Below, piece by piece: positions 1 to 64,000 of a stretch of DNA of 64,000 nucleotides. Both the position numbers and the translations under genes were made by a program. The DNA comes from an uncultured Eubacteriales bacterium (GTDB lineage: Bacteria; Bacillota; Clostridia; Lachnospirales; Lachnospiraceae): contig CASFBR010000085.1 in the NCBI GenBank assembly GCA_949292795.1, positions 18,990 to 82,989 of the forward strand. Direction: 5' to 3'. A model generated the notes under the pieces. That model worked only from the letters and a program-made list of their open reading frames with translations. It had not been told where the DNA came from and did not search any database. Each line of letters begins with the position of its first letter. Positions within the stretch are counted from its first letter, which is position 1.

Positions 1-27
1 TCATTTTATCAGCCCTGTACGGCGGCG

Positions 28-1311
28 TCAAGGCAGGCCGGCTTCTCCATCATCCATTTCGGGTTCAATCCTGCCTGCGCCGTCAGACTCCTGTATATTC
101 CCGGAGCCTTCTGCCGGGACAAACGTACCGATGGATCCATTCATGATAATATCACCGCTGACATGATAATAGCCGTCTCCGATTTCTGTTTTTAAGCTGT
201 GACTTAAAATCTGTGCGCCGTCAGACTCAAGCATTGTAAGGCGCCGCCGGATGGCCGCCTCGCCTAACTGCTCCAGCTCCTGCGCCGTATAGTCCTCCCG
301 GACCGGCTCATAAGCCCGGGCAGTTATTTTATAAAGCCGCAGCGGCAAATAAAAATTCGGTGTCAGCCGGTATTTGATCACTTCGGTTGTTGTTTCATAA
401 TTTTGCGCTTCAAATGAAGCATCGCCGGCTATAAACAGCCGCCCAAACAGCTCCAGTCCCAATGCGTATTTCGGTTTTTTTATATAATTTTTGACCGTCC
501 GGTATGCCGGATAATAATCATCGCAGTGATACACCATATCGGCATAAACATCCCCGTCACCGTGAACCGGATGCGTCGTTTGAACCGTGCCGTCGTCATT
601 ATATATATCTACGGTTCCTTCGATGAGCACATCCCCGGCTTCCACCACATCACCCGGTGATACCCGCGCCGTCCCGGACCGTGTCACGATCGATGTCACC
701 GTCCCGGCCTGAGCAGCCGTAACATTTCCGGCGATTTTTCCCGAAGCATCCGGTGTCCGGACGGTTCCCTCCTTAAGTTCGATTTTTAACACAGTGCCCT
801 CGATACGCGCGCTGACCCAGGATATATCCTCAAAAGCCAGACGCAGCTCCTCCTCCAGGGCCGACGGATCAATCTTTACTTTACGCTGTCCCGTATAAAC
901 ATCCAGCGTTTCCATAAATTGTATAAGACTTTCATCTGTATGGGTGTAATTGCCCTTAATCTCAATGTTCCATATAAATCCGGAAAATATAAAAAGAAGA
1001 AGCACCGCCGCACAGATTCCCGCAAAAAAGGCGCTGTGCCTGCGGCCTTTTCGGAGAAGAAACGGCAGCCCGTACCGGCGCTTAATATGAGGAAGCATAT
1101 GACACTTGCGGACAACCGGGCGCAGCTTCCGGTAATCGTTCAATCCAATGGTAAACTCGATCTGGCCTGAAATTTCTCTGACAAAGGACAGCTCGATTAA
1201 ACGGCTGCGGCAAAGATTCATAAAACGCTCCGGGGAAGCCAGGCGCTGTGCAGAGGGCGCCTTTAATACACACACTAATGCGCCGCCGGCAAAATTTTTA
1301 AAGCGGCTCAT
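28..1311 (-). CDS. yqfD: Sporulation protein YqfD
   Basis: Membrane protein of the YqfD family, which is expressed in sporulating Firmicutes; its biochemical role is not established. A soluble N-terminal part of about 80 residues is followed by one hydrophobic segment near residues 95-115 (ICAAVLLLFIFSGFIW) and a long extracytoplasmic part containing a beta-rich region with GDVVEAGDVLIEG, resembling biotinyl-lipoyl-like folds. I chose the ATG at 1311, which has GGAGG 12 nt upstream; an in-frame TTG at 1338 lacks a ribosome site. It overlaps the 3' end of yqfC by 14 bp, so the two are one operon. Length, about 427 aa, fits the family. Confidence 0.88.
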   Translation of the reverse strand: MSRFKNFAGGALVCVLKAPSAQRLASPERFMNLCRSRLIELSFVREISGQIEFTIGLNDYRKLRPVVRKCHMLPHIKRRYGLPFLLRKGRRHSAFFAGICAAVLLLFIFSGFIWNIEIKGNYTHTDESLIQFMETLDVYTGQRKVKIDPSALEEELRLAFEDISWVSARIEGTVLKIELKEGTVRTPDASGKIAGNVTAAQAGTVTSIVTRSGTARVSPGDVVEAGDVLIEGTVDIYNDDGTVQTTHPVHGDGDVYADMVYHCDDYYPAYRTVKNYIKKPKYALGLELFGRLFIAGDASFEAQNYETTTEVIKYRLTPNFYLPLRLYKITARAYEPVREDYTAQELEQLGEAAIRRRLTMLESDGAQILSHSLKTEIGDGYYHVSGDIIMNGSIGTFVPAEGSGNIQESDGAGRIEPEMDDGEAGLP

Positions 1312-1663
1312 CCGTTTTTTGAACCTCCGATTCCTCAAAAGTTATTTTCCCGATCTTTCCCCGAATCTTTACGTCATTTTGAGAAAAATATTCCAGGCAA
1401 ATATCCCTGCCCTCAAGAATAAGCTGCATTTTAGGCAGCTTTAACTTCACCCGTGCCCCGGTATATTCAAGAATACTTTCATAATGCTCAATATAAAGGC
1501 TCTGATTCCCGCACAGATACATGGTCGGCGCCTGATCGCCAAAAATGTTCATATAGTGAAGCGAATCCCGAAACAGCGTCCTGACAGACGCCTCTGAGCG
1601 GCTCTTTGGCTTCTTAAAGTAATGCCGCATCGTCTGTCGGACTCTGGCGTTATGCTTTTTCAT
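1298..1663 (-). CDS. yqfC: Sporulation protein YqfC
   Basis: Small protein of the YqfC family, paired with yqfD in endospore formers. The 121-residue product has a basic N-terminus (KKHNARVRQTMRHYFKKPKSR) and a beta-rich body with LYIEHYESILEYTGARVKLKL, typical of the family. The ATG at 1663 is preceded by AGAGGTG at a good distance. Translation is probably coupled to yqfD through the 14 bp overlap. The family's molecular function is unknown; involvement in sporulation is inferred from family knowledge. The 5' region (1664-1840) has GC-rich imperfect hairpins and an A/T-rich stretch near 1760-1775 but I could not identify a convincing sigma-E promoter. Confidence 0.85.
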   Translation of the reverse strand: MKKHNARVRQTMRHYFKKPKSRSEASVRTLFRDSLHYMNIFGDQAPTMYLCGNQSLYIEHYESILEYTGARVKLKLPKMQLILEGRDICLEYFSQNDVKIRGKIGKITFEESEVQKTDEPL

Positions 1664-1841
1664 AAATCACCTCTGCCGAAAATAAACCTCCGGCTGCGGT
1701 AGCGGCAATATGCGGCATCGCTGCGGCGGAGGCCAGATATATCGTTAAACAGTTTCGGATTTATATATTATATGACCATGAAGCCCGGTATAGAATCGGA
1801 AAGCCGGCCGCGGTAGCGCGGACATAAAAGCGCAGACATAG

Positions 1842-1881
1842 AAAAGCCATGGCAACCGTCAGGGAATACCATGGCTTTTTT
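1842..1881. terminator. Intrinsic terminator after rpsU
   Basis: Perfect 11-bp inverted repeat, AAAAGCCATGG at 1842-1852 and CCATGGCTTTT at 1869-1879, with a 16-nt loop. It ends in TTTT on the minus strand (downstream of rpsU) and in a longer T run on the plus strand. No plus-strand gene leads into it, so it most likely ends rpsU transcription. Confidence 0.7.
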
Positions 1882-1902
1882 ATTTTATACATCTTTTAAT
1901 AA

Positions 1903-2079
1903 TTACTTAAATTTGCGCTTTCTCGCAGCCTCTGACTTTTTCTTGCGACGAACGCTTGGCTTTTCGTAATGTTCTCTCTTACGAATCTCCTGCTGAATAC
2001 CGGCTTTTGCACAGTTTCTTTTGAATCTGCGTAAAGCACTGTCCAGAGTTTCGTTTTCTTTAACGATAACGTTTGACAT
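1903..2079 (-). CDS. rpsU: 30S ribosomal protein S21
   Basis: A 58-residue reading frame encoding bS21, beginning [19 protein letters not shown] and ending in the characteristic basic tail [13 protein letters not shown]. bS21 is a small-subunit protein near the 16S rRNA 3' end that helps initiate translation. The ATG at 2079 has an AAGGTG-type ribosome site just upstream. It is monocistronic here, with its own promoter (2154-2181) and a terminator (1842-1881). A longer frame overlapping it at 1896-2141 is in a different phase and is not a gene. Confidence 0.97.
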
Positions 2080-2153
2080 AGCTCACACCTTACCTCCCTC
2101 CAGTTGCGTATTGTGCTTATACAACTGTGGGTATATTTCATAGCACTATATGA

Positions 2154-2181
2154 ATTATAGCATATTTTTTTTATTCGTCAA
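2154..2181 (-). promoter_or_regulatory. Sigma-A promoter of rpsU
   Basis: On the minus strand a TTGACG -35 (2176-2181) and TATAAT -10 (2154-2159) are separated by 16 bp, about 75 nt upstream of the rpsU start codon. The -35 abuts the stop codon of the upstream CapA-like gene. Confidence 0.8.
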
Positions 2182-3519
2182 CTATTTTTCAAAACTAATT
2201 TTATATTTATAGTTAGAATAGTCATAAGTGAGGCCGGAATCACCAATTATCGTCTTGATCACAGATTCATAGCCGTCCTCAATGCGCTGCATATCAAGGA
2301 TGGATGAAGCATCATCGCCAAACCGGTCCGCAAAGGCTTCTTCGTTATCCACGACCTCACACACCGGAAGCACGGCAATGTCCTCATCGGTCCAGTCTGT
2401 ATAAACCGGAACGATTTCAACACCGTCCAGCTGTACATCGCCGGAGCCGGTCTTGCTGAGCAAAACAGTGGCAATCGCCCCAAGGTCTCTCGGGTAGCCA
2501 TTGGCAGACTGAAACTGCATGGATGAAATAAAGTTTCCCAGGGAATAAAAAACGAGTCCGCTCCGGCTGCTGCCAGATTCATCCTGAACCGTAATAACCT
2601 CCATCGGCTTGACCACATGGGGATAACTGCCGAAAATCACATCCGCTCCGGCCTCCACAAGACGGCGGGCAAGCTCCTGTTCCGCTTCCGTCACAGCAGA
2701 GCTGTATTTTTCTCCAAAATGAAGATTGACGACGACATACTCCGCACCGCTGCTGCGCATCTGTTTGATCTGGCTGCACATCAGCTCGATATTTTCCTCA
2801 GTATAATTATCCAGACTATTGACCATGTAGCTGTTTGCCTCATCCAGCTGTCCACTGACAAGGTTCGTGTAAGCAATAATGCCAACGCGAATATCATTGA
2901 CATCCGTAATCACATAGCGGGCGTCGCTTTCTGACTTAAAGGAGCCGGTCTGAGCAAGCCCTGCGGCTGTGATGGCGTCAATGGTGGCGGCCACGCCGTC
3001 TGTACCGCTGTCCAGCAGATGATTGTTGGCTGTCGTCAGCATATCAAATCCTGCGTCTTTAAGGTCCGCAGCCACCGCCTCGGGAACGTTAAAGTTCATA
3101 TTCTGGCTGTCCGACCAGTAGCCATATTCGTTGCTTCCGGCGCCCTTATTTTTTCCAGCCATAGTACCCTCAAAATTTCCGAGGACATAGGTGGATTCCT
3201 CAAGATATTTGCGGATATAGCGGAAGCTTGGCGAAAAATCAAAGGTCTGCGTTTCGCTGTCATAGGCGCGCTCCATCTGATAATCGTAAAACATCAGATC
3301 GCCGGTTCCGGTAATGCGCACTTCCCGCACCATACTCTGCACGACATACCGGTGAACCTCATCCTCAATGGAAATGCTTGTCATGCCGCTTTGGGCCGGT
3401 CTGGTGCCGGAAGTATAGTAATCCTTTGCATTTTTTGCACTCCCGGCACACAGGAAATAAAATACGACAAATAACAGGGCGCAGCCAAGAACAAGAGCTA
3501 ATTTTTTAATCTCTCTCAC
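2182..3519 (-). CDS. CapA-like metallophosphatase-fold surface protein
   Basis: Member of the CapA family (PGA_cap), a calcineurin-like phosphoesterase fold first linked to poly-gamma-glutamate anchoring but widespread in Firmicutes with uncertain substrates. An N-terminal hydrophobic anchor near residues 6-26 is followed by the family blocks GTGDLMFYD, GNFEGTMAG, TTANNHLLDSG, VVVNLHFGEKY, GADVIFGSYPHV and YSLGNFISS. The histidines and aspartates of these blocks form the metal/active site in the family. The GTG at 3519 is preferred because GGGAGG lies 8 nt upstream; the GTG at 3528 overlaps that site. It lies 14 bp after alaS and is probably co-transcribed with it. No other capsule genes are nearby, so polyglutamate synthesis is unlikely. 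Confidence 0.85.
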   Translation of the reverse strand: MREIKKLALVLGCALLFVVFYFLCAGSAKNAKDYYTSGTRPAQSGMTSISIEDEVHRYVVQSMVREVRITGTGDLMFYDYQMERAYDSETQTFDFSPSFRYIRKYLEESTYVLGNFEGTMAGKNKGAGSNEYGYWSDSQNMNFNVPEAVAADLKDAGFDMLTTANNHLLDSGTDGVAATIDAITAAGLAQTGSFKSESDARYVITDVNDIRVGIIAYTNLVSGQLDEANSYMVNSLDNYTEENIELMCSQIKQMRSSGAEYVVVNLHFGEKYSSAVTEAEQELARRLVEAGADVIFGSYPHVVKPMEVITVQDESGSSRSGLVFYSLGNFISSMQFQSANGYPRDLGAIATVLLSKTGSGDVQLDGVEIVPVYTDWTDEDIAVLPVCEVVDNEEAFADRFGDDASSILDMQRIEDGYESVIKTIIGDSGLTYDYSNYKYKISFEK

Positions 3520-3533
3520 TGGCGTCACCTCCC

Positions 3534-6176
3534 TTAGCGGAGCTGACCGTCAAGCACCTGTACACAAGCTTTTAAGGCATCGTCGATACCGGCCGGATTC
3601 TTTCCGCCGGCCTGAGCCATATTGGGGCGTCCGCCGCCGCCGCCGCCCACAAGCTTTGCGATCCCTTTAATGAGATTGCCCGCGTGAGCGCCCTGCTTCA
3701 TGGCCTCCTGTGTCGCCATGGCAAGCAGGCTGACCTTTCCGTCCTTTTCAGAGGCCAGTACAATAACGCCCTCGCCAAGCTTTGCCTTTAACTGGTCGCC
3801 CAGGTTCATCAGGCCCTGCATATCGACACCGGACACACGGGCTGCTAAAAGAGCGCAGCCTTTAACCTCCTGAACCTGATCCATCACATCGCCAAGGGCA
3901 TCCTTGGCCATTTTATTTTTCAGCTTTTCGTTTTCAGCCGTCAGCGTTTTTACTTCCTCCATAAGTGTCTCAATACGTTTTACAAGAGACGCCGGCTCTG
4001 TCTTTGCCGCATGGGCAGCCTCTTTTAATTCCTGCTCTAAAGAAGCATAATATTTAAATACGCCGTTTCCGGTCAGTGCTTCGATACGGCGCACACCGGC
4101 AGCCACGCCGGCCTCGGAAATGATCTTAAATGCGCGGATTGCTCCGGTGGAGGACACATGCGTACCACCGCATAATTCCTTGGAAAATTCGCCCATACTT
4201 ACAACGCGGACATCTTTATCATATTTTTCACCGAAAAGCGCCATCGCACCGGCTTTTTTCGCCTCGTCAATATCCATGATCTTTGTGAGTACCGGAAGGT
4301 TCGCCTCGATCTGTTCATTAACGATCGCTTCCACGCGCTCAAGCTCCTCTGGCGTCATGGCAGAAAAATGAGTGAAGTCGAAACGCAGACGGTCTTCATT
4401 GTTGCTGGAACCGGCCTGCTGCACATGGCTGCCCAAAACAATCTGCAATGCTTTCTGGAGCAGATGGGTAGCGCTGTGGTTTTTCGCCGTATCGCTGCGC
4501 TTCTTATTATCAATAGATAAGTTCACCGAATCGCCCACCTTAAACATGCCTTTTGTGACAACACCCACATGGCCGATCTTGCCGCCAAGCAGCTTGATCG
4601 TATCTTTTACGGCAAATTCACTGTCCTTGCATGTAATCACGCCGGTATCGGCCTCCTGACCGCCGCTGGTGGCATAAAACGGCGTTTCATTTACAATAAT
4701 CGTTCCCTGCTGACCGTCTACAAGGGCATCCACGATCTCATCCTCTGTCGTCAGCACAGAAATCTCTGACGTATAGGCTGTATATTCATAGCCTACAAAG
4801 CGGCTTGTGACTGCAGGATCGATCGACTGATATACGGTCACATCTGCGCCCATATAATTGGTCGTCTTGCGCGCCTTGCGGGCCATATCCCGCTGTTTAT
4901 CCATAGCGGCCTTAAAACCGTCATGGTCAATGGTGATTCCATCCTCTTCAAGAATCTCCTCCGTCAGGTCGATGGGGAAACCATAGGTATCATAAAGGCG
5001 GAATGCATCGTCGCCGGAAAGTACCTTGCTGCCGGAGGCGTTTAATCCGGCTTTCATATCATTTAATATGCTCAGGCCCTGATCGATCGTCTTATTAAAC
5101 TTATCTTCCTCCTCATTGATGACCTTAAAAATGAAGTCCTTTTTCTCTTCAAGCTCCGGATAGCCATCTGCGGAAGTCTCGATCACCTTGTGGCTTAAAT
5201 CGGCTAAAAACTTTCCGGAAATACCAAGGAGGCGTCCGTGGCGGGCGGCACGGCGCAGCAGACGGCGCAGCACATAGCCCCGTCCTTCATTGGACGGCAT
5301 GATACCGTCAGATACCATAAAGGTAACGGAACGGATATGGTCTGTAATAATACGGATGGAAACATCCGCCTTTGCACTTTCTTTATAGCGCACACCGGCC
5401 AGGTCGCACACCTGCTCTCTCAGCGCCTTGATCGTGTCCACATCAAAAATCGAATCCACATCCTGAACAACACTTGCCAGACGCTCAAGTCCCATACCGG
5501 TATCAATATTTTTACTCTCTAAAAGCTCATAATGGCCGTGGCCGTCATTTTCAAACTGGGTAAAGACATTATTCCAGATTTCCATATAGCGGTCGCAGTC
5601 ACAGCCTACTGTACATCCGGGCTTGCCGCAGCCATACTTTTCACCGCGGTCATAATAGATTTCGGAACATGGGCCGCAGGGGCCTGCGCCGTGCTCCCAG
5701 AAATTATCTTCCTTGCCAAAACGGAAAATCCGTTCTGCGGGAATACCGATTTCTTTATTCCATATTTCAAACGCTTCATCGTCATCCACATAAACAGACG
5801 GATAGAGGCGGTCTTCTTCAAGGCCGATGACCTTAGTGAGAAATTCCCAGGACCATGCGATTGCTTCGTGCTTAAAGTAATCGCCAAATGAAAAGTTGCC
5901 AAGCATTTCAAAAAAGGTTCCGTGCCGGTCGGTCTTGCCGATATTTTCAATATCACCGGTACGGATGCACTTCTGGCAGGTCGTCACTCTTGGACACGGC
6001 GGAATCTCCTGCTTTGTAAAATAAGGCTTTAACGGTGCCATACCGGAATTAATCAAAAGTAAGCTGTTATCATTATGAGGGATCAGTGAAAAGCTCTTCA
6101 TCACCAGATGTCCCTTACTCTCAAAAAATTCCAGGAACATTTTCCTCAGTTCATTCAGTCCATAATATCTATTCAA
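3534..6176 (-). CDS. alaS: Alanine--tRNA ligase
   Basis: Full-length AlaRS (about 880 aa), which charges tRNA-Ala and edits Ser/Gly mischarging. The class II catalytic domain contains NSGMAPLKPYF and GRGYVLRRLLRRA; the editing domain contains the zinc-binding motif HSATHLLQKAL with the matching ELCGGTHV; a coiled-coil linker and a C-terminal Gly-rich segment (GGGGGGRPNMAQAGG) follow. The start is TTG at 6176, with AAAGGAGG 8 nt upstream, giving MNRYYGLNELRKMF as expected for the family; upstream in-frame Met codons lack a ribosome site. A consensus promoter lies 50 nt upstream, too close to leave room for a T-box leader. Confidence 0.98.
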   Translation of the reverse strand: MNRYYGLNELRKMFLEFFESKGHLVMKSFSLIPHNDNSLLLINSGMAPLKPYFTKQEIPPCPRVTTCQKCIRTGDIENIGKTDRHGTFFEMLGNFSFGDYFKHEAIAWSWEFLTKVIGLEEDRLYPSVYVDDDEAFEIWNKEIGIPAERIFRFGKEDNFWEHGAGPCGPCSEIYYDRGEKYGCGKPGCTVGCDCDRYMEIWNNVFTQFENDGHGHYELLESKNIDTGMGLERLASVVQDVDSIFDVDTIKALREQVCDLAGVRYKESAKADVSIRIITDHIRSVTFMVSDGIMPSNEGRGYVLRRLLRRAARHGRLLGISGKFLADLSHKVIETSADGYPELEEKKDFIFKVINEEEDKFNKTIDQGLSILNDMKAGLNASGSKVLSGDDAFRLYDTYGFPIDLTEEILEEDGITIDHDGFKAAMDKQRDMARKARKTTNYMGADVTVYQSIDPAVTSRFVGYEYTAYTSEISVLTTEDEIVDALVDGQQGTIIVNETPFYATSGGQEADTGVITCKDSEFAVKDTIKLLGGKIGHVGVVTKGMFKVGDSVNLSIDNKKRSDTAKNHSATHLLQKALQIVLGSHVQQAGSSNNEDRLRFDFTHFSAMTPEELERVEAIVNEQIEANLPVLTKIMDIDEAKKAGAMALFGEKYDKDVRVVSMGEFSKELCGGTHVSSTGAIRAFKIISEAGVAAGVRRIEALTGNGVFKYYASLEQELKEAAHAAKTEPASLVKRIETLMEEVKTLTAENEKLKNKMAKDALGDVMDQVQEVKGCALLAARVSGVDMQGLMNLGDQLKAKLGEGVIVLASEKDGKVSLLAMATQEAMKQGAHAGNLIKGIAKLVGGGGGGRPNMAQAGGKNPAGIDDALKACVQVLDGQLR

Positions 6177-6227
6177 AATTATTTCCTCCTTTTTTGCGCC
6201 CAATATCATACATTTAGCCAGTACTTT

Positions 6228-6256
6228 ATTATAAAGTGAAATAAAATCTTTGTCAA
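6228..6256 (-). promoter_or_regulatory. Consensus sigma-A promoter of alaS
   Basis: Minus-strand TTGACA (6251-6256) and TATAAT (6228-6233) separated by exactly 17 bp, a perfect match to the housekeeping consensus. The leader to the TTG start is only about 45 nt. Confidence 0.9.
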
Positions 6257-6300
6257 TGTAAAGCCGGAGGCTTTTTGCTGTGGTCAACGCTTTTTGCACA

Positions 6301-6336
6301 GATCGGATAGGGGAAGCTTCCTTCCCCTACCCGATC
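6301..6336. repeat. GC-rich palindromic intergenic repeat, copy 1
   Basis: Inverted repeat with 16-bp arms (one mismatch) and a CTTC loop, 6301-6316 and 6321-6336. The same palindrome, followed by ATCGCGATAC, recurs at 60126-60161. It lies between the alaS promoter and the his terminator, with no gene in 6257-6440. Confidence 0.75.
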
Positions 6337-6380
6337 ATCGCGATACCTCGCTCATCTCGCGGCATTGCCACTCGATGACC

Positions 6381-6444
6381 GTTGCCCGTCGGATGCCCGC
6401 CCGTGCAAGCACGGCGGTCGTCCGACGGGCGTATCGCGCAAAAC
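6381..6444. repeat. REP-like 64-bp element, copy 1
   Basis: A 64-bp segment that is about 91% identical by eye to 22793-22856. It contains nested palindromes, an outer GCCCGTCGGA/TCCGACGGGC and an inner CCGTGC/GCACGG. Both copies end in GCGCAAAAC, directly joined to a terminator stem of a biosynthetic operon, in the same orientation. Confidence 0.8.
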
Positions 6445-6484
6445 GGCTTCTAAAACATGGACATATCTGTTTTAGAAGCCGTTT
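6441..6484 (-). terminator. Terminator of the his operon
   Basis: Perfect 17-bp inverted repeat at 6441-6457 and 6468-6484 with a 10-nt loop, ending in TTTT on the minus strand. It sits 12 bp after the stop of the 39-codon gene that follows hisIE. Confidence 0.8.
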
Positions 6485-6496
6485 CAGAAAATCTCC

Positions 6497-6616
6497 TTAA
6501 TTTTTCCCATGCCGCCGCTCCCGGATCCGTTTTCCGAGAATAAAGCCGCCCACAGCAATGCACAAAAAAATGATAAATTTTACCAGATAGGAAATAAAAG
6601 CATACGCCAGCGCCAT
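6497..6616 (-). CDS. Small single-span membrane protein (39 aa)
   Basis: A short frame supported by a strong ribosome site (GGAGG 6 nt before the ATG at 6616). The product begins MALAYAFISYLVKF, has one hydrophobic span of about 20 residues (FIIFLCIAVGGFILG) and ends in a basic tail (KRIRERRHGKN), so it is a predicted single-pass peptide with the tail in the cytoplasm. It lies between hisIE and the his terminator and may be the last gene of the operon, or may have its own weak promoter in the A/T-rich stretch 6640-6720. I recall similar tiny membrane proteins in Lachnospiraceae, but the function is unknown. Confidence 0.7.
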   Translation of the reverse strand: MALAYAFISYLVKFIIFLCIAVGGFILGKRIRERRHGKN

Positions 6617-6737
6617 TTCAGACCTCCGCAATCATATTTTCACCGACTGTATTGTTTTTTATGTATTATGACGCAATGCAATTACTTATATACAGTCATA
6701 TTTATACGGTAATTTTGCCGAAACCATGCTGTCTGTC

Positions 6738-8084
6738 TTAATGCCGCTTTGCCAGTTCCTTTGAAATTTCATCCCAGGTTACGCCCCGGTCAGCCATAAG
6801 AACGATCATATGATAGAGGAAGTCCGAGATTTCATACTTAAGCTCCGCCGCATCGGGATTTTTGGCGGCAATCACGATCTCCGTCGCTTCCTCGCCGACC
6901 TTTTTGAGAATCTTGTCCAGTCCTTTATCAAACAGATAGTTTGTGTAAGAGCCTTCCTTCGGATGCTCCCTGCGGTCCTGCACCGTAGCCATGATCTCCT
7001 GAAGGATTGTCGCAGGATTCACATCATCATAGGCTTTCTTCACAAGATTTGTAAAGAAACAGCTCGCATTGCCGGTATGGCATGCTGCCCCGATCTGACG
7101 GACCTTTGCCAGGATCGTATCATTGTCACAGTCAATATCCAAAGACCGGACAAACTGGTAATGTCCGGACGTTTCGCCCTTTTTCCATAAACACTGCCGG
7201 CTGCGGCTGTAATACGTCATACGGCCGCTGCGCAGCGTGTCTTCGTAGGCTTCACGGTTCATATAGGCTAACATCAGTACTTTTCCGGACTTATAATCCT
7301 GGACAATAACCGGGATAAGCCCATCGCTGTTAAGCTTAAACTGATCAAAGGGCACTGCGCTCTCAAAAATTGCAGCGGCGATGCCGCCTTGCGCAAGCGC
7401 CTGCTTTAAGCCGTTAAAGTCTCTGAAGCCCGCCCCGAAAGCGCCTTCAAAGCCGTCAGGCACGGATTCATTTTCCAAAGCCGTAAGCGTATCCATATCC
7501 ATCCATGTCACCGCGGACACGGCTGTGTCCCCAAGCAGGCTCACAAGCTTTTGGACGGAAGCTGCCGTGCCCGGACATGCGATCACATCCAGTTTCTTTT
7601 CGCAAATCACCTGGGCATAATAGGACTGTCCATCCTCATCCAAAAGCCACCGGCGGCAGCCGGTTGTATCGGTCAATTTGGCGAACCCTTCCGGCTCCGG
7701 CCACTGAGCCTTTGGTGTATTTAGAAAGGTTCCGATCACATTTTCCGCATCAAAACGTGCCACACCTTCCTTAAGTGCCGCCAGCTGCCCGCCTTCCAGA
7801 GGATTCATCACCACCCCGGCCGCCCCGGCATAGATGATCTTTTTAATATCCTCAAAACGGCAAAAAACCTGATGCACAAGCAGAGGAATATCCGTCACAC
7901 CGCTCATCTGGGACAAAAGACGGATCAGCGCGTCCTCCCGGTCGCTCTCAAAGGGCTGTCCGTCCCACAAAAGGACCCCGTCTGCCCCTCCGGCTTCGAG
8001 ATTTTGTACCGTTTTTAAATATTTTCCGGCATCGGATTCATTCCCCTGAAGGATCACCGCCGGTATAAGCATTTTCATTTTCAT
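6738..8084 (-). CDS. hisIE: HisIE with an N-terminal degenerate HisF-like barrel
   Basis: Fusion of about 448 aa. Residues 246-345 are phosphoribosyl-AMP cyclohydrolase (HisI), with [16 protein letters not shown] and the zinc/metal block [11 protein letters not shown]...[12 protein letters not shown]. Residues 362-448 are phosphoribosyl-ATP pyrophosphohydrolase (HisE), with KVGEEATE and [10 protein letters not shown]. These are steps 2 and 3 of histidine synthesis. Residues 1-240 look like a HisF/HisA-type (beta-alpha)8 barrel ([40 protein letters not shown]), but the two catalytic aspartates of HisF are missing: IPAVILQG replaces IPCLDV and VIGTFLN replaces VVGIDT. The start at 8084 has AAAGGA upstream and overlaps the hisA-like gene by 47 bp. 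HisI and HisE activity is confident; the barrel's role is unknown. Confidence 0.9.
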
Positions 8085-8814
8085 TGCGTGCCATTCCTTT
8101 TTCAAAAATATTAATTGCTTCCCGAAGGTCAATGCTGCCGCTGTAAAGCGAGGACGCGATGATCGCACCGGAAACATTCAGCTTTCCCACCGCCTCAAGG
8201 TCGTCAAGGCAGCGGATGCCGCCGGCATAGATCACATCCACGCCGGTGCGGGCCACCAGCTCTCTTGTATTTTCAATACTCGGCCCTTTATGCAGCGAAG
8301 AGCTTAAAATATCGGTATAAATCACGGTCCGGACACCGCATCTTCCAAGTCCGTTCGTCAAAGCGATCGGGTTGTATTTGCTCAAAACCTCACGGCCTTC
8401 AATGGCCACCATGCCGTTGACCGCATCGATACCGGTCACAAAATGCTCACAGCCAAATGAGGCGATACATTCCTCCACAAAACGGGCGCTTTTTACAGCC
8501 TCTGTTCCGCAGACAACGCGGCTGACGCCTGAATTTAGCATGTGATCCACATCTTTGATGGAACGGATGCCGCCGCCGGCCTGGATTGGAATGTTTACGG
8601 CCGCTGCGATCTCACGGATCAGCTCGTCATGGACCGGAAAGCCCATCATGGCGCCGTCCACATCAACGATATGTAACCAGGATGCCCCGGATTCCTCCCA
8701 CAGCTTTGCAAGCTTCACCGGAGAGCTTGTAAATAGATTCTGCCGCTCTCCGGAGGCCGCCGCCGGATTAAAGCATTTTCCGTTTTTAATGTGAATGGTT
8801 GGATATAATTGCAT
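8038..8814 (-). CDS. hisA: HisA-related TIM-barrel protein, catalytic residues altered
   Basis: 258-residue (beta-alpha)8 protein in the position of ProFAR isomerase (HisA). Phosphate-binding loops are kept ([28 protein letters not shown]), as are D130 in TGID and the YTD block (T167/D168). However, the catalytic Asp8 of HisA is His8 here (YPTIHIKNG for PAIDLxxG), the VRL...G substrate loop is FNPAAASG, the Trp of the G-W loop is Arg141, and the RDG loop is SSS (171-173). The protein may be a neofunctionalised or non-catalytic HisA. It lies 15 bp after hisB and overlaps hisIE. The gene symbol reflects homology and position, not proven activity. Confidence 0.72.
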
Positions 8815-8829
8815 AAAATCAACCTTCCT

Positions 8830-9420
8830 TTATGATAGTGCTCCTTTTGTGGATAATACATCATGGATACGGGGGTCATAGCCGGTTGCCGCATCCAGTG
8901 CCTTGGCAAAGGCTTTAAAAATCCCCTCGATAATATGATGATTATTCTCACCGGAAAGTAATTTAATGTGCAGATTCATCCCGGCACTGTAAGCTACGGC
9001 ATAGAAAAATTCCCGCACCATTTCCGTGTCAAAACTGCCGACGCGCTCTGCCGTCAATGTCACATCATAGCCAAACCATGGCCGTCCCGACAGATCCAAT
9101 GCTGCCAGTACAAGAACATCATCCATAGGTAAAATAAACGAACCATACCGGCAGATGCCCTTTTTATCGCCCAGGGCCTGCCGGATCGCTTCCCCCAGGA
9201 CAATTCCTGTATCTTCTATGGTATGGTGGCTGTCCACATGCAGGTCGCCCCTGACGGTCAAAGCCATATCAAAAAAACCATGCCGGCAAAAGCTGTTTAA
9301 CATATGGTCAAAAAAACCGATACCGGTATTGACGGACGCCTTTCCAAAACCGTCAATAAGCAACGACAGCTCAATATCTGTTTCATTTGTTTTTCGATGG
9401 ATTTGTGCACTCCGCTCCAT
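8830..9420 (-). CDS. hisB: Imidazoleglycerol-phosphate dehydratase
   Basis: 196-residue monofunctional HisB, which dehydrates imidazoleglycerol phosphate to imidazole acetol phosphate. Both manganese-binding His clusters are present, DSHHTIEDTG and NNHHIIEGIFKAF, together with IGFFDHML. The ATG at 9420 has GAGGAGG 9 nt upstream and lies 4 bp after the hisD stop; an earlier in-frame Met would overlap hisD without a ribosome site. Its retention implies that the pathway up to imidazoleglycerol phosphate is expected to operate somewhere in the cell, even though hisH and hisF are missing from this operon. Confidence 0.96.
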   Translation of the reverse strand: MERSAQIHRKTNETDIELSLLIDGFGKASVNTGIGFFDHMLNSFCRHGFFDMALTVRGDLHVDSHHTIEDTGIVLGEAIRQALGDKKGICRYGSFILPMDDVLVLAALDLSGRPWFGYDVTLTAERVGSFDTEMVREFFYAVAYSAGMNLHIKLLSGENNHHIIEGIFKAFAKALDAATGYDPRIHDVLSTKGALS

Positions 9421-9424
9421 AAGC

Positions 9425-10720
9425 CTACGCCTCCTCAAAGCGTACACGGATCGAGTTGGCATGGGCAGTCAGCGATTCCGCCTGTGCAAAGCTCATAATA
9501 TCATCCTTGGCTGCACTTAACGCTTCTCTTGAATAGTAAATAATGCTCGATTTCTTGACAAAATCGTCAACGCTAAGGGGCGAGAAAAATTTTGCGGTCC
9601 CGTTGGTCGGCAAAATATGGTTCGGCCCGGCATAGTAATCGCCTAAAGGCTCCGAACTGTTTTCACCCAAAAAGATTGCACCAGCATTTTTGATTTTTGT
9701 CATCACCTCAAAAGGATTGGCTGTCACGATCTCCAGATGCTCAGACGCAATGTCATTGGCAATATCTACGGCACTCTCCATAGAATCTGCCACCAGAATA
9801 TAACCGTAATTTTCCAGAGATTTCTCTAAAATTTCCCGGCGGGACAGCCGGGCCACAAATGTGTCCACCCAGGACGATACCTGCGCAGCAAGCGCTTCGC
9901 TTGTTGTAACTAAGATCGCGCTGGCAAGCTCGTCATGCTCGGCCTGGGACAAAAGGTCGGCAGCCACATATTTTGGATTTGCAGTCTCGTCAGCGATCAC
10001 AAGAATCTCGCTGGGCCCTGCGATCGAGTCAATGCTTACATGACCATACACGGCTTTTTTGGCCAGCGCCACATAAATATTGCCCGGGCCGACGATTTTA
10101 TCCACCTTCGGGACAGAAGCTGTCCCGTAAGCCAGCGCCGCAATCGCCTGAGCACCTCCGGCTTTGTACACTTCCGTCGCTCCAGCTTCACATGCCGCTA
10201 CAAGGGTGGTCGGGTTTACCTTACCGTCCTTTCCCGGAGGCGTAACCATCACAATACGCGGCACGCCGGCCACCTGTGCCGGAATCGTATTCATCAGCAC
10301 TGAGGACGGATAGGCTGCTTTTCCGCCCGGGACATAAATGCCCGCCGACCCCAGCGGTGTCACTCTCTGTCCAAGGATCGTGCCGTCCGGCGTCGTGTCA
10401 AACCAGCCATAGCGCTTCTGTTTTTCGTGGTAAGCGCGGATATTGGACATGGAACGGCGTATAACGCCTAAAAGCTCTTCATCGACAAGCTCATAGGCTT
10501 CCCTGATCTCCTCCGGAGTCACCCGGATATTTTCGGCATTTATATCGGCTTTGTCAAACCTTTTCGTATATTCAAACAGCGCCGCATCGCCCCGCTCCCG
10601 CACATCTGCCACGATTTCGGCCACGGAAGCTTCGTAAGCGGTATAATTATTCGGACTTCTTTTGAGCAGGCCGTCCAGTACATCTCCGGCACTGCTTTTT
10701 GTCAAACGCAACGTTCTCAT
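9425..10720 (-). CDS. hisD: Histidinol dehydrogenase
   Basis: 431-residue HisD, which catalyses the last two steps of histidine synthesis, L-histidinol to histidine, with NAD. Family blocks visible are GIYVPGGKAAYPSSVLM, GPGNIYVALAKK, IDSIAGPSEILVIAD, SQAEHDELASAILVT and AGPNHILPT; the zinc ligands and catalytic histidines of the family lie in the SQAEHD and GPNHILPT blocks. The ATG at 10720 follows AAGGAGGAGC. It is 46 bp downstream of hisG. Confidence 0.97.
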   Translation of the reverse strand: MRTLRLTKSSAGDVLDGLLKRSPNNYTAYEASVAEIVADVRERGDAALFEYTKRFDKADINAENIRVTPEEIREAYELVDEELLGVIRRSMSNIRAYHEKQKRYGWFDTTPDGTILGQRVTPLGSAGIYVPGGKAAYPSSVLMNTIPAQVAGVPRIVMVTPPGKDGKVNPTTLVAACEAGATEVYKAGGAQAIAALAYGTASVPKVDKIVGPGNIYVALAKKAVYGHVSIDSIAGPSEILVIADETANPKYVAADLLSQAEHDELASAILVTTSEALAAQVSSWVDTFVARLSRREILEKSLENYGYILVADSMESAVDIANDIASEHLEIVTANPFEVMTKIKNAGAIFLGENSSEPLGDYYAGPNHILPTNGTAKFFSPLSVDDFVKKSSIIYYSREALSAAKDDIMSFAQAESLTAHANSIRVRFEEA

Positions 10721-10766
10721 CTTGCTCCTCCTTATTTAAACATTATAGCAAACCGGCTTTAAAACT

Positions 10767-11417
10767 TCAATGTCGGTTTTCGGTGACCAGCGGCTTAATG
10801 CTGTACAGCAAACGGGTAATGCGCTCGTTTTCCATCTTCATGCTGACCTGATTGACGACCATGCGCGCCGAGAGGGGGCACACCTCCTCCAGCACCTTAA
10901 GGCCGTTTTCTCTTAAGGTCGAGCCGGTTTCCACAATGTCCACGATCACCTCGGAAAGGCCGACGATCGGCGCCAGCTCCACAGAGCCGTTGAGCTTAAT
11001 GATCTCGACGGTCTGATGCTTTTTATTGTAAAAATAATCTTTGGCAATATGCGGATATTTGGAAGCGACCCGAATCAGCTCCTGATGCAAAAGGCGTTCT
11101 CTTGCGCTTTCCGGCCCGCACACACACATCCGGCACCGGCCAAAGCCAAGGTCCATCACCTCGTACAGCCGGCGGCCTTCCTCAAGGATCGTATCTTTGC
11201 CGACAATGCCGATGTCTGCTGCCCCGTACTCCACATACGTTGGCACATCGCTGGCTTTTGCCAGAAACATTTTGATCTTTTGTTCTTCATTGACAAAAAT
11301 CAGCTTCCGCGTATTGGGGTCCTTCATTTCGTCCATTGTAATGCCGATCTTTTCAAAAAGCTCCAGAGACTTCTTCGCCAGACGTCCTTTTGCCAGGGCA
11401 AAGGTTAAGTATTTCAT
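10767..11417 (-). CDS. hisG: ATP phosphoribosyltransferase, short-form catalytic subunit
   Basis: 216-residue HisG of the short type, lacking the C-terminal regulatory domain and therefore expected to work as a hetero-octamer with HisZ. It catalyses the committed step, ATP plus PRPP to phosphoribosyl-ATP. Visible blocks are [25 protein letters not shown] and the PRPP loop [16 protein letters not shown]. The ATG at 11417 has GGAGGTGG upstream and overlaps the hisZ stop by 4 bp (ATGA), giving coupled translation and matching stoichiometry. Confidence 0.96.
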
Positions 11418-12604
11418 GCCTCATCCACCTCCGTAACCTTTAATATCCGATGGCGCCGGCCATAGCTGATATAATCGTCCATAGACATCCCGTCAGCCTT
11501 TTGCATCATCGTTACAAACGTCCCCTGAGCACGCAGCTTCCGGGCCTGCTTTATGGCTGCTGCAAAGCTTTCCGGCCGGTATACAAGCATCACGGCATCA
11601 TCGTTTAGGGGGATCGGTATCTCCTGGCGGCTTAAGGCAGCCATTAACTGATCGACTACGAGGGCAAAGCCCACCGCCGGCGCGTTTTTCCCAAACTGGC
11701 CCACAAGATGATCATAGCGGCCGCCCTTAACGATCGCATCGCCGGTACCGTAGGTATAGCCCCGAAAGATCACGCCTGTATAATAATCATAGGTTGTAAG
11801 CATCCCGAGATCAAAGGTCACATAGTCCTCATATCCGTAAGCTTTGACAACATCGTAAATGCGCTCCAGACGGCCAAGGGCATCAAGCGCCCGGGCATCG
11901 CCGGTCAGGGCGCGGACCTTTTCAAAAATCTCCCATGAACCGGAAAGGTCCGGCAGCTTCATGAGGATATTTTTAAGCTCGCGGCTCATCTTTTTTTCTT
12001 CAATCAGATTTTCAATACCAAAAAAGTTTTTATTTTCAATGAGCGACTTTAAAAGCGCCTCGTCCGCCGTGTCCAATCCGGCCTGTGCCATCAGTGCTCT
12101 GAAAAAACCGGCATGGCCGATGTCCATCACAAACCTGGTCAGCCCTGAGGCCATCAAAAGCTCTATGGAAAGAGCGATCAGCTCGCCGTCCGCTTCCGCA
12201 CTGTCATTGCCGATAAACTCAGCCCCCATCTGGGTGGACTCCTTCATAAGCCCCTGGTAGCTGGAATTATTTATAAATACATGTCCTGCATAGCAAAAAC
12301 GCAAAGGCAGCCGCTCATCTTTATAATATTTGGCTGCTGCCCGGGCAATGGACGGCGTTATATCCGGCCGCAGAACGAGGGTATTGCCCTCCCGGTCAAA
12401 AAACTTATACATTTCCCGGGATTTGACCGTTCCGCGCTCGCCGTTAAAAATATCAAAAAATTCAAAAGCCGGGGTTTCAATGCGTTCATAGCCATAGCCT
12501 GAAAAAACCTGGGACAGCTTTTCCTGAAGCCGGACCTTGCGGGCACATTCATCCCCGTAAATATCCCGAACGCCCTCCGGCGTATGAAGTAAAATATCCC
12601 TCAT
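11414..12604 (-). CDS. hisZ: ATP phosphoribosyltransferase regulatory subunit
   Basis: 396-residue HisZ, a histidyl-tRNA synthetase paralogue without aminoacylation activity that confers histidine feedback on short HisG. Class II motifs are recognisable: [10 protein letters not shown] near the start, GGT-like motif 2 region [24 protein letters not shown], and [13 protein letters not shown]. The start at 12604 is chosen because AGGGAG lies 7 nt upstream and the family begins with this block; an upstream Met at 12631 lacks support. It is the first gene of the his operon, under the promoter at 12673-12701. Confidence 0.95.
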
Positions 12605-12672
12605 ATTTAAACTCCCTTCTGTCTCTGCCATTGCTTTATTGTGGTAAATCGATAATTCGCTAATGTGTGAAT

Positions 12673-12701
12673 ATTATACACAGCAGCCCCAATTTTGTCA
12701 A
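12673..12701 (-). promoter_or_regulatory. Consensus sigma-A promoter of the his operon
   Basis: Minus-strand TTGACA (12696-12701) and TATAAT (12673-12678) with a 17-bp spacer. The leader to hisZ is only about 60 nt, too short for a T-box or a classical His leader peptide attenuator, so control probably acts on initiation or through HisZ feedback. Confidence 0.88.
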
Positions 12702-12705
12702 GCCT

Positions 12706-13248
12706 TTACGGCTGCGTATCGCCCCGCTGGTCAAGGTCTTTTTGCAGGCATGTGAGATATTGCAGATAATAGCCCTTCACCGGAATGACAAAGGCCGGGT
12801 CCAGCTCATCAAAGCGAACGCTTTTGGCCCGTCCGGTTTTTGAACGGTTCCAGAATTTTACAAGCTCCTTAAAACGCATATAATAATAGGTATTGTTGAT
12901 TCCGAAATAGATGAGAAGAAACGCGATCCCCCCCTGGCGCTCAAAGTCCTCCATGAAAACGATCTGGTGCTCATGGACATTGGCCATAGGGAAAGCGGCT
13001 GCCTGACATTCCTTCGCGTCAAAGCAGACCGGGATTCCCTGAACAGCCCCGATATAGTCCACCGTGGAGCGCTGTTCAAAATAGGCAAGCGTAATATGGC
13101 GGTGTTCTTTATCAATGTTGATCGGTTTGATCGGTGTAGGGATTTTCTGAATGAGCGCCAGCCCGCCCTGGCGGTAACGCTCATTGGTCAGATTGACCAT
13201 TTCCTCAAGTCCGGAGCCTCTAAGCCCTCTTGAATTCCAGGTTGCCAT
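12706..13248 (-). CDS. recU: Holliday junction resolvase RecU
   Basis: 180-residue RecU, the Firmicutes Holliday-junction endonuclease that works in recombinational repair and segregation. The protein is close to the family throughout: NSRGLRGSGLE at the N-terminus (the DNA-stalk region), ALIQKIPTPIKP, and the catalytic block AYFEQRSTVDYIGAVQGI followed by CFDAKEC, with Asp/Glu/Lys metal residues. The ATG at 13248 has AGGTGG upstream; it overlaps the preceding pseudouridine synthase by 29 bp. It is the last gene of a long maintenance operon. In many Firmicutes recU sits beside a penicillin-binding protein; here it does not. Confidence 0.95.
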   Translation of the reverse strand: MATWNSRGLRGSGLEEMVNLTNERYRQGGLALIQKIPTPIKPINIDKEHRHITLAYFEQRSTVDYIGAVQGIPVCFDAKECQAAAFPMANVHEHQIVFMEDFERQGGIAFLLIYFGINNTYYYMRFKELVKFWNRSKTGRAKSVRFDELDPAFVIPVKGYYLQYLTCLQKDLDQRGDTQP

Positions 13249-14227
13249 GGCAATCCACCTTATCTGTAATCATTTCCTGCCGGAGGATGCAGGCAAACAG
13301 CGGCGGAAGCGGCGCCCTGAAGGACATCCCCGAAATATCCAAAAGCCGCAGTGTATCCTCTGGCATTGTCATTTGTATACAATGAAGAAGCTGATATTTT
13401 AAATGGTATTTACTGTAAAAATAACGGTTGACCCCGGCATTTCCATATTTACCGTCGCCCACAATGGGATGACCTGTGGATGAGAGGTGGGCACGAATCT
13501 GGTGGGAGCGTCCGGTGATAAGCTCTACCCACAAAAGCGTAAATCCGCTGCCGGACGCCAGCGGCTCGTAGACCGTTTCAATGAAATCGCTGCCGGAGCT
13601 TTTTTCCTGCGTAACAACAACTTTATTCTGCGCCCTGTCCTTGGTCAGATACCCGCGGATTCTGGCCGGTTTTTCCACACGGCCGCACACAAGCGCGCAA
13701 TAATACTTTTTCACGCGATGGTCACGGATCAGGCTGGACATGTCCTGAAGTCCCGCAAGTGTTTTTCCGGCGATGAGCACACCGCTTGTATTTCGGTCAA
13801 GCCGGTGGCAGACCGATGGCCGGAAGCTTTTAAAATCATCCGGGGCCGCCTCCTTTGTACGCAGCATGTATGACACAATTTCCTCGTTGACCGAAACATC
13901 GTCCGGCGCCGCCTTTTGAGAAAGCGCTCCCACGGCTTTATTGATCACGAGAATATCTTTATTTTCAAATAAAATATCCAGATGGTCGGCTACAAGCTCC
14001 AGCTCTCTTTTGGAAAACTTTTCAATCGTTTCATCGGACAGCCACAGCCGGATTTCATCGCCCACGGAAAGCTTTTCGCTGCCGTCCGCCTTTTTATTAT
14101 TTAAAGTGATATTTTTTTTGCGAAGCATTTTATAAACAAAGCTTTTCGGTGCCTTGTAAAGCAGCTTAAAAAGCAGCTTGTCCAGGCGCTGGCCGGCTTC
14201 ATTTGGCGTTACACTGCGCATCTGCAT
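13220..14227 (-). CDS. RluC/RluD-family 23S rRNA pseudouridine synthase
   Basis: 335-residue protein with an N-terminal S4 RNA-binding domain (GQRLDKLLFKLL...MLRKKNITLNNKK) and a RluA-type catalytic domain. The catalytic aspartate lies in the motif HRLDRNTSGV; GRSHQIRAHL is the conserved late motif. It converts uridine to pseudouridine in RNA, probably 23S rRNA, but the exact target positions cannot be assigned from sequence. The spacing to flanking genes (34 bp upstream, 29 bp overlap downstream) supports membership of the maintenance operon. Confidence 0.9.
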   Translation of the reverse strand: MQMRSVTPNEAGQRLDKLLFKLLYKAPKSFVYKMLRKKNITLNNKKADGSEKLSVGDEIRLWLSDETIEKFSKRELELVADHLDILFENKDILVINKAVGALSQKAAPDDVSVNEEIVSYMLRTKEAAPDDFKSFRPSVCHRLDRNTSGVLIAGKTLAGLQDMSSLIRDHRVKKYYCALVCGRVEKPARIRGYLTKDRAQNKVVVTQEKSSGSDFIETVYEPLASGSGFTLLWVELITGRSHQIRAHLSSTGHPIVGDGKYGNAGVNRYFYSKYHLKYQLLHCIQMTMPEDTLRLLDISGMSFRAPLPPLFACILRQEMITDKVDCHGNLEFKRA

Positions 14228-14261
14228 AAAGCTTCATGTCTCCTTCTATTTATACTGCCCG

Positions 14262-14864
14262 TTAGACTGCCCGGCTTAAAAGCTCCTTCATGAGTGTTTC
14301 TTCCGTTTTTCCGGGTTTGCTTTGGGAAACCGACAGCTTTTTTACCAGGGCATAAAATTTATTAAAATCCGTATAAACGCTGACAGAGCCTTCGGCCTGA
14401 GCAGCCTTTTTTATCTCAGTGAGATATTCCCTTATCTTTTCCGGGGATGTTTTTTGTTTCGGCACATAGGCCAGAACCGTGCCGCCGTGAAGAACGGCGA
14501 TATTCACGGCCATCGAGCCTTCATAGCGGGTCAGCACAATATCGGCCAGCACAAGGCTGTTTTTCCCCGCAAGCTCCATGATCTGATCATACTCCTTACG
14601 GCTCCCGGTGTGGTAGCGGGCCACAACGATCCAGCCGATGAGTGTCTTGGCGGCAGGCAGCACAAGGACCATGCCAATCACGGTCACCGAGTTCATGCGT
14701 GTTCCCGCGGCAATCCAGCCGCCGGTGATTACCGCCGCGATAATGACGGCCCAGATGATGACCTTGATCATCTGGCGTTTTTTGTAAGCGCTGATATAAC
14801 CATAATCTCCGGGAAGCAGCGCCGGACGCCCGGTCTTTTTTAAACGCTTCGGCATGTCTTTCAT
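14262..14864 (-). CDS. Conserved membrane protein of unknown function
   Basis: 200-residue protein that I do not recognise as a named family. Residues about 33-52 (VIIWAVIIAAVITGGWIAAG) and 58-80 (SVTVIGMVLVLPAAKTLIGWIVVARY) are two membrane spans. A cytosolic C-terminal domain of about 110 residues follows, with alternating beta/alpha character (SLVLADIVLTRY, VNIAVLHGGTVLAYV). Its start overlaps the stop of the SDR gene by 4 bp (ATGA), so it is translated in concert with it inside the RNA-modification operon. A second Met three codons later could also serve as the start. Confidence 0.75.
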   Translation of the reverse strand: MKDMPKRLKKTGRPALLPGDYGYISAYKKRQMIKVIIWAVIIAAVITGGWIAAGTRMNSVTVIGMVLVLPAAKTLIGWIVVARYHTGSRKEYDQIMELAGKNSLVLADIVLTRYEGSMAVNIAVLHGGTVLAYVPKQKTSPEKIREYLTEIKKAAQAEGSVSVYTDFNKFYALVKKLSVSQSKPGKTEETLMKELLSRAV

Positions 14865-15628
14865 AAAAACATCCCCATCACTTTAAGGATCAGCCGGTGC
14901 GGCAGCACCCGTGCGGCTGCCCGAAAGCCCTTCATGGGCAGGCCATAGACAGAAACAGGCTTTTTCGCCATAGCATCCCGCCATGCATGACGCACAACCT
15001 TTTTCGGGTCTGCCATAAACATCAGTTTTATTGCAGAAAGTGCCGCGCCCTCACCGCAATGGTCAAAAAATTCTGTCTTCACCGGCCCCGGGCAAACAGT
15101 CGTCACAAATACACGCGATTTTTTCAGTTCTGCGCCAAGGCTTTGCCCATAGCTTAAAACAAAGGCCTTCGTCGCCGCGTAAATGCCAAAGCCCGGCTGA
15201 GGGGCAAAGGCTGCGCTGCTGCCAAACAAAAGGATGCGCCCGCCTGAAACCATGTACGGCAGTGACATCTGTACCAGCGCCGTCAGCGCCCGCACATTGA
15301 CATCGATCATCCCGAGGGCATCGCCCATGGAGAGGCCGCTGTTTTTTCCGTATTTTCCAAATCCGGCAGCCGCCGCCAGCACAAAAATATGCGGCTTTTT
15401 TGCATCTATGGCCGCTTTCAGCCGGTAAAGGTTCGCCTCATCTGCCAGGTCCATATCAAAAATCCGCAGAGGACGGTGCACCTGAAATTGCAGCCTGCAC
15501 AGCCGTTCCTTACGACGGGCGATCACCCATATCTCATCGAGCATCGGGCATTTCTGGTCAATTTTTTTGACAAGCTCTGCCCCCATCCCGGAGGAGGCGC
15601 CGCTGACCACAGCAATCTTCATATCCAT
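14861..15628 (-). CDS. Short-chain dehydrogenase/reductase
   Basis: 255-residue classical SDR. The Rossmann glycine motif GASSGMG (residues 10-16), the catalytic serine in GSSAAF and the YAATK motif (Tyr and Lys) are all present, followed by CPGPVKTEFF. NADP(H) is likely because basic residues follow the second strand (ARRKERL). The C-terminal stretch PMKGFRAAARVLPHRLILKVMGMFL is hydrophobic and could be membrane-associated, as in the DltE/YqjQ-like SDRs. The substrate is unknown. The start overlaps the YgiQ stop as TGATG. Confidence 0.88.
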   Translation of the reverse strand: MDMKIAVVSGASSGMGAELVKKIDQKCPMLDEIWVIARRKERLCRLQFQVHRPLRIFDMDLADEANLYRLKAAIDAKKPHIFVLAAAAGFGKYGKNSGLSMGDALGMIDVNVRALTALVQMSLPYMVSGGRILLFGSSAAFAPQPGFGIYAATKAFVLSYGQSLGAELKKSRVFVTTVCPGPVKTEFFDHCGEGAALSAIKLMFMADPKKVVRHAWRDAMAKKPVSVYGLPMKGFRAAARVLPHRLILKVMGMFL

Positions 15629-17514
15629 CAGCCTTTCTTTTTATGTACATTGCGAATTGTTTTCTTTTTTCCGGCTGCCGCCTTTGCCGGCGCCGGTCTG
15701 TATTTGCCCTGTTCCTTATGCTTTGGCCGGATCAGGCATTTTTTATCATATCCGATCAGGTCGGTACGGCCGGCCAGCTTCAGCGCTTCTGCTACCAGCT
15801 CATAATTTTTCGGATTCCGGTACTGGATCAGCGCTCTTTGCATCGCCTTTTCCCGGGGCGAGCGCGGCACATATACCTTCTTCATCGTCCGGGGATCGTA
15901 ACCGGTGTAATACATACAGGTCGACAGCGTTGACGGTGTCGGATAAAAATCCTGCACCTGCTCTGGATTATAGCCCTGATCTCTTAAGTACTCCGCCAGC
16001 GCTACGGCATCCTTCATCGTGGAGCCCGGATGGGAGGACATCAGATACGGTACAAGATACTGCTTCTTTCCAAGCGTCTCATTCATCGCCTTATATCTGC
16101 GGGTAAATTCCTGGTACACACTGTTTTGGGGCTTTCCCATGAGCCGCAGCACGTTATCTGAAACATGCTCCGGCGCCACCTTTAGCTGGCCGGATACATG
16201 ATATTCACACAGCTCGCGCAAAAACCGGTCGTCCTTGTCAGCCAGCACATAATCAAATCGGATTCCCGAGCGGATAAAGACCTTTTTGACCCCGGGAATT
16301 TCCCGAAGCTCCTTTAGCAGCGCCAGATAGTCGCTGTGATCGGCCTTAAGATTTTTACATGGTTTTGGAAACAGGCACTGCTTATTCGGGCAGACTCCAT
16401 GTACCTGCTGCTTCTGGCAGGCAGGGAAACGGAAATTGGCCGTAGGGCCGCCGACATCATGGATATAGCCTTTAAAATCCGGCTCCCACACAAGCTGCTT
16501 CGCTTCGTTGATGATGGACTCATGGCTGCGGGACTGGATGATGCGCCCCTGATGAAAGGTCAGGGCACAAAAGCTGCACCCGCCAAAGCAGCCGCGGTTG
16601 CTTACCAGGCTGAACTTCACCTCAGAAATGGCCGGAACACCGCCGTCTGCCTCATATGAAGGGTGATAGGTGCGCATATAATTTAAGCTGTACACCCGGT
16701 CCATCTCCTCGGTCGTCAGCGGCATCGACGCCGGATTCTGGATCACATACATATGATCCGAATACTGTTCAATAAGCGGCTTTCCCACATAGGGATCCGT
16801 GTTGGTATATTGCGTATAAAAGCTTTGTGCATACGCTTTTTTGTCAGAGGCGATTACCGGATAGGGCGGCAGGGTGATACCGTCGGTCACATGAGCGGCA
16901 TCCTTCGCTTTATAGACCGTCCCCCGGATAAATGTTATATCCTTTACCGCGATACCGGCATCAAGGGCATCTGCCACGTCCACAATGCTGTGCTCGCCCA
17001 TGCCGTACAGCAGCAGATCCGCCCCGCTGTCTAAAAGGATGGACCGCTTCATCCGGTCGCTCCAATAATCATAATGGCCCAGCCGCCGCAGGCTGGCTTC
17101 AATACCTCCGATGATCACCGGGACATCCTTATAGGTCTGACGGATGAGATTGCCGTAAACGATCGTGGCGTAATCCGGGCGCTTTCCATATGCTCCGCCC
17201 GGCGTATAGGCATCGTTGTGGCGCCGTTTTTTCGATACGGTATAATGGTTCACCATGGAATCCATATTTCCGGCAGAGATCAAAAAGCCCAGGCGCGGCC
17301 GTCCAAACACGTCAATGCTGTGTTTATCCTTCCAGTCCGGCTGGGAAATGATCCCCACCCGGTAGCCTTTAGCCTCCAGCACGCGGCTGATGATCGCATG
17401 TCCGAACGATGGATGATCCACATAGGCATCGCCGATGACATAGACAAAATCCACCTCATCCCAGCCACGCCTGCGGGCATCCTCCATAGTTATGGGCAAA
17501 AAATCGTTTATCAT
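15628..17514 (-). CDS. YgiQ-family radical SAM protein
   Basis: 628-residue YgiQ/UPF0313 protein. An N-terminal B12-binding-like or HemN-type region (FVYVIGDAYVDHPSFGHAII) precedes the radical SAM cluster CFGGCSFC (CxxxCxxC), which ligates [4Fe-4S] and SAM. The C-terminal domain includes FYPTPSTLSTCMYYTGYDP and ends in a basic, Pro/Lys-rich tail. Its reaction is not established, though the family is widespread in anaerobes. It overlaps the upstream RsuA-HAD gene by 4 bp (ATGA) and the downstream SDR by 1 bp. Confidence 0.9.
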   Translation of the reverse strand: MINDFLPITMEDARRRGWDEVDFVYVIGDAYVDHPSFGHAIISRVLEAKGYRVGIISQPDWKDKHSIDVFGRPRLGFLISAGNMDSMVNHYTVSKKRRHNDAYTPGGAYGKRPDYATIVYGNLIRQTYKDVPVIIGGIEASLRRLGHYDYWSDRMKRSILLDSGADLLLYGMGEHSIVDVADALDAGIAVKDITFIRGTVYKAKDAAHVTDGITLPPYPVIASDKKAYAQSFYTQYTNTDPYVGKPLIEQYSDHMYVIQNPASMPLTTEEMDRVYSLNYMRTYHPSYEADGGVPAISEVKFSLVSNRGCFGGCSFCALTFHQGRIIQSRSHESIINEAKQLVWEPDFKGYIHDVGGPTANFRFPACQKQQVHGVCPNKQCLFPKPCKNLKADHSDYLALLKELREIPGVKKVFIRSGIRFDYVLADKDDRFLRELCEYHVSGQLKVAPEHVSDNVLRLMGKPQNSVYQEFTRRYKAMNETLGKKQYLVPYLMSSHPGSTMKDAVALAEYLRDQGYNPEQVQDFYPTPSTLSTCMYYTGYDPRTMKKVYVPRSPREKAMQRALIQYRNPKNYELVAEALKLAGRTDLIGYDKKCLIRPKHKEQGKYRPAPAKAAAGKKKTIRNVHKKKG

Positions 17515-18998
17515 TGCTTCAACTCCTCATAAAAACGGCAAAACAGATCATAATAATCGCAAATATAGCCATCGGCAAGACTGCGCTTTTGATGCTCATC
17601 TGAAACGGAATCGCCGTCCTTTACAGCGATCGTACGCATTCCGGCAGCTTTTGCCGCCATAATCCCAAAGGGGATGTCCTCAAATACAAGACAGCGCTTC
17701 GGGTCAAGCTTTAAACGGCCGGCCGCAGCAATATAGACATCCGGGTCCGGCTTTCCTTTGTGAATATCCTCACCGGTGAGGATGACATCAAAAGCATCAT
17801 TTAAATTGTGGCTTTCAAGCACAGCCCGGGTCAGCTCCCTTGAATTGCTCGTGGCGATGGCACAGGGAATATGGCGGTATTTCAGCCATTTTAAAAATTC
17901 ACGGGCCCCGCTCTTTAAAGGAACCTCATAAGTATATTTTTCCAAAGCCATCTGATTCCAGTCGTCAATGATCTGTCCGATGCTGTCTTTAATGCCAAAC
18001 CGCGTTTTAAAATACCGGGCTGTCTGGGTGACGCTGATGCCGGCAATGGCGTCCTGCAAATCATCCGGCATCGCTATGCCAAAGCGGCCCAGATATTCGA
18101 TGTCAATATCCTTCCACATCCACATGGAATCCACAAGCGTACCATCCAGGTCAAAAATAACCGCCTCGATCCCGTTAAATGCAGCTTCTAAGGTCATGCT
18201 CTTTCCGGCATTAAGAGCCGCTGCCACATCCGAACCGCACATTTTTTCTGCGGCTTTACGAAAAGCATCGGTCCCGGACTTTAACAGCTCCAGTTCTTCT
18301 TTCGTAAGAGTGCGGTACTGTCCGGGCAAGAGCCGCTCATCCAGATGAAGGCTTCCCATCGTCAGACGTTTCAGCCCGATAACCGTCTTTCCCACTGCCT
18401 CAAACATCCGCTTGATCTGATGAAACTTGCCTTCATGAATCTCGACTAGCACTTCGCTGGTGTGCGCATCTTTATCCGCCGACAAAATCGTCAGGTGTGC
18501 CGGCAGCGCCTGAAGCTGTTCATCCACAGCAAGTCCGGCTTCAAAGGCCGACACGTCTGCCGCGTCCACACAGCCGTCCAGCTTTGCGTAGTACAGCTTG
18601 GACACATGCTTTTTCGGGGAAAGCAGCCGGTGGGCCAGATCGCCGTCATTTGTAATCAGAAGCAGGCCCTCCGTATCCTTATCCAGCCGCCCCACAGGGA
18701 ACAGATCGCGGCGGCATTTGGCATCAATTAAATCAAGCACCGTCCGCTCCCGCAAATCCTGCGTGGCGCTGATCACCCCTGCCGGTTTATTTAACATATA
18801 ATATTCATAGGAAACATAGGACACCGGACGGCCGTCGCAGCAGACCGCATCCGTTTCAATATGAACCTTTGTTTCCGGAGCACAGACGGTGCGGCCGTTG
18901 ACCGTTACCAGGCCCCGGCGGATCGCCTCCTTGACCGCACTGCGTGTCCCTGCCCCCATATCTGCCAGATATTTATCCAATCGAACAACAGCTTTCAA
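17511..18998 (-). CDS. RsuA/RluB-type pseudouridine synthase fused to a HAD hydrolase
   Basis: 495-residue fusion without an internal start or frameshift. Residues 1-240 form an S4 domain (RLDKYLADMGAGTRSAVKEAI) plus the RsuA-family catalytic domain (GRLDKDTEGLLLITNDGDLAH, with the catalytic Asp). Residues about 275-495 are a beta-phosphoglucomutase-type HAD phosphatase: motif I FDLDGTLVDS, motif II ATSNSRE, Lys motif GKPDPDVY and motif IV VFEDIPFGI. The synthase modifies rRNA uridines; the HAD part probably dephosphorylates a small sugar phosphate. HAD enzymes that dephosphorylate pseudouridine monophosphate are known, which makes a shared theme tempting but unproven. Confidence 0.9.
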   Translation of the reverse strand: MKAVVRLDKYLADMGAGTRSAVKEAIRRGLVTVNGRTVCAPETKVHIETDAVCCDGRPVSYVSYEYYMLNKPAGVISATQDLRERTVLDLIDAKCRRDLFPVGRLDKDTEGLLLITNDGDLAHRLLSPKKHVSKLYYAKLDGCVDAADVSAFEAGLAVDEQLQALPAHLTILSADKDAHTSEVLVEIHEGKFHQIKRMFEAVGKTVIGLKRLTMGSLHLDERLLPGQYRTLTKEELELLKSGTDAFRKAAEKMCGSDVAAALNAGKSMTLEAAFNGIEAVIFDLDGTLVDSMWMWKDIDIEYLGRFGIAMPDDLQDAIAGISVTQTARYFKTRFGIKDSIGQIIDDWNQMALEKYTYEVPLKSGAREFLKWLKYRHIPCAIATSNSRELTRAVLESHNLNDAFDVILTGEDIHKGKPDPDVYIAAAGRLKLDPKRCLVFEDIPFGIMAAKAAGMRTIAVKDGDSVSDEHQKRSLADGYICDYYDLFCRFYEELKQ

Positions 18999-19011
18999 AA
19001 TTTCACCTCAT

Positions 19012-20331
19012 CTACCAGCGCCAGCCCACGGGATATTTATTCTTTAATGTCCCTGAGCTAAGCTTTCCAAAGCCAAGCGGATAACCGGCCACACAGACAA
19101 GATACCAGCCATTTTCCGGGCTGCTTTGTCCGCTGGCATCGCCGGCCTCGATCGTTTCACATTTTAAATATTTGACTACCCGGGGATCCAAACGGTCAAA
19201 ATCCAGTACATGACCGCACACCTCCGTTGTCAGTGCCCGGGCAAATGCGCCGGACGGTTCAAAGCGGTTCTTTTTCAGCTCGCCCAGATACCATCCGTTG
19301 CGGATCACATGCAGACCTGTAAAGTCGGGCATCTCTTCGGGGAAATAATACAGGCTGTTTTTTTGGATCACAAGCCGCCTTGTCTCAAAATCCAGCGTGA
19401 TCTTTGCATCCTTTAAAAATTCATAAAAGGCTTCCAGCCCTTTCGCAGGGGTATATCTGTAAGCGGGAACCTTTTGTATATCCGGCGCCTGCCCGCCTTT
19501 TTTGAGCAAAGCGCAAAAATGCCCCTCGCCGTCCACCTGATGCGGCCAGAGCCGCTCCATGGCCACGCACGTCATTTCCGGCCGTTCGTTTAACAGATAT
19601 GTCACGCTGCCTTCATCCTCAACGGCGGAAAAGGTACATGTGGAATAGACCATAAACCCGCCGGGCTTTAGCATATCGGCGCCGTGCAGCAGTATTTCTC
19701 TCTGGATTTTTCCAAAATGCTGCGGCCCAAACGTTTCCCAGTTGGCTGTCATGGACGGCTTTTTGCGGAACATCCCCTCCCCGGAGCATGGGGCATCGAT
19801 CAGCACCTTATCAAAATATTCCGGAAATACGCCGGAAAGCTTTTCCGGATTCTCACAGAGCACAAGGCTGTTTTTAATCCCGAAAAATTCGATATTTTTC
19901 AGCAGTGCCTTGGCTCTGGAGGCGCTCACATCATTGGAAACTAAAAGCCCTGTACCGTTAAGCTTTGCTCCGAGGGCTGTGCTTTTCCCGCCGGGAGCCG
20001 CACACATATCAAGCACCCGATCGCCTTCCGATACCGGAAGCAGATGCGCCGGGCGCATGGCCGAAGGCTCCTGGATATAATAAAGCCCTGCATGGTACAG
20101 CGGATTTTTCGTATAGCTCTGGCTTCCATCATAATAAAAGCCAAGCTCATTCCATGGCACTCTTTTTAAATGTTCACCGGACAGCTTAAGATATTCCTCC
20201 GGTGAAAGCTTTAATGTATTGACCCGCAGGCCGTAGTTCATCGGCTTATCATAGCTTTTGATAAAATCATCATATTCATCGCCAAGCAGCGCCTGCATCT
20301 CATCTAAAAATTTCTGCGGAAAATTGATCAT
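19012..20331 (-). CDS. RsmF/NOL1-NOP2-Sun family rRNA m5C methyltransferase
   Basis: 439-residue SAM-dependent RNA cytosine-C5 methyltransferase. It contains the SAM motif LDMCAAPGGKSTALG, the DAPCSGEGMFRK block with the product-release cysteine, and the catalytic cysteine in YSTCTFS. A C-terminal PUA-like/RsmF-specific domain (roughly 290-439, with RNGWYLGELKKNRFEPS) aids RNA binding. The likely substrate is 16S rRNA near position 1407, by analogy with RsmF, but the exact position is inferred. It sits 35 bp after rnhA and 13 bp before the RsuA-HAD fusion. Confidence 0.9.
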   Translation of the reverse strand: MINFPQKFLDEMQALLGDEYDDFIKSYDKPMNYGLRVNTLKLSPEEYLKLSGEHLKRVPWNELGFYYDGSQSYTKNPLYHAGLYYIQEPSAMRPAHLLPVSEGDRVLDMCAAPGGKSTALGAKLNGTGLLVSNDVSASRAKALLKNIEFFGIKNSLVLCENPEKLSGVFPEYFDKVLIDAPCSGEGMFRKKPSMTANWETFGPQHFGKIQREILLHGADMLKPGGFMVYSTCTFSAVEDEGSVTYLLNERPEMTCVAMERLWPHQVDGEGHFCALLKKGGQAPDIQKVPAYRYTPAKGLEAFYEFLKDAKITLDFETRRLVIQKNSLYYFPEEMPDFTGLHVIRNGWYLGELKKNRFEPSGAFARALTTEVCGHVLDFDRLDPRVVKYLKCETIEAGDASGQSSPENGWYLVCVAGYPLGFGKLSSGTLKNKYPVGWRW

Positions 20332-20366
20332 GAATTACTGCAGCTCCTCTTTTATCTTTCATCATA

Positions 20367-20861
20367 TCACCGTGCCCCGGTCTGGCGCTCATAAACCTCA
20401 TCTACAAGCAGCATCGTGCCGTCGGCAGCGGTCGTGGCCAGTGTATCGCACCGTTCGTTTTGTTCATGGCCGTTATGGCCCTTCACCCAGTGAAAGGTCA
20501 CGGCATGGGGCTTCATAGCTTCAAGCATCCGCTGCCACAAATCGACATTTTTCACCGGTTCATTTTTACCGCGCTTCCAGCCCTTTTTGATCCAGCCAGA
20601 AATCCAGTGCTGGTTAAATGCATTGACCACATATTGTGAATCGGAATAAAGCTCCACCTGGCATGGACGGTTCAGCGCTTCAAGCGCCGCAATCACAGCC
20701 ATCATCTCCATACGGTTATTGGTTGTCCGGCGAAAGCCTGCCGAAAGCTCCTTGACATGCAAAATCCCTCTGGAATCTCTATATTCAAGAACAGCGCCAT
20801 AGCCTCCAGGCCCTTCCGGATTCCCGCGGGCAGCACCATCTGTATAAACCGTTACCTGCAA
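20367..20861 (-). CDS. rnhA: Ribonuclease HI
   Basis: 164-residue RNase HI, which cleaves RNA in RNA-DNA hybrids. The catalytic carboxylates are visible in [23 protein letters not shown] and NERCDTLA, and the basic handle HWVKGHNGH is present. The start codon is TTG at 20861 (giving MQVTVYTDG), preceded by AGGTGG. The lack of a long N-terminal extension excludes the hybrid-binding-domain subclass. It is the second gene of the maintenance operon, 72 bp after the MutS-like gene. Confidence 0.95.
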
Positions 20862-20933
20862 TCATCTTCCACCTTTCTGTATCTTTCATAGTGTTCCGGG
20901 CATACGGCCCGAAAATCTGTATGGCAGCTGCAC

Positions 20934-22646
20934 TTACATTGCCGACCAGCTTCCCGATGCTTCAAAGCTTTTTGCCGCATCCATCGCTTCCTTAATAATG
21001 GACGGTTCAAATCCCATAACGCCCAGCAGCTTGATGGCATTTCTTGAAACCGCTCTTCCCGGATAAAGGATATAATCAAACGTCACATCATTGTCGCTGA
21101 CTTCTTCCTGAAAATGATAGTTGGAAAAGCGGGATTCAAGAATCGATGTCAGCTCAATATCATGGGTCGCGGCAAAGCACAGCACATTCATCCCGGACAG
21201 GGCATACAATATCCTTGAGGATGCGGCAATACGCTCGATCGTGTTTGTCCCCCGCAGCACCTCATCAATAAAGCACAGCACCGGCGTATCCTCAGGCCCG
21301 GCTGCTGCGTCAAGGATACGTTTAAGCGATTTGATCTCTACAATATAATAGCTTTCATTGCTCTGGATATTATCAGTCAGTGCCATGGAGGAATACACCC
21401 GGAAAAACCGGCCCTCATAGCCGGAGGCCAGACATGTGTCAATCGTCTGGGCCAAAATTGCATTAATGGCGATTGTTTTTAAAAATGTCGATTTTCCGGA
21501 AGCATTGGAGCCGGTAAGCAGCACGCTCTTTTCCTCGGCAATGGAGTTTGTCACCGGATTAACGATCATCGGATGATAAACATCCTCCGCTTTCACAAAC
21601 ACCGGGCCATCCTTATGCAGCACCGGCGTGCACACCGGCGTCTGCTGTCCTTTGCTCATATAGCGCCGGTACGAAGCTATGGCAATATCACAGTCCAGCT
21701 CCCCGATTACATCCATCATCGTGTCCAGCTCTTTTCCATATTTAAACAGTCTGTAAGCCAGATAATCAAAAAGAATCATATCAAAGTGGGTCAGCATCTT
21801 AATATAATCCAAAAAAATCGCCAGCAAGTCGGCTGAAAAATCCGTACCGGACACAAACAGCCAGGAATAGCGGCCGATCCCTGCCAGAGGGCGGGCACAT
21901 TCCAGAAGCTGCTTTTGAGCCTGTGCGATACCCTCACAGTTAAGCTGCGCGATCCGCTTTGCCGTCTGCGTCATCCGGGCAAGATAGGAAAATACTGCGA
22001 AATAATTGCTGATACCGGCCTTGCGCTTAAAATATACAATCATATTAAATACAACGACAAGAATGATCGCCGGCAGCCATGTGACCGGATTGACAATGCA
22101 TCCCATGATTGAGACAATCAGCGCTGCAAGGCAGATCAGATGCAGCGTCGGTTTATGCGGCTGAAGGGCGCGCACATTGCTTAAATACTGTCCGACACTG
22201 GATGTCCTGAGCTTTCCAAGACAGCGCAGCTCATAGATAACCTGTGTCCGCTCCTGCTCATGACTGTCAAAATACCGGGCAATGCGATCCCGCTCCAGAA
22301 GCGGGCCTTCCTCCATACACGGCATATGCAGCAGCGCATAAAGATATTCTTCGCCGATACCGGTACTTGTGTTGTTTAAGATCATGAATACCGTTTCCAT
22401 ATCCAGATCATTCCATGTAATATCGTCGATCACCGGCGTATCCTTCTTCTTATGTTCATAATAATGGCTGATCCCATGGTCATTGTAGCGCGCTGCGGAA
22501 TAGTCATTTTTCGGCAATGCGCCATATTCTGCCTGAATCCTTGCGAAAAGCTTCTTTTTCCGGCTGGTCCTGTCATAAACCATCTTGGCAATGATCACAA
22601 CGACAACGGCTGCAACAAGAAGCAATATCATCTGTTTTGAGTCCAT
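20934..22646 (-). CDS. Membrane-anchored MutS-family ATPase
   Basis: 570-residue protein with the MutS ATPase domain but no mismatch-recognition or connector domain. Walker A is GSNASGKST (residues about 379-387), Walker B FIDEVLRGTNT, and the dimer motif THDIEL follows. Three hydrophobic segments are visible: 6-23 (MILLLVAAVVVVIIAKMV) and a hairpin at about 168-185 and 190-206. The ATPase is therefore predicted to be tethered to the membrane with the nucleotide domain in the cytosol. Mismatch repair by this protein is unlikely; its real role is unknown. The ATG at 22646 has GGGAG 6 nt upstream, and a good promoter lies at 22746-22774. Confidence 0.85.
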   Translation of the reverse strand: MDSKQMILLLVAAVVVVIIAKMVYDRTSRKKKLFARIQAEYGALPKNDYSAARYNDHGISHYYEHKKKDTPVIDDITWNDLDMETVFMILNNTSTGIGEEYLYALLHMPCMEEGPLLERDRIARYFDSHEQERTQVIYELRCLGKLRTSSVGQYLSNVRALQPHKPTLHLICLAALIVSIMGCIVNPVTWLPAIILVVVFNMIVYFKRKAGISNYFAVFSYLARMTQTAKRIAQLNCEGIAQAQKQLLECARPLAGIGRYSWLFVSGTDFSADLLAIFLDYIKMLTHFDMILFDYLAYRLFKYGKELDTMMDVIGELDCDIAIASYRRYMSKGQQTPVCTPVLHKDGPVFVKAEDVYHPMIVNPVTNSIAEEKSVLLTGSNASGKSTFLKTIAINAILAQTIDTCLASGYEGRFFRVYSSMALTDNIQSNESYYIVEIKSLKRILDAAAGPEDTPVLCFIDEVLRGTNTIERIAASSRILYALSGMNVLCFAATHDIELTSILESRFSNYHFQEEVSDNDVTFDYILYPGRAVSRNAIKLLGVMGFEPSIIKEAMDAAKSFEASGSWSAM

Positions 22647-22745
22647 TAGCGGCTCCCGCCTTTCATGTAAGATTTTGCTGTGTATCACACGGCACGCAAA
22701 GCTGAACACCGGACAGAAAGCATCTGCCGCGGCATTTTTATCTAC

Positions 22746-22774
22746 ATCTTAGCATTAATCGTGTAAGATGTAAA
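22746..22774 (-). promoter_or_regulatory. Sigma-A promoter of the MutS-rnhA-...-recU operon
   Basis: Minus-strand TTTACA (22769-22774) and TAAGAT (22746-22751) with a 17-bp spacer, about 100 nt upstream of the MutS-like ATG. The intergenic region 22647-22961 otherwise holds the REP-like element and the ilvC terminator; I see no gene in it. Confidence 0.72.
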
Positions 22775-22792
22775 GAAAATCTGTTCCGGCAA

Positions 22793-22856
22793 GTTGCCCG
22801 TCGGATGTCCACCCGTGCAAGCACGGCGGCCGCCCTCCGGGCGTATCGCGCAAAAC
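22793..22856. repeat. REP-like 64-bp element, copy 2
   Basis: Second copy of the element at 6381-6444, six differences over 64 bp by eye. The inner palindrome CCGTGC/GCACGG is intact, while the outer arm has changed to GCCCTCCGGGC. It is directly joined to the ilvC terminator in the same relative arrangement as at the his operon. The GCCCTCCGGGCGTATC part also occurs near 60110-60125. Confidence 0.8.
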
Positions 22857-22897
22857 AGGCACCTTCACCAGCGTACAGCCAATGAAAGTGCCTGTTT
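22853..22897 (-). terminator. Terminator of ilvC
   Basis: Inverted repeat with 15-bp arms, one mismatch (22853-22867 and 22883-22897), followed by TTTT on the minus strand, 65 bp downstream of the ilvC stop. Confidence 0.75.
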
Positions 22898-22961
22898 ATA
22901 TGAATCAGTAAAATCTGTGACCGATCAAAGCCGTGATCGATATACTCTGTGATCCGCCCGA

Positions 22962-23984
<1,023 letters not shown>

Positions 23985-24030
23985 CTATTCATCTTCAATC
24001 ATGTAATGCTTTATCACAATGATGTAATTT

Positions 24031-24058
24031 ATTTTAGTACTTTTTTTCTCTTTGTCAA
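24031..24058 (-). promoter_or_regulatory. Sigma-A promoter of ilvC
   Basis: Minus-strand TTGACA (24053-24058) and TAAAAT (24031-24036) with a 16-bp spacer, about 60 nt upstream of the ilvC start. Confidence 0.75.
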
Positions 24059-24081
24059 GAGTTTTTTCTAAAAGCCGTTTC

Positions 24082-24128
24082 AAAGCAGATGCCGGCGGGC
24101 AGCTTGCAGACCGGACGGCATCTGCTTT
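24082..24128 (-). terminator. Terminator of ilvN
   Basis: Perfect 13-bp arms AAAGCAGATGCCG (24082-24094) and its complement (24116-24128), extended by GTTTC/GAAAC across a one-base bulge. It is followed on the minus strand by GGCTTTTAGAAAAAAC. It separates ilvN from the ilvC promoter, so the two genes are separate units. Confidence 0.7.
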
Positions 24129-24183
24129 AGAAACGCCAGCCCAAATGAGCACGAAGCTGCTGCAAGCAGCTGGAAAGTGCGGC

Positions 24184-24684
24184 TTACAAATACCGCACGT
24201 CGTCTGAGCCCCGGGACAATCCGCTGATACCGGTGCGGGCCAGCTCAAGAATCTCATAGCCGTCCAGCAGCTGAATAAACGCATCGATCTTGCTCTGCGC
24301 CCCGGTCATCTCAACAATCAGTGATTCCGGAGACACATCGACAATCTTTGCGCGGAAAATATCGGCCACAGAGATTACGGACTGACGGTCCTGTGCATTG
24401 CAGCGCACCTTTACAAGAACAAGCTCACGGCATACGGAATGATCCTCGCGAAGTTCCTTAATATCTACCACATCCACCAGCTTATTAAGCTGCTTGCGAA
24501 TCTGGTCTAATACCTGGTCATCTCCATTGACAACAACGGTCATTCTGGAATATCTTGGGTCTGCGGTCTCGCCCACGGTCAGGCTGTCAATATTATATCC
24601 CCGTCTGGAAAACAATCCGGCCACACGGCTTAGTACGCCGGCCGTATTATCGACAAGGATGGAAAGCACTTTTTTATGTTCCAT
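24184..24684 (-). CDS. ilvN: Acetolactate synthase small (regulatory) subunit
   Basis: 166-residue small subunit. An N-terminal ACT domain (LSILVDNTAGVLSRVAGLFSRRGYNIDSL) is followed by the C-terminal ACT-like domain (RQSVISVADIFRAKIVDVSPESL). It binds valine and activates the large catalytic subunit, which is not encoded in this window. It is monocistronic, with a consensus-like promoter upstream and a terminator downstream, and is divergent from an RpiR-family regulator. Confidence 0.95.
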   Translation of the reverse strand: MEHKKVLSILVDNTAGVLSRVAGLFSRRGYNIDSLTVGETADPRYSRMTVVVNGDDQVLDQIRKQLNKLVDVVDIKELREDHSVCRELVLVKVRCNAQDRQSVISVADIFRAKIVDVSPESLIVEMTGAQSKIDAFIQLLDGYEILELARTGISGLSRGSDDVRYL

Positions 24685-24726
24685 TTCTTCACCTCTTCAT
24701 AAATGATTTCTGCAAAGACTATGTCT

Positions 24727-24755
24727 ATTCTAACAATAATCAAATCTTTTGTCAA
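24727..24755 (-). promoter_or_regulatory. Sigma-A promoter of ilvN
   Basis: Minus-strand TTGACA (24750-24755) and TAGAAT (24727-24732) with a 17-bp spacer. The transcript leader is under 40 nt, leaving no space for a T-box or leader-peptide attenuator. Confidence 0.8.
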
Positions 24756-24758
24756 TGC

Positions 24759-24859
24759 AACAGTGCATAAAAATACATTGCTTTGCATAAAGCATCCGCT
24801 CTATATTCGATAAGCTGAATAGTTTCGTATAAAAATGCACTGTTAAAAATACACTGTTA
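24759..24859. promoter_or_regulatory. Putative operator: inverted and direct CACTGTT half-sites
   Basis: Arms AACAGTGCAT (24759-24768) and ATGCACTGTT (24835-24844) form a perfect 10-bp inverted repeat 66 bp apart. A third half-site CACTGTTA lies at 24852-24859. The first arm abuts the ilvN -35. The rest of 24685-25061 holds only the two divergent promoters; I see no convincing gene. Confidence 0.45.
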
Positions 24860-24939
24860 TTTTTTGTCCTGTCTTTTTTTTAATGTCCGGCGCTTTACAA
24901 CAGGACAAATTCCCGATTTTATTTTGATGAATTATAGAA

Positions 24940-24968
24940 TTGCAAATCCGATTTGTTCAATGTATAAT
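24940..24968 (+). promoter_or_regulatory. Promoter of the rpiR-family gene
   Basis: TTGCAA (24940-24945) and TATAAT (24963-24968) with a 17-bp spacer, about 95 nt before the start codon. Confidence 0.65.
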
Positions 24969-25061
24969 ACTTTTTATAAATACCATGACCGTTGGCACAT
25001 GGCCGTCTTTGCATGGTTCCGGCCGATGCTTAAGATCTATTACGAGGAGGCATCTTGATCT

Positions 25062-25844
25062 ATGAATGCTTATATCGCACTCATAAACTTTCTAAATTCC
25101 ACCAGTCCGTCTGATATTTACTATAAAGTTGCTCAAAACATCCTGCAAAATCTGGAACGCATAAAAAATGCCAGCATCCATGAAGTTGCGGAAATGTGCT
25201 ATGTATCTGCGCCTACGATCAGCCGTTTTTGTAAACGTCTTGGCTATGATTCCTACGCTTCCTTCAAAAATGAACTGAGCCAGGCTGTCTCCAACTATAA
25301 TTATAATAACCGTTTTGTATCGGTTGACACATCCTGCGATACAGAAGACAGTGAAAGCGTATCATTCCTTTATCAGATCAGCCAGTTTACCGATGCGCTC
25401 AAAAAATCCTATTCCAGAGCCTACATTCAGGAAATTGTGGAAAATATCCATATACATAAGCGTGTCGGCCTTTTTTCCTCGGTCCCCTCATACCAGCTCC
25501 AGTACCTTCAGGCCGATCTTTTGCTGACCAAGCATGATGTGACCTTCTGCCAGTCTCCGGCTGATCAGATCGAGTACGCCAAAACGCTTGGTGAGGACAG
25601 CATTGCCGTTGTGCTCAAGCCGGAACGCCTGGAAGCCAAGTATATGGATGAGATCGTAAGCATTTTAAAGGAAAATCATGTAAAAATTGTCCTGATCTCC
25701 AACACAAAATATTCCAGGCTGAATAAAATGGCAGATTTCCATTTAAATTTTAACGGAAATCTGCACATTGTCGACGCCTTCTGTTTTGATATGCTCGTCT
25801 CCCTGCTGTCCATCGAATACCGCAAAGAGTATCTGACAGAATAA
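25062..25844 (+). CDS. MurR/RpiR-family transcriptional regulator
   Basis: 260-residue regulator with an N-terminal RpiR-type helix-turn-helix (ASIHEVAEMCYVSAPTISRFCKRLGY, about residues 36-62) and a C-terminal SIS-like domain that in the family binds sugar phosphates (RVGLFSSVPS; KIVLISNTKYS). GAGGAGG lies 11 nt before the ATG. No sugar-utilisation gene is adjacent on its strand, so it is an orphan in this context; the divergent ilvN and the half-sites between them suggest autoregulation or control across the divergent region. The SIS part is divergent, and the effector cannot be predicted. Confidence 0.85.
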   Translation: MNAYIALINFLNSTSPSDIYYKVAQNILQNLERIKNASIHEVAEMCYVSAPTISRFCKRLGYDSYASFKNELSQAVSNYNYNNRFVSVDTSCDTEDSESVSFLYQISQFTDALKKSYSRAYIQEIVENIHIHKRVGLFSSVPSYQLQYLQADLLLTKHDVTFCQSPADQIEYAKTLGEDSIAVVLKPERLEAKYMDEIVSILKENHVKIVLISNTKYSRLNKMADFHLNFNGNLHIVDAFCFDMLVSLLSIEYRKEYLTE

Positions 25845-25871
25845 ATATCGTGTCAGAGCATTATCGGATTT

Positions 25872-26411
25872 TTACCGGCTTCCCCCGGTCATATAAATCA
25901 GCACGGCCAAACCGATACCGAGAAGAAACATACCGATGCCGGTCCAGAAAAATACAAGCCCCATTGCCGAAAGCTTCTCCGGTATTTTTTCAGCATAAGC
26001 CTGGCGCGGCTTTTGCGGATTATACCATACATCCATGGATGCGCCCTTCGGATACTGTCTGCGGGCGGCCTGGCCGGCATAAAACACCTTCCCGCGGCGG
26101 ATATGAACCACATCGTTGCTGCTTACATACATTTCATCATCACCGGGCCGGATGCCGGGCACAGAAACCGTAACAACGGCGCGGAAGCGGCGGACACAGC
26201 GATACACGCTTCCGTTGACAAAATATTCCACCACCGGACATAAAACGCCATTTCCGCCGCGGTAGCCCACAATCCTACCGATGGTATGGCATGTACAATT
26301 CCGTTTCTTTTTTCTCTCTAAAACAAAGATCAATATTCCCACGACTACAAAAAGGAGTCCGGCTCCACCTACTATTCCAAATGCAAGCAGTGCATCTTCC
26401 CAGGATTCCAT
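25872..26411 (-). CDS. DUF3592-like membrane protein
   Basis: 179-residue protein with an N-terminal span (residues about 9-31, FGIVGGAGLLFVVVGILIFVL) and a C-terminal span (about 150-174). The central extracytoplasmic or cytosolic domain has GRIVGYRGGNGVLCPVVEYFVNGSVY and VWYNPQKPRQAY, typical of the DUF3592 family: a variable strand, then YNPxxP. Function unknown. The ATG at 26411 has AGGAGGG 8 nt upstream. It lies downstream of the ech operon with about 140 bp between, and converges on rpiR. Confidence 0.75.
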   Translation of the reverse strand: MESWEDALLAFGIVGGAGLLFVVVGILIFVLERKKKRNCTCHTIGRIVGYRGGNGVLCPVVEYFVNGSVYRCVRRFRAVVTVSVPGIRPGDDEMYVSSNDVVHIRRGKVFYAGQAARRQYPKGASMDVWYNPQKPRQAYAEKIPEKLSAMGLVFFWTGIGMFLLGIGLAVLIYMTGGSR

Positions 26412-26493
26412 TCACATCCCTCCTCTACAGCTGTTTATGTCAAACCGTCTGGCAGCCTGTCCTCTTTTTCGTCCGGCTGCAGTGCAGTCAAAA

Positions 26494-26626
26494 CGGCCGG
26501 CTTGACGGCTTCTTTACCGGCAGCCGGACGGGCCGCCACCGGCTTTATTGTGCTTACTTTCCGCCTGCTACCTGAGCGGCCGGCCTGACGGCTTCTTTCC
26601 CATCATCCGGACGGGCCGCCGGCTTT
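26494..26626. repeat. 50-bp direct repeat in the 3' tail of echF
   Basis: Two similar segments, 26494-26546 and 26577-26626, differ at a few positions and by a 3-bp insertion. The right copy encodes the Pro/Ala/Lys-rich tail of the EchF-like protein. The left copy lies just after its stop codon and would continue a similar peptide (KPVAARPAAGKEAVKPAV) in another frame. Confidence 0.75.
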
Positions 26627-26982
26627 GACGGCAGCGGCGATGCTTTAAATGTTTCAGATGATTTTTTCACATCCGGCGCCGTGTAGCCCGGCGCCATTGT
26701 CAGACATTTCTTCGGACACACATGCACACAGTTGCCACACTGTACACAGTCAAAGCGCCGGATCGTCCATGTTCCTGCGGCACGGTCCACACTGATAGCT
26801 CCCGGCGGGCAGGAACGCATACACATACCGCAGCAAATACACTGATCGCCTGCAATTTCTACATGTCCGCGCATTCCTTCGGGAAATTTGGCAGGCTCAT
26901 AGGGATAGCCCACCGTTGCAGGCTTTTTAAACAGATTTTTAAATGCCGTGCGGGCAAAGGTCAAAAGCTTTGTGTTTTCCAT
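26554..26982 (-). CDS. echF: Ech hydrogenase subunit F, 2x[4Fe-4S] ferredoxin-like
   Basis: 142-residue polyferredoxin of the NuoI/HycF/EchF type, the electron-entry subunit that passes electrons from ferredoxin to the small subunit. Two tetranuclear cluster motifs are present: CICCGMCMRSCP and CVQCGNCVHVCP. The C-terminal 40 residues are low-complexity Pro/Ala/Lys-rich, beyond the usual fold. The ATG at 26982 follows GAGAGGTG; it starts 5 bp after echE. The DNA after its stop repeats the tail-coding segment out of frame, so the tail may have been longer before a frameshift. Confidence 0.92.
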   Translation of the reverse strand: MENTKLLTFARTAFKNLFKKPATVGYPYEPAKFPEGMRGHVEIAGDQCICCGMCMRSCPPGAISVDRAAGTWTIRRFDCVQCGNCVHVCPKKCLTMAPGYTAPDVKKSSETFKASPLPSKPAARPDDGKEAVRPAAQVAGGK

Positions 26983-26987
26983 CGTCG

Positions 26988-28067
26988 TCACCTCTCCGTA
27001 CAGCTGATACAAGGGTCAATGGTCAGAATCAGCAAAGGAACATCCCCAAGCTGACAGCCCTTTAACAGCTCAACCATAGGCGGGATATTGCTTGTCGTCG
27101 GTGTTCTTAACCGGAACCGTTCAAGATTTTTAGTCCCGTTCCCTTTTACATAGTAAATCGCTTCCCCACGGGGCTGCTCAATACGCATAAAAAATTCGCC
27201 TGAAGGATTTCCCTTAACAGGAACACTGATGGGGCCCTCCGGGATTTTGCTGATTGCTTCCCGGATCAGGCGAAACGACTGGCGTACCTCCCGCAGGCGC
27301 ACCTCACAGCGGGCATATGCATCGCCATCAAAGGCGACAACCGGCTGAACATCCAGGTCATTGTAAGCCTCATAACCGAGCTTGCGCACATCATAGCCCT
27401 CGCCGCTGGCCCTAAGCATCGGTCCCACAGCGCCAAGCATCAGCGCCTGCTCTCTGGACAATACGCCCAGTCCTTTTAAGCGGCTCTGCACCGAATAATC
27501 CTTTAAGAAGGTTTCCATAATCGGCGTAAACTCTTTTTCCATCACATCGATCGTATCGGATATACCTTTAAGCAATGCATGATCCATATCCTTTAGCACC
27601 CCGCCGACACAGTTGACGGAAAAAATGATACGGCCCCCGGTGGTCGCGTCAAACATATCCAAAATACGCTCCCGCAGTCTCCAGGATTCCATAAACAGGC
27701 TTTCAAAACCCATCGCATCTGCCAAAAGGCCAAGCCAGAGCAGATGACTGTGCACGCGGCTCATTTCCATCCAGATCGTCCGCAGATACTGCGCCCTTCT
27801 TGGAACCTCAAGCCCCATCACCTGTTCTACGGCTTCGCAATAGCCCATGCCGTGACCACAGCTACATATGCCACAGACGCGCTCTGCAATATAGACATAT
27901 TGCTTAAAATCCTTTTTTTCCACAAGCTTTTCCAGCCCGCGGTGCACATAGCCGATACTTGGGATCGCACCGACAACCGTCTCGTCCTCAAGCACAAGGT
28001 CCAAATGCACCGGCTCCGGAAGCACCGGATGCTGCGGGCCAAACGGAACAATACTTCTTTTTGCCAT
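26988..28067 (-). CDS. echE: Ech [NiFe] hydrogenase large (catalytic) subunit E
   Basis: 359-residue NuoD/HycE-type large subunit carrying the NiFe centre. Both ligand motifs are intact: N-terminal RVCGICSCGHG (C65, C68) and C-terminal DPCISC (C353, C356). The sequence ends three residues later (TER), so there is no C-terminal extension to be cleaved. GPQHPVLPEP and GYVHRGLEKL are conserved with complex I 49-kDa subunits. The start at 28067 (MAKRSIVPFG) lies 4 bp after echD. Together with neighbours it forms a group 4 energy-converting hydrogenase on the inner face of the membrane. Confidence 0.95.
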   Translation of the reverse strand: MAKRSIVPFGPQHPVLPEPVHLDLVLEDETVVGAIPSIGYVHRGLEKLVEKKDFKQYVYIAERVCGICSCGHGMGYCEAVEQVMGLEVPRRAQYLRTIWMEMSRVHSHLLWLGLLADAMGFESLFMESWRLRERILDMFDATTGGRIIFSVNCVGGVLKDMDHALLKGISDTIDVMEKEFTPIMETFLKDYSVQSRLKGLGVLSREQALMLGAVGPMLRASGEGYDVRKLGYEAYNDLDVQPVVAFDGDAYARCEVRLREVRQSFRLIREAISKIPEGPISVPVKGNPSGEFFMRIEQPRGEAIYYVKGNGTKNLERFRLRTPTTSNIPPMVELLKGCQLGDVPLLILTIDPCISCTER

Positions 28068-28071
28068 ATTC

Positions 28072-28419
28072 TCACCCCTTTTCCTTAAACGGAGCTTCCG
28101 CATCAATACGGTACAATTTATGATGATAATCCTGATTCAGGCTTTCAATCTGCACGCCAAATAATTCCGCCGCTTCATTTTCCTGAAGATATGCGCAGGA
28201 ATAAATCTGTGTAATACTTGGCACCTTTTCATCCGTGCCTACGATCAGACGCAGTGTCACCATCGTATAATTTCTGCAAAAGGAGTAGCTCATCTCATAG
28301 CCGTCTTTAATGCGCACCGCACAAATCTGAACAAGGCGCCACTGCTCCATTTTCATAGCGATCACCTGTGAGAGGAACTGGTCCATCGTCACCGGCCGGA
28401 TCTCACTTTTATAGTCCAT
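28072..28419 (-). CDS. echD: Ech hydrogenase subunit D, NuoC-like
   Basis: 115-residue protein in the position of EchD/NuoC (30-kDa subunit). The core YSFCRNYTMVTLRLIVG and SITQIYSCAYLQENEAAELFGVQI matches the NuoC pattern ending in E-(x2)-DxFGI, here reduced to EAAELFGV. It is structural, linking the large subunit to the arm. The ATG at 28419 follows AAAGGAG; longer in-frame starts would overlap echC. Confidence 0.88.
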   Translation of the reverse strand: MDYKSEIRPVTMDQFLSQVIAMKMEQWRLVQICAVRIKDGYEMSYSFCRNYTMVTLRLIVGTDEKVPSITQIYSCAYLQENEAAELFGVQIESLNQDYHHKLYRIDAEAPFKEKG

Positions 28420-28447
28420 CGTGTTCTCCTTTCCACCTGTCCGTACA

Positions 28448-28882
28448 TTACCGCGCTTTTTTGGATACCGCACGCTTTTCATCCAGAATTGCCAGCGCCC
28501 TGACAACGCCGTCAATGATCGATTCCGGGCGTGCCGCGCATCCCGGCACATATACATCCACCGGGATCACTGTGTCGATCCCGCCTTTAATATTATAACA
28601 TTCTTTAAAGATACCGCCGGTGCAGGCACATATGCCCACTGCCACAACAACCTTCGGGTCCGGCATCTGACTGTACAGCTGACGTACCACCGGCTCTGTC
28701 TGGCTGTTGACCCCGCCGGTGATCAGCAAAATATCCGCCTGGAAGGGGTCTCCGGTATTAATGATCCCAAAACGCTCTATATCGTACTTTGGCGTCAGGC
28801 AGTCAAGCACTTCGATGTCGCAGCCATTGCAGCTGCTGGCATCATAATGGAGCAGCCACGGCGATTTTGACATTCTTCCCAT
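28448..28882 (-). CDS. echC: Ech hydrogenase small subunit C
   Basis: 144-residue NuoB/HycG-type small subunit holding the proximal [4Fe-4S] cluster next to the NiFe site. Cluster cysteines are visible in CNGCDIE (C18, C21), GICACTGGIF (C85, C87) and PGCAARPE (C115). The short length and single cluster are typical of the Ech class, unlike uptake hydrogenases with three clusters. A second Met three codons in (MSKSPW) is an alternative start. Confidence 0.94.
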   Translation of the reverse strand: MGRMSKSPWLLHYDASSCNGCDIEVLDCLTPKYDIERFGIINTGDPFQADILLITGGVNSQTEPVVRQLYSQMPDPKVVVAVGICACTGGIFKECYNIKGGIDTVIPVDVYVPGCAARPESIIDGVVRALAILDEKRAVSKKAR

Positions 28883-28901
28883 GATAAACCATCCTTTCCT
28901 C

Positions 28902-29762
28902 TCACTTGATCAGCATCAGGATCAAAAGATTCAGCCCGCCGGCCAGAAGTGTGACAAGCCAGCAGCTATACAAAACCTTTTTCCAGTTCAGCCGGGCTGT
29001 GGCATTATCCCATAAAATTTCCAGGAAATAAATAGCCAGACATACAACCACGGCAATCGGCCAGCTCCACCAGTGCTCATTGACGATAAACAGGCCGAAA
29101 ATACCGAGAATCAGGATCAGCTCATAGTACTCGGCAATATTCATGATTGCCAGCGTCGTGCCTGACATTTCGGTCGTAATCCCTTTGACCATCTCCTGAT
29201 GCGCATGGTGGCTCGTAGAAAGATCAAATGGTGATTTTCTGAACTTAATCGCCGCTGTATACATGAATCCAAGGAGCATCCCCGGCATAAACACCACTGC
29301 GCTCACAGGCATGGATACAATATCGCCCACATGAAAAGACCCGGTCGTCAGATAAAAGCCGACTGCAATCAGAAGCGTTAACGGCTCATAGGCCATCATC
29401 TGAATCATTTCACGTCCGGCGCCCATATTGGCATAAGGCGATGAATCGCTGGAGGCCGCAATAACAAGGAACATATCGGCCAGTGACAGAATAAACAGGC
29501 ACATTAAAATATCCATGCCGCCAAACAGCATCGCTCCGGCAATCACAAGGAATACAAGATAGCTGAGATTCAAAAAAAGCTGAATATTGTTGACCGCGAT
29601 CATTTCCTTTGAAAAGAGCTTTCGCAGATCGTAAAATACCTGGAAAATGGACGGCCCCCGGCGGCGCTGCATCCGCGCTGTGATCTTTCGGTCAATACCG
29701 GACAGCAGGCAGCCAAGCAGCGGCCCAAGTACGATATAGCCAATGACAGATATAACACTCAT
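28902..29762 (-). CDS. echB: Ech hydrogenase membrane subunit B, NuoH-like
   Basis: 286-residue integral membrane protein of the NuoH/HycD family with about seven to eight spans. Conserved features include the cytosolic loop RMQRRRGPSIFQVFYDLRKL (the quinone-site/ferredoxin-side loop in complex I), REMIQMMAYEPL and KFRKSPFDLSTSHHAHQE. It anchors the catalytic module to the pump subunit. The ATG at 29762 follows AGGAGGTG and overlaps the echA stop by 4 bp (ATGA). Confidence 0.93.
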   Translation of the reverse strand: MSVISVIGYIVLGPLLGCLLSGIDRKITARMQRRRGPSIFQVFYDLRKLFSKEMIAVNNIQLFLNLSYLVFLVIAGAMLFGGMDILMCLFILSLADMFLVIAASSDSSPYANMGAGREMIQMMAYEPLTLLIAVGFYLTTGSFHVGDIVSMPVSAVVFMPGMLLGFMYTAAIKFRKSPFDLSTSHHAHQEMVKGITTEMSGTTLAIMNIAEYYELILILGIFGLFIVNEHWWSWPIAVVVCLAIYFLEILWDNATARLNWKKVLYSCWLVTLLAGGLNLLILMLIK

Positions 29763-31654
29763 CCTACCGCACCTCCTATAAGCAGGCAAAATACAACAAC
29801 AAGCAGACTGGCGGACGCATATACGCACGGACGCATAAGATGGCGCATACCAAACTCAAATCTCAGATACCAGTTGCTCAAATATAAATGGGTCGGTTCA
29901 CCCATACTGTTGACAAAATGACGGTTATCGCCCTCATTTACACCATTCATATAAATCGGAACAAGCTGACGCTTCGCTGTTTTTGTGACAAACGCCATCA
30001 TAAGCGGTACAATCAGCACCGAAACAAGCATGATCGCCATGGTCGTCAGCACGCTCATGGACAGCACGGTTGCCGAATAACCAAACAGCTCCGCCAGAAT
30101 GGGATTGACAATATGCGATGCCAGCAGCGGGAACAGCAGACAAAGCAGCAGCATCAGGCCGGCATGGATAAACATCGACAGATATTCATCTTTGCAGGTT
30201 ATATCTTTCACGCCCTGGCGGGCCCGATGCTGGGAAATCAGCTTGGACAGCCACTTTGTCCAGTAAAACATCGTCGTGGCACTGCCAAAGGCAATGAAAA
30301 TAACAAGAAGGACATTTTCAGAATCTACAAATGCTTTTAGTGCGACCCATTTAGAGATCAACATTCCAAAAGGCGCCAGATACATGCCCGCAATGCCGAT
30401 ACCCATAATATAAGTAAGCTTTGGCAGACGTAAAAGTAATCCGTGCATATCCTCAATATCTCTGGAGCCGAGACAGTTTTCCGTAGCGCCGACAGCCTGG
30501 AAAAGCATGGATTTGCTCACAGCATGGAAGATCATCAAAAGCACCGCACCCCATACGGTTTCTTCCACACCGATACCGGCGCAGGCTACAATCAGTCCCA
30601 GATTGGAAATCGTAGAAAAGGCAAGCACCTTTTTGCCGTCATTTTGGGCAATCGCCATCATGCTGGCCGCAATAAATGTAAAGCCGCCGATTAACGATAC
30701 CATCAGGCCGACCATGTTTCCGTTTAATGCCGGAGCCAGACGAATCAGCAAATATACGCCGGCTTTCACCATCGTTGCACTGTGCAAAAGCGCACTGGAA
30801 GGCGTCGGTGCCACCATTGCGCCCAAAAGCCACGCAGAAAACGGAAGCTGGGCGGATTTGGTCAGTCCCGCCAGGGCAAGAAATGCCAGCGGCAGCGCCC
30901 CTCCGACAGCGATGGCGTCTGAAAGCTGCACGCTTCCGCCGCCAAAGGCCAGCAATGCGATGGCAATGGCAAAGCCAAGTCCGCCGAGCAGATTCATCCA
31001 CAGCGCCGTAAAGCTGTTATGCACAGCCTCCTCTGTGCGCGTGTAGCCAATCAGAAGGAATGAAATGACGCTTGTGATCTCCCAGAAAAAGTACATCCAT
31101 ATCAGGCTCTGGGATAAAACAAGTCCGAACATTGCCGCCAGGAACAAAAACAGCATCGAAAAGAAAAACGGCTGGCGGTCTTTAAATTCCTTATGATGGG
31201 AATGATACCCCTTCATATAGCCTACGGCATAAATGCAGATCAGACCGCCTACAAAAGCGATGATCACGCACATCAGCATAGCCAGGCCGTCGATCATCAT
31301 ATGGTGCCCGGACTTAAGGGGCGCCGTAAATTCCACATACATCAGCAGACCGGTCTGTACGACAGTTAAAAAAATCACAAAATACCGGCGATATTTCACC
31401 CCCATATAGATGATCAGGCCCATCAAAAAGACATCCCCCACCATCATCCCGTGATCCACCAGCTCTGTATCTGCAAACAGAAGCATCGATGGCGCTCCGT
31501 CTGTAAGCCAGGTAACAAGCAGTGCCAGCGTCAGCGCCATAATTGCCAGTGCCCCGGCATATACGGCCTTTCCCCGGACCTTTTCATTTTTCAGAAAAGG
31601 GAGAAGTACGGCCATCACCGCAGGAACTCCGATCAGAACAGGAATCAGATCCAT
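29759..31654 (-). CDS. echA: Ech hydrogenase membrane subunit A, NuoL/HyfB-like antiporter
   Basis: 631-residue multi-span subunit related to NuoL and Mrp antiporters; it is the predicted ion-translocating part. Characteristic residues are seen in WEITSVISFLLIGY (Glu of TM5), LTKSAQLPFSAWLLGAMVAPTPSSALLHSATMVKAG (Lys and His of the channel) and the broken-helix Lys near KVLAFSTISNLG. It is the first gene of echABCDEF, the same order as in Methanosarcina barkeri. The 5' region diverges from hypA. Confidence 0.94.
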   Translation of the reverse strand: MDLIPVLIGVPAVMAVLLPFLKNEKVRGKAVYAGALAIMALTLALLVTWLTDGAPSMLLFADTELVDHGMMVGDVFLMGLIIYMGVKYRRYFVIFLTVVQTGLLMYVEFTAPLKSGHHMMIDGLAMLMCVIIAFVGGLICIYAVGYMKGYHSHHKEFKDRQPFFFSMLFLFLAAMFGLVLSQSLIWMYFFWEITSVISFLLIGYTRTEEAVHNSFTALWMNLLGGLGFAIAIALLAFGGGSVQLSDAIAVGGALPLAFLALAGLTKSAQLPFSAWLLGAMVAPTPSSALLHSATMVKAGVYLLIRLAPALNGNMVGLMVSLIGGFTFIAASMMAIAQNDGKKVLAFSTISNLGLIVACAGIGVEETVWGAVLLMIFHAVSKSMLFQAVGATENCLGSRDIEDMHGLLLRLPKLTYIMGIGIAGMYLAPFGMLISKWVALKAFVDSENVLLVIFIAFGSATTMFYWTKWLSKLISQHRARQGVKDITCKDEYLSMFIHAGLMLLLCLLFPLLASHIVNPILAELFGYSATVLSMSVLTTMAIMLVSVLIVPLMMAFVTKTAKRQLVPIYMNGVNEGDNRHFVNSMGEPTHLYLSNWYLRFEFGMRHLMRPCVYASASLLVVVFCLLIGGAVG

Positions 31655-31863
31655 AAAAAATAACCTCCTTGTTGCTTTTGTATATTACGTTATAAATATA
31701 ACAATCCACATTAATAGTTATAGTACTATTCAACAAAAAATACAAGTACAAATTGTGAAAACTTTTATTCATTATAGATAACTATTTTTTTCAATCTGGA
31801 ATTTTTTCCGGCAGCGTGGTACAATGAGCTTCGGATAATACGAATGAAAGAAGGCGCTTTTTG
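31655..31863. promoter_or_regulatory. Divergent A/T-rich control region between ech and hyp
   Basis: About 200 bp of strongly A/T-rich DNA between two divergently transcribed operons. It contains the small dyad AATAGT-6-ACTATT near 31711-31730 and a TACAAT that could be a -10 for hypA near 31821. No -35/-10 pair is convincing on either strand, so exact promoters are not assigned. No gene is seen. Confidence 0.5.
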
Positions 31864-32247
31864 ATGCACGAAATGAGTATCACACAGCACATCCTTGACT
31901 GGGCGCTGGCAGAGGCCAGTCGGCAGCATGCCGTAAAAATCCATACGATCCATCTTGTTTTGGGCCCCTTTAGCGGGATCGTCCCCGAATGTATCCAGAT
32001 GTATATGGACCTTATGGCCGAAGGAACGATCGCCGAAGGTGTCCAAATCCAGTCACGCACCCTTCCACTGAAGGTTTTGTGCCGGGACTGCGGCAAAAAA
32101 AGTCAGATCACCCGCCGGCATATCGCCTGCCCTTACTGTCAGAGCCTGCGGCTGAAAATATTATCCGGTAACGAATGTTTAATCGACAGCTTGGAGGTGG
32201 ATACCGATGAAGATCAAAGTCCTTCATCAGATCATGGAATGGAATGA
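31864..32247 (+). CDS. hypA: Hydrogenase nickel incorporation protein HypA
   Basis: 127-residue nickel chaperone, starting at the ATG at 31864 so that the conserved nickel ligand His2 (MHEMSITQ) is in place; an adjacent upstream TTG would displace it. The zinc-binding loop has CRDC and CPYC. It delivers nickel with HypB to the large subunit. The C-terminus is a little longer than usual because the gene overlaps hypB by 41 bp. Confidence 0.95.
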   Translation: MHEMSITQHILDWALAEASRQHAVKIHTIHLVLGPFSGIVPECIQMYMDLMAEGTIAEGVQIQSRTLPLKVLCRDCGKKSQITRRHIACPYCQSLRLKILSGNECLIDSLEVDTDEDQSPSSDHGME

Positions 32248-32863
32248 AGACGTCAGCGCCAGCGTACGCCAGACTTTAGATGCACACAATGTTTATATGA
32301 TCAATATTATGGGAAGCCCGGGGGCCGGAAAAACAAGCCTGATCACCGGGTTGATTGGCCGTCTTGGCAGCCGTTTTAATATTGGCGTCATCGAGGGCGA
32401 CATTGCCGGCCAGATTGACGCCCAGAAAATTGCGGCTTTGAATATTCCGGCTGTCCAGCTCAACACCGACGGCGCCTGCCATATTGAAGCGATGAGTATT
32501 GAAAAAATACTTCCGGAGTTTGATCTTGACCATCTGGACGTTATTTTTGTGGAAAATATCGGCAATCTCGTCTGCCCTGCGGAATTTGACATCGGAGAGC
32601 ACCTGCGGATAACGATCTTAAGTATTCCTGAAGGCGATGATAAGGTGGAAAAATATCCGCTGATGTTTACTGAAACCGGATGCCTTGTGCTCAATAAATA
32701 TGACATGCTCCCCTATTTTGATTTTAACGAGACGCGCGTTGCCCAAAATTACGAAACCGTCAACCCGTCTGCGCCGCTGTTTAAGGTCAGCTGCCGCAGC
32801 GGCAGCGGCCTTGAGCAGCTGTGCGCCTTCCTGACCGGTAAAATCACAGGCCGCCGCCCATGA
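32207..32863 (+). CDS. hypB: Hydrogenase nickel incorporation GTPase HypB
   Basis: 218-residue SIMIBI-class GTPase that drives nickel insertion. The P-loop GSPGAGKTS (about residues 36-44), the switch EGDIAGQIDAQ, the metal-binding pair in DGACHIEA with the later NLVCPAEFD, and NKYD (guanine specificity) are present. There is no His-rich N-terminal nickel-storage segment. It overlaps hypA (41 bp) and hypF (4 bp). Confidence 0.95.
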   Translation: MKIKVLHQIMEWNEDVSASVRQTLDAHNVYMINIMGSPGAGKTSLITGLIGRLGSRFNIGVIEGDIAGQIDAQKIAALNIPAVQLNTDGACHIEAMSIEKILPEFDLDHLDVIFVENIGNLVCPAEFDIGEHLRITILSIPEGDDKVEKYPLMFTETGCLVLNKYDMLPYFDFNETRVAQNYETVNPSAPLFKVSCRSGSGLEQLCAFLTGKITGRRP

Positions 32864-35241
32864 GCGATCTGATCCGTGTGCATATCCATGTTGAGGGGAT
32901 TGTCCAGGGCGTCGGTTTCCGCCCGTTTCTCCACCGTCATGCCAAAAGGCTTTGCATTTCCGGATGGGTGCGCAACACATCCGAAGGTGTGGAAGCCGAA
33001 GCCCAGGGCAGCTCTGAGCACATTGATAGTTTTCTTAAAATCATCAAAAATGAGCCGCCGCCCATGGCGCTTATTGAAAGCATCCGGGTCCGTCCGGTAT
33101 CTGTGCTTTGTAAAGAAGCCGGCTTTGTCATCCTTGACAGCCGCAGCGACTCCGGAAATACGCTGATCTCACCGGATATTGGGCTGTGTGCGGACTGCCG
33201 GCGCGAGCTTCACGACCCGTCCGACCGCAGATACCATTATCCGTTTATCAACTGCACCAACTGCGGCCCGAGGTTTACGATCATTTGCGGGCTGCCCTAT
33301 GACCGGGACAAAACGACCATGGCCGCCTTTACGATGTGTCCGAAGTGCCGCAAAGAATACAGCGCGCTTAAAAACCGGCGCTACCATGCTCAGCCCGATG
33401 CCTGCCCGGTCTGCGGGCCCCATGTATTTTTTACCGATGGCTCCGGGAAAGAAATTGCCGGTGACCCTATGGAAAATGCCCGGAAATATCTGTCTGCCGG
33501 CAAAATCATTGCCGTTAAGGGGCTTGGCGGTATCCATCTGACCTGTGATGCTCAAAATGAGGCTGCCATACAGCGCCTGCGCCAGATCAAAAGGCGGCCT
33601 CAAAAGCCGCTGGCGCTAATGTGCGCCTCCCTTGACGACGCCCGCCGCCTCTGCCGGATGGATACGGATGAATGCCGCCTGCTAAGCAGCCCGGCACGGC
33701 CCATCGTCCTTTTAAACAAACGCTCCCCCCGGATGCTCTCCTGCTGTGCCAGCGGGCCGAAAATCGGCCTCATGCTGCCCTACACGCCGGTGCACGAGCT
33801 TTTATTTACCGGCAATACGCCGCGGCTTCTCGTAATGACAAGCGCCAATCGTCCCGGCTGCCCGGTCATCATCAAAAATGAGGATGTACTTGATGCCTTC
33901 TCGGGACGCATTGACGGATTTTTACTCAATAACCGCGCGATCGCCAACCGGTGCGATGATTCCCTGCTGGATTTATGGCAGGGAAAGGCTTACTTTTTCC
34001 GGCGCAGCCGCGGCTACGCCCCGTCACCGGTATCATTTCCCGGAGATCACACCGGTATCTTTGCCTTTGGCGCAGAGCAAAAGGGCAGCTTTGCCCTGGG
34101 AGACGGCAGTCGTCTCTTTCTCCCGCCTCATATCGGTGATCTGAAAAATATGGAAACCTTTGAGCACTATGAAACGATGCTTAAAACATACGCGCGGCTT
34201 TTTAAAATCCGGCCAAAGGTACTTGTCTGCGACCGGCATCCGGACTACTGGTCCACTGCTCTGGCAAAAAGCATCCAGAAATCTCACGGGCTGCCGCTTA
34301 TACAGATTCAGCACCACTGGGCTCATATGGCCTCCTGCATGGCCGATAACCGGTATATGTTTTCAAAAAATTCCGAAACGGCGCCAGCCATGGCCGCTTC
34401 GGTAAGCGCCGGCACTATTTTGGACACGTCCGTCTCTCCGGTCGAAGCGTTCGGTATCATCTGGGACGGCACCGGCCTTGGAAGCGATGGCACGATCTGG
34501 GGCGCAGAATTTTTAAAAGGAAATTATTCCTCATTTACCCGTGTCGGTTCAATCCGGCCAATCCTGCTTGCCGGCGGCGACCGGGCTGCAAAAGAAGTGG
34601 GACGCATTGCCCTGGCGCTCTTAAAGGACAGCGGCCTTCCGCCCGGCAAAGCCCCCCTTTCTGATGCAAAGGCATCGATGCTGTACACCCTGCTTGATCA
34701 GCCAGGCGTCTGTCCCAGGGCATCCAGTATGGGACGGCTGTTTGACGGTGTGGGAGCTTTGCTCAAGCATTGCCAGGAAATTTCCTATGACGGCGAAGCC
34801 GCGGAGGCAGTGGAACATCTGGCTGCCTCAGCGCTTACCGATGAACAGTCACTGATGGCCGGCGCCGCGCCCTATCCGCTGGAATTTTATGAAGAAAACG
34901 GTATCCGGTATTTTGATACGCGTCCGATGCTGCGCGCGCTTGTTTCAGACATGGAAAGCATAAGTACCTGCCAGATTGCCCGGCGTTTTACGGCAACCTT
35001 ATGCCATATGGCCCTTAATCAGACAAAGGCTTTAAATCCCGGCCATCTTCCGGTCTTTTTGTCCGGCGGCGTCTTTTTAAATCATTTATTGCGTTTTGGC
35101 ATCACACGCCTGCTTGAAGCTAACGGATATACGGTCTTTACCCATCACCGGGTATCTCCCGGCGATGAAGGTCTGGCACTTGGTCAGGCCGTTATTGCAT
35201 CCGCGCTTTACGCCCAAAACGAACATCCGCAAAAGAGGTGA
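32860..35241 (+). CDS. hypF: Carbamoyltransferase HypF
   Basis: 793-residue enzyme that makes the thiocyanate precursor of the CN ligands from carbamoyl phosphate and ATP, transferring it to HypE. Domains in order: acylphosphatase (VEGIVQGVGFRPFLHRHA), two zinc fingers (CADC...CTNCGPRFT; CPKC...CPVCGP), YrdC-like (about 200-380, LALMCASLDDARRL; VMTSANRPG), and a Kae1-like carbamoyltransferase (AFGAEQKGSFAL; IQHHWAHMASCM; FGIIWDGTGLG; SGGVFLNHLL). Length is normal for the family. It begins within the hypB stop. Confidence 0.96.
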   Translation: MSDLIRVHIHVEGIVQGVGFRPFLHRHAKRLCISGWVRNTSEGVEAEAQGSSEHIDSFLKIIKNEPPPMALIESIRVRPVSVLCKEAGFVILDSRSDSGNTLISPDIGLCADCRRELHDPSDRRYHYPFINCTNCGPRFTIICGLPYDRDKTTMAAFTMCPKCRKEYSALKNRRYHAQPDACPVCGPHVFFTDGSGKEIAGDPMENARKYLSAGKIIAVKGLGGIHLTCDAQNEAAIQRLRQIKRRPQKPLALMCASLDDARRLCRMDTDECRLLSSPARPIVLLNKRSPRMLSCCASGPKIGLMLPYTPVHELLFTGNTPRLLVMTSANRPGCPVIIKNEDVLDAFSGRIDGFLLNNRAIANRCDDSLLDLWQGKAYFFRRSRGYAPSPVSFPGDHTGIFAFGAEQKGSFALGDGSRLFLPPHIGDLKNMETFEHYETMLKTYARLFKIRPKVLVCDRHPDYWSTALAKSIQKSHGLPLIQIQHHWAHMASCMADNRYMFSKNSETAPAMAASVSAGTILDTSVSPVEAFGIIWDGTGLGSDGTIWGAEFLKGNYSSFTRVGSIRPILLAGGDRAAKEVGRIALALLKDSGLPPGKAPLSDAKASMLYTLLDQPGVCPRASSMGRLFDGVGALLKHCQEISYDGEAAEAVEHLAASALTDEQSLMAGAAPYPLEFYEENGIRYFDTRPMLRALVSDMESISTCQIARRFTATLCHMALNQTKALNPGHLPVFLSGGVFLNHLLRFGITRLLEANGYTVFTHHRVSPGDEGLALGQAVIASALYAQNEHPQKR

Positions 35242-35248
35242 TCATTCT

Positions 35249-35467
35249 ATGTGTCTTGCAATACCTATGAAGCTCAAAAAAATTGAAGGCTCGAAAGCCA
35301 TCGGCGAGGCCGGCGGGCTTACAAAGGAAATCCGCGTTGATTTTATTGACACACCTGCCCCGGGCGACTATGTCATGGTTCATGCCGGCTTTGCCATTCA
35401 GAAGATGACGGAAGCCGAAGCACTGGAAAATATCGCATTAATGGAGGAGATTGAACATGCTTTATGA
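35249..35467 (+). CDS. hypC: Hydrogenase assembly chaperone HypC
   Basis: 72-residue HypC/HupF chaperone with the essential N-terminal cysteine (MCLAIPMKLKKIEG) and the OB-fold core GDYVMVHAGFAIQKM. It shuttles Fe(CN)2CO between HypD and the hydrogenase large subunit. The ATG at 35249 follows AGAGGTG and is set by the MC(L/V)A(I/V)P family start; it starts 7 bp after hypF and overlaps hypD by 11 bp. Confidence 0.95.
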   Translation: MCLAIPMKLKKIEGSKAIGEAGGLTKEIRVDFIDTPAPGDYVMVHAGFAIQKMTEAEALENIALMEEIEHAL

Positions 35468-36551
35468 AAGCGCCTTTCAAAAGCCCAGACAAGCAAAAGC
35501 GCTTCTTAAAAAGCTTGAAGCGCTTTCTTTGGCCACCGGCCCGATCCGGCTGATGGAAATCTGCGGCACACATACGATGGCGATTGCGCAAACCGGCATT
35601 AAAAGTCTCCTTCCAAAAAACATTGAGCTTTTATCCGGCCCCGGCTGCCCGGTGTGCGTCACACCGGCAAATGTTATCGACGAGGTGCTGCGCCTTTCAT
35701 CCGATCCCCACCGGATCATTGCCAGCTATGGCGACCTGCTCCGTGTCCCGGGCAGCCACCGCCAGGATACACTGTGGCATCGAAAAGCCATGGGCGCCCA
35801 TATACTTTCCGTCTACTCCCCCATGGATGCCCTTGAAGCAGCCAAAGCCCACCCAGAGAAGGAGGTCTTATTTCTTGGCGTTGGCTTTGAGACCACTGCT
35901 CCGGGAACAGCAGCCTGTATTTTAGAAGCCGCCCGTCAGGGCATCCGCAACTTTTTTGTCCTGAGCCTGCTTAAGCAAACGCCGCCGGCACTGCGCGCCC
36001 TCATTGAAGCACCGGACTTTAAGGTCAGCGGCTTTTTGTGCCCGGGCCATGTTGCCGCCGTGACCGGAAGCCGTGCTTTTAAATTTCTCCCTGAAGATTA
36101 TGCGCTCCCGGCGGTAATCTCCGGTTTTGAAGCCGGTGATCTTTTGGCTTCTGTTTTTAAGCTGACTCAAATGATTGCTGACAGACAGCCCGCCTTATAT
36201 AATGAATACATCCGTCTTGTGAAGGACGAAGGAAATCCTGCAGCTCAGGCCATGATCCGCCAGGTCTTTGGACCCGGTGACAGCGTGTGGCGCGGTCTTG
36301 GCAGTGTCGCAAAAAGCGGCCTGCGCATCCGCAGTGCTTACGCCGATTTCGACGGTGCCCGGCGCTTTGGCTTTGCCCCAAAGGAAACCGAAGCGATTCC
36401 CGGCTGCCGCTGTGCCGAGATCATCCGCGGTGTCCTCTCACCCTGGCAATGCCCGTTGTTTAAAACCACATGTACACCAAAGGACCCCGTGGGGCCCTGC
36501 ATGGTTTCCTCAGAAGGCGCCTGTGCTGCAGCTTATAAATACAGTGAATGA
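35457..36551 (+). CDS. hypD: Hydrogenase Fe-S scaffold HypD
   Basis: 364-residue scaffold where the Fe(CN)2CO unit is assembled. Conserved blocks are EICGTHTMAI (the catalytic Cys), GPGCPVCVTP, GFETTAPGTA, GFLCPGHVAAV, and the [4Fe-4S] cysteines in CRCAEIIRG, FKTTCTPKDP and GPCMVSSEGAC. The ATG at 35457 has GGAGG 9 nt upstream; a TTG two codons earlier is less likely. Confidence 0.96.
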   Translation: MLYESAFQKPRQAKALLKKLEALSLATGPIRLMEICGTHTMAIAQTGIKSLLPKNIELLSGPGCPVCVTPANVIDEVLRLSSDPHRIIASYGDLLRVPGSHRQDTLWHRKAMGAHILSVYSPMDALEAAKAHPEKEVLFLGVGFETTAPGTAACILEAARQGIRNFFVLSLLKQTPPALRALIEAPDFKVSGFLCPGHVAAVTGSRAFKFLPEDYALPAVISGFEAGDLLASVFKLTQMIADRQPALYNEYIRLVKDEGNPAAQAMIRQVFGPGDSVWRGLGSVAKSGLRIRSAYADFDGARRFGFAPKETEAIPGCRCAEIIRGVLSPWQCPLFKTTCTPKDPVGPCMVSSEGACAAAYKYSE

Positions 36552-36566
36552 AAGGATGTAAGCGAT

Positions 36567-37616
36567 ATGGAAGAAATCATTACTTTAGATTACGGCAGCG
36601 GCGGACAAAAAACATCCGAACTCATCGAAGCGATGCTGCTTCCGGCGCTGGACAATCCGGCACTTCAGCAGCTTAGCGACGGCGCCGTGCTTGCCGGCCC
36701 GGTGCACGGCGGCGTTTCCGAAACGGACGGCTCTGCCGGGCCTAATGGCAGCAGCCCGATCGTCTTTTCTACCGATAGCTTTGTTGTCTCCCCATGGCGT
36801 TTCCCCGGAGGCGATATTGGAAAGCTGTGCGTCTGCGGAACCGTCAATGACCTGTCCATGATGGGTGCTGTTCCAAAGTATCTGAGTCTGTCCCTGATTT
36901 TAGAGGAAGGCTTTTATATCCGGGACCTGAAGGAAATTATCGCATCGGTTGCCCGGGAAGCAAATGCCGCCGGTGTCCATATCGTTACGGGTGACACAAA
37001 GGTCGTCGAACACGGTAAAGGCGACGGTATTTATATCAACACAAGCGGTATCGGCTTTCTGAAAAACCCCATGCCCGGGAAGGCCGGCATTACCGAAGGC
37101 GATGCCGTCATCGTCAGCGGCAGCATCGGCTGTCACGGCGCCTGTGTGATGATGGCGCGGACCGGTATCATAAATGGCGATGCGCTTTTCTCCGACTGCC
37201 AGCCGCTGACTGCACATGCCCTTGCGGCCGCCGCATCCGGCCGGGTGCGTATTATGCGCGATCCAACCCGCGGAGGTCTGGCCACAACACTCAATGAATT
37301 TACTGAAGGTACAGGCCTGTGTATTGAAGTTGATGAAGACACAATTCCCATAGACCCGGCAGTTGCCGCCGCCTGCGACCTGCTCGGCTTTGACCCGCTC
37401 TACTGTGCCTGCGAAGGGCGGATGCTGGCCGTTACGGCGCCGGAGGATGCCGAAGCGATTGTTTCTGCCTTAAGGCGCCTGCCCGGCAGTAAAAACGCCT
37501 CCGTCATTGGCACCGTCACACGCCGACGGCCCGGGCATGTCCTTTTAAAAACAACACTGGGCGGCCACCGCCTTCTTGGCAAGCTTTCCGGCCAGCAGCT
37601 CCCGCGCATCTGCTAG
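36567..37616 (+). CDS. hypE: Hydrogenase maturation protein HypE
   Basis: 349-residue PurM-like ATPase that dehydrates the carbamoyl group on its C-terminal cysteine to thiocyanate. The N-terminal DYGSGGQKTSELI, FSTDSFVVSPWRFPGGDIGKLCVCGTVNDL and GDTKVV blocks are intact, and the chain ends in PRIC with the required terminal cysteine. It is the last gene of hypABFCDE and converges on a DUF1801 gene with an 8-bp gap. Confidence 0.96.
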   Translation: MEEIITLDYGSGGQKTSELIEAMLLPALDNPALQQLSDGAVLAGPVHGGVSETDGSAGPNGSSPIVFSTDSFVVSPWRFPGGDIGKLCVCGTVNDLSMMGAVPKYLSLSLILEEGFYIRDLKEIIASVAREANAAGVHIVTGDTKVVEHGKGDGIYINTSGIGFLKNPMPGKAGITEGDAVIVSGSIGCHGACVMMARTGIINGDALFSDCQPLTAHALAAAASGRVRIMRDPTRGGLATTLNEFTEGTGLCIEVDEDTIPIDPAVAAACDLLGFDPLYCACEGRMLAVTAPEDAEAIVSALRRLPGSKNASVIGTVTRRRPGHVLLKTTLGGHRLLGKLSGQQLPRIC

Positions 37617-37624
37617 CGGCGCAG

Positions 37625-38038
37625 TCATTTTTTCGTTCCGTATGCCGTTTCGCACCATGCCGCGATCTCTTCGATCAGTTCAAGGGGCAATGGCTTATCA
37701 TAAGGGAACTGGATCGTTCCCTTGCTTGTTTTGTAGTCTTGCAGCCGGTGTGCAAAGGCCTCCACTGCCGCCGGCCCTGGATACAGGCCGATATGGTTTC
37801 TGGATGCCGCAAATTGGATAAGGTTTCGCTGCTTCCAGTAAGTCGGCATGCTCCACGAAATTTTGGGTACAGCATCCGGCAATGTTCTGTGAATCGTTTC
37901 ATTGATTTGTCTTAAATACAGCTGCGCATATTCCGGCTGCTGGGTAATATACTCTTCTATACTCTGCGGCGTTATTTTGCAGTAATGGCTTTGATTTTTA
38001 TTTTTGAAATCCCGTCCGCATTTCGGGCATTTCCACAT
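37625..38038 (-). CDS. DUF1801 protein with an N-terminal zinc-finger-like motif
   Basis: 137-residue protein. The C-terminal part (about 25-130) is YdhG/DUF1801-like: LPDAVPKISWSMPTYWKQRNLIQFAASRNHIGLYPG and FPYDKPLPLELI, a small alpha-beta fold related to YjbR/frataxin-like proteins. The first 22 residues (MWKCPKCGRDFKNKNQSHYC) resemble a C2-HC metal-binding motif. I chose the ATG at 38038, with GGAGG 8 nt upstream, over an earlier Met inside that site. Function unknown. Confidence 0.82.
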   Translation of the reverse strand: MWKCPKCGRDFKNKNQSHYCKITPQSIEEYITQQPEYAQLYLRQINETIHRTLPDAVPKISWSMPTYWKQRNLIQFAASRNHIGLYPGPAAVEAFAHRLQDYKTSKGTIQFPYDKPLPLELIEEIAAWCETAYGTKK

Positions 38039-38070
38039 GCTTTTCACCTCCATGAACAAAGAGTTCCGCC

Positions 38071-38143
38071 TGCGCAGCTTAAGCGCCAGGCACGGGGTCG
38101 CTTCCGCGACAATTTTCTTATCGCGCGCGTGCGCAGCTTAAGC
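38071..38143. repeat. Short direct repeats beside a palindrome
   Basis: TGCGCAGCTTAAGC occurs at 38071-38084 and 38130-38143, with a small GTCGC/GCGAC hairpin between. It lies in the gap between DUF1801 and the Gfo/Idh terminator. Confidence 0.6.
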
Positions 38144-38148
38144 AGAGC

Positions 38149-38192
38149 TTTTTTATTGCATAGGAACATAAAGCTTCCTATGCAATAAAAAA
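38149..38192. repeat. 18-bp-arm perfect palindrome, T-run first
   Basis: Arms 38149-38166 and 38175-38192 are perfectly complementary with an 8-nt loop. Each strand reads a T-run, then ATTGCATAGGAA, the loop and the complement, ending in an A-run, which is the reverse of a terminator. The T-run on the minus strand is shared with the adjacent Gfo/Idh terminator. Confidence 0.7.
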
Positions 38193-38226
38193 ATGGTGTA
38201 ACCCGCTGGAAAACAGGTTACACCAT
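38186..38226 (-). terminator. Terminator of the Gfo/Idh gene
   Basis: Perfect 11-bp arms ATGGTGTAACC (38193-38203) and its complement (38216-38226), followed on the minus strand by seven T residues. It lies 67 bp after the stop codon of the oxidoreductase. Confidence 0.85.
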
Positions 38227-38292
38227 CTCTTACAGCTTTACTGCCTGATCCATACCGGGTACTTCTCTTAGCAGTGCTTCATTCTTTTTTAA

Positions 38293-39405
38293 TTAGAATA
38301 CGATTTCTTTGCCTTCAGCGTCAGATTTGTAGATCGCATCAAGAATCTGAGTAACAACGAAGGCCTGTTCCGGAAGAACTAACGGATCTTTGCTCTCATC
38401 AATGATGCAGTCGATCCACTGTTTAGCTTCCAGAGCGCCAGGCTCAGAGGCACCGCCTTCAAAGTAAGCAACCTGACCAGTACCGGAGATATGCTCTTCC
38501 ATAAGCTGGTTGTTTCTTCCTCTGTTGTAGATCAGTTCATTATCCTTGTAGCTCATACCGGAACGGATTTCAGCACCGGCAAGTGTACCGCAAAGTGTTG
38601 TGGAAGCTTCTCTGGAATCAAGGATATTTAAAGCCCAGGATGCTTCAAGAACGATCGTTGCACCATTCTTCATCTTGATGAAACCAAATGCGGAATCTTC
38701 TACTTCATAGGTCTCAGGATCCCAGGGTCCGAAAAGGTTGCCCTCAACAGCCTGAGGCAGATGACCTAATTTATAATATACGGAACCAAGAACACGATCC
38801 GGCTCGTAGTTGTTCATGCACCATAATGTAATATCAAGGGCATGTGTTCCGATGTCGATCAGTGGGCCGCCGCCCTGAAGTGCCTTGTTCGGGAATACGC
38901 CCCATGTAGGAACAGCTCTGCGGCGTACAGCATGAGCCTTTGCGTAGTAGATTTCGCCTAATTCGCCATTTTCGCAGGCTTTGTGAAGGTTCTGAACTTC
39001 AGGTCTGAAACGGTTCTGATAACCGATCGTGAACTTCTTGCCGGATGCTTTCCAGGCATCGATCATTTCTTTAGCGGCTTCCGGGTTGTGTGCCATCGGC
39101 TTTTCGCAGATAACATGCTTGCCGGCCTTGAAAGCAGCAACTGTGATCGGGCAGTGTGCAACGTTTGGAGTAAGAACGTTAACCACATCGATCTCAGGGT
39201 CTGCAAGTAATTCATTATAATCTGTGTAAACCTTAGCATCTGGTGTACCGTATTCCTTGGCAGCCTTTTCAGCTCTCTCTACGATAATATCGCAGAAAGC
39301 TACAAGATCAACACGGTCTTTCTGTGTCTGTAAAGAAGGCAGATGCTTCTGGTTTGCAATACCACCGCAGCCGATGATACCAATCTGAACTTTACCGTTT
39401 TTCAT
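38293..39405 (-). CDS. Gfo/Idh/MocA-family oxidoreductase
   Basis: 370-residue NAD(P)-dependent sugar or cyclitol dehydrogenase. The N-terminal Rossmann motif GIIGCGGIANQKHLPSL and the diagnostic EKPMAHN (Lys of the EKP motif) are present, and GPLIDIGTHALDITLW carries the catalytic Asp/His of the family. Codon choice (GCT, GGT, GTT, AGA, CTT) differs from neighbours that favour GCC/GGC/CGG and is typical of a highly expressed gene. It is monocistronic, with a promoter at 39463-39491 and a strong terminator. The substrate is unknown; oxidation of a glycoside or free sugar at C3 is one known activity of relatives in gut anaerobes. Confidence 0.88.
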   Translation of the reverse strand: MKNGKVQIGIIGCGGIANQKHLPSLQTQKDRVDLVAFCDIIVERAEKAAKEYGTPDAKVYTDYNELLADPEIDVVNVLTPNVAHCPITVAAFKAGKHVICEKPMAHNPEAAKEMIDAWKASGKKFTIGYQNRFRPEVQNLHKACENGELGEIYYAKAHAVRRRAVPTWGVFPNKALQGGGPLIDIGTHALDITLWCMNNYEPDRVLGSVYYKLGHLPQAVEGNLFGPWDPETYEVEDSAFGFIKMKNGATIVLEASWALNILDSREASTTLCGTLAGAEIRSGMSYKDNELIYNRGRNNQLMEEHISGTGQVAYFEGGASEPGALEAKQWIDCIIDESKDPLVLPEQAFVVTQILDAIYKSDAEGKEIVF

Positions 39406-39462
39406 AGTTTTTTTACATCTCCTTATGTATTTTTTGACTTATTGCATAAATCAGCCATATAT

Positions 39463-39491
39463 ATAGTAGCATTTCTCAGACAATTTTGCAA
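39463..39491 (-). promoter_or_regulatory. Promoter of the Gfo/Idh gene
   Basis: Minus-strand TTGCAA (39486-39491) and TACTAT (39463-39468) with a 17-bp spacer, in A/T-rich DNA, about 57 nt upstream of the start. Confidence 0.65.
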
Positions 39492-39620
39492 ACCTTTTTG
39501 AACATTTTCTGAATAAGAAACTTTATATATTGATAAATAAAGGCTCGGAGAGTCCTGAGATTGATCCATTGTTTAAATAATTGATGTTTTCATCTGTTAT
39601 TCACCCCTTCTCTCAATAAA

Positions 39621-39654
39621 AAAGAGCCCTGCGAACTTACTCGTAAGACTCCTT
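39621..39654 (-). terminator. Possible terminator of the Uma2 gene
   Basis: Weak stem (CTTA/TAAG core with partial outer pairing of AAGGAG and CTCTT) followed on the minus strand by TTTTTT, 16 bp after the stop codon. The T-run is convincing, the stem less so. Confidence 0.4.
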
Positions 39655-39669
39655 AAATTAACGGTTTAT

Positions 39670-40209
39670 TTATTCAGTTTTTATTCTTATTTTCAAATCT
39701 CCGTCATAGATACCAACTGGAACTTCGTCGAAAAATGAGTAAGTGTTTGCATCGTCTTTATCAAACTCATAAACAATCACCAACTTTCTGTCAGGATCGA
39801 CAATCCAATATTCTTTAACTCCAGCTGTCCGGTATTTAAACAACTTAATGAAGTAATCCATTCGTTTGCTTCCCGGCGAGACAATCTCGATCACCCAGTC
39901 AGGAGCGCCATGGCAACCTTTTTCATCCAGTTTTGATTTATCGCAGATAACTGAAATATCAGGTTCAATATAAGTTTTATCATCACTGTTAAGAAAAACG
40001 GCAAATGGTGCTGCTAATGCTACACATTCTCCATGTTTTGAATGTATATAAGAGTAAATCGTATTATGCAAGAATGCGGAAATATTCTGATGAGTCAGTC
40101 CAGGCGGCGCCATCATATGCATTTCCCCGTCAATAAGCTCCGCACGCACGCCATCTGGCAATGCGTAAATATCATCTATCGTATATTGCTTTTTCTGTGC
40201 CAATGCCAT
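39670..40209 (-). CDS. Uma2-family endonuclease-like protein
   Basis: 179-residue Uma2/DUF820 protein with the restriction-endonuclease PD-(D/E)xK fold: RAELIDGEMHMMAPPGLTHQ, then YIEPDISVICDKSKL, then WVIEIVSPGSKRMDYFIKLFKYRTAGVKEYWIVDP. The D and E-x-V catalytic positions of the family appear intact. Its cellular role is unknown; the family is expanded in cyanobacteria. The ATG at 40209 follows AAAGGAG. Its A/T-rich codons differ from the neighbouring genes, which suggests transfer. The family mostly occurs as single orphan genes, as here. Confidence 0.82.
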   Translation of the reverse strand: MALAQKKQYTIDDIYALPDGVRAELIDGEMHMMAPPGLTHQNISAFLHNTIYSYIHSKHGECVALAAPFAVFLNSDDKTYIEPDISVICDKSKLDEKGCHGAPDWVIEIVSPGSKRMDYFIKLFKYRTAGVKEYWIVDPDRKLVIVYEFDKDDANTYSFFDEVPVGIYDGDLKIRIKTE

Positions 40210-40267
40210 AAATATCACACTCCTTTTCTCAATGTTATCATATCTACTTGAAACTCTCAATCTTATT

Positions 40268-41542
40268 TCAACAATATAAATTCCGGGCAAAATCCCGGGC
40301 ACGCCCCAGCTCGTCATAAATTTTTAAAAGCCGGTTATATTTGGCCGTGTGATCCGCCCGGCATACGCCTCCGGCTTTAATCTGTCCGGCATTGACCGCC
40401 ACCGCAAAATCAGCAATCATCGAATCCTCGCTCTCCCCGCGGCGTTCCGACACGATCACAGCATAGCCAAGCCGCCGGGCTGTTTCTGCCGTGCACTGAG
40501 CCTCGCTCACTGTACCGATCTGGCTTAGCTTGAGCAAAAGGGCGTTTCCCGCCTGCTTTTGCGCCCCCATTTTCAGCCGGGAAGCATTGCCCGCAAAAAA
40601 ATCATCACCGGCAATGGTCACATTCTTCCCAAGGCGCTGTGTCAGCTCACACCAGCCATCCCAGTCATCCTGGTCGAGCCCGTCCTCGATGGAACGCAGC
40701 GGAAAGCGGCTGCACAGATATTCGTAGTAATCGATCAGCTCCTGTGCATCCATTTCCATCGTCTCCTTGTCAGAAAAGCGGTATTTTCCGTTGTTCCACA
40801 GACGGCTCGCCGATACGCCAAGCGCCAGCGTCACATCCCTGCCCGGCTGATAGCCGGCTTCACAGATCGCTTTGACTATATAGGACAGCGCCTTTTCATT
40901 GGACGTAAGCTCCGGCATAAAGCCTCCAAAATCGCCGACTGCCGTACCGTAGCCATCCATCTCAAGAATCCTGCCAAGGCTTCCGAAAATCTCACAGCCC
41001 ATGCGTACCTGCTCTTTAAAATCTTCCGCGCCTGAAGGCATGATCATAAAATCCGAAAATCCGGGGCCCTTTCCGGCCCTTCCCCGTCCGCAGATCATAT
41101 GTATCTGCGGTACCGGAAGGACATGCGCAAAGCAGCCGCCCAGATACCGGTACAGCGGCAATGACGCGCAGGCTGCCCCTGCCCGTGCACAGGCCATGGA
41201 CACGCCCAAAATCGCGTTGCCGCCGAGATTGCCTTTATTATCCGTCCCGTCAAGCTCCAGCATCGCCTGGTCGATTTCCATCTGCTCCAGCACGCACATC
41301 CCTGTGAGTGCCTTTTTAAGCACTGTATTGACATGCTCTGCCGCCTTTAAAACACCCTGGCCCATATATCTTTTTCCCTGCATGTCCCTAAGCTCCAGCG
41401 CTTCATAAATACCGGCCGAAGCACCCGACGGCACGATGGCGCTGCCGCAGGCGCCGCACTGCGTATAAACCTCCACCTCAAGCGCCGGAATCCCTCTGGC
41501 ATCGATCACTTCTCTGGCAAATATATTTTTAATATAAGGCAT
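40268..41542 (-). CDS. Enolase-like protein lacking several catalytic residues
   Basis: 424-residue homologue aligning over its full length with enolase (AREVIDARGIPALEVEV at the start, SIEDGLDQDDW, AKYNRLLKIYDELG at the end). Key positions differ from the enolase consensus: VGDEGG is VGDFGG (general-acid/base Glu to F205), LALDxAAS is LALGVSAS (metal Asp to G242), VSHRSGETED is VSERRGESED (His to E366), QEFMIMP is SDFMIMP, and the NGGxHAxN loop is CGRGRAGKG. E286, D313, K338 and K389 are kept. It is unlikely to be the cell's glycolytic enolase and may be a pseudoenzyme or bind a different substrate. The start at 41542 lies inside a hairpin (41545-41601). Confidence 0.85.
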   Translation of the reverse strand: MPYIKNIFAREVIDARGIPALEVEVYTQCGACGSAIVPSGASAGIYEALELRDMQGKRYMGQGVLKAAEHVNTVLKKALTGMCVLEQMEIDQAMLELDGTDNKGNLGGNAILGVSMACARAGAACASLPLYRYLGGCFAHVLPVPQIHMICGRGRAGKGPGFSDFMIMPSGAEDFKEQVRMGCEIFGSLGRILEMDGYGTAVGDFGGFMPELTSNEKALSYIVKAICEAGYQPGRDVTLALGVSASRLWNNGKYRFSDKETMEMDAQELIDYYEYLCSRFPLRSIEDGLDQDDWDGWCELTQRLGKNVTIAGDDFFAGNASRLKMGAQKQAGNALLLKLSQIGTVSEAQCTAETARRLGYAVIVSERRGESEDSMIADFAVAVNAGQIKAGGVCRADHTAKYNRLLKIYDELGRARDFARNLYC

Positions 41543-41544
41543 CA

Positions 41545-41601
41545 AAAAACCTCCGAACTGTTTTTACTAATAAGCTTAGTATAAACCGTTGGGAGGTTTT
41601 T
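41545..41601 (-). promoter_or_regulatory. Long hairpin with the ribosome site in its stem, before the enolase-like gene
   Basis: Near-perfect inverted repeat with arms of 26 bp (three mismatches) and the loop TAAGC or its complement. In mRNA of the minus strand the 3' arm ends in GGAGGTTTTTT, followed directly by the ATG of the enolase-like gene, so the ribosome site is paired and the U-run lies just before the start codon. It can act as the terminator of the upstream amidohydrolase and as a block on translation of the next gene. Confidence 0.75.
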
Positions 41602-41605
41602 ATAC

Positions 41606-43024
41606 TTATTTTCCGGGTACTACCCAGTAATTCTGAAATTCATTGCGCAGCACCTTTGTACATACGGCCTCGCCTTCGCGGGCAAGCGCCGCCTCGTCGA
41701 CACCGGTCAGCACGCCGTCCTTATAGACAACCCTTCCATTAATCATGGTCAGCCATACCGGCCCGGTTACGCCCACACGGGCAAGGAGATTCTTCGGATC
41801 ATGGAGCGCTCCGACAAGCTCCAGGCCTGTCGTATCGATCATAAAAAGGTCCGCACCCTTTCCTTCCTCAAGACTGCCAAGGTCCGCCCGTCCGAGCGTT
41901 TTTGCCCCATTAACCGTTGCGATCTTCAGCAGATCATATGCGGACACACAGCCGCCCCGCGCCTTTGTATGATAGGCCTGCATCAGGTACGCCATTCTTA
42001 AAGCATCCAGCAGATTGGAGCTGTCATTAGTTGCAGAGCCGTCGCAGCCGAGACTGACCGTGATTCCCTGCTCCTGCATCCATTTAATATCAAGGATCGG
42101 GAAGCCGCCAAGCACAGCCGGTGCCGGACAATGGGACACACCGGTGCCGGTGCGTGCCAGAACCTTATATTCATCCTCAGTCAGCTCCCACGCATGGGCC
42201 ACAAAGGTTTCAGGCCCTAAAAAGCCCATATCCTCGCACCACTGTACCGAACGGACACCATAACGTTCACGGATGCCTTCGCTCTCACCTTCGCCCAGAT
42301 GCGTATGCAGACGTACACCTTTGGCCTTTGCCAGCTTCACAGATTCCACAAATGTCTCCTTATAGCAGTTGATCGGCTGACACGGAGAGATAACGACCTG
42401 GCTCATGGAAAACGGCCGACTGTCGTGATATGTATCAATGAGCCGCTCACAGTCACGGATAAACGTATCTGTGGATTCGACCATAGCCGCAGGGATCGAG
42501 CTGCCGTTTTCCCGCTCCAGCGTATTGCCGCCGCGCCCGGCATGGTAGCGGATTCCCAGCGCCTTTGCCGCCTCCATCTGGCGGTCTACCGGGCGGCATC
42601 CGGTATCGGTCGTGTAACAGTACTGATGATCGAAGGCACATGTGCATCCGTGCTTGATCAGGTCTGCCATGGCCGTCAGCGATGAATAATAGATTACATC
42701 GTCATTAATGCGCTGGAAAATCCGATAGATCAGATCGATCCAGTCCATGACAAGCAGGTTCGGATAATCGATCGTTGTCAGATTGCGCACAAATGTCTGG
42801 AAAAAATGGTGATGGGTGTTGATCAGGCCGGGATAGACATATTTCCCACGTCCGTCGATCACCTCCGCATCCTTTGCATACAGCGGGTCTTCACAAAGAT
42901 TTTTGCCGATCTTTAAAATTTTCGGGCCGTCGATCAAAATATCACCGTTAAAGATTACCTCGTCGGCAGCATTACATGTCACAATGGCGCCCGCATTTTT
43001 AATAAGCTGTCTGCTCACAGACAT
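41606..43024 (-). CDS. Amidohydrolase, 8-oxoguanine deaminase/hydroxyatrazine hydrolase-like
   Basis: 472-residue metal-dependent amidohydrolase of the ATZ/TRZ (COG0402) group. Metal and catalytic motifs in order: NTHHHFFQTF (HxH), HTHLGEGESEG (His and Glu), HAWELTEDE (His) and GCDGSATNDSSN (Asp). This set is typical of aminohydrolases acting on purines such as 8-oxoguanine or guanine, or on s-triazines; the exact substrate is inferred. The ATG at 43024 follows GGAGGGAG. It is followed by the hairpin at 41545-41601. Confidence 0.86.
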   Translation of the reverse strand: MSVSRQLIKNAGAIVTCNAADEVIFNGDILIDGPKILKIGKNLCEDPLYAKDAEVIDGRGKYVYPGLINTHHHFFQTFVRNLTTIDYPNLLVMDWIDLIYRIFQRINDDVIYYSSLTAMADLIKHGCTCAFDHQYCYTTDTGCRPVDRQMEAAKALGIRYHAGRGGNTLERENGSSIPAAMVESTDTFIRDCERLIDTYHDSRPFSMSQVVISPCQPINCYKETFVESVKLAKAKGVRLHTHLGEGESEGIRERYGVRSVQWCEDMGFLGPETFVAHAWELTEDEYKVLARTGTGVSHCPAPAVLGGFPILDIKWMQEQGITVSLGCDGSATNDSSNLLDALRMAYLMQAYHTKARGGCVSAYDLLKIATVNGAKTLGRADLGSLEEGKGADLFMIDTTGLELVGALHDPKNLLARVGVTGPVWLTMINGRVVYKDGVLTGVDEAALAREGEAVCTKVLRNEFQNYWVVPGK

Positions 43025-43140
43025 CTCCCTCCTTTATTTCATACCAAATCTGCCATATCCGGTCTGCACAGGGTAGGGGCAGACCCGGCGCTTATATCGC
43101 TGCGGACCGGATGCCCGCACACCTGCGTCCTGTCTTTCGC

Positions 43141-44058
43141 TTACCGCAGGAAGCCTTCAACGATCTTTTCCTCGGCCTCAGCTTCTGTAAGTCCCAGCGT
43201 CATAAGCTTGGTGATCTGATCCCCGGCGATCTTGCCAATGGCCGCCTCATGGATCAGCGCCGCCTCCGTACTGTTTGCCGTAAGCTCCGGAACGGCCTCG
43301 ATTTTTGCCTGATCCATAATAATCGCGTCGCACTCCGAATGTCCGCTGCACGATGTGTTTCCGATAATTTTGGAAACAAATTTCTGGTAAGACGCATCCT
43401 TTGCAACTGCTCTTGAAATCAGATTGGCTCCGGAATCCGCGCCGTCTAAGGATACGTCAAAATAGCTTTCCGCCCGCTGCTTTCCATGGGTCATAAGCCG
43501 CTCGGTAATAACGATCTTCGCACCGGCTTCAAGCTTTGCATGGGTCTTGCGGACCGTCGAATCCACACCTTTAATCTGTACGGTTTCCATCTCCATATAG
43601 CTGTTTTCACCCATTTCGATCACGGTCTCCGGATTCATGATGCGCTCACCGTTGCCGTCGCCCATACCATAGTGCTTTTCCACATACTTCACTCTGGAAT
43701 TTTTCCCGATGAAAAAGCTGTGGATACCATCATGCCGGCTGTCTGCGCTCCCGCCGTTGTGGATGCCGCAGCCGGCAATAATCGTCACATCACAGTCATC
43801 GCCCACATAAAAATTATTATAGACAATCTCTGTCAGGCCGGACTGGCTGATAATCACCGGAATATGAAGACTCTTTTTCTTTGTCCCGGGCTTTACATAT
43901 ATATTTAAACCGCTGCCGTCCTGAATTGGCACGATCTCAATCTCATCGGTCGACTGGCGTCCGATGCTTTTTCCGTTCTCCCGGATATTATAGGCTCCTT
44001 CAGGAATCTCGTGGAGCCCGGCCACCTCTTTAAGTAACTGTAATCGGATCTCGTCCAT
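43141..44058 (-). CDS. SufB/SufD-family Fe-S assembly protein
   Basis: 305-residue scaffold, shorter than SufB (about 450-480 aa). It keeps the SufB-type pair in IHEAAIGKI (His/Glu) and the TSCSGHSECDAI block. With only one SufB/D-like partner and one SufC, it matches the SUF-like minimal systems reported in Clostridia and archaea, in which a SufB-like protein dimerises with two ATPases. It starts 12 bp after the sufC stop and is the second gene of this operon. Confidence 0.88.
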   Translation of the reverse strand: MDEIRLQLLKEVAGLHEIPEGAYNIRENGKSIGRQSTDEIEIVPIQDGSGLNIYVKPGTKKKSLHIPVIISQSGLTEIVYNNFYVGDDCDVTIIAGCGIHNGGSADSRHDGIHSFFIGKNSRVKYVEKHYGMGDGNGERIMNPETVIEMGENSYMEMETVQIKGVDSTVRKTHAKLEAGAKIVITERLMTHGKQRAESYFDVSLDGADSGANLISRAVAKDASYQKFVSKIIGNTSCSGHSECDAIIMDQAKIEAVPELTANSTEAALIHEAAIGKIAGDQITKLMTLGLTEAEAEEKIVEGFLR

Positions 44059-44070
44059 CTCTTTGCCCCC

Positions 44071-44814
44071 TTAATTTTTCTGCTTTTCGTAAAATTTACA
44101 GCCGCAGCCCTCAGGCACGTCAATGTCACCAAAAATCTTTGAGAGCATCGTTTCTCTCGGGCCCCGATCACGAAGCTGACCGTCGGCGATCATAATGATC
44201 TCGTCGGCGATATTTAAAATACGTTCCTGATGTGAAATAATCAGGATCGTCCCGTGATTTTGCTGATGAAGCTTTTCAAAAACCTGGATCAGATTCTGGA
44301 AGCTCCAAAGATCAATACCGGCCTCCGGCTCATCAAAAATCGTCAGCGGCGTATTTCTTGCCATAACCGTGGCAATCTCAATACGTTTCAGCTCGCCGCC
44401 GGACAGACTGGCATTGACCTCACGGCGGATATAATCCTTGGCACACAGGCCAACCTCCGACAAATATTCACATGCCTTATCCACATTGATCTGCTTTCCG
44501 GTGGCCAGCTGGATCAGATCAAACACGGTGATTCCTTTAAAGCGCACCGGCTGCTGGAAGGCATAGCTGATCCCGCTTTTAGCCCGGTCGGTTACGCTCA
44601 TCCGGGTAATATCCTCACCATTCCACAAAATCCTGCCCGAGGAAGGTGTTTCCACGCCTGCGATAATCTTGGCCAGCGTCGATTTTCCGCCGCCGTTTGG
44701 CCCCGTCACTACGATAAAACGGTTATCATCAAGTGTCAGATTAATATCTTTAAGAATCCCTTTTGTTTTGCTGTTTTCATCCACATCAAAACAAATATTC
44801 TGTAATTCAAGCAT
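44071..44814 (-). CDS. sufC: Fe-S assembly ATPase SufC
   Basis: 247-residue ABC-type ATPase that partners the SufB-like protein. Walker A GPNGGGKST, Q-loop AFQQPVRFKG, signature SLSGGELKR, Walker B LTIFDEPEAGID and the switch His in ISHQERIL are present. The C-terminus carries GCGCKFYE with paired cysteines, not found in classical SufC. The ATG at 44814 follows AAAGGAG. The promoter is at 44875-44903. Confidence 0.92.
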   Translation of the reverse strand: MLELQNICFDVDENSKTKGILKDINLTLDDNRFIVVTGPNGGGKSTLAKIIAGVETPSSGRILWNGEDITRMSVTDRAKSGISYAFQQPVRFKGITVFDLIQLATGKQINVDKACEYLSEVGLCAKDYIRREVNASLSGGELKRIEIATVMARNTPLTIFDEPEAGIDLWSFQNLIQVFEKLHQQNHGTILIISHQERILNIADEIIMIADGQLRDRGPRETMLSKIFGDIDVPEGCGCKFYEKQKN

Positions 44815-44874
44815 CCTTCATGCTCCTTTCTAAGTCAACCGGCAAATACCGGCGCGGCTTGTGCCACAATGGGT

Positions 44875-44903
44875 ATTATACGTCAAAACCGGACAAAATA
44901 CAA
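44875..44903 (-). promoter_or_regulatory. Promoter of the suf operon
   Basis: Minus-strand TATAAT (44875-44880) with TTGTAT (44898-44903) 17 bp upstream. The -35 lies inside the arm of the upstream terminator, a compact arrangement of terminator and promoter. Confidence 0.6.
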
Positions 44904-44942
44904 GGCCGCAGCCCTATAAAGAGACAGGGCTGCGGCCTTGTA
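44899..44942 (-). terminator. Terminator of the ktr-pit operon
   Basis: Perfect 17-bp arms 44899-44915 and 44926-44942 with a 10-nt loop, followed on the minus strand by TATTTTG. It lies 90 bp after the DUF47 stop codon. The T-run is modest. Confidence 0.65.
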
Positions 44943-45032
44943 TGTACCGCAAATCCGCCGCAGCGCGGCATCATCAGACAATTTTTATCAAAAAAGTCCT
45001 GACGCCGGTGGCAAAACGGTGGCAAGCGCCGA

Positions 45033-45656
45033 TTAAGAATTTTTCATAACAACACTTTCTACGACATCGGCCACATGCTCACAGGCATCGGCACATTTTT
45101 CAAGATAATCATAAATTTCCCGCCACGCGATAATGGCAAGGACATCCTTCTCCTGAGTGTGGAGCCGGCGCATACTGTCGATATACAGATGATCCGCCTT
45201 TTCCTCCAGAGAATTGATATGGATCACATGGGTCATCAGTTTATTGGAATGTCTGAAATTTTTAAACTCCTCCAGAAGGCTGCACATTTCTTCACAGCAT
45301 TCAATGACAATATCCAGCATTGCCAGCGCATCCTCGCGGATCACATGGACATCATTGATATATATTCTAAGCAGCACTTCCTCGATCTTATCGGTCACCT
45401 CGTCGATATGGTGGCTTAAGGAAACGATGTCCTCCCGCTCAATGGGTGTGATAAACGCCTTGGCAAGCTGATCCGTGAGACGGTGCTTATGCTCGTCACC
45501 GGCGCGCTCAATTTCATGAAGCTCATCTTGGCGCTGGGAAATATCCTCACTTTTAAAATTTTCCAGAGTCTTTTTTAACTGTCTGGCCGCGTCCAGCGAC
45601 AGCCGGGCACAGGCGGTAAAATTATCAAAATAAAAAGCGTCTTGTTTTTTCGACAT
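45033..45656 (-). CDS. DUF47/PhoU-like Pit accessory protein
   Basis: 207-residue all-alpha protein of the DUF47 family, with the E-x3-D metal-binding repeats of PhoU-like folds (ELHEIERAGDEHKHRL; HINSLEEKADHLY; YDYLEKCADACEHVADVVE). It is thought to regulate or assist Pit phosphate transporters, and here it directly follows pit by 19 bp. It is the last gene of the operon. Ribosome site GGAG before the ATG at 45656. Confidence 0.92.
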   Translation of the reverse strand: MSKKQDAFYFDNFTACARLSLDAARQLKKTLENFKSEDISQRQDELHEIERAGDEHKHRLTDQLAKAFITPIEREDIVSLSHHIDEVTDKIEEVLLRIYINDVHVIREDALAMLDIVIECCEEMCSLLEEFKNFRHSNKLMTHVIHINSLEEKADHLYIDSMRRLHTQEKDVLAIIAWREIYDYLEKCADACEHVADVVESVVMKNS

Positions 45657-45675
45657 GATCTTACTCCTTCACTTA

Positions 45676-46734
45676 TCAGAAAATCAACATAAATATTTTA
45701 GCCATAACAAAGCTTATAAGACCGCATCCCGGGAATGTAAATATCCAGGTAAGCATCATATCCTTCACGACCCCGAAATTGATCGCCGATATACGCTTGA
45801 CCGCCCCCACGCCCATAATGGCGCTGGTCTTTGTATGCGTCGTCGACACCGGGATACCAAACAGGCTGGAATACAGCAGGCACAAAGCGCCGGACAGGTC
45901 TGCGCAAAAGCCCTGATAGCGCTCCAGCTTGACCATATCCATACCGACAGACTTAATGATCTTTTCACCGCCGACACTCGTTCCAAGCCCCATAACAATA
46001 CTGCAAAGCAGCATCAGCCATACGGGGATTTCCATGCCGGTCACTGAATTTTGATTGTTGGCAAAGGCGATGCCGAGGAACAAAACACCGATAAATTTCT
46101 GGCCGTCCTGAGCGCCGTGCATAAAGCTCATCGCTGCGGCTCCGGCGATCTGCGCATAGCCAAAAACGCGGTTCGCCTTGCGCCGGTCCAGCGCCCGGCA
46201 TAAAATTGTCACCAGCTTACATATAACCCATCCGGTCAAAAAGCCCAGGGCAAGACTTAAAACAAGGCCGTAAATAACCTTGACCCACTCGCTGCCATTG
46301 ACGCCGTCGGTGCCGTGCTGGATAGCGATCGCAGCGCCTGTAAGGCCGGCGATCAGGCTGTGGCTTTCACTCGTCGGTATACCAAAAAACGAGGCCGCGA
46401 CACTGTAAACAACAATAGACAATAAGGCCGCGCACAAAGCAATGAGCGCCTCGTGGGTACTATCGCCGAAATCGACCATATTACTGATCGTGGATGCCAC
46501 AGAGCTGTTGATCTGAGTCATCACAAAAACGCCCAGAAAGTTAAAGGCAGCGCTCATCAGGATCGCTTTGCGCGGGCTTAAGCACCGCGTTGTCACGCAG
46601 GTGGCAATGGCATTTGGGGCATCGGTCCAGCCGTTGACAAAGATCACACCTAACGTCAGAAGAACTGTGACCAGCAGCACCGGGCTCCCTAAAATTGCCT
46701 GCCAGAATTGTACAAATGAAACTGAATCTCCCAT
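45676..46734 (-). CDS. pit: Inorganic phosphate transporter, PiT family
   Basis: 352-residue membrane protein with about ten spans and the two PiT signature repeats: GWTDAPNAIATCVTTR in the N-terminal half and SFMHGAQDGQKFIGV in the second half, with GTSVGGEKIIKS and GIPVSTTHTKTSAIMG. It imports metal phosphate with H+ or Na+. It lies 33 bp after ktrA and 19 bp before DUF47. The grouping with KtrAB suggests coordinated potassium and phosphate uptake. Confidence 0.94.
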   Translation of the reverse strand: MGDSVSFVQFWQAILGSPVLLVTVLLTLGVIFVNGWTDAPNAIATCVTTRCLSPRKAILMSAAFNFLGVFVMTQINSSVASTISNMVDFGDSTHEALIALCAALLSIVVYSVAASFFGIPTSESHSLIAGLTGAAIAIQHGTDGVNGSEWVKVIYGLVLSLALGFLTGWVICKLVTILCRALDRRKANRVFGYAQIAGAAAMSFMHGAQDGQKFIGVLFLGIAFANNQNSVTGMEIPVWLMLLCSIVMGLGTSVGGEKIIKSVGMDMVKLERYQGFCADLSGALCLLYSSLFGIPVSTTHTKTSAIMGVGAVKRISAINFGVVKDMMLTWIFTFPGCGLISFVMAKIFMLIF

Positions 46735-46767
46735 GTTTTTTCTCTTTTCTTTTTATCTTTTCATCTT

Positions 46768-47430
46768 CTAAAATGTATTTTCAAAAGCATCAATGTTGTC
46801 GACCTTGCCGATAACTACAAGGACATCGCCGGCCTGAAAGCGGTCATCCGGTGTAATCTCAATATCCGTCTCGGAATCCCTCTCTAAAGCGATAATATTG
46901 AGCTTATACTTTTTACGGATATTGATCTCCTCTACCGTCTTTCCTACAAGCTGCTCCGGCAGCTGTATCTGACGGATTTCCACGCTGTTGCACAAAGAAA
47001 CGTAATCCAGAAATGTGCTGGATATGAGCCGTTTTCCAAGGCGCAGCGCCATATCCCGCTCCGGATAGACGACCTCCGCGCCGAGCTTTTTAAGGACAGC
47101 GCCCTGCTCCTCACTCCGGGCCTTGGCAATCACCTTCGGAACGCCCATCTCGATGACGCACATGGTCGTCAAAATACTGACATCCACCTTTTCACCGATA
47201 CAGATCACAACAACATCGCAGTTTTGAATACCGATCTCTCGTAATGTCTCCCCGGTGAGATTATCCGAAACAAAGGCATGTTCCGTATACTGGCGCATTT
47301 CCCTGACGCGGCTTTCGTCGCGGTCGATCACAATAACTTCCTTTCCGGCCTGGGCAAGCATCACTGCCAGCGCCGAACCAAACCGCCCAAGGCCGATCAC
47401 GCCGTAAGCGGTATTTTGCTTCTTTCTCAT
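46768..47430 (-). CDS. ktrA: Ktr/Trk potassium uptake regulatory subunit (RCK)
   Basis: About 220 residues with an N-terminal RCK/NAD-binding domain (GVIGLGRFGSALAVMLA, DRDESRV) and a C-terminal TrkA-C domain (VGKTVEEINIRKKYKLNIIAL...DDRFQAGDVLVVIG). A cytosolic ring that gates KtrB in response to nucleotides or c-di-AMP. The ATG at 47430 is preferred; the Met three codons earlier lies too close to GAGGAG. It follows ktrB by 19 bp. Confidence 0.93.
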   Translation of the reverse strand: MRKKQNTAYGVIGLGRFGSALAVMLAQAGKEVIVIDRDESRVREMRQYTEHAFVSDNLTGETLREIGIQNCDVVVICIGEKVDVSILTTMCVIEMGVPKVIAKARSEEQGAVLKKLGAEVVYPERDMALRLGKRLISSTFLDYVSLCNSVEIRQIQLPEQLVGKTVEEINIRKKYKLNIIALERDSETDIEITPDDRFQAGDVLVVIGKVDNIDAFENTF

Positions 47431-47449
47431 AGTTTTCATTCTCCTCTTT

Positions 47450-48754
47450 TTAACCTATGACAACAGTCTCCTCTGTATATCGTGCATTGGGTTCACCCCG
47501 CTCGATCCACATGGAAAGCAGTGTGAATGCGCCGACACGGCCGATAAACATTACCAGAATGATCACAAGCTTCCCGGCATCACACAAATCCGGCGTGATC
47601 CCTGTGGAAAGCCCTACGGTGCCAAACGCCGAAATAACCTCAAAAAGCAGCGCGATAAAGCTGCAGTCCGGCTCTAAAAGGCACATGGCAAACACCGCCA
47701 CGCCTACCACGGCGATCGATAAGATCGTAATGGAAAATGCTTTTGTGATGTTTTGTCTGGAAATACTCCGGCGGAACGCATGCGCACCGCGTTTGGTGAA
47801 CATTCCGCGAAATTCCTGTACCATGACAAAAAATGTACTCGTTTTGATACCGCCGCCGGTCGAACCCGGTGAGGCACCGATAAACATCAGCACACACATG
47901 ACAAAAAGTCCGGCGTTTGTAAAGCTGCCAATCGGATAGGTCGAAAAACCGGCTGTTCGTGTCGATACACTGTGGAAAAACGCTCCCATCCATGTAATGT
48001 CCTCTGTCGCCTTAAGAAGCAGCGTACCAACAACAAGCAGTACAATCGTTGTTGTAATCACAACCTTTGAATGGAGCGAGAGCTTTTTAAAACGTTTGTG
48101 CTTTAAAACATCCTGGATCACAAGGAAGCCGATACCTCCGAAAATGATCAGAAAGCATGTCGTCAGGTTCAGTAAAATATCATCCCTGTAAGGAATAAGG
48201 TTTTGCAGCCCTCCCAGAATATCAAATCCGGAGTTATTAAACGCTGCAATAGAATGGAAAATGCTGATGCCGATGGCATGGGGCAGCTCGTAATCCTGTG
48301 AAAACACAATAAAGCTTAAAATTGCCCCCACAAGCTCAAAGCAGATCGTCGTAAGCAGCACGGCCTTGACCAGGCGGACGATCCCCTGGTAATTATCCAC
48401 ATTGAGCGCCTCCTTCACCACAAGCCGGCTTTTAATACTGATTTTTTTGCCGGCGGCGATCATCAGTCCCACACCGATCGATGTAACGCCCAGGCCGCCG
48501 ACCTGGATCAGCGCGGCAACGATCCCCTGACCGATCGGTGTAAAATGATCGGCCGTATCGATCGCAATAAGACCGGTCACGCATACTGCACTTGTGGACG
48601 TAAACAATGCATCCACAAAGGTTACCTTTACTCCGTCCCGCACGGAAAAAGGCATCAGTAGGAGCAATGCTCCTATCAGGATCACAAGCGCAAAACCGGC
48701 CACGATCAGCCGGCCCGGCGGCTGTTTTTTTATGATCTGAATCATCCTCTTCAT
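47450..48754 (-). CDS. ktrB: Potassium uptake protein KtrB
   Basis: 434-residue membrane translocator with four pore-loop repeats: STSAVCVTGLI, AAFNNSGFDIL, STRTAGFSTYP and SAFGTVGLSTGI, supplying the TVGYG-like selectivity glycines. It forms a dimer gated by KtrA. It is the first gene of ktrB-ktrA-pit-DUF47. AGGAG precedes the ATG at 48754. Confidence 0.94.
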   Translation of the reverse strand: MKRMIQIIKKQPPGRLIVAGFALVILIGALLLLMPFSVRDGVKVTFVDALFTSTSAVCVTGLIAIDTADHFTPIGQGIVAALIQVGGLGVTSIGVGLMIAAGKKISIKSRLVVKEALNVDNYQGIVRLVKAVLLTTICFELVGAILSFIVFSQDYELPHAIGISIFHSIAAFNNSGFDILGGLQNLIPYRDDILLNLTTCFLIIFGGIGFLVIQDVLKHKRFKKLSLHSKVVITTTIVLLVVGTLLLKATEDITWMGAFFHSVSTRTAGFSTYPIGSFTNAGLFVMCVLMFIGASPGSTGGGIKTSTFFVMVQEFRGMFTKRGAHAFRRSISRQNITKAFSITILSIAVVGVAVFAMCLLEPDCSFIALLFEVISAFGTVGLSTGITPDLCDAGKLVIILVMFIGRVGAFTLLSMWIERGEPNARYTEETVVIG

Positions 48755-48805
48755 ATTTCTCCTGCTTTCTGGACACGGATGCCGCTTTCAGGCATGCATG
48801 TACTG

Positions 48806-49297
48806 TTATACCTTTGATCTGCTTTTAAGTACACGGGCCTTTTTATCAGCCTCCAATGTCCCCACTTTTTTATCAAAGACAGCCTGTACTGTCATTATTC
48901 CGGCTGTCCATGCACGTTTTTTTCCGTCCTTTTGCCACAGGGCAAACAGCTCGCATAAAAACCGTGCCTTATAAAACGGTACCGGCTGAAAATGATATAA
49001 AAGTGAAGCAATCCTAAAAAGAATGGCCAGACCTGCTCCAGGCACAAAAATAGCTCCGGCAGACTTAACGCGCACATGCTGATATGTAATCGGTGCAGTG
49101 CTGCTGCCGGAATATAAATCGTAGTTTTGCGCGCCGCCAGAACCTCCGTCGGCCGGCGCAATGGCTGTCTCACTTTTTTCAAGGCCTGACTGTACCGCCC
49201 ACTGCGCGTCATAAGCTTTGTCTCCGCTCAGCAGGGCGTACAGGCCGGCGATCAGAATGATAAAAACTGCAGCCGCGGCTTTAATGTTTTGTATCAC
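48806..49297 (-). CDS. Hypothetical protein with an N-terminal membrane anchor
   Basis: 163-residue frame with a GTG start at 49297 and a weak GGGAG 13 nt upstream. A signal anchor at residues 7-26 (AAAVFIILIAGLYALLSG) is followed by a Gly/Ser/Thr-rich stretch (ADGGSGGAQNYDLYSGSSTAP) and a basic C-terminus (KKARVLKSRSKV). I do not recognise a family. A shorter overlapping frame at 48895-49212 is less likely. It lies 50 bp before ktrB and may belong to its operon, or be spurious. Confidence 0.5.
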   Translation of the reverse strand: MIQNIKAAAAVFIILIAGLYALLSGDKAYDAQWAVQSGLEKSETAIAPADGGSGGAQNYDLYSGSSTAPITYQHVRVKSAGAIFVPGAGLAILFRIASLLYHFQPVPFYKARFLCELFALWQKDGKKRAWTAGIMTVQAVFDKKVGTLEADKKARVLKSRSKV

Positions 49298-49449
49298 GAC
49301 TTTCTCGCGCTCCCTAAAATTTCTGGTCTGTCATTTAAAAATTTCAGCACATACCGGCAGGCAAAACTTCGCGTTTTGAATTACATCCCGGCCTGGCTGA
49401 ACTGTAATCAAAATATCACAAAACTATGGAAATGTCAATTTATATCCTC

Positions 49450-49478
49450 TTGAAAAAAACAGACGAATGGGGCATAAT
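49450..49478 (+). promoter_or_regulatory. Promoter of the Cof-type HAD gene
   Basis: TTGAAA (49450-49455) and CATAAT (49473-49478) with a 17-bp spacer, about 100 nt upstream of the start codon. Confidence 0.6.
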
Positions 49479-49578
49479 AGTTTTGCGCGCGGCCTATGGG
49501 CCGTTTCCGGCGCACATTTTTCAAAAAAGCCGTACATACAAAACAGTGAGGCATTTAAGAGTGAGGAGTTTAGATAAT

Positions 49579-50415
49579 ATGAAAGATATAATAGACACAA
49601 AAGATACTATGGATTTAAAGCGAAAGATGCTCTTTTTTGATATTGACGGCACACTGATTCCAGAAGGCCGCAGCTTTGTGCCGGACAGTACTTATAAAGC
49701 GCTCGTCCGTGCCCATGACCATGGACATCTTCTGTTTATCAATACCGGCCGTACATGGTTTAATGTTGACCCATATCTGCGGGAACTGCCGTTTGACGGA
49801 TATGTCTGCGGCTGCGGCACTTATATCTGCTACCACGGCCGGCAGCTCCTTAGCCGTACGATCCCCCATGACCGTTGTATCAAACTCATCCAGTTGATGC
49901 GTCTATGCAATATTCCCGGCTTTTATGAAGAGAAGGAGCATATTTACTTTGATACGCACGCATATGCAGCTAATGATACAATCCTTAAGGATGCACGCCG
50001 GATGTTTGGGACAAAGGCTTTTGAATTTCCCGATGACATCCATGACCCGTCTTTCACTTTTGACAAGATTCTTGCATTTTTAAGACCGGACAGCGATATT
50101 GAAACCTTTCGCAAATACAGCGATGACTTTCTGGAATATATCAACCGGGGACACGGTATTGCCGAGATCACTCAGAAGGACTGCTCCAAAGCCACCGGAA
50201 TCCGGTTTCTGTGTGATCATCTAAATATTCCCCTGGAACACTGTTTTGCTTTTGGGGACAGTCCTAATGACCTGTCTATGTTAGATTATGTTCCCGTCAG
50301 CATTGCCATGGGTAACAGCACTCCTGCGGTGAAAGAACGCTGTTCCTATGTCACAGACGATGTGGAACATAATGGGATCTACAATGCCATGAAGCATTTC
50401 GGGCTCATCGCATGA
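49579..50415 (+). CDS. Cof-type HAD-IIB phosphatase
   Basis: 278-residue hydrolase. HAD motif I is FFDIDGTLIPEG (two Asp), motif II FINTGRT, the C2B cap lies at about 85-190, and motifs III/IV are KDCSKATGI and FGDSPNDLSML. This is the Cof/YkrA-like sugar-phosphate or nucleotide phosphatase class. The ATG at 49579 has GAGGAG 10 nt upstream; earlier in-frame codons lack support. It is monocistronic and converges on the SseB gene with 58 bp between. Confidence 0.9.
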   Translation: MKDIIDTKDTMDLKRKMLFFDIDGTLIPEGRSFVPDSTYKALVRAHDHGHLLFINTGRTWFNVDPYLRELPFDGYVCGCGTYICYHGRQLLSRTIPHDRCIKLIQLMRLCNIPGFYEEKEHIYFDTHAYAANDTILKDARRMFGTKAFEFPDDIHDPSFTFDKILAFLRPDSDIETFRKYSDDFLEYINRGHGIAEITQKDCSKATGIRFLCDHLNIPLEHCFAFGDSPNDLSMLDYVPVSIAMGNSTPAVKERCSYVTDDVEHNGIYNAMKHFGLIA

Positions 50416-50473
50416 ACAGTCTCATACGATAAGCCCTCTTCTGTAATCAGGCATCTGCCTTGGCGGCCGCATT

Positions 50474-51802
50474 TTAGCGGCTGCCGGCAGGATTCTGATC
50501 GGTTTTGCGCATCATCAGATTAATCGTATTTGGATTGATAATCACACCTTTAATCTGTGCCGGCAAAGCCGCAAGTATTTTATCAAAATACATTTTCATA
50601 TAACGGTATTCCGGCTTGTTCCCGCCGTCTTTTTCAACCCGCTCCTTTTCTTTAAGTTCAAAATCTCTGGCTGTCTGCAAATCCGTAAATACCGGACAGT
50701 ACTGCTCGCCGTTTGTCAATGTTACCACCGGGAAATGCACCTGATCCGGCTGATCGCCCGCCTTGGTAACAAACGCCGGCATCGCCAGACGGCCTTCTCT
50801 TAAATGTGCAAAAAGTTCCTCCTTCATCCCCTTTAGTTCTTCAGAATCCTTCTCCCCTTCCGGCCGGCGTTCTTCCTGACAAATATAGATCGCCGTAAGC
50901 ATCAGCTCCGGATTAAGTATCGGCTGTTTTTCCTCGGGCAGTTTTGAGTAATCCGGCTTTGGCACAAGACCTGTCAGTTGTATAATACCATCATTTTCGG
51001 TCTTAACCGCATTCACGCCCAAAAGGTAGAGTTCAAAAAAAGTCCGGTAAAACTGCCGGTTAAGCAGCCGCTCACTGTAAAGCGGAATATGTTTTTCCCC
51101 ATAATCCTTTACTGCGGCCTCCGCCGCATCTTTTGTAGCATAGACAAATACCTGGTCATCAAAAGTTTCGCTGTCACATTCCACATAAGGCAGTTTTGTA
51201 AGCGATGAATAAAGGATATAAAGCTCTTTTTTAATCCACAGACGCACAGCCGGGCGGCTCTGTTCCTGAACAAAGTCCTCTTTTAAAAAGCTGCATACCG
51301 CCCATACCGGCAGGCCGATCACCGTCTGCCCCCGGTCAATGATCACAGCCGTTACCCCACGGGAAAAAAGATTGAGGAAAAACGGCGGGAACTGGCTGTG
51401 CGGAATCGCTTTTATGTCTAACGGCGTGCCCTGTTTGCCAAGCGCATCCACAGCCGCTTTGGCGCCTTCTTTTGTACTGAAAACAAATATCTGATTATCC
51501 TGTGTCTTTGGATTGACCTCGGTATATAAAAGTTCGCGCTCCTTTTTTATAAGAATAAAGCATTCTTCAAGTGCCCAAAGCTTTACAATCACATGATTTT
51601 CAAAAAAAGCCATGCGTTTTGCGAAAAACAGTCTCCTCTTGGCATCCTTCGCATTATTTTGCATATAAACCGCTGACATATGATGCAGCAGAATCAGATC
51701 CTGCATCGGAAGACCGGCGTAATATGTACCGGCAAGAGCCTTGCCGTCCGCCCCTATGCCTAAAAGTGCTTCCTGTAATTCCTTTTGTCTGTCTTTTTCC
51801 AT
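50474..51802 (-). CDS. SseB-domain protein with internal repeats
   Basis: 442-residue cytosolic protein built from related units. Two N-terminal units share the pattern F-STKEGAKAAV, PHSQFPPFFLNLFSRGVTAVII and VFVYATKDAAEAAV, LNRQFYRTFFELYLLGVNAV; a third, C-terminal unit (about 330-442) is a recognisable SseB N-domain with LREGRLAMPAFVTK and FPVVTLTNGEQYCPVFTDL. No catalytic motif or membrane span is seen. In Lachnospiraceae SseB-like proteins are often of unknown function. The gene lies about 115 bp downstream of the DUF2284 gene on the same strand. Confidence 0.78.
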   Translation of the reverse strand: MEKDRQKELQEALLGIGADGKALAGTYYAGLPMQDLILLHHMSAVYMQNNAKDAKRRLFFAKRMAFFENHVIVKLWALEECFILIKKERELLYTEVNPKTQDNQIFVFSTKEGAKAAVDALGKQGTPLDIKAIPHSQFPPFFLNLFSRGVTAVIIDRGQTVIGLPVWAVCSFLKEDFVQEQSRPAVRLWIKKELYILYSSLTKLPYVECDSETFDDQVFVYATKDAAEAAVKDYGEKHIPLYSERLLNRQFYRTFFELYLLGVNAVKTENDGIIQLTGLVPKPDYSKLPEEKQPILNPELMLTAIYICQEERRPEGEKDSEELKGMKEELFAHLREGRLAMPAFVTKAGDQPDQVHFPVVTLTNGEQYCPVFTDLQTARDFELKEKERVEKDGGNKPEYRYMKMYFDKILAALPAQIKGVIINPNTINLMMRKTDQNPAGSR

Positions 51803-51916
51803 TAAAATCCCCTTCCCGGGCCTGAGGCCCCGAAAATATTACTCTATGGTATCTCCCGCCACAGCGGGTATATCGGCGAATGCCGCACAGATGCCCAGTC
51901 ATGGCAAACAGTTATC

Positions 51917-52495
51917 TTAAATATCTTCTGGCAGAAAAACAGCTCCGAAATAAGTAACCGTATTCTGTCCGTTAATATAATTCAATCCGGCCTTTGCTGC
52001 CAGATCAGACACAAAAATCCCATGGGACTCCAGCGATGCAAATGCTTCATCTGGATAACGGCATGGCTTTTGCCCGCCGACGGTACATGTTTCGCACCGG
52101 TGACAGCCGCCGGCGGACAGACACAGCATCGGGGGAAAACCGCCGTCTGCCAGCGGCTTTATATACTGCCGGATCGTTTTCACAGCCTTTAAAAATACAG
52201 CGTCAAACTGCTCTGCCGCTTCCTCCATGCCTTCAAAATCATAGGAATCCTCCAGCGGACGGATCGTCTGTACGACAATCGCCTGACTGTAAGCGCGCAC
52301 CTTTTGTATACACTCGTCAATCGCTCCGCAATGCGGCGGACAGACCCAGGTACGCCCATATTCTCCGCAGTAATTCATTTCACAGTTCTGGCGCAGTCCC
52401 GGATCCAAAATAATGTCACTGACCATCACGCGGGCACAGTTATTGGCACCGCAGCTAATCTTTAACTCCTCCAAAAAACTTTGAGTCACTTCCAT
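51917..52495 (-). CDS. DUF2284 metal-binding (Fe-S) protein
   Basis: 192-residue Cys-rich protein of the DUF2284 family: CGANNCARVMV, CGEYGRTWVCPPHCG and CLSAGGCHRCETCTVGGQKPCRYP. The cysteine pattern suggests one or more Fe-S clusters or zinc. The ATG at 52495 follows GGGGAG. Family function is unknown. It starts 27 bp after the CARF nuclease gene and could be in the same transcription unit. Confidence 0.82.
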   Translation of the reverse strand: MEVTQSFLEELKISCGANNCARVMVSDIILDPGLRQNCEMNYCGEYGRTWVCPPHCGAIDECIQKVRAYSQAIVVQTIRPLEDSYDFEGMEEAAEQFDAVFLKAVKTIRQYIKPLADGGFPPMLCLSAGGCHRCETCTVGGQKPCRYPDEAFASLESHGIFVSDLAAKAGLNYINGQNTVTYFGAVFLPEDI

Positions 52496-52522
52496 CCCTG
52501 ACTCCCCTTTCATCTAATTGAT

Positions 52523-53707
52523 TTATCGTATAATCGTGCGGTTCTGGCAGATCGCCCGCTCCAGGCGTTTTGGAAAATCGGGGCGGCGAAGATCGCTCTC
52601 ATCCAGAACAATAATCCCCATTTCTTTTGCTTTCAGGTAAATACCCATCCGGCGCTCCTTAATATTGCTGTATGTCACAAGCACACGGATCACATGGCCG
52701 CGGCTGGCTCTGTGGCTCACCGCATACAGCTCGTTTAAGGCGTCCGCATCCGTGGCATTTTCTGACATCTTGCAGGAAATGATCACCGGAACCCAGCCAA
52801 ACATGGCCGTCACATCGATCTCATTGCCGATAATATCCTGCCCGTCATTGCGGTTCCAGTCGACCTTCAGACTGTTGCGCACATCATGAAATTTATCTGA
52901 GCCTTTCAGCGCATAATATGTGAAAAATTCAAGCCACACGCCATAGGTCGTCAGTAAATTCAGGCTTTCCCGGTCTTTATAATCAAACTCCACGCGCCCG
53001 CCGCTCATGCTCAGATTCCGGATCATATGGGTGCGGGCCAGAAAATGCATCAGTTTTTCATCTGGCACCGTTTTGCGCCCCCGCGTCACCGGCTCAGCGC
53101 TAAAATGCCGGCTGCTTCCGGAACGGATGCCTGCGCTGTGCTTTTGTAAAAAAGTACATGCCTCTGACCATTCCGATGTATGCTCCAGTATTTTACATGC
53201 TGTGGCGTACAGATTTTCCCGGTTTTTCTCAAGGTAAGCCTCATCGGCGCTGGCAATAATCCGTCCGCCCGCAGCTTCCACAATATCTGTAAAGTCAAGA
53301 CTCTGGACACCAAAGCGCCGCCCGGGATGGCTGATGGAAAACAGGCGGAAATGCCGTATGTCCGCACATACAAGCGATAAAGCTGACTTTTCAAAGCAGC
53401 GGTACGCTGCAACGGCCGCCAGCTCATTTCCTCCGGTGAGATCGATCATCACCTCATCGGACTCAAACGCTTCGATATAGCGGCCAAGCTTATCTTCCAG
53501 CCCCCAAAAATCCGAAGAATCAAAGGTGCCGACCTCCAGCTTTAAATACGGGATATATTTGCGGCATGCAAGAAACGTATCATAAACCGCGGTTTTAGTA
53601 AAATACATCGGATCAAAGTAAAACATCACCCGGTCCGGCTTCGTTCCCAGCACAGCCACTATATTTTCAAGAATATTTTTATGATAAAACTCGATCAGGA
53701 TTTTCAA
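52523..53707 (-). CDS. Card1/Can2-like CARF-domain nuclease (DUF1887)
   Basis: 394-residue protein with an N-terminal CARF fold (KILIEFYHKNILENI; the ligand-loop motif DLTGGNELAAVAA at about 89-101) and a C-terminal PD-(D/E)xK nuclease domain: WLEFFTYYAL (E260), NEIDVTAMFGWVPVIISCKM (E296, D298, K313). In Card1/Can2, binding of cyclic tetra-adenylate to the CARF domain activates cleavage of DNA or RNA. The family start is KILIEFY, so I chose TTG at 53707 (GGGAG 4 nt before); an ATG at 53725 is the alternative. No Cas or CRISPR feature is seen in the window. Confidence 0.85.
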   Translation of the reverse strand: MKILIEFYHKNILENIVAVLGTKPDRVMFYFDPMYFTKTAVYDTFLACRKYIPYLKLEVGTFDSSDFWGLEDKLGRYIEAFESDEVMIDLTGGNELAAVAAYRCFEKSALSLVCADIRHFRLFSISHPGRRFGVQSLDFTDIVEAAGGRIIASADEAYLEKNRENLYATACKILEHTSEWSEACTFLQKHSAGIRSGSSRHFSAEPVTRGRKTVPDEKLMHFLARTHMIRNLSMSGGRVEFDYKDRESLNLLTTYGVWLEFFTYYALKGSDKFHDVRNSLKVDWNRNDGQDIIGNEIDVTAMFGWVPVIISCKMSENATDADALNELYAVSHRASRGHVIRVLVTYSNIKERRMGIYLKAKEMGIIVLDESDLRRPDFPKRLERAICQNRTIIR

Positions 53708-53736
53708 CCGACTCCCGCCTTTCATTAAACAGCTTT

Positions 53737-53982
53737 GCCGGGCACAACCTCGCTTCGCTCGGTCGCGGTTGCCAAGCGCCGGTGGCGCCTGTCCGGCAAC
53801 GACCAAAGCGGCAGCGCAGACCTTCGCCCGATGCTTCCTAATGGCCGCCCGGCTCTCTTTTTACTGTACTCCGCCGGGCACAACCTCGCTTCGCTCGGTC
53901 GCGGGCTTCGCCCGATGGTCTGCTATCCGCAAGGACCGCCCGGCAAGCCGGCCATCCTTGTGGATGGCAGACCGCCCGGCTC
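53737..53982. repeat. Tandem GC-rich intergenic repeat units
   Basis: A 32-bp segment starting GCCGGGCACAACC occurs exactly at 53737-53768 and 53873-53904. Each begins a unit that ends in a CCGCCCGGCTC-like segment (53845-53855 and 53972-53982), giving inverted-repeat ends. No gene is convincing within 53708-54003; frames crossing it are produced by the repeats. Confidence 0.75.
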
Positions 53983-54003
53983 ATTGCTGTCGCGAACATT
54001 ATA

Positions 54004-54681
54004 TCACGGAATGGGGTGTTTTTTAAATAGATTTTTTGCGGTTTCGAGGCGTTCGTAAAACTGGGGATAGAAACCGCTCTCCCGGGTGTAAGGTGTCATG
54101 TAAAACAGTTCAAGAATCGCCATGTCTGTTTTCTTCATCAAAAGCTCGTCGCCGGCTTTTTCTATGTGTTCTTCCGCAGCCATCAGATAATCGTGCCAGG
54201 CGCATATATATGCCTCGTAGGTTTTTAAGTCCGGAATGTCCAGCCATTTTTTTATTTTTACTTTTGTCCGGTTTTCGCGAAAGCATTCATGAATCTGTAA
54301 AAAATATTTAAATCCATCCATATCATAGTAGCGGCCCAGGGGAAACATCCGGCAAAATCCCGGGCGGAACGGATGGATGGCACAGCGCCCCTGTTCGTTT
54401 AAAAATGCACAGGCATTCGTATTCCCATCCATTTTTAAATTGGGCAGTATAATGCCGTCTACCACATTTAATTCAAGCTCGCGTCCAAGGAGCATTTCAA
54501 ACGTCTTTCCGAGATTTTCACACAGCTGCCATACATCCATAGGATCAAGAATGATCGAGTTTCCCATATTCCGGCAGCAGGCACTGCACCCTTTGCAGCC
54601 GCCGCACTCCAGCTTTGCCAGGTCATTGGACGTATACAGCTTTCCATCCGAAATCTCATCCAGAGACACATTTCGTTTCAT
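54004..54681 (-). CDS. YkgJ-family cysteine cluster protein
   Basis: 225-residue protein of the YkgJ (CxxCxxCC) family, thought to bind a metal. The cluster CGGCKGCSACC at about 26-36 and a second set CAFLNEQGRCAIHPFRPGFCRMFP are present. No further function can be predicted. It ends the six-gene unit starting with the ABC transporter and is followed by the tandem repeats. Confidence 0.85.
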   Translation of the reverse strand: MKRNVSLDEISDGKLYTSNDLAKLECGGCKGCSACCRNMGNSIILDPMDVWQLCENLGKTFEMLLGRELELNVVDGIILPNLKMDGNTNACAFLNEQGRCAIHPFRPGFCRMFPLGRYYDMDGFKYFLQIHECFRENRTKVKIKKWLDIPDLKTYEAYICAWHDYLMAAEEHIEKAGDELLMKKTDMAILELFYMTPYTRESGFYPQFYERLETAKNLFKKHPIP

Positions 54682-54692
54682 ACTCGTTTCTC

Positions 54693-55547
54693 CTAGTCAA
54701 AATCCATATAAAAATCAAGGCCGCTCTCATTGTCCAGCGGCTCTGCGGCTACAATGTTTTTATCAATAACACTGATAGCCGCGCCATACATGATCCCGTC
54801 TTTTTCACACCGGAACATATAAAAGCCAAGCCCCGAAGCGCTGCGGCTTAAAAGCTTCAGATCACCGTCATAAAATGTGTCCAGTATTTTTTCGTTATCC
54901 GCAGATTTTTCATAATACACCTGACCGTAGCCCTGAGCCTCAAGCATCTGCCGTCCGCCGTCCACACTCATCGGCGAGACAATCAGCAAATAAATACCAG
55001 TGATTAAGATCAGCTCCAAAAATATGGCGCAGGCCAGCACCGAAAGCTTCCAGCCGCCGGACGGCTCCCACAGTGTAAAAATCCCAAGGGCGATCAAAAC
55101 CCCGAAATAAAAATAAATGATCAAAAGATACGGCTCGGCCACAAGCGCACAGATCATAAACAATGTGGCGGCCACAAGCACAAGCGCCGACACCGCAAAA
55201 GAAACCTTTGTTTTTACCGGCATCGCATCACTGCGCCAGCGCGCAAAAAAGCTCTGCCACGGTCGGCGTCCGTGCAGCCTTCTTCCCCGCTTCGCTTTCT
55301 TTGGCGGCTCTTTATAAATTCCCGAATCTGCCAGGCTCTTTTGTTCCTCATCGTTTTTAGGATAGCCTCCGCCAAGCAGCCAGCCAAGCCAGGCCAATAC
55401 CGGGAAAAGCGCCACATAAAGCAGCGGCGTGCGGACAACGCCGCCGTAAAATTTATACTGAACCATATACAGTAAAACAACCGTCAGCACATACAGCAGA
55501 CAGGCTGCCGCAAAAACGCCCCATTTTTTTACAAAACGACGGTTCAC
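54693..55547 (-). CDS. Multi-span membrane protein of unknown function
   Basis: 284-residue protein with spans near residues 10-31, 40-60 and three more between about 113 and 195; the C-terminal 90 residues form a soluble domain (GYGQVYYEKSADNEKILDTFY...GLGFYMFRCEKDGIMYGAAISVI). A basic linker at about 82-102 (KKAKRGRRLHGRR) separates the halves. I do not recognise the family. The start is GTG, overlapping the HAD stop by 4 bp (GTGA). Confidence 0.7.
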   Translation of the reverse strand: MNRRFVKKWGVFAAACLLYVLTVVLLYMVQYKFYGGVVRTPLLYVALFPVLAWLGWLLGGGYPKNDEEQKSLADSGIYKEPPKKAKRGRRLHGRRPWQSFFARWRSDAMPVKTKVSFAVSALVLVAATLFMICALVAEPYLLIIYFYFGVLIALGIFTLWEPSGGWKLSVLACAIFLELILITGIYLLIVSPMSVDGGRQMLEAQGYGQVYYEKSADNEKILDTFYDGDLKLLSRSASGLGFYMFRCEKDGIMYGAAISVIDKNIVAAEPLDNESGLDFYMDFD

Positions 55548-56239
55548 CGGCCCTCGCCCCCATTCGCATGTTCATCTGCCATTTCCCGGGCAATATAGGT
55601 ACATACCTCGTCCAGGTCGCAAAGGCAGGCCGCCACAGGCTTTAAAAAGTCCTCATCCGGCTGCCAGATGTCGGGAACCATGATCGTCCTGCATCCGGCT
55701 GCCACCGCAGCCAGCACGCCATTTTTTGAATCCTCCAGCGCATAACACATTTGCGGACGCTTTTTAAGACGCGCACAGGCCAGAAGATAAATATCCGGCT
55801 GAGGCTTGGAAGCCTCCAGGCAGTCGCCTCCTATGATTTCTTTAAAATAATGACAGACGCCCACATCCTCAAGATTCGCCCGCACAGTGGCGGTGGAGGT
55901 CGAGGAAGCTACTGCCATCTCGAAGCCATTATTTTTAAGAAATTCCAGAAGATGATACAAGCCTTTTTTGACCGGCATATGGCTGTGACTGCGAAAATCC
56001 GCATAAAATTCATCCACATACCTGCGGATTCCCGGTTCGTCATAATCGTCTCCAAGATATTCCTTCCATACGCGCCGGGTCGCAATTTTATTCATTCCAA
56101 GCGTTTTTTCCACAAGCCATCCAAGACGTCCCAAACCATAGCGTTCTCCGGCATAGTCGTAAGCTCTGATACACAGACGTTCTGTATCCAGCATCAGGCC
56201 ATCCATATCAAAAATCGCTGTTCTTACAGCTTCGGCCAT
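55544..56239 (-). CDS. HAD-IA hydrolase, beta-phosphoglucomutase-like
   Basis: 231-residue HAD enzyme: FDMDGLMLDTER (motif I with both Asp), ASSTSTATV (motif II), SKPQPDIYLLA (Lys) and ALEDSKNGVLAA (motif IV). The small alpha cap fits beta-phosphoglucomutase or sugar-phosphate phosphatases. The ATG at 56239 is preferred, with GGAGG 8 nt upstream; it overlaps the DUF2809 gene by 32 bp. Confidence 0.88.
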   Translation of the reverse strand: MAEAVRTAIFDMDGLMLDTERLCIRAYDYAGERYGLGRLGWLVEKTLGMNKIATRRVWKEYLGDDYDEPGIRRYVDEFYADFRSHSHMPVKKGLYHLLEFLKNNGFEMAVASSTSTATVRANLEDVGVCHYFKEIIGGDCLEASKPQPDIYLLACARLKKRPQMCYALEDSKNGVLAAVAAGCRTIMVPDIWQPDEDFLKPVAACLCDLDEVCTYIAREMADEHANGGEGR

Positions 56240-56654
56240 GGCCATCGCCTCCTTTCCTGAAACCTCCGGACAGACACCTGCCGCCAAGCAAAAGCAGGCC
56301 TCCGGACAGATAGCATACCATGTCCTTCCAGTCAAAAACCGACCCCAGTACCATATTGGCCGGAGGGACAGCTTCAAGTCCCAGTATCCGGGCCAGATTA
56401 AAATACTGACTGATCTCCACAGCCATGGCAAACAGTGTGACATACAGCCACAAAAAGCGCACCCCCCGCGGCAAAAACATCCGCACGAAAAAATAAACGG
56501 CAAAAACAACAAGAATATCGCCCACATAAGGACGGATCACCGCATCTCTGACATACAGTGCAATCCACGCCTCCACCGCAAAGGTGAGCACAAATGCGGC
56601 AGCATACAGCAGCCGGCGGTGCCGGCAAAGCCATTGGATCCGATATTCAGACAT
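56208..56654 (-). CDS. DUF2809-like membrane protein
   Basis: 148-residue protein with about four spans. The family blocks are IRPYVGDILVVFAVYFFVRMF and NMVLGSVFDWKDMVCYLSG, with an Arg and an Asp in the membrane region. VanZ-like proteins are similar in size, but the WKD block favours DUF2809. Function unknown. It lies 19 bp after the ABC permease stop. Confidence 0.8.
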   Translation of the reverse strand: MSEYRIQWLCRHRRLLYAAAFVLTFAVEAWIALYVRDAVIRPYVGDILVVFAVYFFVRMFLPRGVRFLWLYVTLFAMAVEISQYFNLARILGLEAVPPANMVLGSVFDWKDMVCYLSGGLLLLGGRCLSGGFRKGGDGHGRSCKNSDF

Positions 56655-56673
56655 GTCTGTTTTCCCCCTTTAA

Positions 56674-58251
56674 TCAATCTGAGCAAAAGCGCCGCAAGGG
56701 TGTTTTTATGACGCGCATATAAAAGAACAGATTAAGCGCCGCCAAAACCACAGCGGTAACAATATAAAGCGGCAGCGCAGGAATGCCAAGTGTAAGAAGC
56801 GCTGCTCCCGGGATCACGACAAGGATCATCCCTCCGAACACTGTGATCATGGCCGATGCCGACTGCTTGACGACCGCAGCCTCATTTGTCCATGTGAAAT
56901 TCGGGAAACGGATGTTGACATACATTCCCCCCACACTGGCAAGCAGCGTATAAAGTACCGGGATCACCACCGCAATCAGCCCCCAGAGCAAGTCAAGACG
57001 GAAGCGGATCATGCACAGGATCGAAGCGATCAGCACCGACGGCAGGCCAAGGATGAGATTCATCGCGATCTTTACCCGAAAGACCGTCGCCGAGCTGACG
57101 GGAAAGCTGGCCAGAAGCCACAGTTGATTGCCCTCAAGCGACAACGAGGCACTTGTCGTGCTTGTGATCGCCGCAAAAAAGGAGATCAGCAAAGGAACAA
57201 CCGCTCCGATCATGGCGGAAGCACCCGGAAGATTCAGCACCGCATCCACGTCCTTTATAAAAAACAAAGCGATCGCTCCAATTATTAAAAGCACATATAA
57301 AAGCGCTGTGTTAAAAACATAGATCGGAGATGAAAAATAGCGTTTAAACTCTCTTCCCAAAAGTGCACCAAACACAGAGCCGGTCTTAAGCGCGGTCATT
57401 TTAAAATTACCGCGGGTCTTATGACTTGTCAGCGCTGCGATCAGCCAGTTCAGCCGCCGGGCGATCAGGGCAATGATAATCCCGGACACAGCCACGCTCA
57501 CAAGCAGATAGCCGGCATAAGACAATAGGGAACCTGCAAGTCCGTTTGCATAAAGGCTTGCCGGAGGATACACTTTACCAATAAAATCCATCAGCAGTAT
57601 ATTGAGCTCTGCCAGCATTGTCTCGTCCACAGATGACATGGACATGGAATAATACATGATTGCGATAAATACGACACAGCTTAAAACAATGGATATAAGA
57701 TTTTTATATCGGAAGCGCGCCGCAATAAATGTAATGACAATGCCAATCAGTGTCGCGATGGCCAGCGGGATCAGCGGCACAAAAAGAATGGACACGGCTG
57801 CCATAATCACAAAAAGGACGGACGGGCCGCACAGGATCGCATACACAGCAAGCGACGGAACCATGAGGATGGCTGTGATTGCCGTCTCATAAATATAGAG
57901 GGAACCAAAACGGCTCACAATGATCGCCCAGTTTTTCACCGGCAGTGACATCAAAAGGTCATTATCCCTGGCCGAAAAAATAAAGCTGCTGGCTTTAAAC
58001 ATTGTTGTAAAGAGGATCACCACGCTCGAAGCCGTCATGATCAATGGCAGCACACTATCCTGTAATCCCATCTGGATATAGCCCCATGTAAAAAAGGCAC
58101 TGTAAAATGCAAACACAACAGCGACCAGCGCCGCCAGCAGCACCATGCCGGCCGCTTTTATTCTTTTTTGTCCCCGCTTTGCGCCAAACTGCCCGGAGAA
58201 CAAAATGCCGCGCAGCTGAATAAAGAGCAGCTTAAAGCATTTATTGATCAT
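56674..58251 (-). CDS. ABC-2 type exporter permease
   Basis: 525-residue integral membrane protein with about twelve spans in two halves (the segments at 27-60, 85-120, 140-200, 240-270, 320-350, 365-400, 430-525). It has no recognisable substrate motif; the size matches the Firmicutes permeases of the putative ABC-2 exporter class. It overlaps the ATPase gene by 11 bp, so the two form one transporter. Confidence 0.85.
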   Translation of the reverse strand: MINKCFKLLFIQLRGILFSGQFGAKRGQKRIKAAGMVLLAALVAVVFAFYSAFFTWGYIQMGLQDSVLPLIMTASSVVILFTTMFKASSFIFSARDNDLLMSLPVKNWAIIVSRFGSLYIYETAITAILMVPSLAVYAILCGPSVLFVIMAAVSILFVPLIPLAIATLIGIVITFIAARFRYKNLISIVLSCVVFIAIMYYSMSMSSVDETMLAELNILLMDFIGKVYPPASLYANGLAGSLLSYAGYLLVSVAVSGIIIALIARRLNWLIAALTSHKTRGNFKMTALKTGSVFGALLGREFKRYFSSPIYVFNTALLYVLLIIGAIALFFIKDVDAVLNLPGASAMIGAVVPLLISFFAAITSTTSASLSLEGNQLWLLASFPVSSATVFRVKIAMNLILGLPSVLIASILCMIRFRLDLLWGLIAVVIPVLYTLLASVGGMYVNIRFPNFTWTNEAAVVKQSASAMITVFGGMILVVIPGAALLTLGIPALPLYIVTAVVLAALNLFFYMRVIKTPLRRFCSD

Positions 58252-58957
58252 GCTCGCTCACCTCCATGAATACATCCTCAAGGCTACTGTCACCGAGAAC
58301 ACTCTCCATATCGCCGCTGACTACAAGTCGTCCGTTTTTTATGATCGCAATTTTATTGCAAAGCTTCTGCGCCACCTCAAGGACATGTGTGGAGAAGAAA
58401 ATCGCACAGCCCTCCTGACACATCTCCCGCATCAGGTTTTTCAGGGTCAGGGCAGCCTTCGGGTCAAGGCCCACAAAAGGTTCGTCAAGGATGAGCAGCT
58501 TGGGTTTATGGATGAGCGCTGAGATCAGCACAAGCTTTTGCTTCATGCCGTGAGAATACGACGCAATCATATCGCCTAAGTTCGCTGTAATCTCAAACAT
58601 GTCCGCATATTTTCGGATGCGTTCCTCCCGCTCCTGCTTTCCGACCTGGTAAATATCACCGATAAAATTCAGATATTTAATGCCTGTCAGATACTCATAA
58701 ATGTCCGGGTTATCCGGGATATAGGCCATCCGCTCCTTACATTCCAGAGGGTGTGTTTTAATGGACATATGATCGATTAAAATATCGCCGTCGTCAAAGT
58801 CCAAAATTCCGGCCACCGCCTTGATCGTTGTCGTTTTCCCCGCGCCGTTATGGCCGATAAAGCCGTAAATATCGCCGTCTTCAATGGTCAGCGTCAAATG
58901 ATCCACAGCGACCTTATTTCCTTTATATATTTTTGTATAATCTTTAATTTCCAGCAT
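58241..58957 (-). CDS. ABC transporter ATP-binding protein
   Basis: 238-residue ATPase: Walker A GHNGAGKTT, Q-loop YIPDNPDIYE, signature YSHGMKQKL, Walker B LLILDEPFVGLDP, switch His FFSTHVL. The signature motif and length are those of DrrA/CcmA-like exporters. It is the first gene of the unit and has a promoter with a leader hairpin upstream. Confidence 0.93.
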   Translation of the reverse strand: MLEIKDYTKIYKGNKVAVDHLTLTIEDGDIYGFIGHNGAGKTTTIKAVAGILDFDDGDILIDHMSIKTHPLECKERMAYIPDNPDIYEYLTGIKYLNFIGDIYQVGKQEREERIRKYADMFEITANLGDMIASYSHGMKQKLVLISALIHKPKLLILDEPFVGLDPKAALTLKNLMREMCQEGCAIFFSTHVLEVAQKLCNKIAIIKNGRLVVSGDMESVLGDSSLEDVFMEVSEHDQ

Positions 58958-59008
58958 TATGTCGTCCTCCTGAAAGCTGATTTTAATTTCCCAAACATTT
59001 TTTGCATC

Positions 59009-59033
59009 AATAGCCGGTACTGAGGCTATTATA
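59009..59033 (-). promoter_or_regulatory. -10 and leader hairpin upstream of the ABC operon
   Basis: Minus-strand TATAAT (59028-59033) with no strong -35. Right after it is a perfect 7-bp inverted repeat, AATAGCC (59009-59015) and GGCTATT (59024-59030), located at the transcript start. It could be an operator or a 5' stability hairpin. Confidence 0.5.
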
Positions 59034-59072
59034 TCCTATTCGCACATAAAATGCACGCAAAAATGAAAGCTG

Positions 59073-59101
59073 TTGCATATTTTTCCAGTGCGATTTATAA
59101 T
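59073..59101 (+). promoter_or_regulatory. Promoter of the isomerase gene
   Basis: TTGCAT (59073-59078) and TATAAT (59096-59101) with a 17-bp spacer, 34 nt before the ATG. Confidence 0.7.
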
Positions 59102-59135
59102 AGCATTAAAGCTTTTATTTCAGGAGGAATGATTT

Positions 59136-60020
59136 ATGCAGATTGGAATTGGTACATATTCCTTTGGAGGGATTGCCAGCTACCTTGGACTTGGCCCCAC
59201 ACTTCTCGAAAAATTTAAAACGATCCGCAGTCTTGGTTATAACTGTGTGGAACTGCTTCCCGCAGACCTTGATAATGACATTGAAGATATTAAGAAATGG
59301 CTTGACGAAACCGGTCTGACGGTCACCTCGATCCATGCCGAACCGACCGAAGAGATTGTCAAAAAAATGGCCGCACTTGGCGGAAAGGCTGTCATCTGGG
59401 CCGGCACCCCGTTTTGCAATAAAGCTGAGGCCATTGAGGTGGCCCATGTATTAGATGAGATGGCTGCTATGGCCGAACCGTATGGCATTAAGATCGGCTA
59501 TCACAACCACAGCCAGGAATTTTTCTTTGATGAAGGCAAATCGCTTCTTGAACATCTCCTGGACAACAGCAGCAAATGCTTCTCCCAGCTGGACTGCGGC
59601 TGGGCGATGAATGGCGGCATGTATCCGCCGTATTTTATCCGTAAATATAAAAACCGGATTCTCTCTATCCATGTGAAAGAAAACAGCAAGGTTGTCGGCC
59701 CCGGAAGCCGTCCGGCATCCCGGTATGACAAGCAAGAAAATCCGATGGCCGCTATGGGTAATGTCAAGGAGCTGCCTCTTGAAAAGCGTCAGGAAATCCT
59801 TGATAATTTCCAGCAGATGATGGAGTCTCAGAAGGACCGCTTCTTTGTACAGTGCAAAATGGGCGCACCGGAGTCCAATCTGGACTGGAAGGAAATCAAG
59901 GCTGCGCTTGACGAGCAGGATTTTGATGCCTTCTGGATTGTTGAACGCGAAGGCTTTTATGACGAGCACGATAAGTGTCTCGCCGAGGATTGCGCCTGGC
60001 TGACTCAAAACATTCAGTAA
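59136..60020 (+). CDS. Sugar phosphate isomerase/epimerase (AP2Ec TIM barrel)
   Basis: 294-residue protein with the xylose-isomerase-like barrel. Metal-site motifs are GYHNHSQEF, QLDCGWAMNGG, HVKENSK and WIVEREGF (His, Glu, Asp, Glu). The family includes epimerases and IolE/IolH-like dehydratases acting on sugars or inositol derivatives; many work with Gfo/Idh oxidoreductases such as the one at 38293-39405, although that gene is about 20 kb away. GGAGGAA precedes the ATG. It is monocistronic. Confidence 0.88.
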   Translation: MQIGIGTYSFGGIASYLGLGPTLLEKFKTIRSLGYNCVELLPADLDNDIEDIKKWLDETGLTVTSIHAEPTEEIVKKMAALGGKAVIWAGTPFCNKAEAIEVAHVLDEMAAMAEPYGIKIGYHNHSQEFFFDEGKSLLEHLLDNSSKCFSQLDCGWAMNGGMYPPYFIRKYKNRILSIHVKENSKVVGPGSRPASRYDKQENPMAAMGNVKELPLEKRQEILDNFQQMMESQKDRFFVQCKMGAPESNLDWKEIKAALDEQDFDAFWIVEREGFYDEHDKCLAEDCAWLTQNIQ

Positions 60021-60125
60021 ATCACATTCGGCTGCCAGCTCACACAAGCCGGCGGGCAGCCGCTTATGCTTCGGCCGGTGCAGAGCGCGTGCCACCGGCA
60101 CGCGGCACCGCCCTCCGGGCGTATC

Positions 60126-60161
60126 AATCGGGCAGGGGAAGCTTCCTTCCCCTGCCCGATT
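60126..60161. terminator. GC-rich palindrome, copy 2, between convergent genes
   Basis: Perfect 16-bp arms (60126-60141 and 60146-60161) with a CTTC loop, a near copy of 6301-6336 including the flanking ATCGCGATAC. It lies between the isomerase (plus) and the DUF6483-like gene (minus), so a role as a shared stop signal is plausible, although no T-run follows. The adjacent 60040-60125 contains GC-rich sequence related to 22793-22856. Confidence 0.55.
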
Positions 60162-60179
60162 ATCGCGATACAGGCTGAT

Positions 60180-60566
60180 TTACAGCTCATATGAAAAAAG
60201 TGTCTCATAACCGGACTTTTTTAACAGCTCACGGAAACCGTCAAGAACCTCTTCTCTTGAATAGTTGTTTGCCTGTAAAAATGCATCGTCCTTTTCACTT
60301 AGATGCTCATAAAACAAAGCGGCCGCAAAGACTTCTTCCGGCTGCGCGTAATCAATCCCGTCCAGCAAAATATTTTCCGCTTCATTGATCTTTCCGGCAT
60401 CGATCATCTCAAGCAGCGTTTTCAAAGGCTTTCCGGCCACTAAAAAGCGGTTTTCTCTGTCCTGTTCTGCACAGTCATAGCTTTTACCAAACATCAGCGA
60501 GGCAAGCACCCGCACCATTTCCTTGATCATGCGCATAATATAGTCTTTTTCGTCGGAAAAAATCAT
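60180..60566 (-). CDS. DUF6483-like protein
   Basis: 128-residue all-alpha protein: an amphipathic N-terminus (YIMRMIKEMVRVLASLMFGKSY) and a C-terminal region like a helical repeat (KINEAENILLDGIDYAQPEEVFAAALFYEHLSEKDDAFLQANNYSREEV). The pattern resembles small Firmicutes proteins of the DUF6483 family; this is a tentative match from memory. Its role is unknown. It lies 26 bp after rlmH. Confidence 0.7.
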   Translation of the reverse strand: MIFSDEKDYIMRMIKEMVRVLASLMFGKSYDCAEQDRENRFLVAGKPLKTLLEMIDAGKINEAENILLDGIDYAQPEEVFAAALFYEHLSEKDDAFLQANNYSREEVLDGFRELLKKSGYETLFSYEL

Positions 60567-60592
60567 TTACTCATCCCCCATTCAGTATCACT

Positions 60593-61072
60593 CTACTTAT
60601 GATACGGTGCTCCGGTCATGATTCGGTAGCCTCTGTAAATCTGTTCCAGGAGAATCACCCGCATGAGCTGGTGGGGAAACGTCATCTTAGAAAAGCTCAA
60701 AAGCATGTCCGCCCGTGCAAGTACCTGGGGTGAAAGGCCCAGAGACCCTCCAATGATCCACTGGATATGGCTGGTCCCGCCAACGGCGAGCTTTTCAAGT
60801 GTTCCGGCCAGTTCCTCGGAGGAAAGCATCCGGCCTTCGATTGCCAGGGCAATCACATACGCATCATCACGCACATATTTTAACAGGCGTTCACCCTCCT
60901 TTTGCTTAATCTGAAGCTCCATGAGCGCACTGGCAGTATCCGGGGTTTTTTCATCGGCCACTTCAATAATCTCTAGCTTACAGTACCGGCTCAGGCGCTT
61001 GACAAACTCATCGATTGCCTGCACATAAAACTTTTCTTTGACCTTCCCTACGGTCAGCAGTGTCATTTTCAT
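60593..61072 (-). CDS. rlmH: 23S rRNA pseudouridine-1915 N3-methyltransferase
   Basis: 159-residue SPOUT methyltransferase that modifies pseudouridine 1915 in helix 69 of 23S rRNA. The SAM-binding trefoil-knot blocks are IQWIIGGSLGLSPQVL and SFSKMTFPHQLMRVILLEQIYRGYRI, ending in PYHK as in family members. The ATG at 61072 overlaps the DUF1700 stop by 4 bp (ATGA); an upstream in-frame start would overlap far into that gene. Confidence 0.96.
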   Translation of the reverse strand: MKMTLLTVGKVKEKFYVQAIDEFVKRLSRYCKLEIIEVADEKTPDTASALMELQIKQKEGERLLKYVRDDAYVIALAIEGRMLSSEELAGTLEKLAVGGTSHIQWIIGGSLGLSPQVLARADMLLSFSKMTFPHQLMRVILLEQIYRGYRIMTGAPYHK

Positions 61073-61542
61073 CGTGAACCTCCGGCATGGCGCAATACGA
61101 CCGTCAGCACAACGATCACTGCAATCAGCGGAAAGAAAAAGGCAATCACCTTTGTCACCGCAATCAGCACGACAAGAATCACAAGCACTGCCAGGGCAAG
61201 AATGCCATACAGCTTCCACCGGCGCCACCCCGACGCGCCGGTGCGGCTGTTTTCATGCATACTTTCCCGGGCGTCACGGCCGCGATCTTCCGCCCGGCTT
61301 TCGCGCCCGCCGGACGTATCCGCATAGCCCTGGGCATTTCTGCGGCCTGCGGCATCAACAATGCTCCGGCCAATGATCCTCGGGTCGCCAAGAGCGGCCA
61401 CTGCCTCCGCCTCACGCTGCCCGCCGCGAATCTGTCCGTCAATATAGCTGTCATAGTAGCTTACAGAGTCCTCCACCTCGGAGGCGGGAAGCTTTCCCGT
61501 AAGATATTCACGAAGCTGCCTTAAAAATTCATGTTTGCTCAT
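61069..61542 (-). CDS. DUF1700-family membrane protein
   Basis: 157-residue protein. The N-terminus is the helical HAAS/DUF1700 domain (MSKHEFLRQLREYLTGKLPASEVEDSVSYYDSYI), followed by ALGDPRIIGRSI, a charged, Gly/Arg-rich linker, and two adjacent C-terminal spans (about 110-152). Such proteins often pair with PadR-like regulators; none is here. It precedes rlmH in the operon. Confidence 0.85.
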   Translation of the reverse strand: MSKHEFLRQLREYLTGKLPASEVEDSVSYYDSYIDGQIRGGQREAEAVAALGDPRIIGRSIVDAAGRRNAQGYADTSGGRESRAEDRGRDARESMHENSRTGASGWRRWKLYGILALAVLVILVVLIAVTKVIAFFFPLIAVIVVLTVVLRHAGGSR

Positions 61543-61553
61543 TTAATCGCTCC

Positions 61554-62840
61554 TTACTGCACTTTAAGTGGTATCCCCCATTTTTTAAATACGGCGTTGA
61601 CGGCATCCGCATCCATCGCCGGTAAATTACCGACAAAGGCGGCGCAAAGGCGCTCCATGCGCAGATATTTTTGCATAAAGGCCGATACGTCCTCTGCCGT
61701 CACGGCTGCCACATGAGCCGCGGTCTCCTGAAGGGTTTCCTGGTGTTCATTATAAAGCCACGCTTTAGCGTTGGCCTCCATCCGGTTATGTGTGCTCTCC
61801 GCGGACATTAAAAGCTCTGTCTGTATCTGCCGTTTTGTCAGCGAAAGCTCCCGTTCACTCACCGCCTCTTTCCGCATCCGTTCCACGGATGCAAGTACCG
61901 CATCCAGCACCTGCGCGGTCTGCTCCGGCGCCATGGCCGCATAAATCTGAAACAGCCCGCATTGCTTAAACGAGCTTCCATAGGAATAGACCGTATAGGC
62001 CAGCCCTTTTTCTTCCCGAACCTCCTGAAACAGACGGGAGTTCCCGTTTCCGCCTAAAATACTGTTGACAACGCCAAGGACATATTTATCTTCATGCTCA
62101 TAGGGTATTCCATCAAAGGCCAGGTCAAAATGCATCTGTTCAATATCCTTATGACGGCAAACAAGCGTCTGATGATAGACCGGCGGCAATACCGGCGCCG
62201 CCGGCGCACCGGCAGGAATATCCCCGAACTGCTTTTTAATGGCGGCCAGCATCGTTTCCGGGTCGAAACGTCCGGCCACGGAGATGAGCAGATGTCTGCC
62301 ATTATAATAAGTATTCATAAAGCGGCGCAGCACATCTGTATCAAAGTGCCGGACCACATCCTTCTCACCGGAAATAATATATCCAAGCGGATGATCCTGC
62401 CATATCTTTTTTTGCAGCAGTTCATGGACAAGCTCATCGGCATCATCCTCATACATATCGATCTCGTCAAGGATTACACCCAGCTCTTTTTTCAGGTCCT
62501 GCGGATCAAGCTTCGGATGGCAGATCATATCGGCAATGATCTCAAGCGCCTTATCGGCATATTCCCCCAGTGTCTTTATGCAGTAGCAGGTACATTCCTT
62601 ACTTGTATAAGCGTCCAGGTGATCACCAAGCGCTGCTGTCTCATCGGCAATATCCCTGGCCGAGCGGGTCGCGGTCCCTTTAAACAGCATATGCTCCGCC
62701 ACATGGGCGATCCCGTTATTGTCCGGGTTTTCATTGGCAGAGCCAGCATCGACCCACACACCGATCGATACGGATGTAAACTGCTCCATCGGCTCCATCA
62801 CTACGCGCATATGATTATTAAGCTCTTTTCGGATTACCAT
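61554..62840 (-). CDS. M16-family zinc peptidase
   Basis: 428-residue peptidase of the pitrilysin family, similar in size to YmxG/MlpA. The inverted zinc motif HVAEHMLFKG (HxxEH) is at about 46-50, with the distal Glu of the family expected near EVILDEIDMYEDD. The C-terminal half lacks the motif and helps form the chamber, as in the two-domain subunits. It lies 11 bp before DUF1700 and about 30 bp after the sensor kinase. Confidence 0.93.
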   Translation of the reverse strand: MVIRKELNNHMRVVMEPMEQFTSVSIGVWVDAGSANENPDNNGIAHVAEHMLFKGTATRSARDIADETAALGDHLDAYTSKECTCYCIKTLGEYADKALEIIADMICHPKLDPQDLKKELGVILDEIDMYEDDADELVHELLQKKIWQDHPLGYIISGEKDVVRHFDTDVLRRFMNTYYNGRHLLISVAGRFDPETMLAAIKKQFGDIPAGAPAAPVLPPVYHQTLVCRHKDIEQMHFDLAFDGIPYEHEDKYVLGVVNSILGGNGNSRLFQEVREEKGLAYTVYSYGSSFKQCGLFQIYAAMAPEQTAQVLDAVLASVERMRKEAVSERELSLTKRQIQTELLMSAESTHNRMEANAKAWLYNEHQETLQETAAHVAAVTAEDVSAFMQKYLRMERLCAAFVGNLPAMDADAVNAVFKKWGIPLKVQ

Positions 62841-62872
62841 GTTTTATCTACCTCTATCTCTATCTCCTGCCT

Positions 62873-64000
62873 TTAACGCTCCGGCACATAATTTACTGCC
62901 GGATATGTAATCACAATATTTGTTCCCTGTCCGGGCGTACTAAAAATCTCAAATGAACATGCATCCTTGTAGCACAGATACAGGCGGCGCATAATATTAT
63001 AAAGCCCGACCTGCTTTATGTCCTCCGGCCCGGCATCGATGGTGTCCCAGCGCCTGCGAAGCTCCCCAAGCACACCGTCATCCATACCCGCGCCGTCATC
63101 GGTCACCGATACAACGACCGAGTCATCCTCCTGACCGATCCAAAGCTGAATATGGCCGTTTTTGCTGGACTTATCCACACCATACTTCATGGCATTTTCC
63201 ACAAGCGGCTGAAGCAAAAGCTTAAGAATCTGCAGGTCATAAAGCTCATGGGCGACATCCATACTAAAGGTCAGCCGGTCGCCGTAGCGGAGCCTGGCTA
63301 ATGTTATATACAGTTCAATATTTTTTATTTCCTGTTCAATGGATGTATAAGTGCCGCTCATCTGGGTGTTTGAGCGAAAAAATTTGCCCAGAGTGAGGAT
63401 CATCTCAGAAACCTCGCGGTCATGGTTCATCTGTGCCATCCAGTTGATACAGTCTAACGTATTATAAAGGAAATGCGGATTGATCTGCATTTGCAGCGCC
63501 CGAAGCTGACTGTCCCGGGAGGTTGTCTTAAGCTCCTGCTGTAAAAGCTCCTGCCGGCGGATTTCATCGGACATCGTGTAAATCTTATATACCATATGAT
63601 TAAATGACCGGTACAGATCATTAAATTCCTCAAACATGCTTTCCTGGGTGATCGCCACCTTCTCCGTCTCTGCTTTTTTAAAAAATGTATGCAGTACCCG
63701 TACCGGCGCATTGACCCTGCTGGATAACAGCCGGGTCAGGATCAAAAGGATCACCGTCAGTATTGTGCAAATCAAAAAGCAAAGCTGCACCGCCTGATTG
63801 GCCTCACGCATGACCTCCTCATTCTTCGTAAGGACAACAAACTCCCAGCCGTCACTGCCATCCACCGCATTGGTCGTGATCAGATAACGGCTTCCGTCAA
63901 AATCTACAAAATCACTGGCGCCTGATGCCCAGGAAACCGTCTGTCCGACCTTCTCACTGTCTGTACAGCCGATAATGCGCCGCTTAGAATCCACCAGAAG
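62873..64000 (-). CDS. YesM-type sensor histidine kinase (partial)
   Basis: 3' part of a two-component sensor; the gene runs past the right edge of the window, so the N-terminus is missing and no start is assigned. Visible here are the end of an extracellular dCache-like domain (SASDFVDFDGSRYLITTNAVDG), a transmembrane span (LCFLICTILTVILLILT), a HAMP linker, the His_kinase domain with NPHFLYNTLD, and the HATPase with AMKYGVDK and TDDGAGMDDGV. Such kinases usually pair with an AraC-type response regulator and sense sugars; the partner is not in view. Confidence 0.9.
   Translation of the reverse strand, partial: LLVDSKRRIIGCTDSEKVGQTVSWASGASDFVDFDGSRYLITTNAVDGSDGWEFVVLTKNEEVMREANQAVQLCFLICTILTVILLILTRLLSSRVNAPVRVLHTFFKKAETEKVAITQESMFEEFNDLYRSFNHMVYKIYTMSDEIRRQELLQQELKTTSRDSQLRALQMQINPHFLYNTLDCINWMAQMNHDREVSEMILTLGKFFRSNTQMSGTYTSIEQEIKNIELYITLARLRYGDRLTFSMDVAHELYDLQILKLLLQPLVENAMKYGVDKSSKNGHIQLWIGQEDDSVVVSVTDDGAGMDDGVLGELRRRWDTIDAGPEDIKQVGLYNIMRRLYLCYKDACSFEIFSTPGQGTNIVITYPAVNYVPER

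Follow-up and report, generated by a model that had tools for sequence, protein, structure and literature searches.

A catalytically degenerate second enolase in the Catenibacillus clade

The window analysed here, a stretch of 64,000 nucleotides, comes from the metagenome-assembled genome of a gut bacterium that belongs to the genus of Catenibacillus scindens. Its minus strand carries a second enolase gene, which lies in the following surroundings:

44071-44814, minus strand: SufC-like gene, upstream of the enolase and its neighbour in 4/4 genus genomes
43141-44058, minus strand: SufB/D-like gene, upstream of the enolase and its neighbour in 4/4 genus genomes
41606..43024, minus strand: amidohydrolase gene separating SufB from the enolase; its best match, 8-oxoguanine deaminase, scored under the cut-off of that family
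41545..41601, minus strand: inverted repeat in the enolase leader, with 26-nt arms that are 88% complementary; pairs AAAAACCUCC with the Shine-Dalgarno sequence GGAGG
40268..41542, minus strand: catalytically degenerate second enolase of the Catenibacillus clade, 424 aa, assigned by Pfam, TIGR01060, active-site tables, AlphaFold and Foldseek
39670..40209, minus strand: Uma2-family gene (PF05685) between the enolase and dgpA
38293..39405, minus strand: Gfo/Idh/MocA oxidoreductase, homologue of the C-glucoside 3-oxidase DgpA (7xr9, E 1.8e-174)

The enolase reading frame extends from the ATG start codon (41540-41542) to the stop codon (40268-40270) without an internal stop and is preceded by a Shine-Dalgarno sequence. 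Its product spans both enolase domains at full length (Enolase_N, PF03952, residues 4-134; Enolase_C, PF00113, residues 140-419). It reached 518.6 bits with the equivalog model TIGR01060 'phosphopyruvate hydratase' (cut-off 300), a score that by itself does not test the catalytic residues. AlphaFold2, run with a 40-sequence alignment, returned a model with a pLDDT of 91 and a pTM of 0.91, in which the lowest confidence, the C-terminal end aside, fell on residues 151-160 (66), the block of a rewritten loop. All 50 matches listed by Foldseek for this model were solved enolases (TMq 0.93-0.98, 42-51% identity). The enolase fold is confidently predicted to be intact, and the initial annotation of this DNA, which had described a full-length enolase fold, agrees with the Pfam, AlphaFold and Foldseek results. 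Searching a plasmid collection yielded 1,121 matching records, every one below 60% identity.

For the active site, 14 catalytic or ligand positions (42, 151, 155, 163, 164, 205, 242, 286, 313, 338, 366, 367, 368 and 389) were compared across 46 Lachnospiraceae enolases and 77 enolases from a collection of genome contigs. These 123 rows (119 distinct; four pairs have an identical 180-aa core) leave out 12 duplicate loci and the contig-truncated L011. Residues are numbered in the ATG-started window protein, for which the earlier numbering proved correct, and were matched to the Mycobacterium tuberculosis enolase by motif order; N151, Q163, H366 and S368 we take to be enolase active-site positions. 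The consensus residue stood at all 14 positions in all 123 other rows. The window enolase departs from it at eight (N151C, H155R, Q163S, E164D, E205F, D242G, H366E and S368R), retains S42, E286, D313, K338, R367 and K389, and has a further active-site change, N340S. Codon positions and the alignment place the changes as follows:

41078..41092, minus strand: rewritten NGGxHA catalytic loop, C151 G152 R153 G154 R155, with His155 replaced by Arg
41051..41056, minus strand: Q163S and E164D (E164 equals Glu163 of M. tuberculosis enolase)
40928..40930, minus strand: E205F, loss of the general acid Glu (M. tuberculosis Glu204)
40817..40819, minus strand: D242G, loss of one of three Mg(A) ligands (M. 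tuberculosis Asp241)
40439..40447, minus strand: H366E and S368R, flanking the retained R367

The alignment bore out what had been read from the sequence before, namely the replacements F205, G242 and E366, each at a position holding the consensus residue in all other rows, the retention of E286, D313 and K338, and a rewritten NGGxHAxN loop, which reads CGRGRAGK. The changes N151C, H155R, Q163S, E164D, S368R and N340S come in addition to those named earlier. Functionally, the catalytic base Lys is present (K338). The general acid position 205 holds Phe instead of the Glu found in 123/123 other rows, two of the three acidic Mg ligands (242, 286, 313) are present with Gly in place of D242, and the active-site histidines 155 and 366, likewise His in every other row, are Arg and Glu.

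Ten of these residues correspond to residues of M. tuberculosis enolase named in the accessible part of PMC10619443: S42/Ser42, H155/His154, E164/Glu163, E205/Glu204, D242/Asp241, E286/Glu283, D313/Asp310, K338/Lys335, R367/Arg364 and K389/Lys386. According to that part, alanine mutants of D241, E163, E204 and K335 were non-functional and S42A kept about 5% of the activity, while crystals of E163A and E204A still contained PEP. Because alanine at the equivalents of E164, E205 and D242 kills the M. tuberculosis enzyme, dehydration of 2-phosphoglycerate by the window enolase would, judging from this literature, be very unlikely. A protein that still functions as an enolase by means of compensating residues would be in keeping with the retained K338, K389, R367, E286, D313 and S42 and with the NCBIfam equivalog assignment. 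The loss of the general acid, a Mg ligand and both active-site histidines, the non-functional M. tuberculosis mutants (PMC10619443, in the part available) and a complete housekeeping enolase in the same genome make this explanation highly improbable.

That housekeeping enolase (L012) lies on contig C9, is complete and has a consensus active site. Its orthologues in the three other genus genomes share 80-81% identity with it, and of 118 invariant residues (columns in which 109 canonical rows agree to at least 97%) it has lost a single one, with the catalytic ones intact; it is presumably the active enolase. Absence of any other enolase, which the initial annotation had named as fatal to its view, was thus not found, and the window gene as sole enolase of the genome was ruled out by this copy. 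A third, contig-truncated enolase match on contig C22 (L044) was dropped. C22 is probably a contamination giving a spurious third enolase, because over 4,020 bp it shares 99.4% identity with a Ca. Scybalocola faecipullorum contig and because it deviates in GC content (0.449 vs 0.50). One such contig in the genome lends some colour to the idea that the degenerate gene is itself an assembly or binning artefact. Set against it are the length of the window contig (83 kb), its GC content (0.499 vs 0.498 of the C9 stretch), a local gene order that agrees with three congeners, and substitutions that are scattered and in frame with no frameshift, and we consider the probability of an artefact negligible.

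Orthologues of the window enolase were found in Ca. Scybalocola faecigallinarum (67% identity), Ca. S. faecavium (64%) and C. scindens DSM 106146 (about 60%; range 59-67%), so that a second enolase is present in all four genus genomes compared, with the locus order SufC-SufB-enolase-DgpA. In a quick tree of 37 rows the window enolase and its orthologues formed one clade (SH-aLRT 100), which adjoined the faecipullorum-type enolase (SH-aLRT 99) and stood apart from the C9 type; among the end branches of its four members, that of the window enolase was the longest (0.57). When a profile of the four members was run against 397 family genomes, the Catenibacillus members listed scored 850-890 bits and all other matches at most 608; genome G001 of the genus was absent from the matches listed, and its copy was found by another search. 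A wider second-enolase clade was dismissed for the family and order genomes searched, as nothing lay between the Catenibacillus members listed and the next enolase at 608 bits. With a stricter cut-off the window genome was the sole match among 295 order genomes. A scan of genome contigs relied on two peptide patterns, with 80 of 232 relatives retained. As far as sampled, the clade appears to be restricted to Catenibacillus.

The related canonical enolase of Ca. S. faecipullorum and Frisingicoccus caecimuris precedes ilvN-ilvC-like genes, which by reading would encode the acetolactate synthase small subunit and ketol-acid reductoisomerase. Since the related canonical gene sits there, the Catenibacillus copy appears to have been moved or duplicated. 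The DgpA homologue follows the second enolase in all four genus genomes, in the window with one gene between. The three congeners have no gene at the place of the amidohydrolase or the Uma2-family gene, both of which are extra in the window species. Beyond the DgpA homologue, hydrogenase-maturation genes were present in the three genomes with a contig long enough. In the portion of PMC11170127 that is accessible, HNP82_000642 of C. scindens is named DgpA and adjoined by the [NiFe]-hydrogenase maturases HNP82_000643-648; the DgpA homologue of our C. scindens locus should be this gene, and the second enolase would then be HNP82_000641. The same portion places dgpBC away from dgpA in C. scindens, C. 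faecavium and C. tixagia, and the word 'enolase' does not occur in it.

This neighbourhood bears on the possibility that the protein is a neofunctionalised enzyme, whose barrel catalyses another reaction, for example on the DgpA product (a 3-oxo sugar) or on another carboxylate. A second enolase beside dgpA or one gene off in all four genomes, the separation of dgpBC from dgpA in the three species (PMC11170127, accessible portion), the retained base K338 and two of three metal ligands together with K389 and R367, and 24 residues common to the four copies, each present in no more than 5% of canonical rows, are consistent with it. From the 42 matches to DgpA listed across 299 genomes, 30 loci were surveyed with flanks of up to 1.5 kb. 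An enolase stood beside DgpA at only two, both in Catenibacillus, and at none of the other 28; an enolase-DgpA link outside this genus was rejected. Moreover, the catalytic residues of the window protein and its congeners differ, which makes one shared new chemistry unlikely. Overall, we regard a new enzymatic activity as unlikely.

The congener second enolases retain E205, D242, H155, H366, E164 and Q163. Changes were seen at positions 151, 368 and 370 in three of three congeners, at 204 in two and at 39 and 41 in one. Loss of the catalytic core is therefore confined to the window species, and the congener copies may still be active enolases because most catalytic residues are retained there. 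Among the 118 invariant columns, 27 were changed in the window enolase, compared with 17, 19 and 23 in the congeners and at most three in canonical rows, except L114 with nine. With an active-site list of our own comprising 27 columns, the window enolase had changes in 10/27 active-site and 17/91 other invariant columns (odds ratio 2.6, Fisher p = 0.066). For the congeners the counts were 3, 4 and 6 of 27 and 14, 15 and 17 of 91. The excess of the window enolase over the congeners appears to lie at the active site, because the active-site changes (10 vs 3, 4 and 6) differ and the other columns are similar; formal enrichment is marginally supported. The pattern of a moonlighting or repurposed pseudoenzyme put forward by the initial annotation therefore holds in part: a paralogue without essential residues and under apparent purifying selection was found, and a cleanly selective replacement was not (p = 0.066).

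The four copies are also rich in cysteine, with 13-14 residues vs a median of four in canonical rows (six in the same family; maximum nine). Cysteines 29, 83, 125, 137 and 298 are common to the four copies and occur in 1-5 of 109 canonical rows each; the SufB and SufC genes adjoin. Special conservation of the window cysteines was not found, 8/14 being invariant in the four copies. A special role of cysteine, for instance of the five shared ones in metal binding, is not indicated, because it is conserved no better than Gly or Tyr.

Selection was examined by codon likelihood models on fixed trees of four, six and three taxa. On the window branch ω was 0.19, 0.15 and 0.17, respectively, and in the congener second enolases 0.09, 0.10 and 0.11. 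Neutral evolution (ω = 1) of the window branch was rejected (2ΔlnL 26.3, six taxa), and an old relic is ruled out by these values. The second enolase of the window species appears to be under purifying selection. Its ω exceeded that of the congeners in every fit, clearly so in the four-taxon fit only, and relaxation on the window branch was at most mild because 2ΔlnL for the difference was 6.15, 1.55 and 1.95 with four, six and three taxa. The stem of the clade gave a poorly determined ω of 0.58 (0.11 to 1.06 across models). The ratio of nonsense to missense opportunity is 0.051, so the probability of zero stops after 80 neutral missense changes is about 0.017. For this single genome of the species, ω and the stop-free reading frame argue against a long neutral period and not against a recent one.

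A recently inactivated duplicate, intact by chance and heading to loss after selection relaxed in the window lineage only, would match the restriction of core residue loss to this copy, the roughly twofold higher ω in the four-taxon fit and the 27 of 118 changed invariant columns. It is harder to reconcile with the rejection of ω = 1, with the small gap to the congeners in the six- and three-taxon fits, and with non-active-site columns eroded about as in the congeners (17 vs 14, 15 and 17 of 91). In addition, the codons of F205 (TTT) and E366 (GAA) are at least two base changes from any Glu and His codon, respectively, and the reading frame, the Shine-Dalgarno sequence and the leader hairpin are intact. 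Recent inactivation is conceivable but rather doubtful.

Ten genes were fitted, as it seems the paralogue itself, the housekeeping enolase and eight further genes from the region. Gene-wide ω was 0.126 for the second enolase, similar to hypF (0.110), in a comparison that is rough, with hypE and the HAD gene at the branch-length bound and hypD and sufB apparently saturated. The sole gene with a clearly raised ω in the window lineage was the C9 housekeeping enolase (0.105 vs 0.035; 2ΔlnL 13.6, or 16.4 with four taxa). This increase would fit co-adaptation of two enolase subunits, to which it is a weak pointer.

The enolase leader can fold into a hairpin in which an arm resembling AAAACCUCC pairs with the Shine-Dalgarno sequence in all four species, with z -5.4 in the window species and -5.8, -3.0 and -3.7 in the congeners. 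The congener hairpins are located as follows:

L041, 9378-9460: congener enolase leader hairpin
L042, 10360-10455: congener enolase leader hairpin
L043, 9782-9893: congener enolase leader hairpin

The window enolase leader ranked second by fold among 35 chosen gene leaders of the window. The top rank belonged to the reading frame at 3534-6299 (putative alanyl-tRNA synthetase; z -6.45), folded from the listed GTG, which is possibly not the true start. Where the amidohydrolase intervenes, the hairpin stays with the enolase and not with SufB. Two-sided covariation was found in none of 13 pairs of the automatic consensus fold of four sequences, and Rfam gave no match in window positions 36000-46000. 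A strict rule (Shine-Dalgarno sequence lying entirely within the 3' arm, z of -2.5 or lower and a T run of at least four before the ATG) was applied to 105 enolase leaders and satisfied by 7. All of these belong to the 39 rows counted as Lachnospiraceae, a group in which L069 was placed by assumption. L013 is the L063 record, and seven loci and one with N were left out of this survey. The congener leaders L006 and L007 fail the rule despite z of -4.1 and -4.2. The hairpin precedes several canonical Lachnospiraceae enolases and is absent before the four C9-type genes tested. Its shape is terminator-like, the 3' arm being the enolase Shine-Dalgarno sequence followed by a T run directly before the ATG, and similar hairpins occur in the leaders L016, L026, L036, L069, L070 and L130. 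The loop of several enolase leader hairpins contains an ATACTA motif; our guess is that it serves as a promoter -10 element, yielding transcripts without the anti-Shine-Dalgarno arm.

The loss of essential residues, the retention of the predicted fold, the paralogue on C9 and the signs of purifying selection together make the identification of the window enolase as a pseudoenzyme well supported, and it is probably kept for another job. A pseudo-enolase that does not dehydrate 2-phosphoglycerate and acts as a ligand-binding or regulatory partner of enolase is a reading to which we give an even chance. According to this proposal, a copy of the second-type Lachnospiraceae enolase, which has ilvN-ilvC-like neighbours in two other genera, would have arrived at the site between SufB and dgpA in the ancestor of Catenibacillus. 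The first changes would have been at positions 151 and 368, where all four species deviate from the consensus. E205F (general acid), D242G (metal ligand) and H155R and H366E (both active-site histidines) would have followed in the window species. The arginines gained, R155 and R368 near the retained R367, might replace the metal and histidine contacts. The protein would fold as an enolase subunit and bind an anionic phospho-ligand (PEP or 2PG) without turnover, or alternatively pair with the housekeeping enolase subunit, and would thus act as a ligand-responsive or regulatory partner. The more specific version, in which arginines take over phosphate handling from metal and His for Mg-free binding of PEP or 2PG without turnover, serving to sense glycolytic or gluconeogenic flux or to regulate the housekeeping enolase, whose ω is raised in this lineage, in mixed dimers, is quite improbable as it stands.

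The catalytic residues are invariant in 123 other rows, so a full-length copy that is apparently under purifying selection after losing the general acid, one metal ligand and the two active-site histidines is unusual. Catenibacillus offers a natural series at one conserved locus, from the near-canonical copy of C. scindens to the dismantled one of the window species, which allows stepwise tests of how catalysis was lost and whether another role was gained. The locus further illustrates that automatic annotation can assign the name enolase to a protein that probably is not one, here by an equivalog score of 518.6 vs 300 bits.

Pseudoenzymes as such are a known kind. A bacterial pseudo-enolase paralogue was not found in our literature search of open-licence papers. 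The family has a precedent for diversion from glycolysis, as an enolase homologue makes carboxyphosphonoenolpyruvate in phosphinothricin biosynthesis. With enolase (EC 4.2.1.11; B. subtilis 4a3r and the M. tuberculosis enzyme) the window protein has in common both full-length domains and six active-site residues; unlike it, the protein has replacements at the general acid Glu, at one of the Mg ligands, at the two active-site His and at Gln163, Glu164 and Ser368. The enolase-like PRK08350 family (NF006223, 341 positions) matched weakly at residues 66-149, far below its cut-off (66.9 vs 624 bits), the window protein being an enolase over its full length. The M. tuberculosis mutants E163A, E204A and D241A (PMC10619443, in the part available) are altered at positions also altered in the window enolase and are non-functional. 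They are engineered single changes, two of them binding PEP, whereas the window enolase combines several changes. The closest counterparts are the second enolases of the other Catenibacillus genomes (L046-L048), which are orthologous to the window copy by tree and gene order and have the 24 clade-specific residues and the leader hairpin in common with it.
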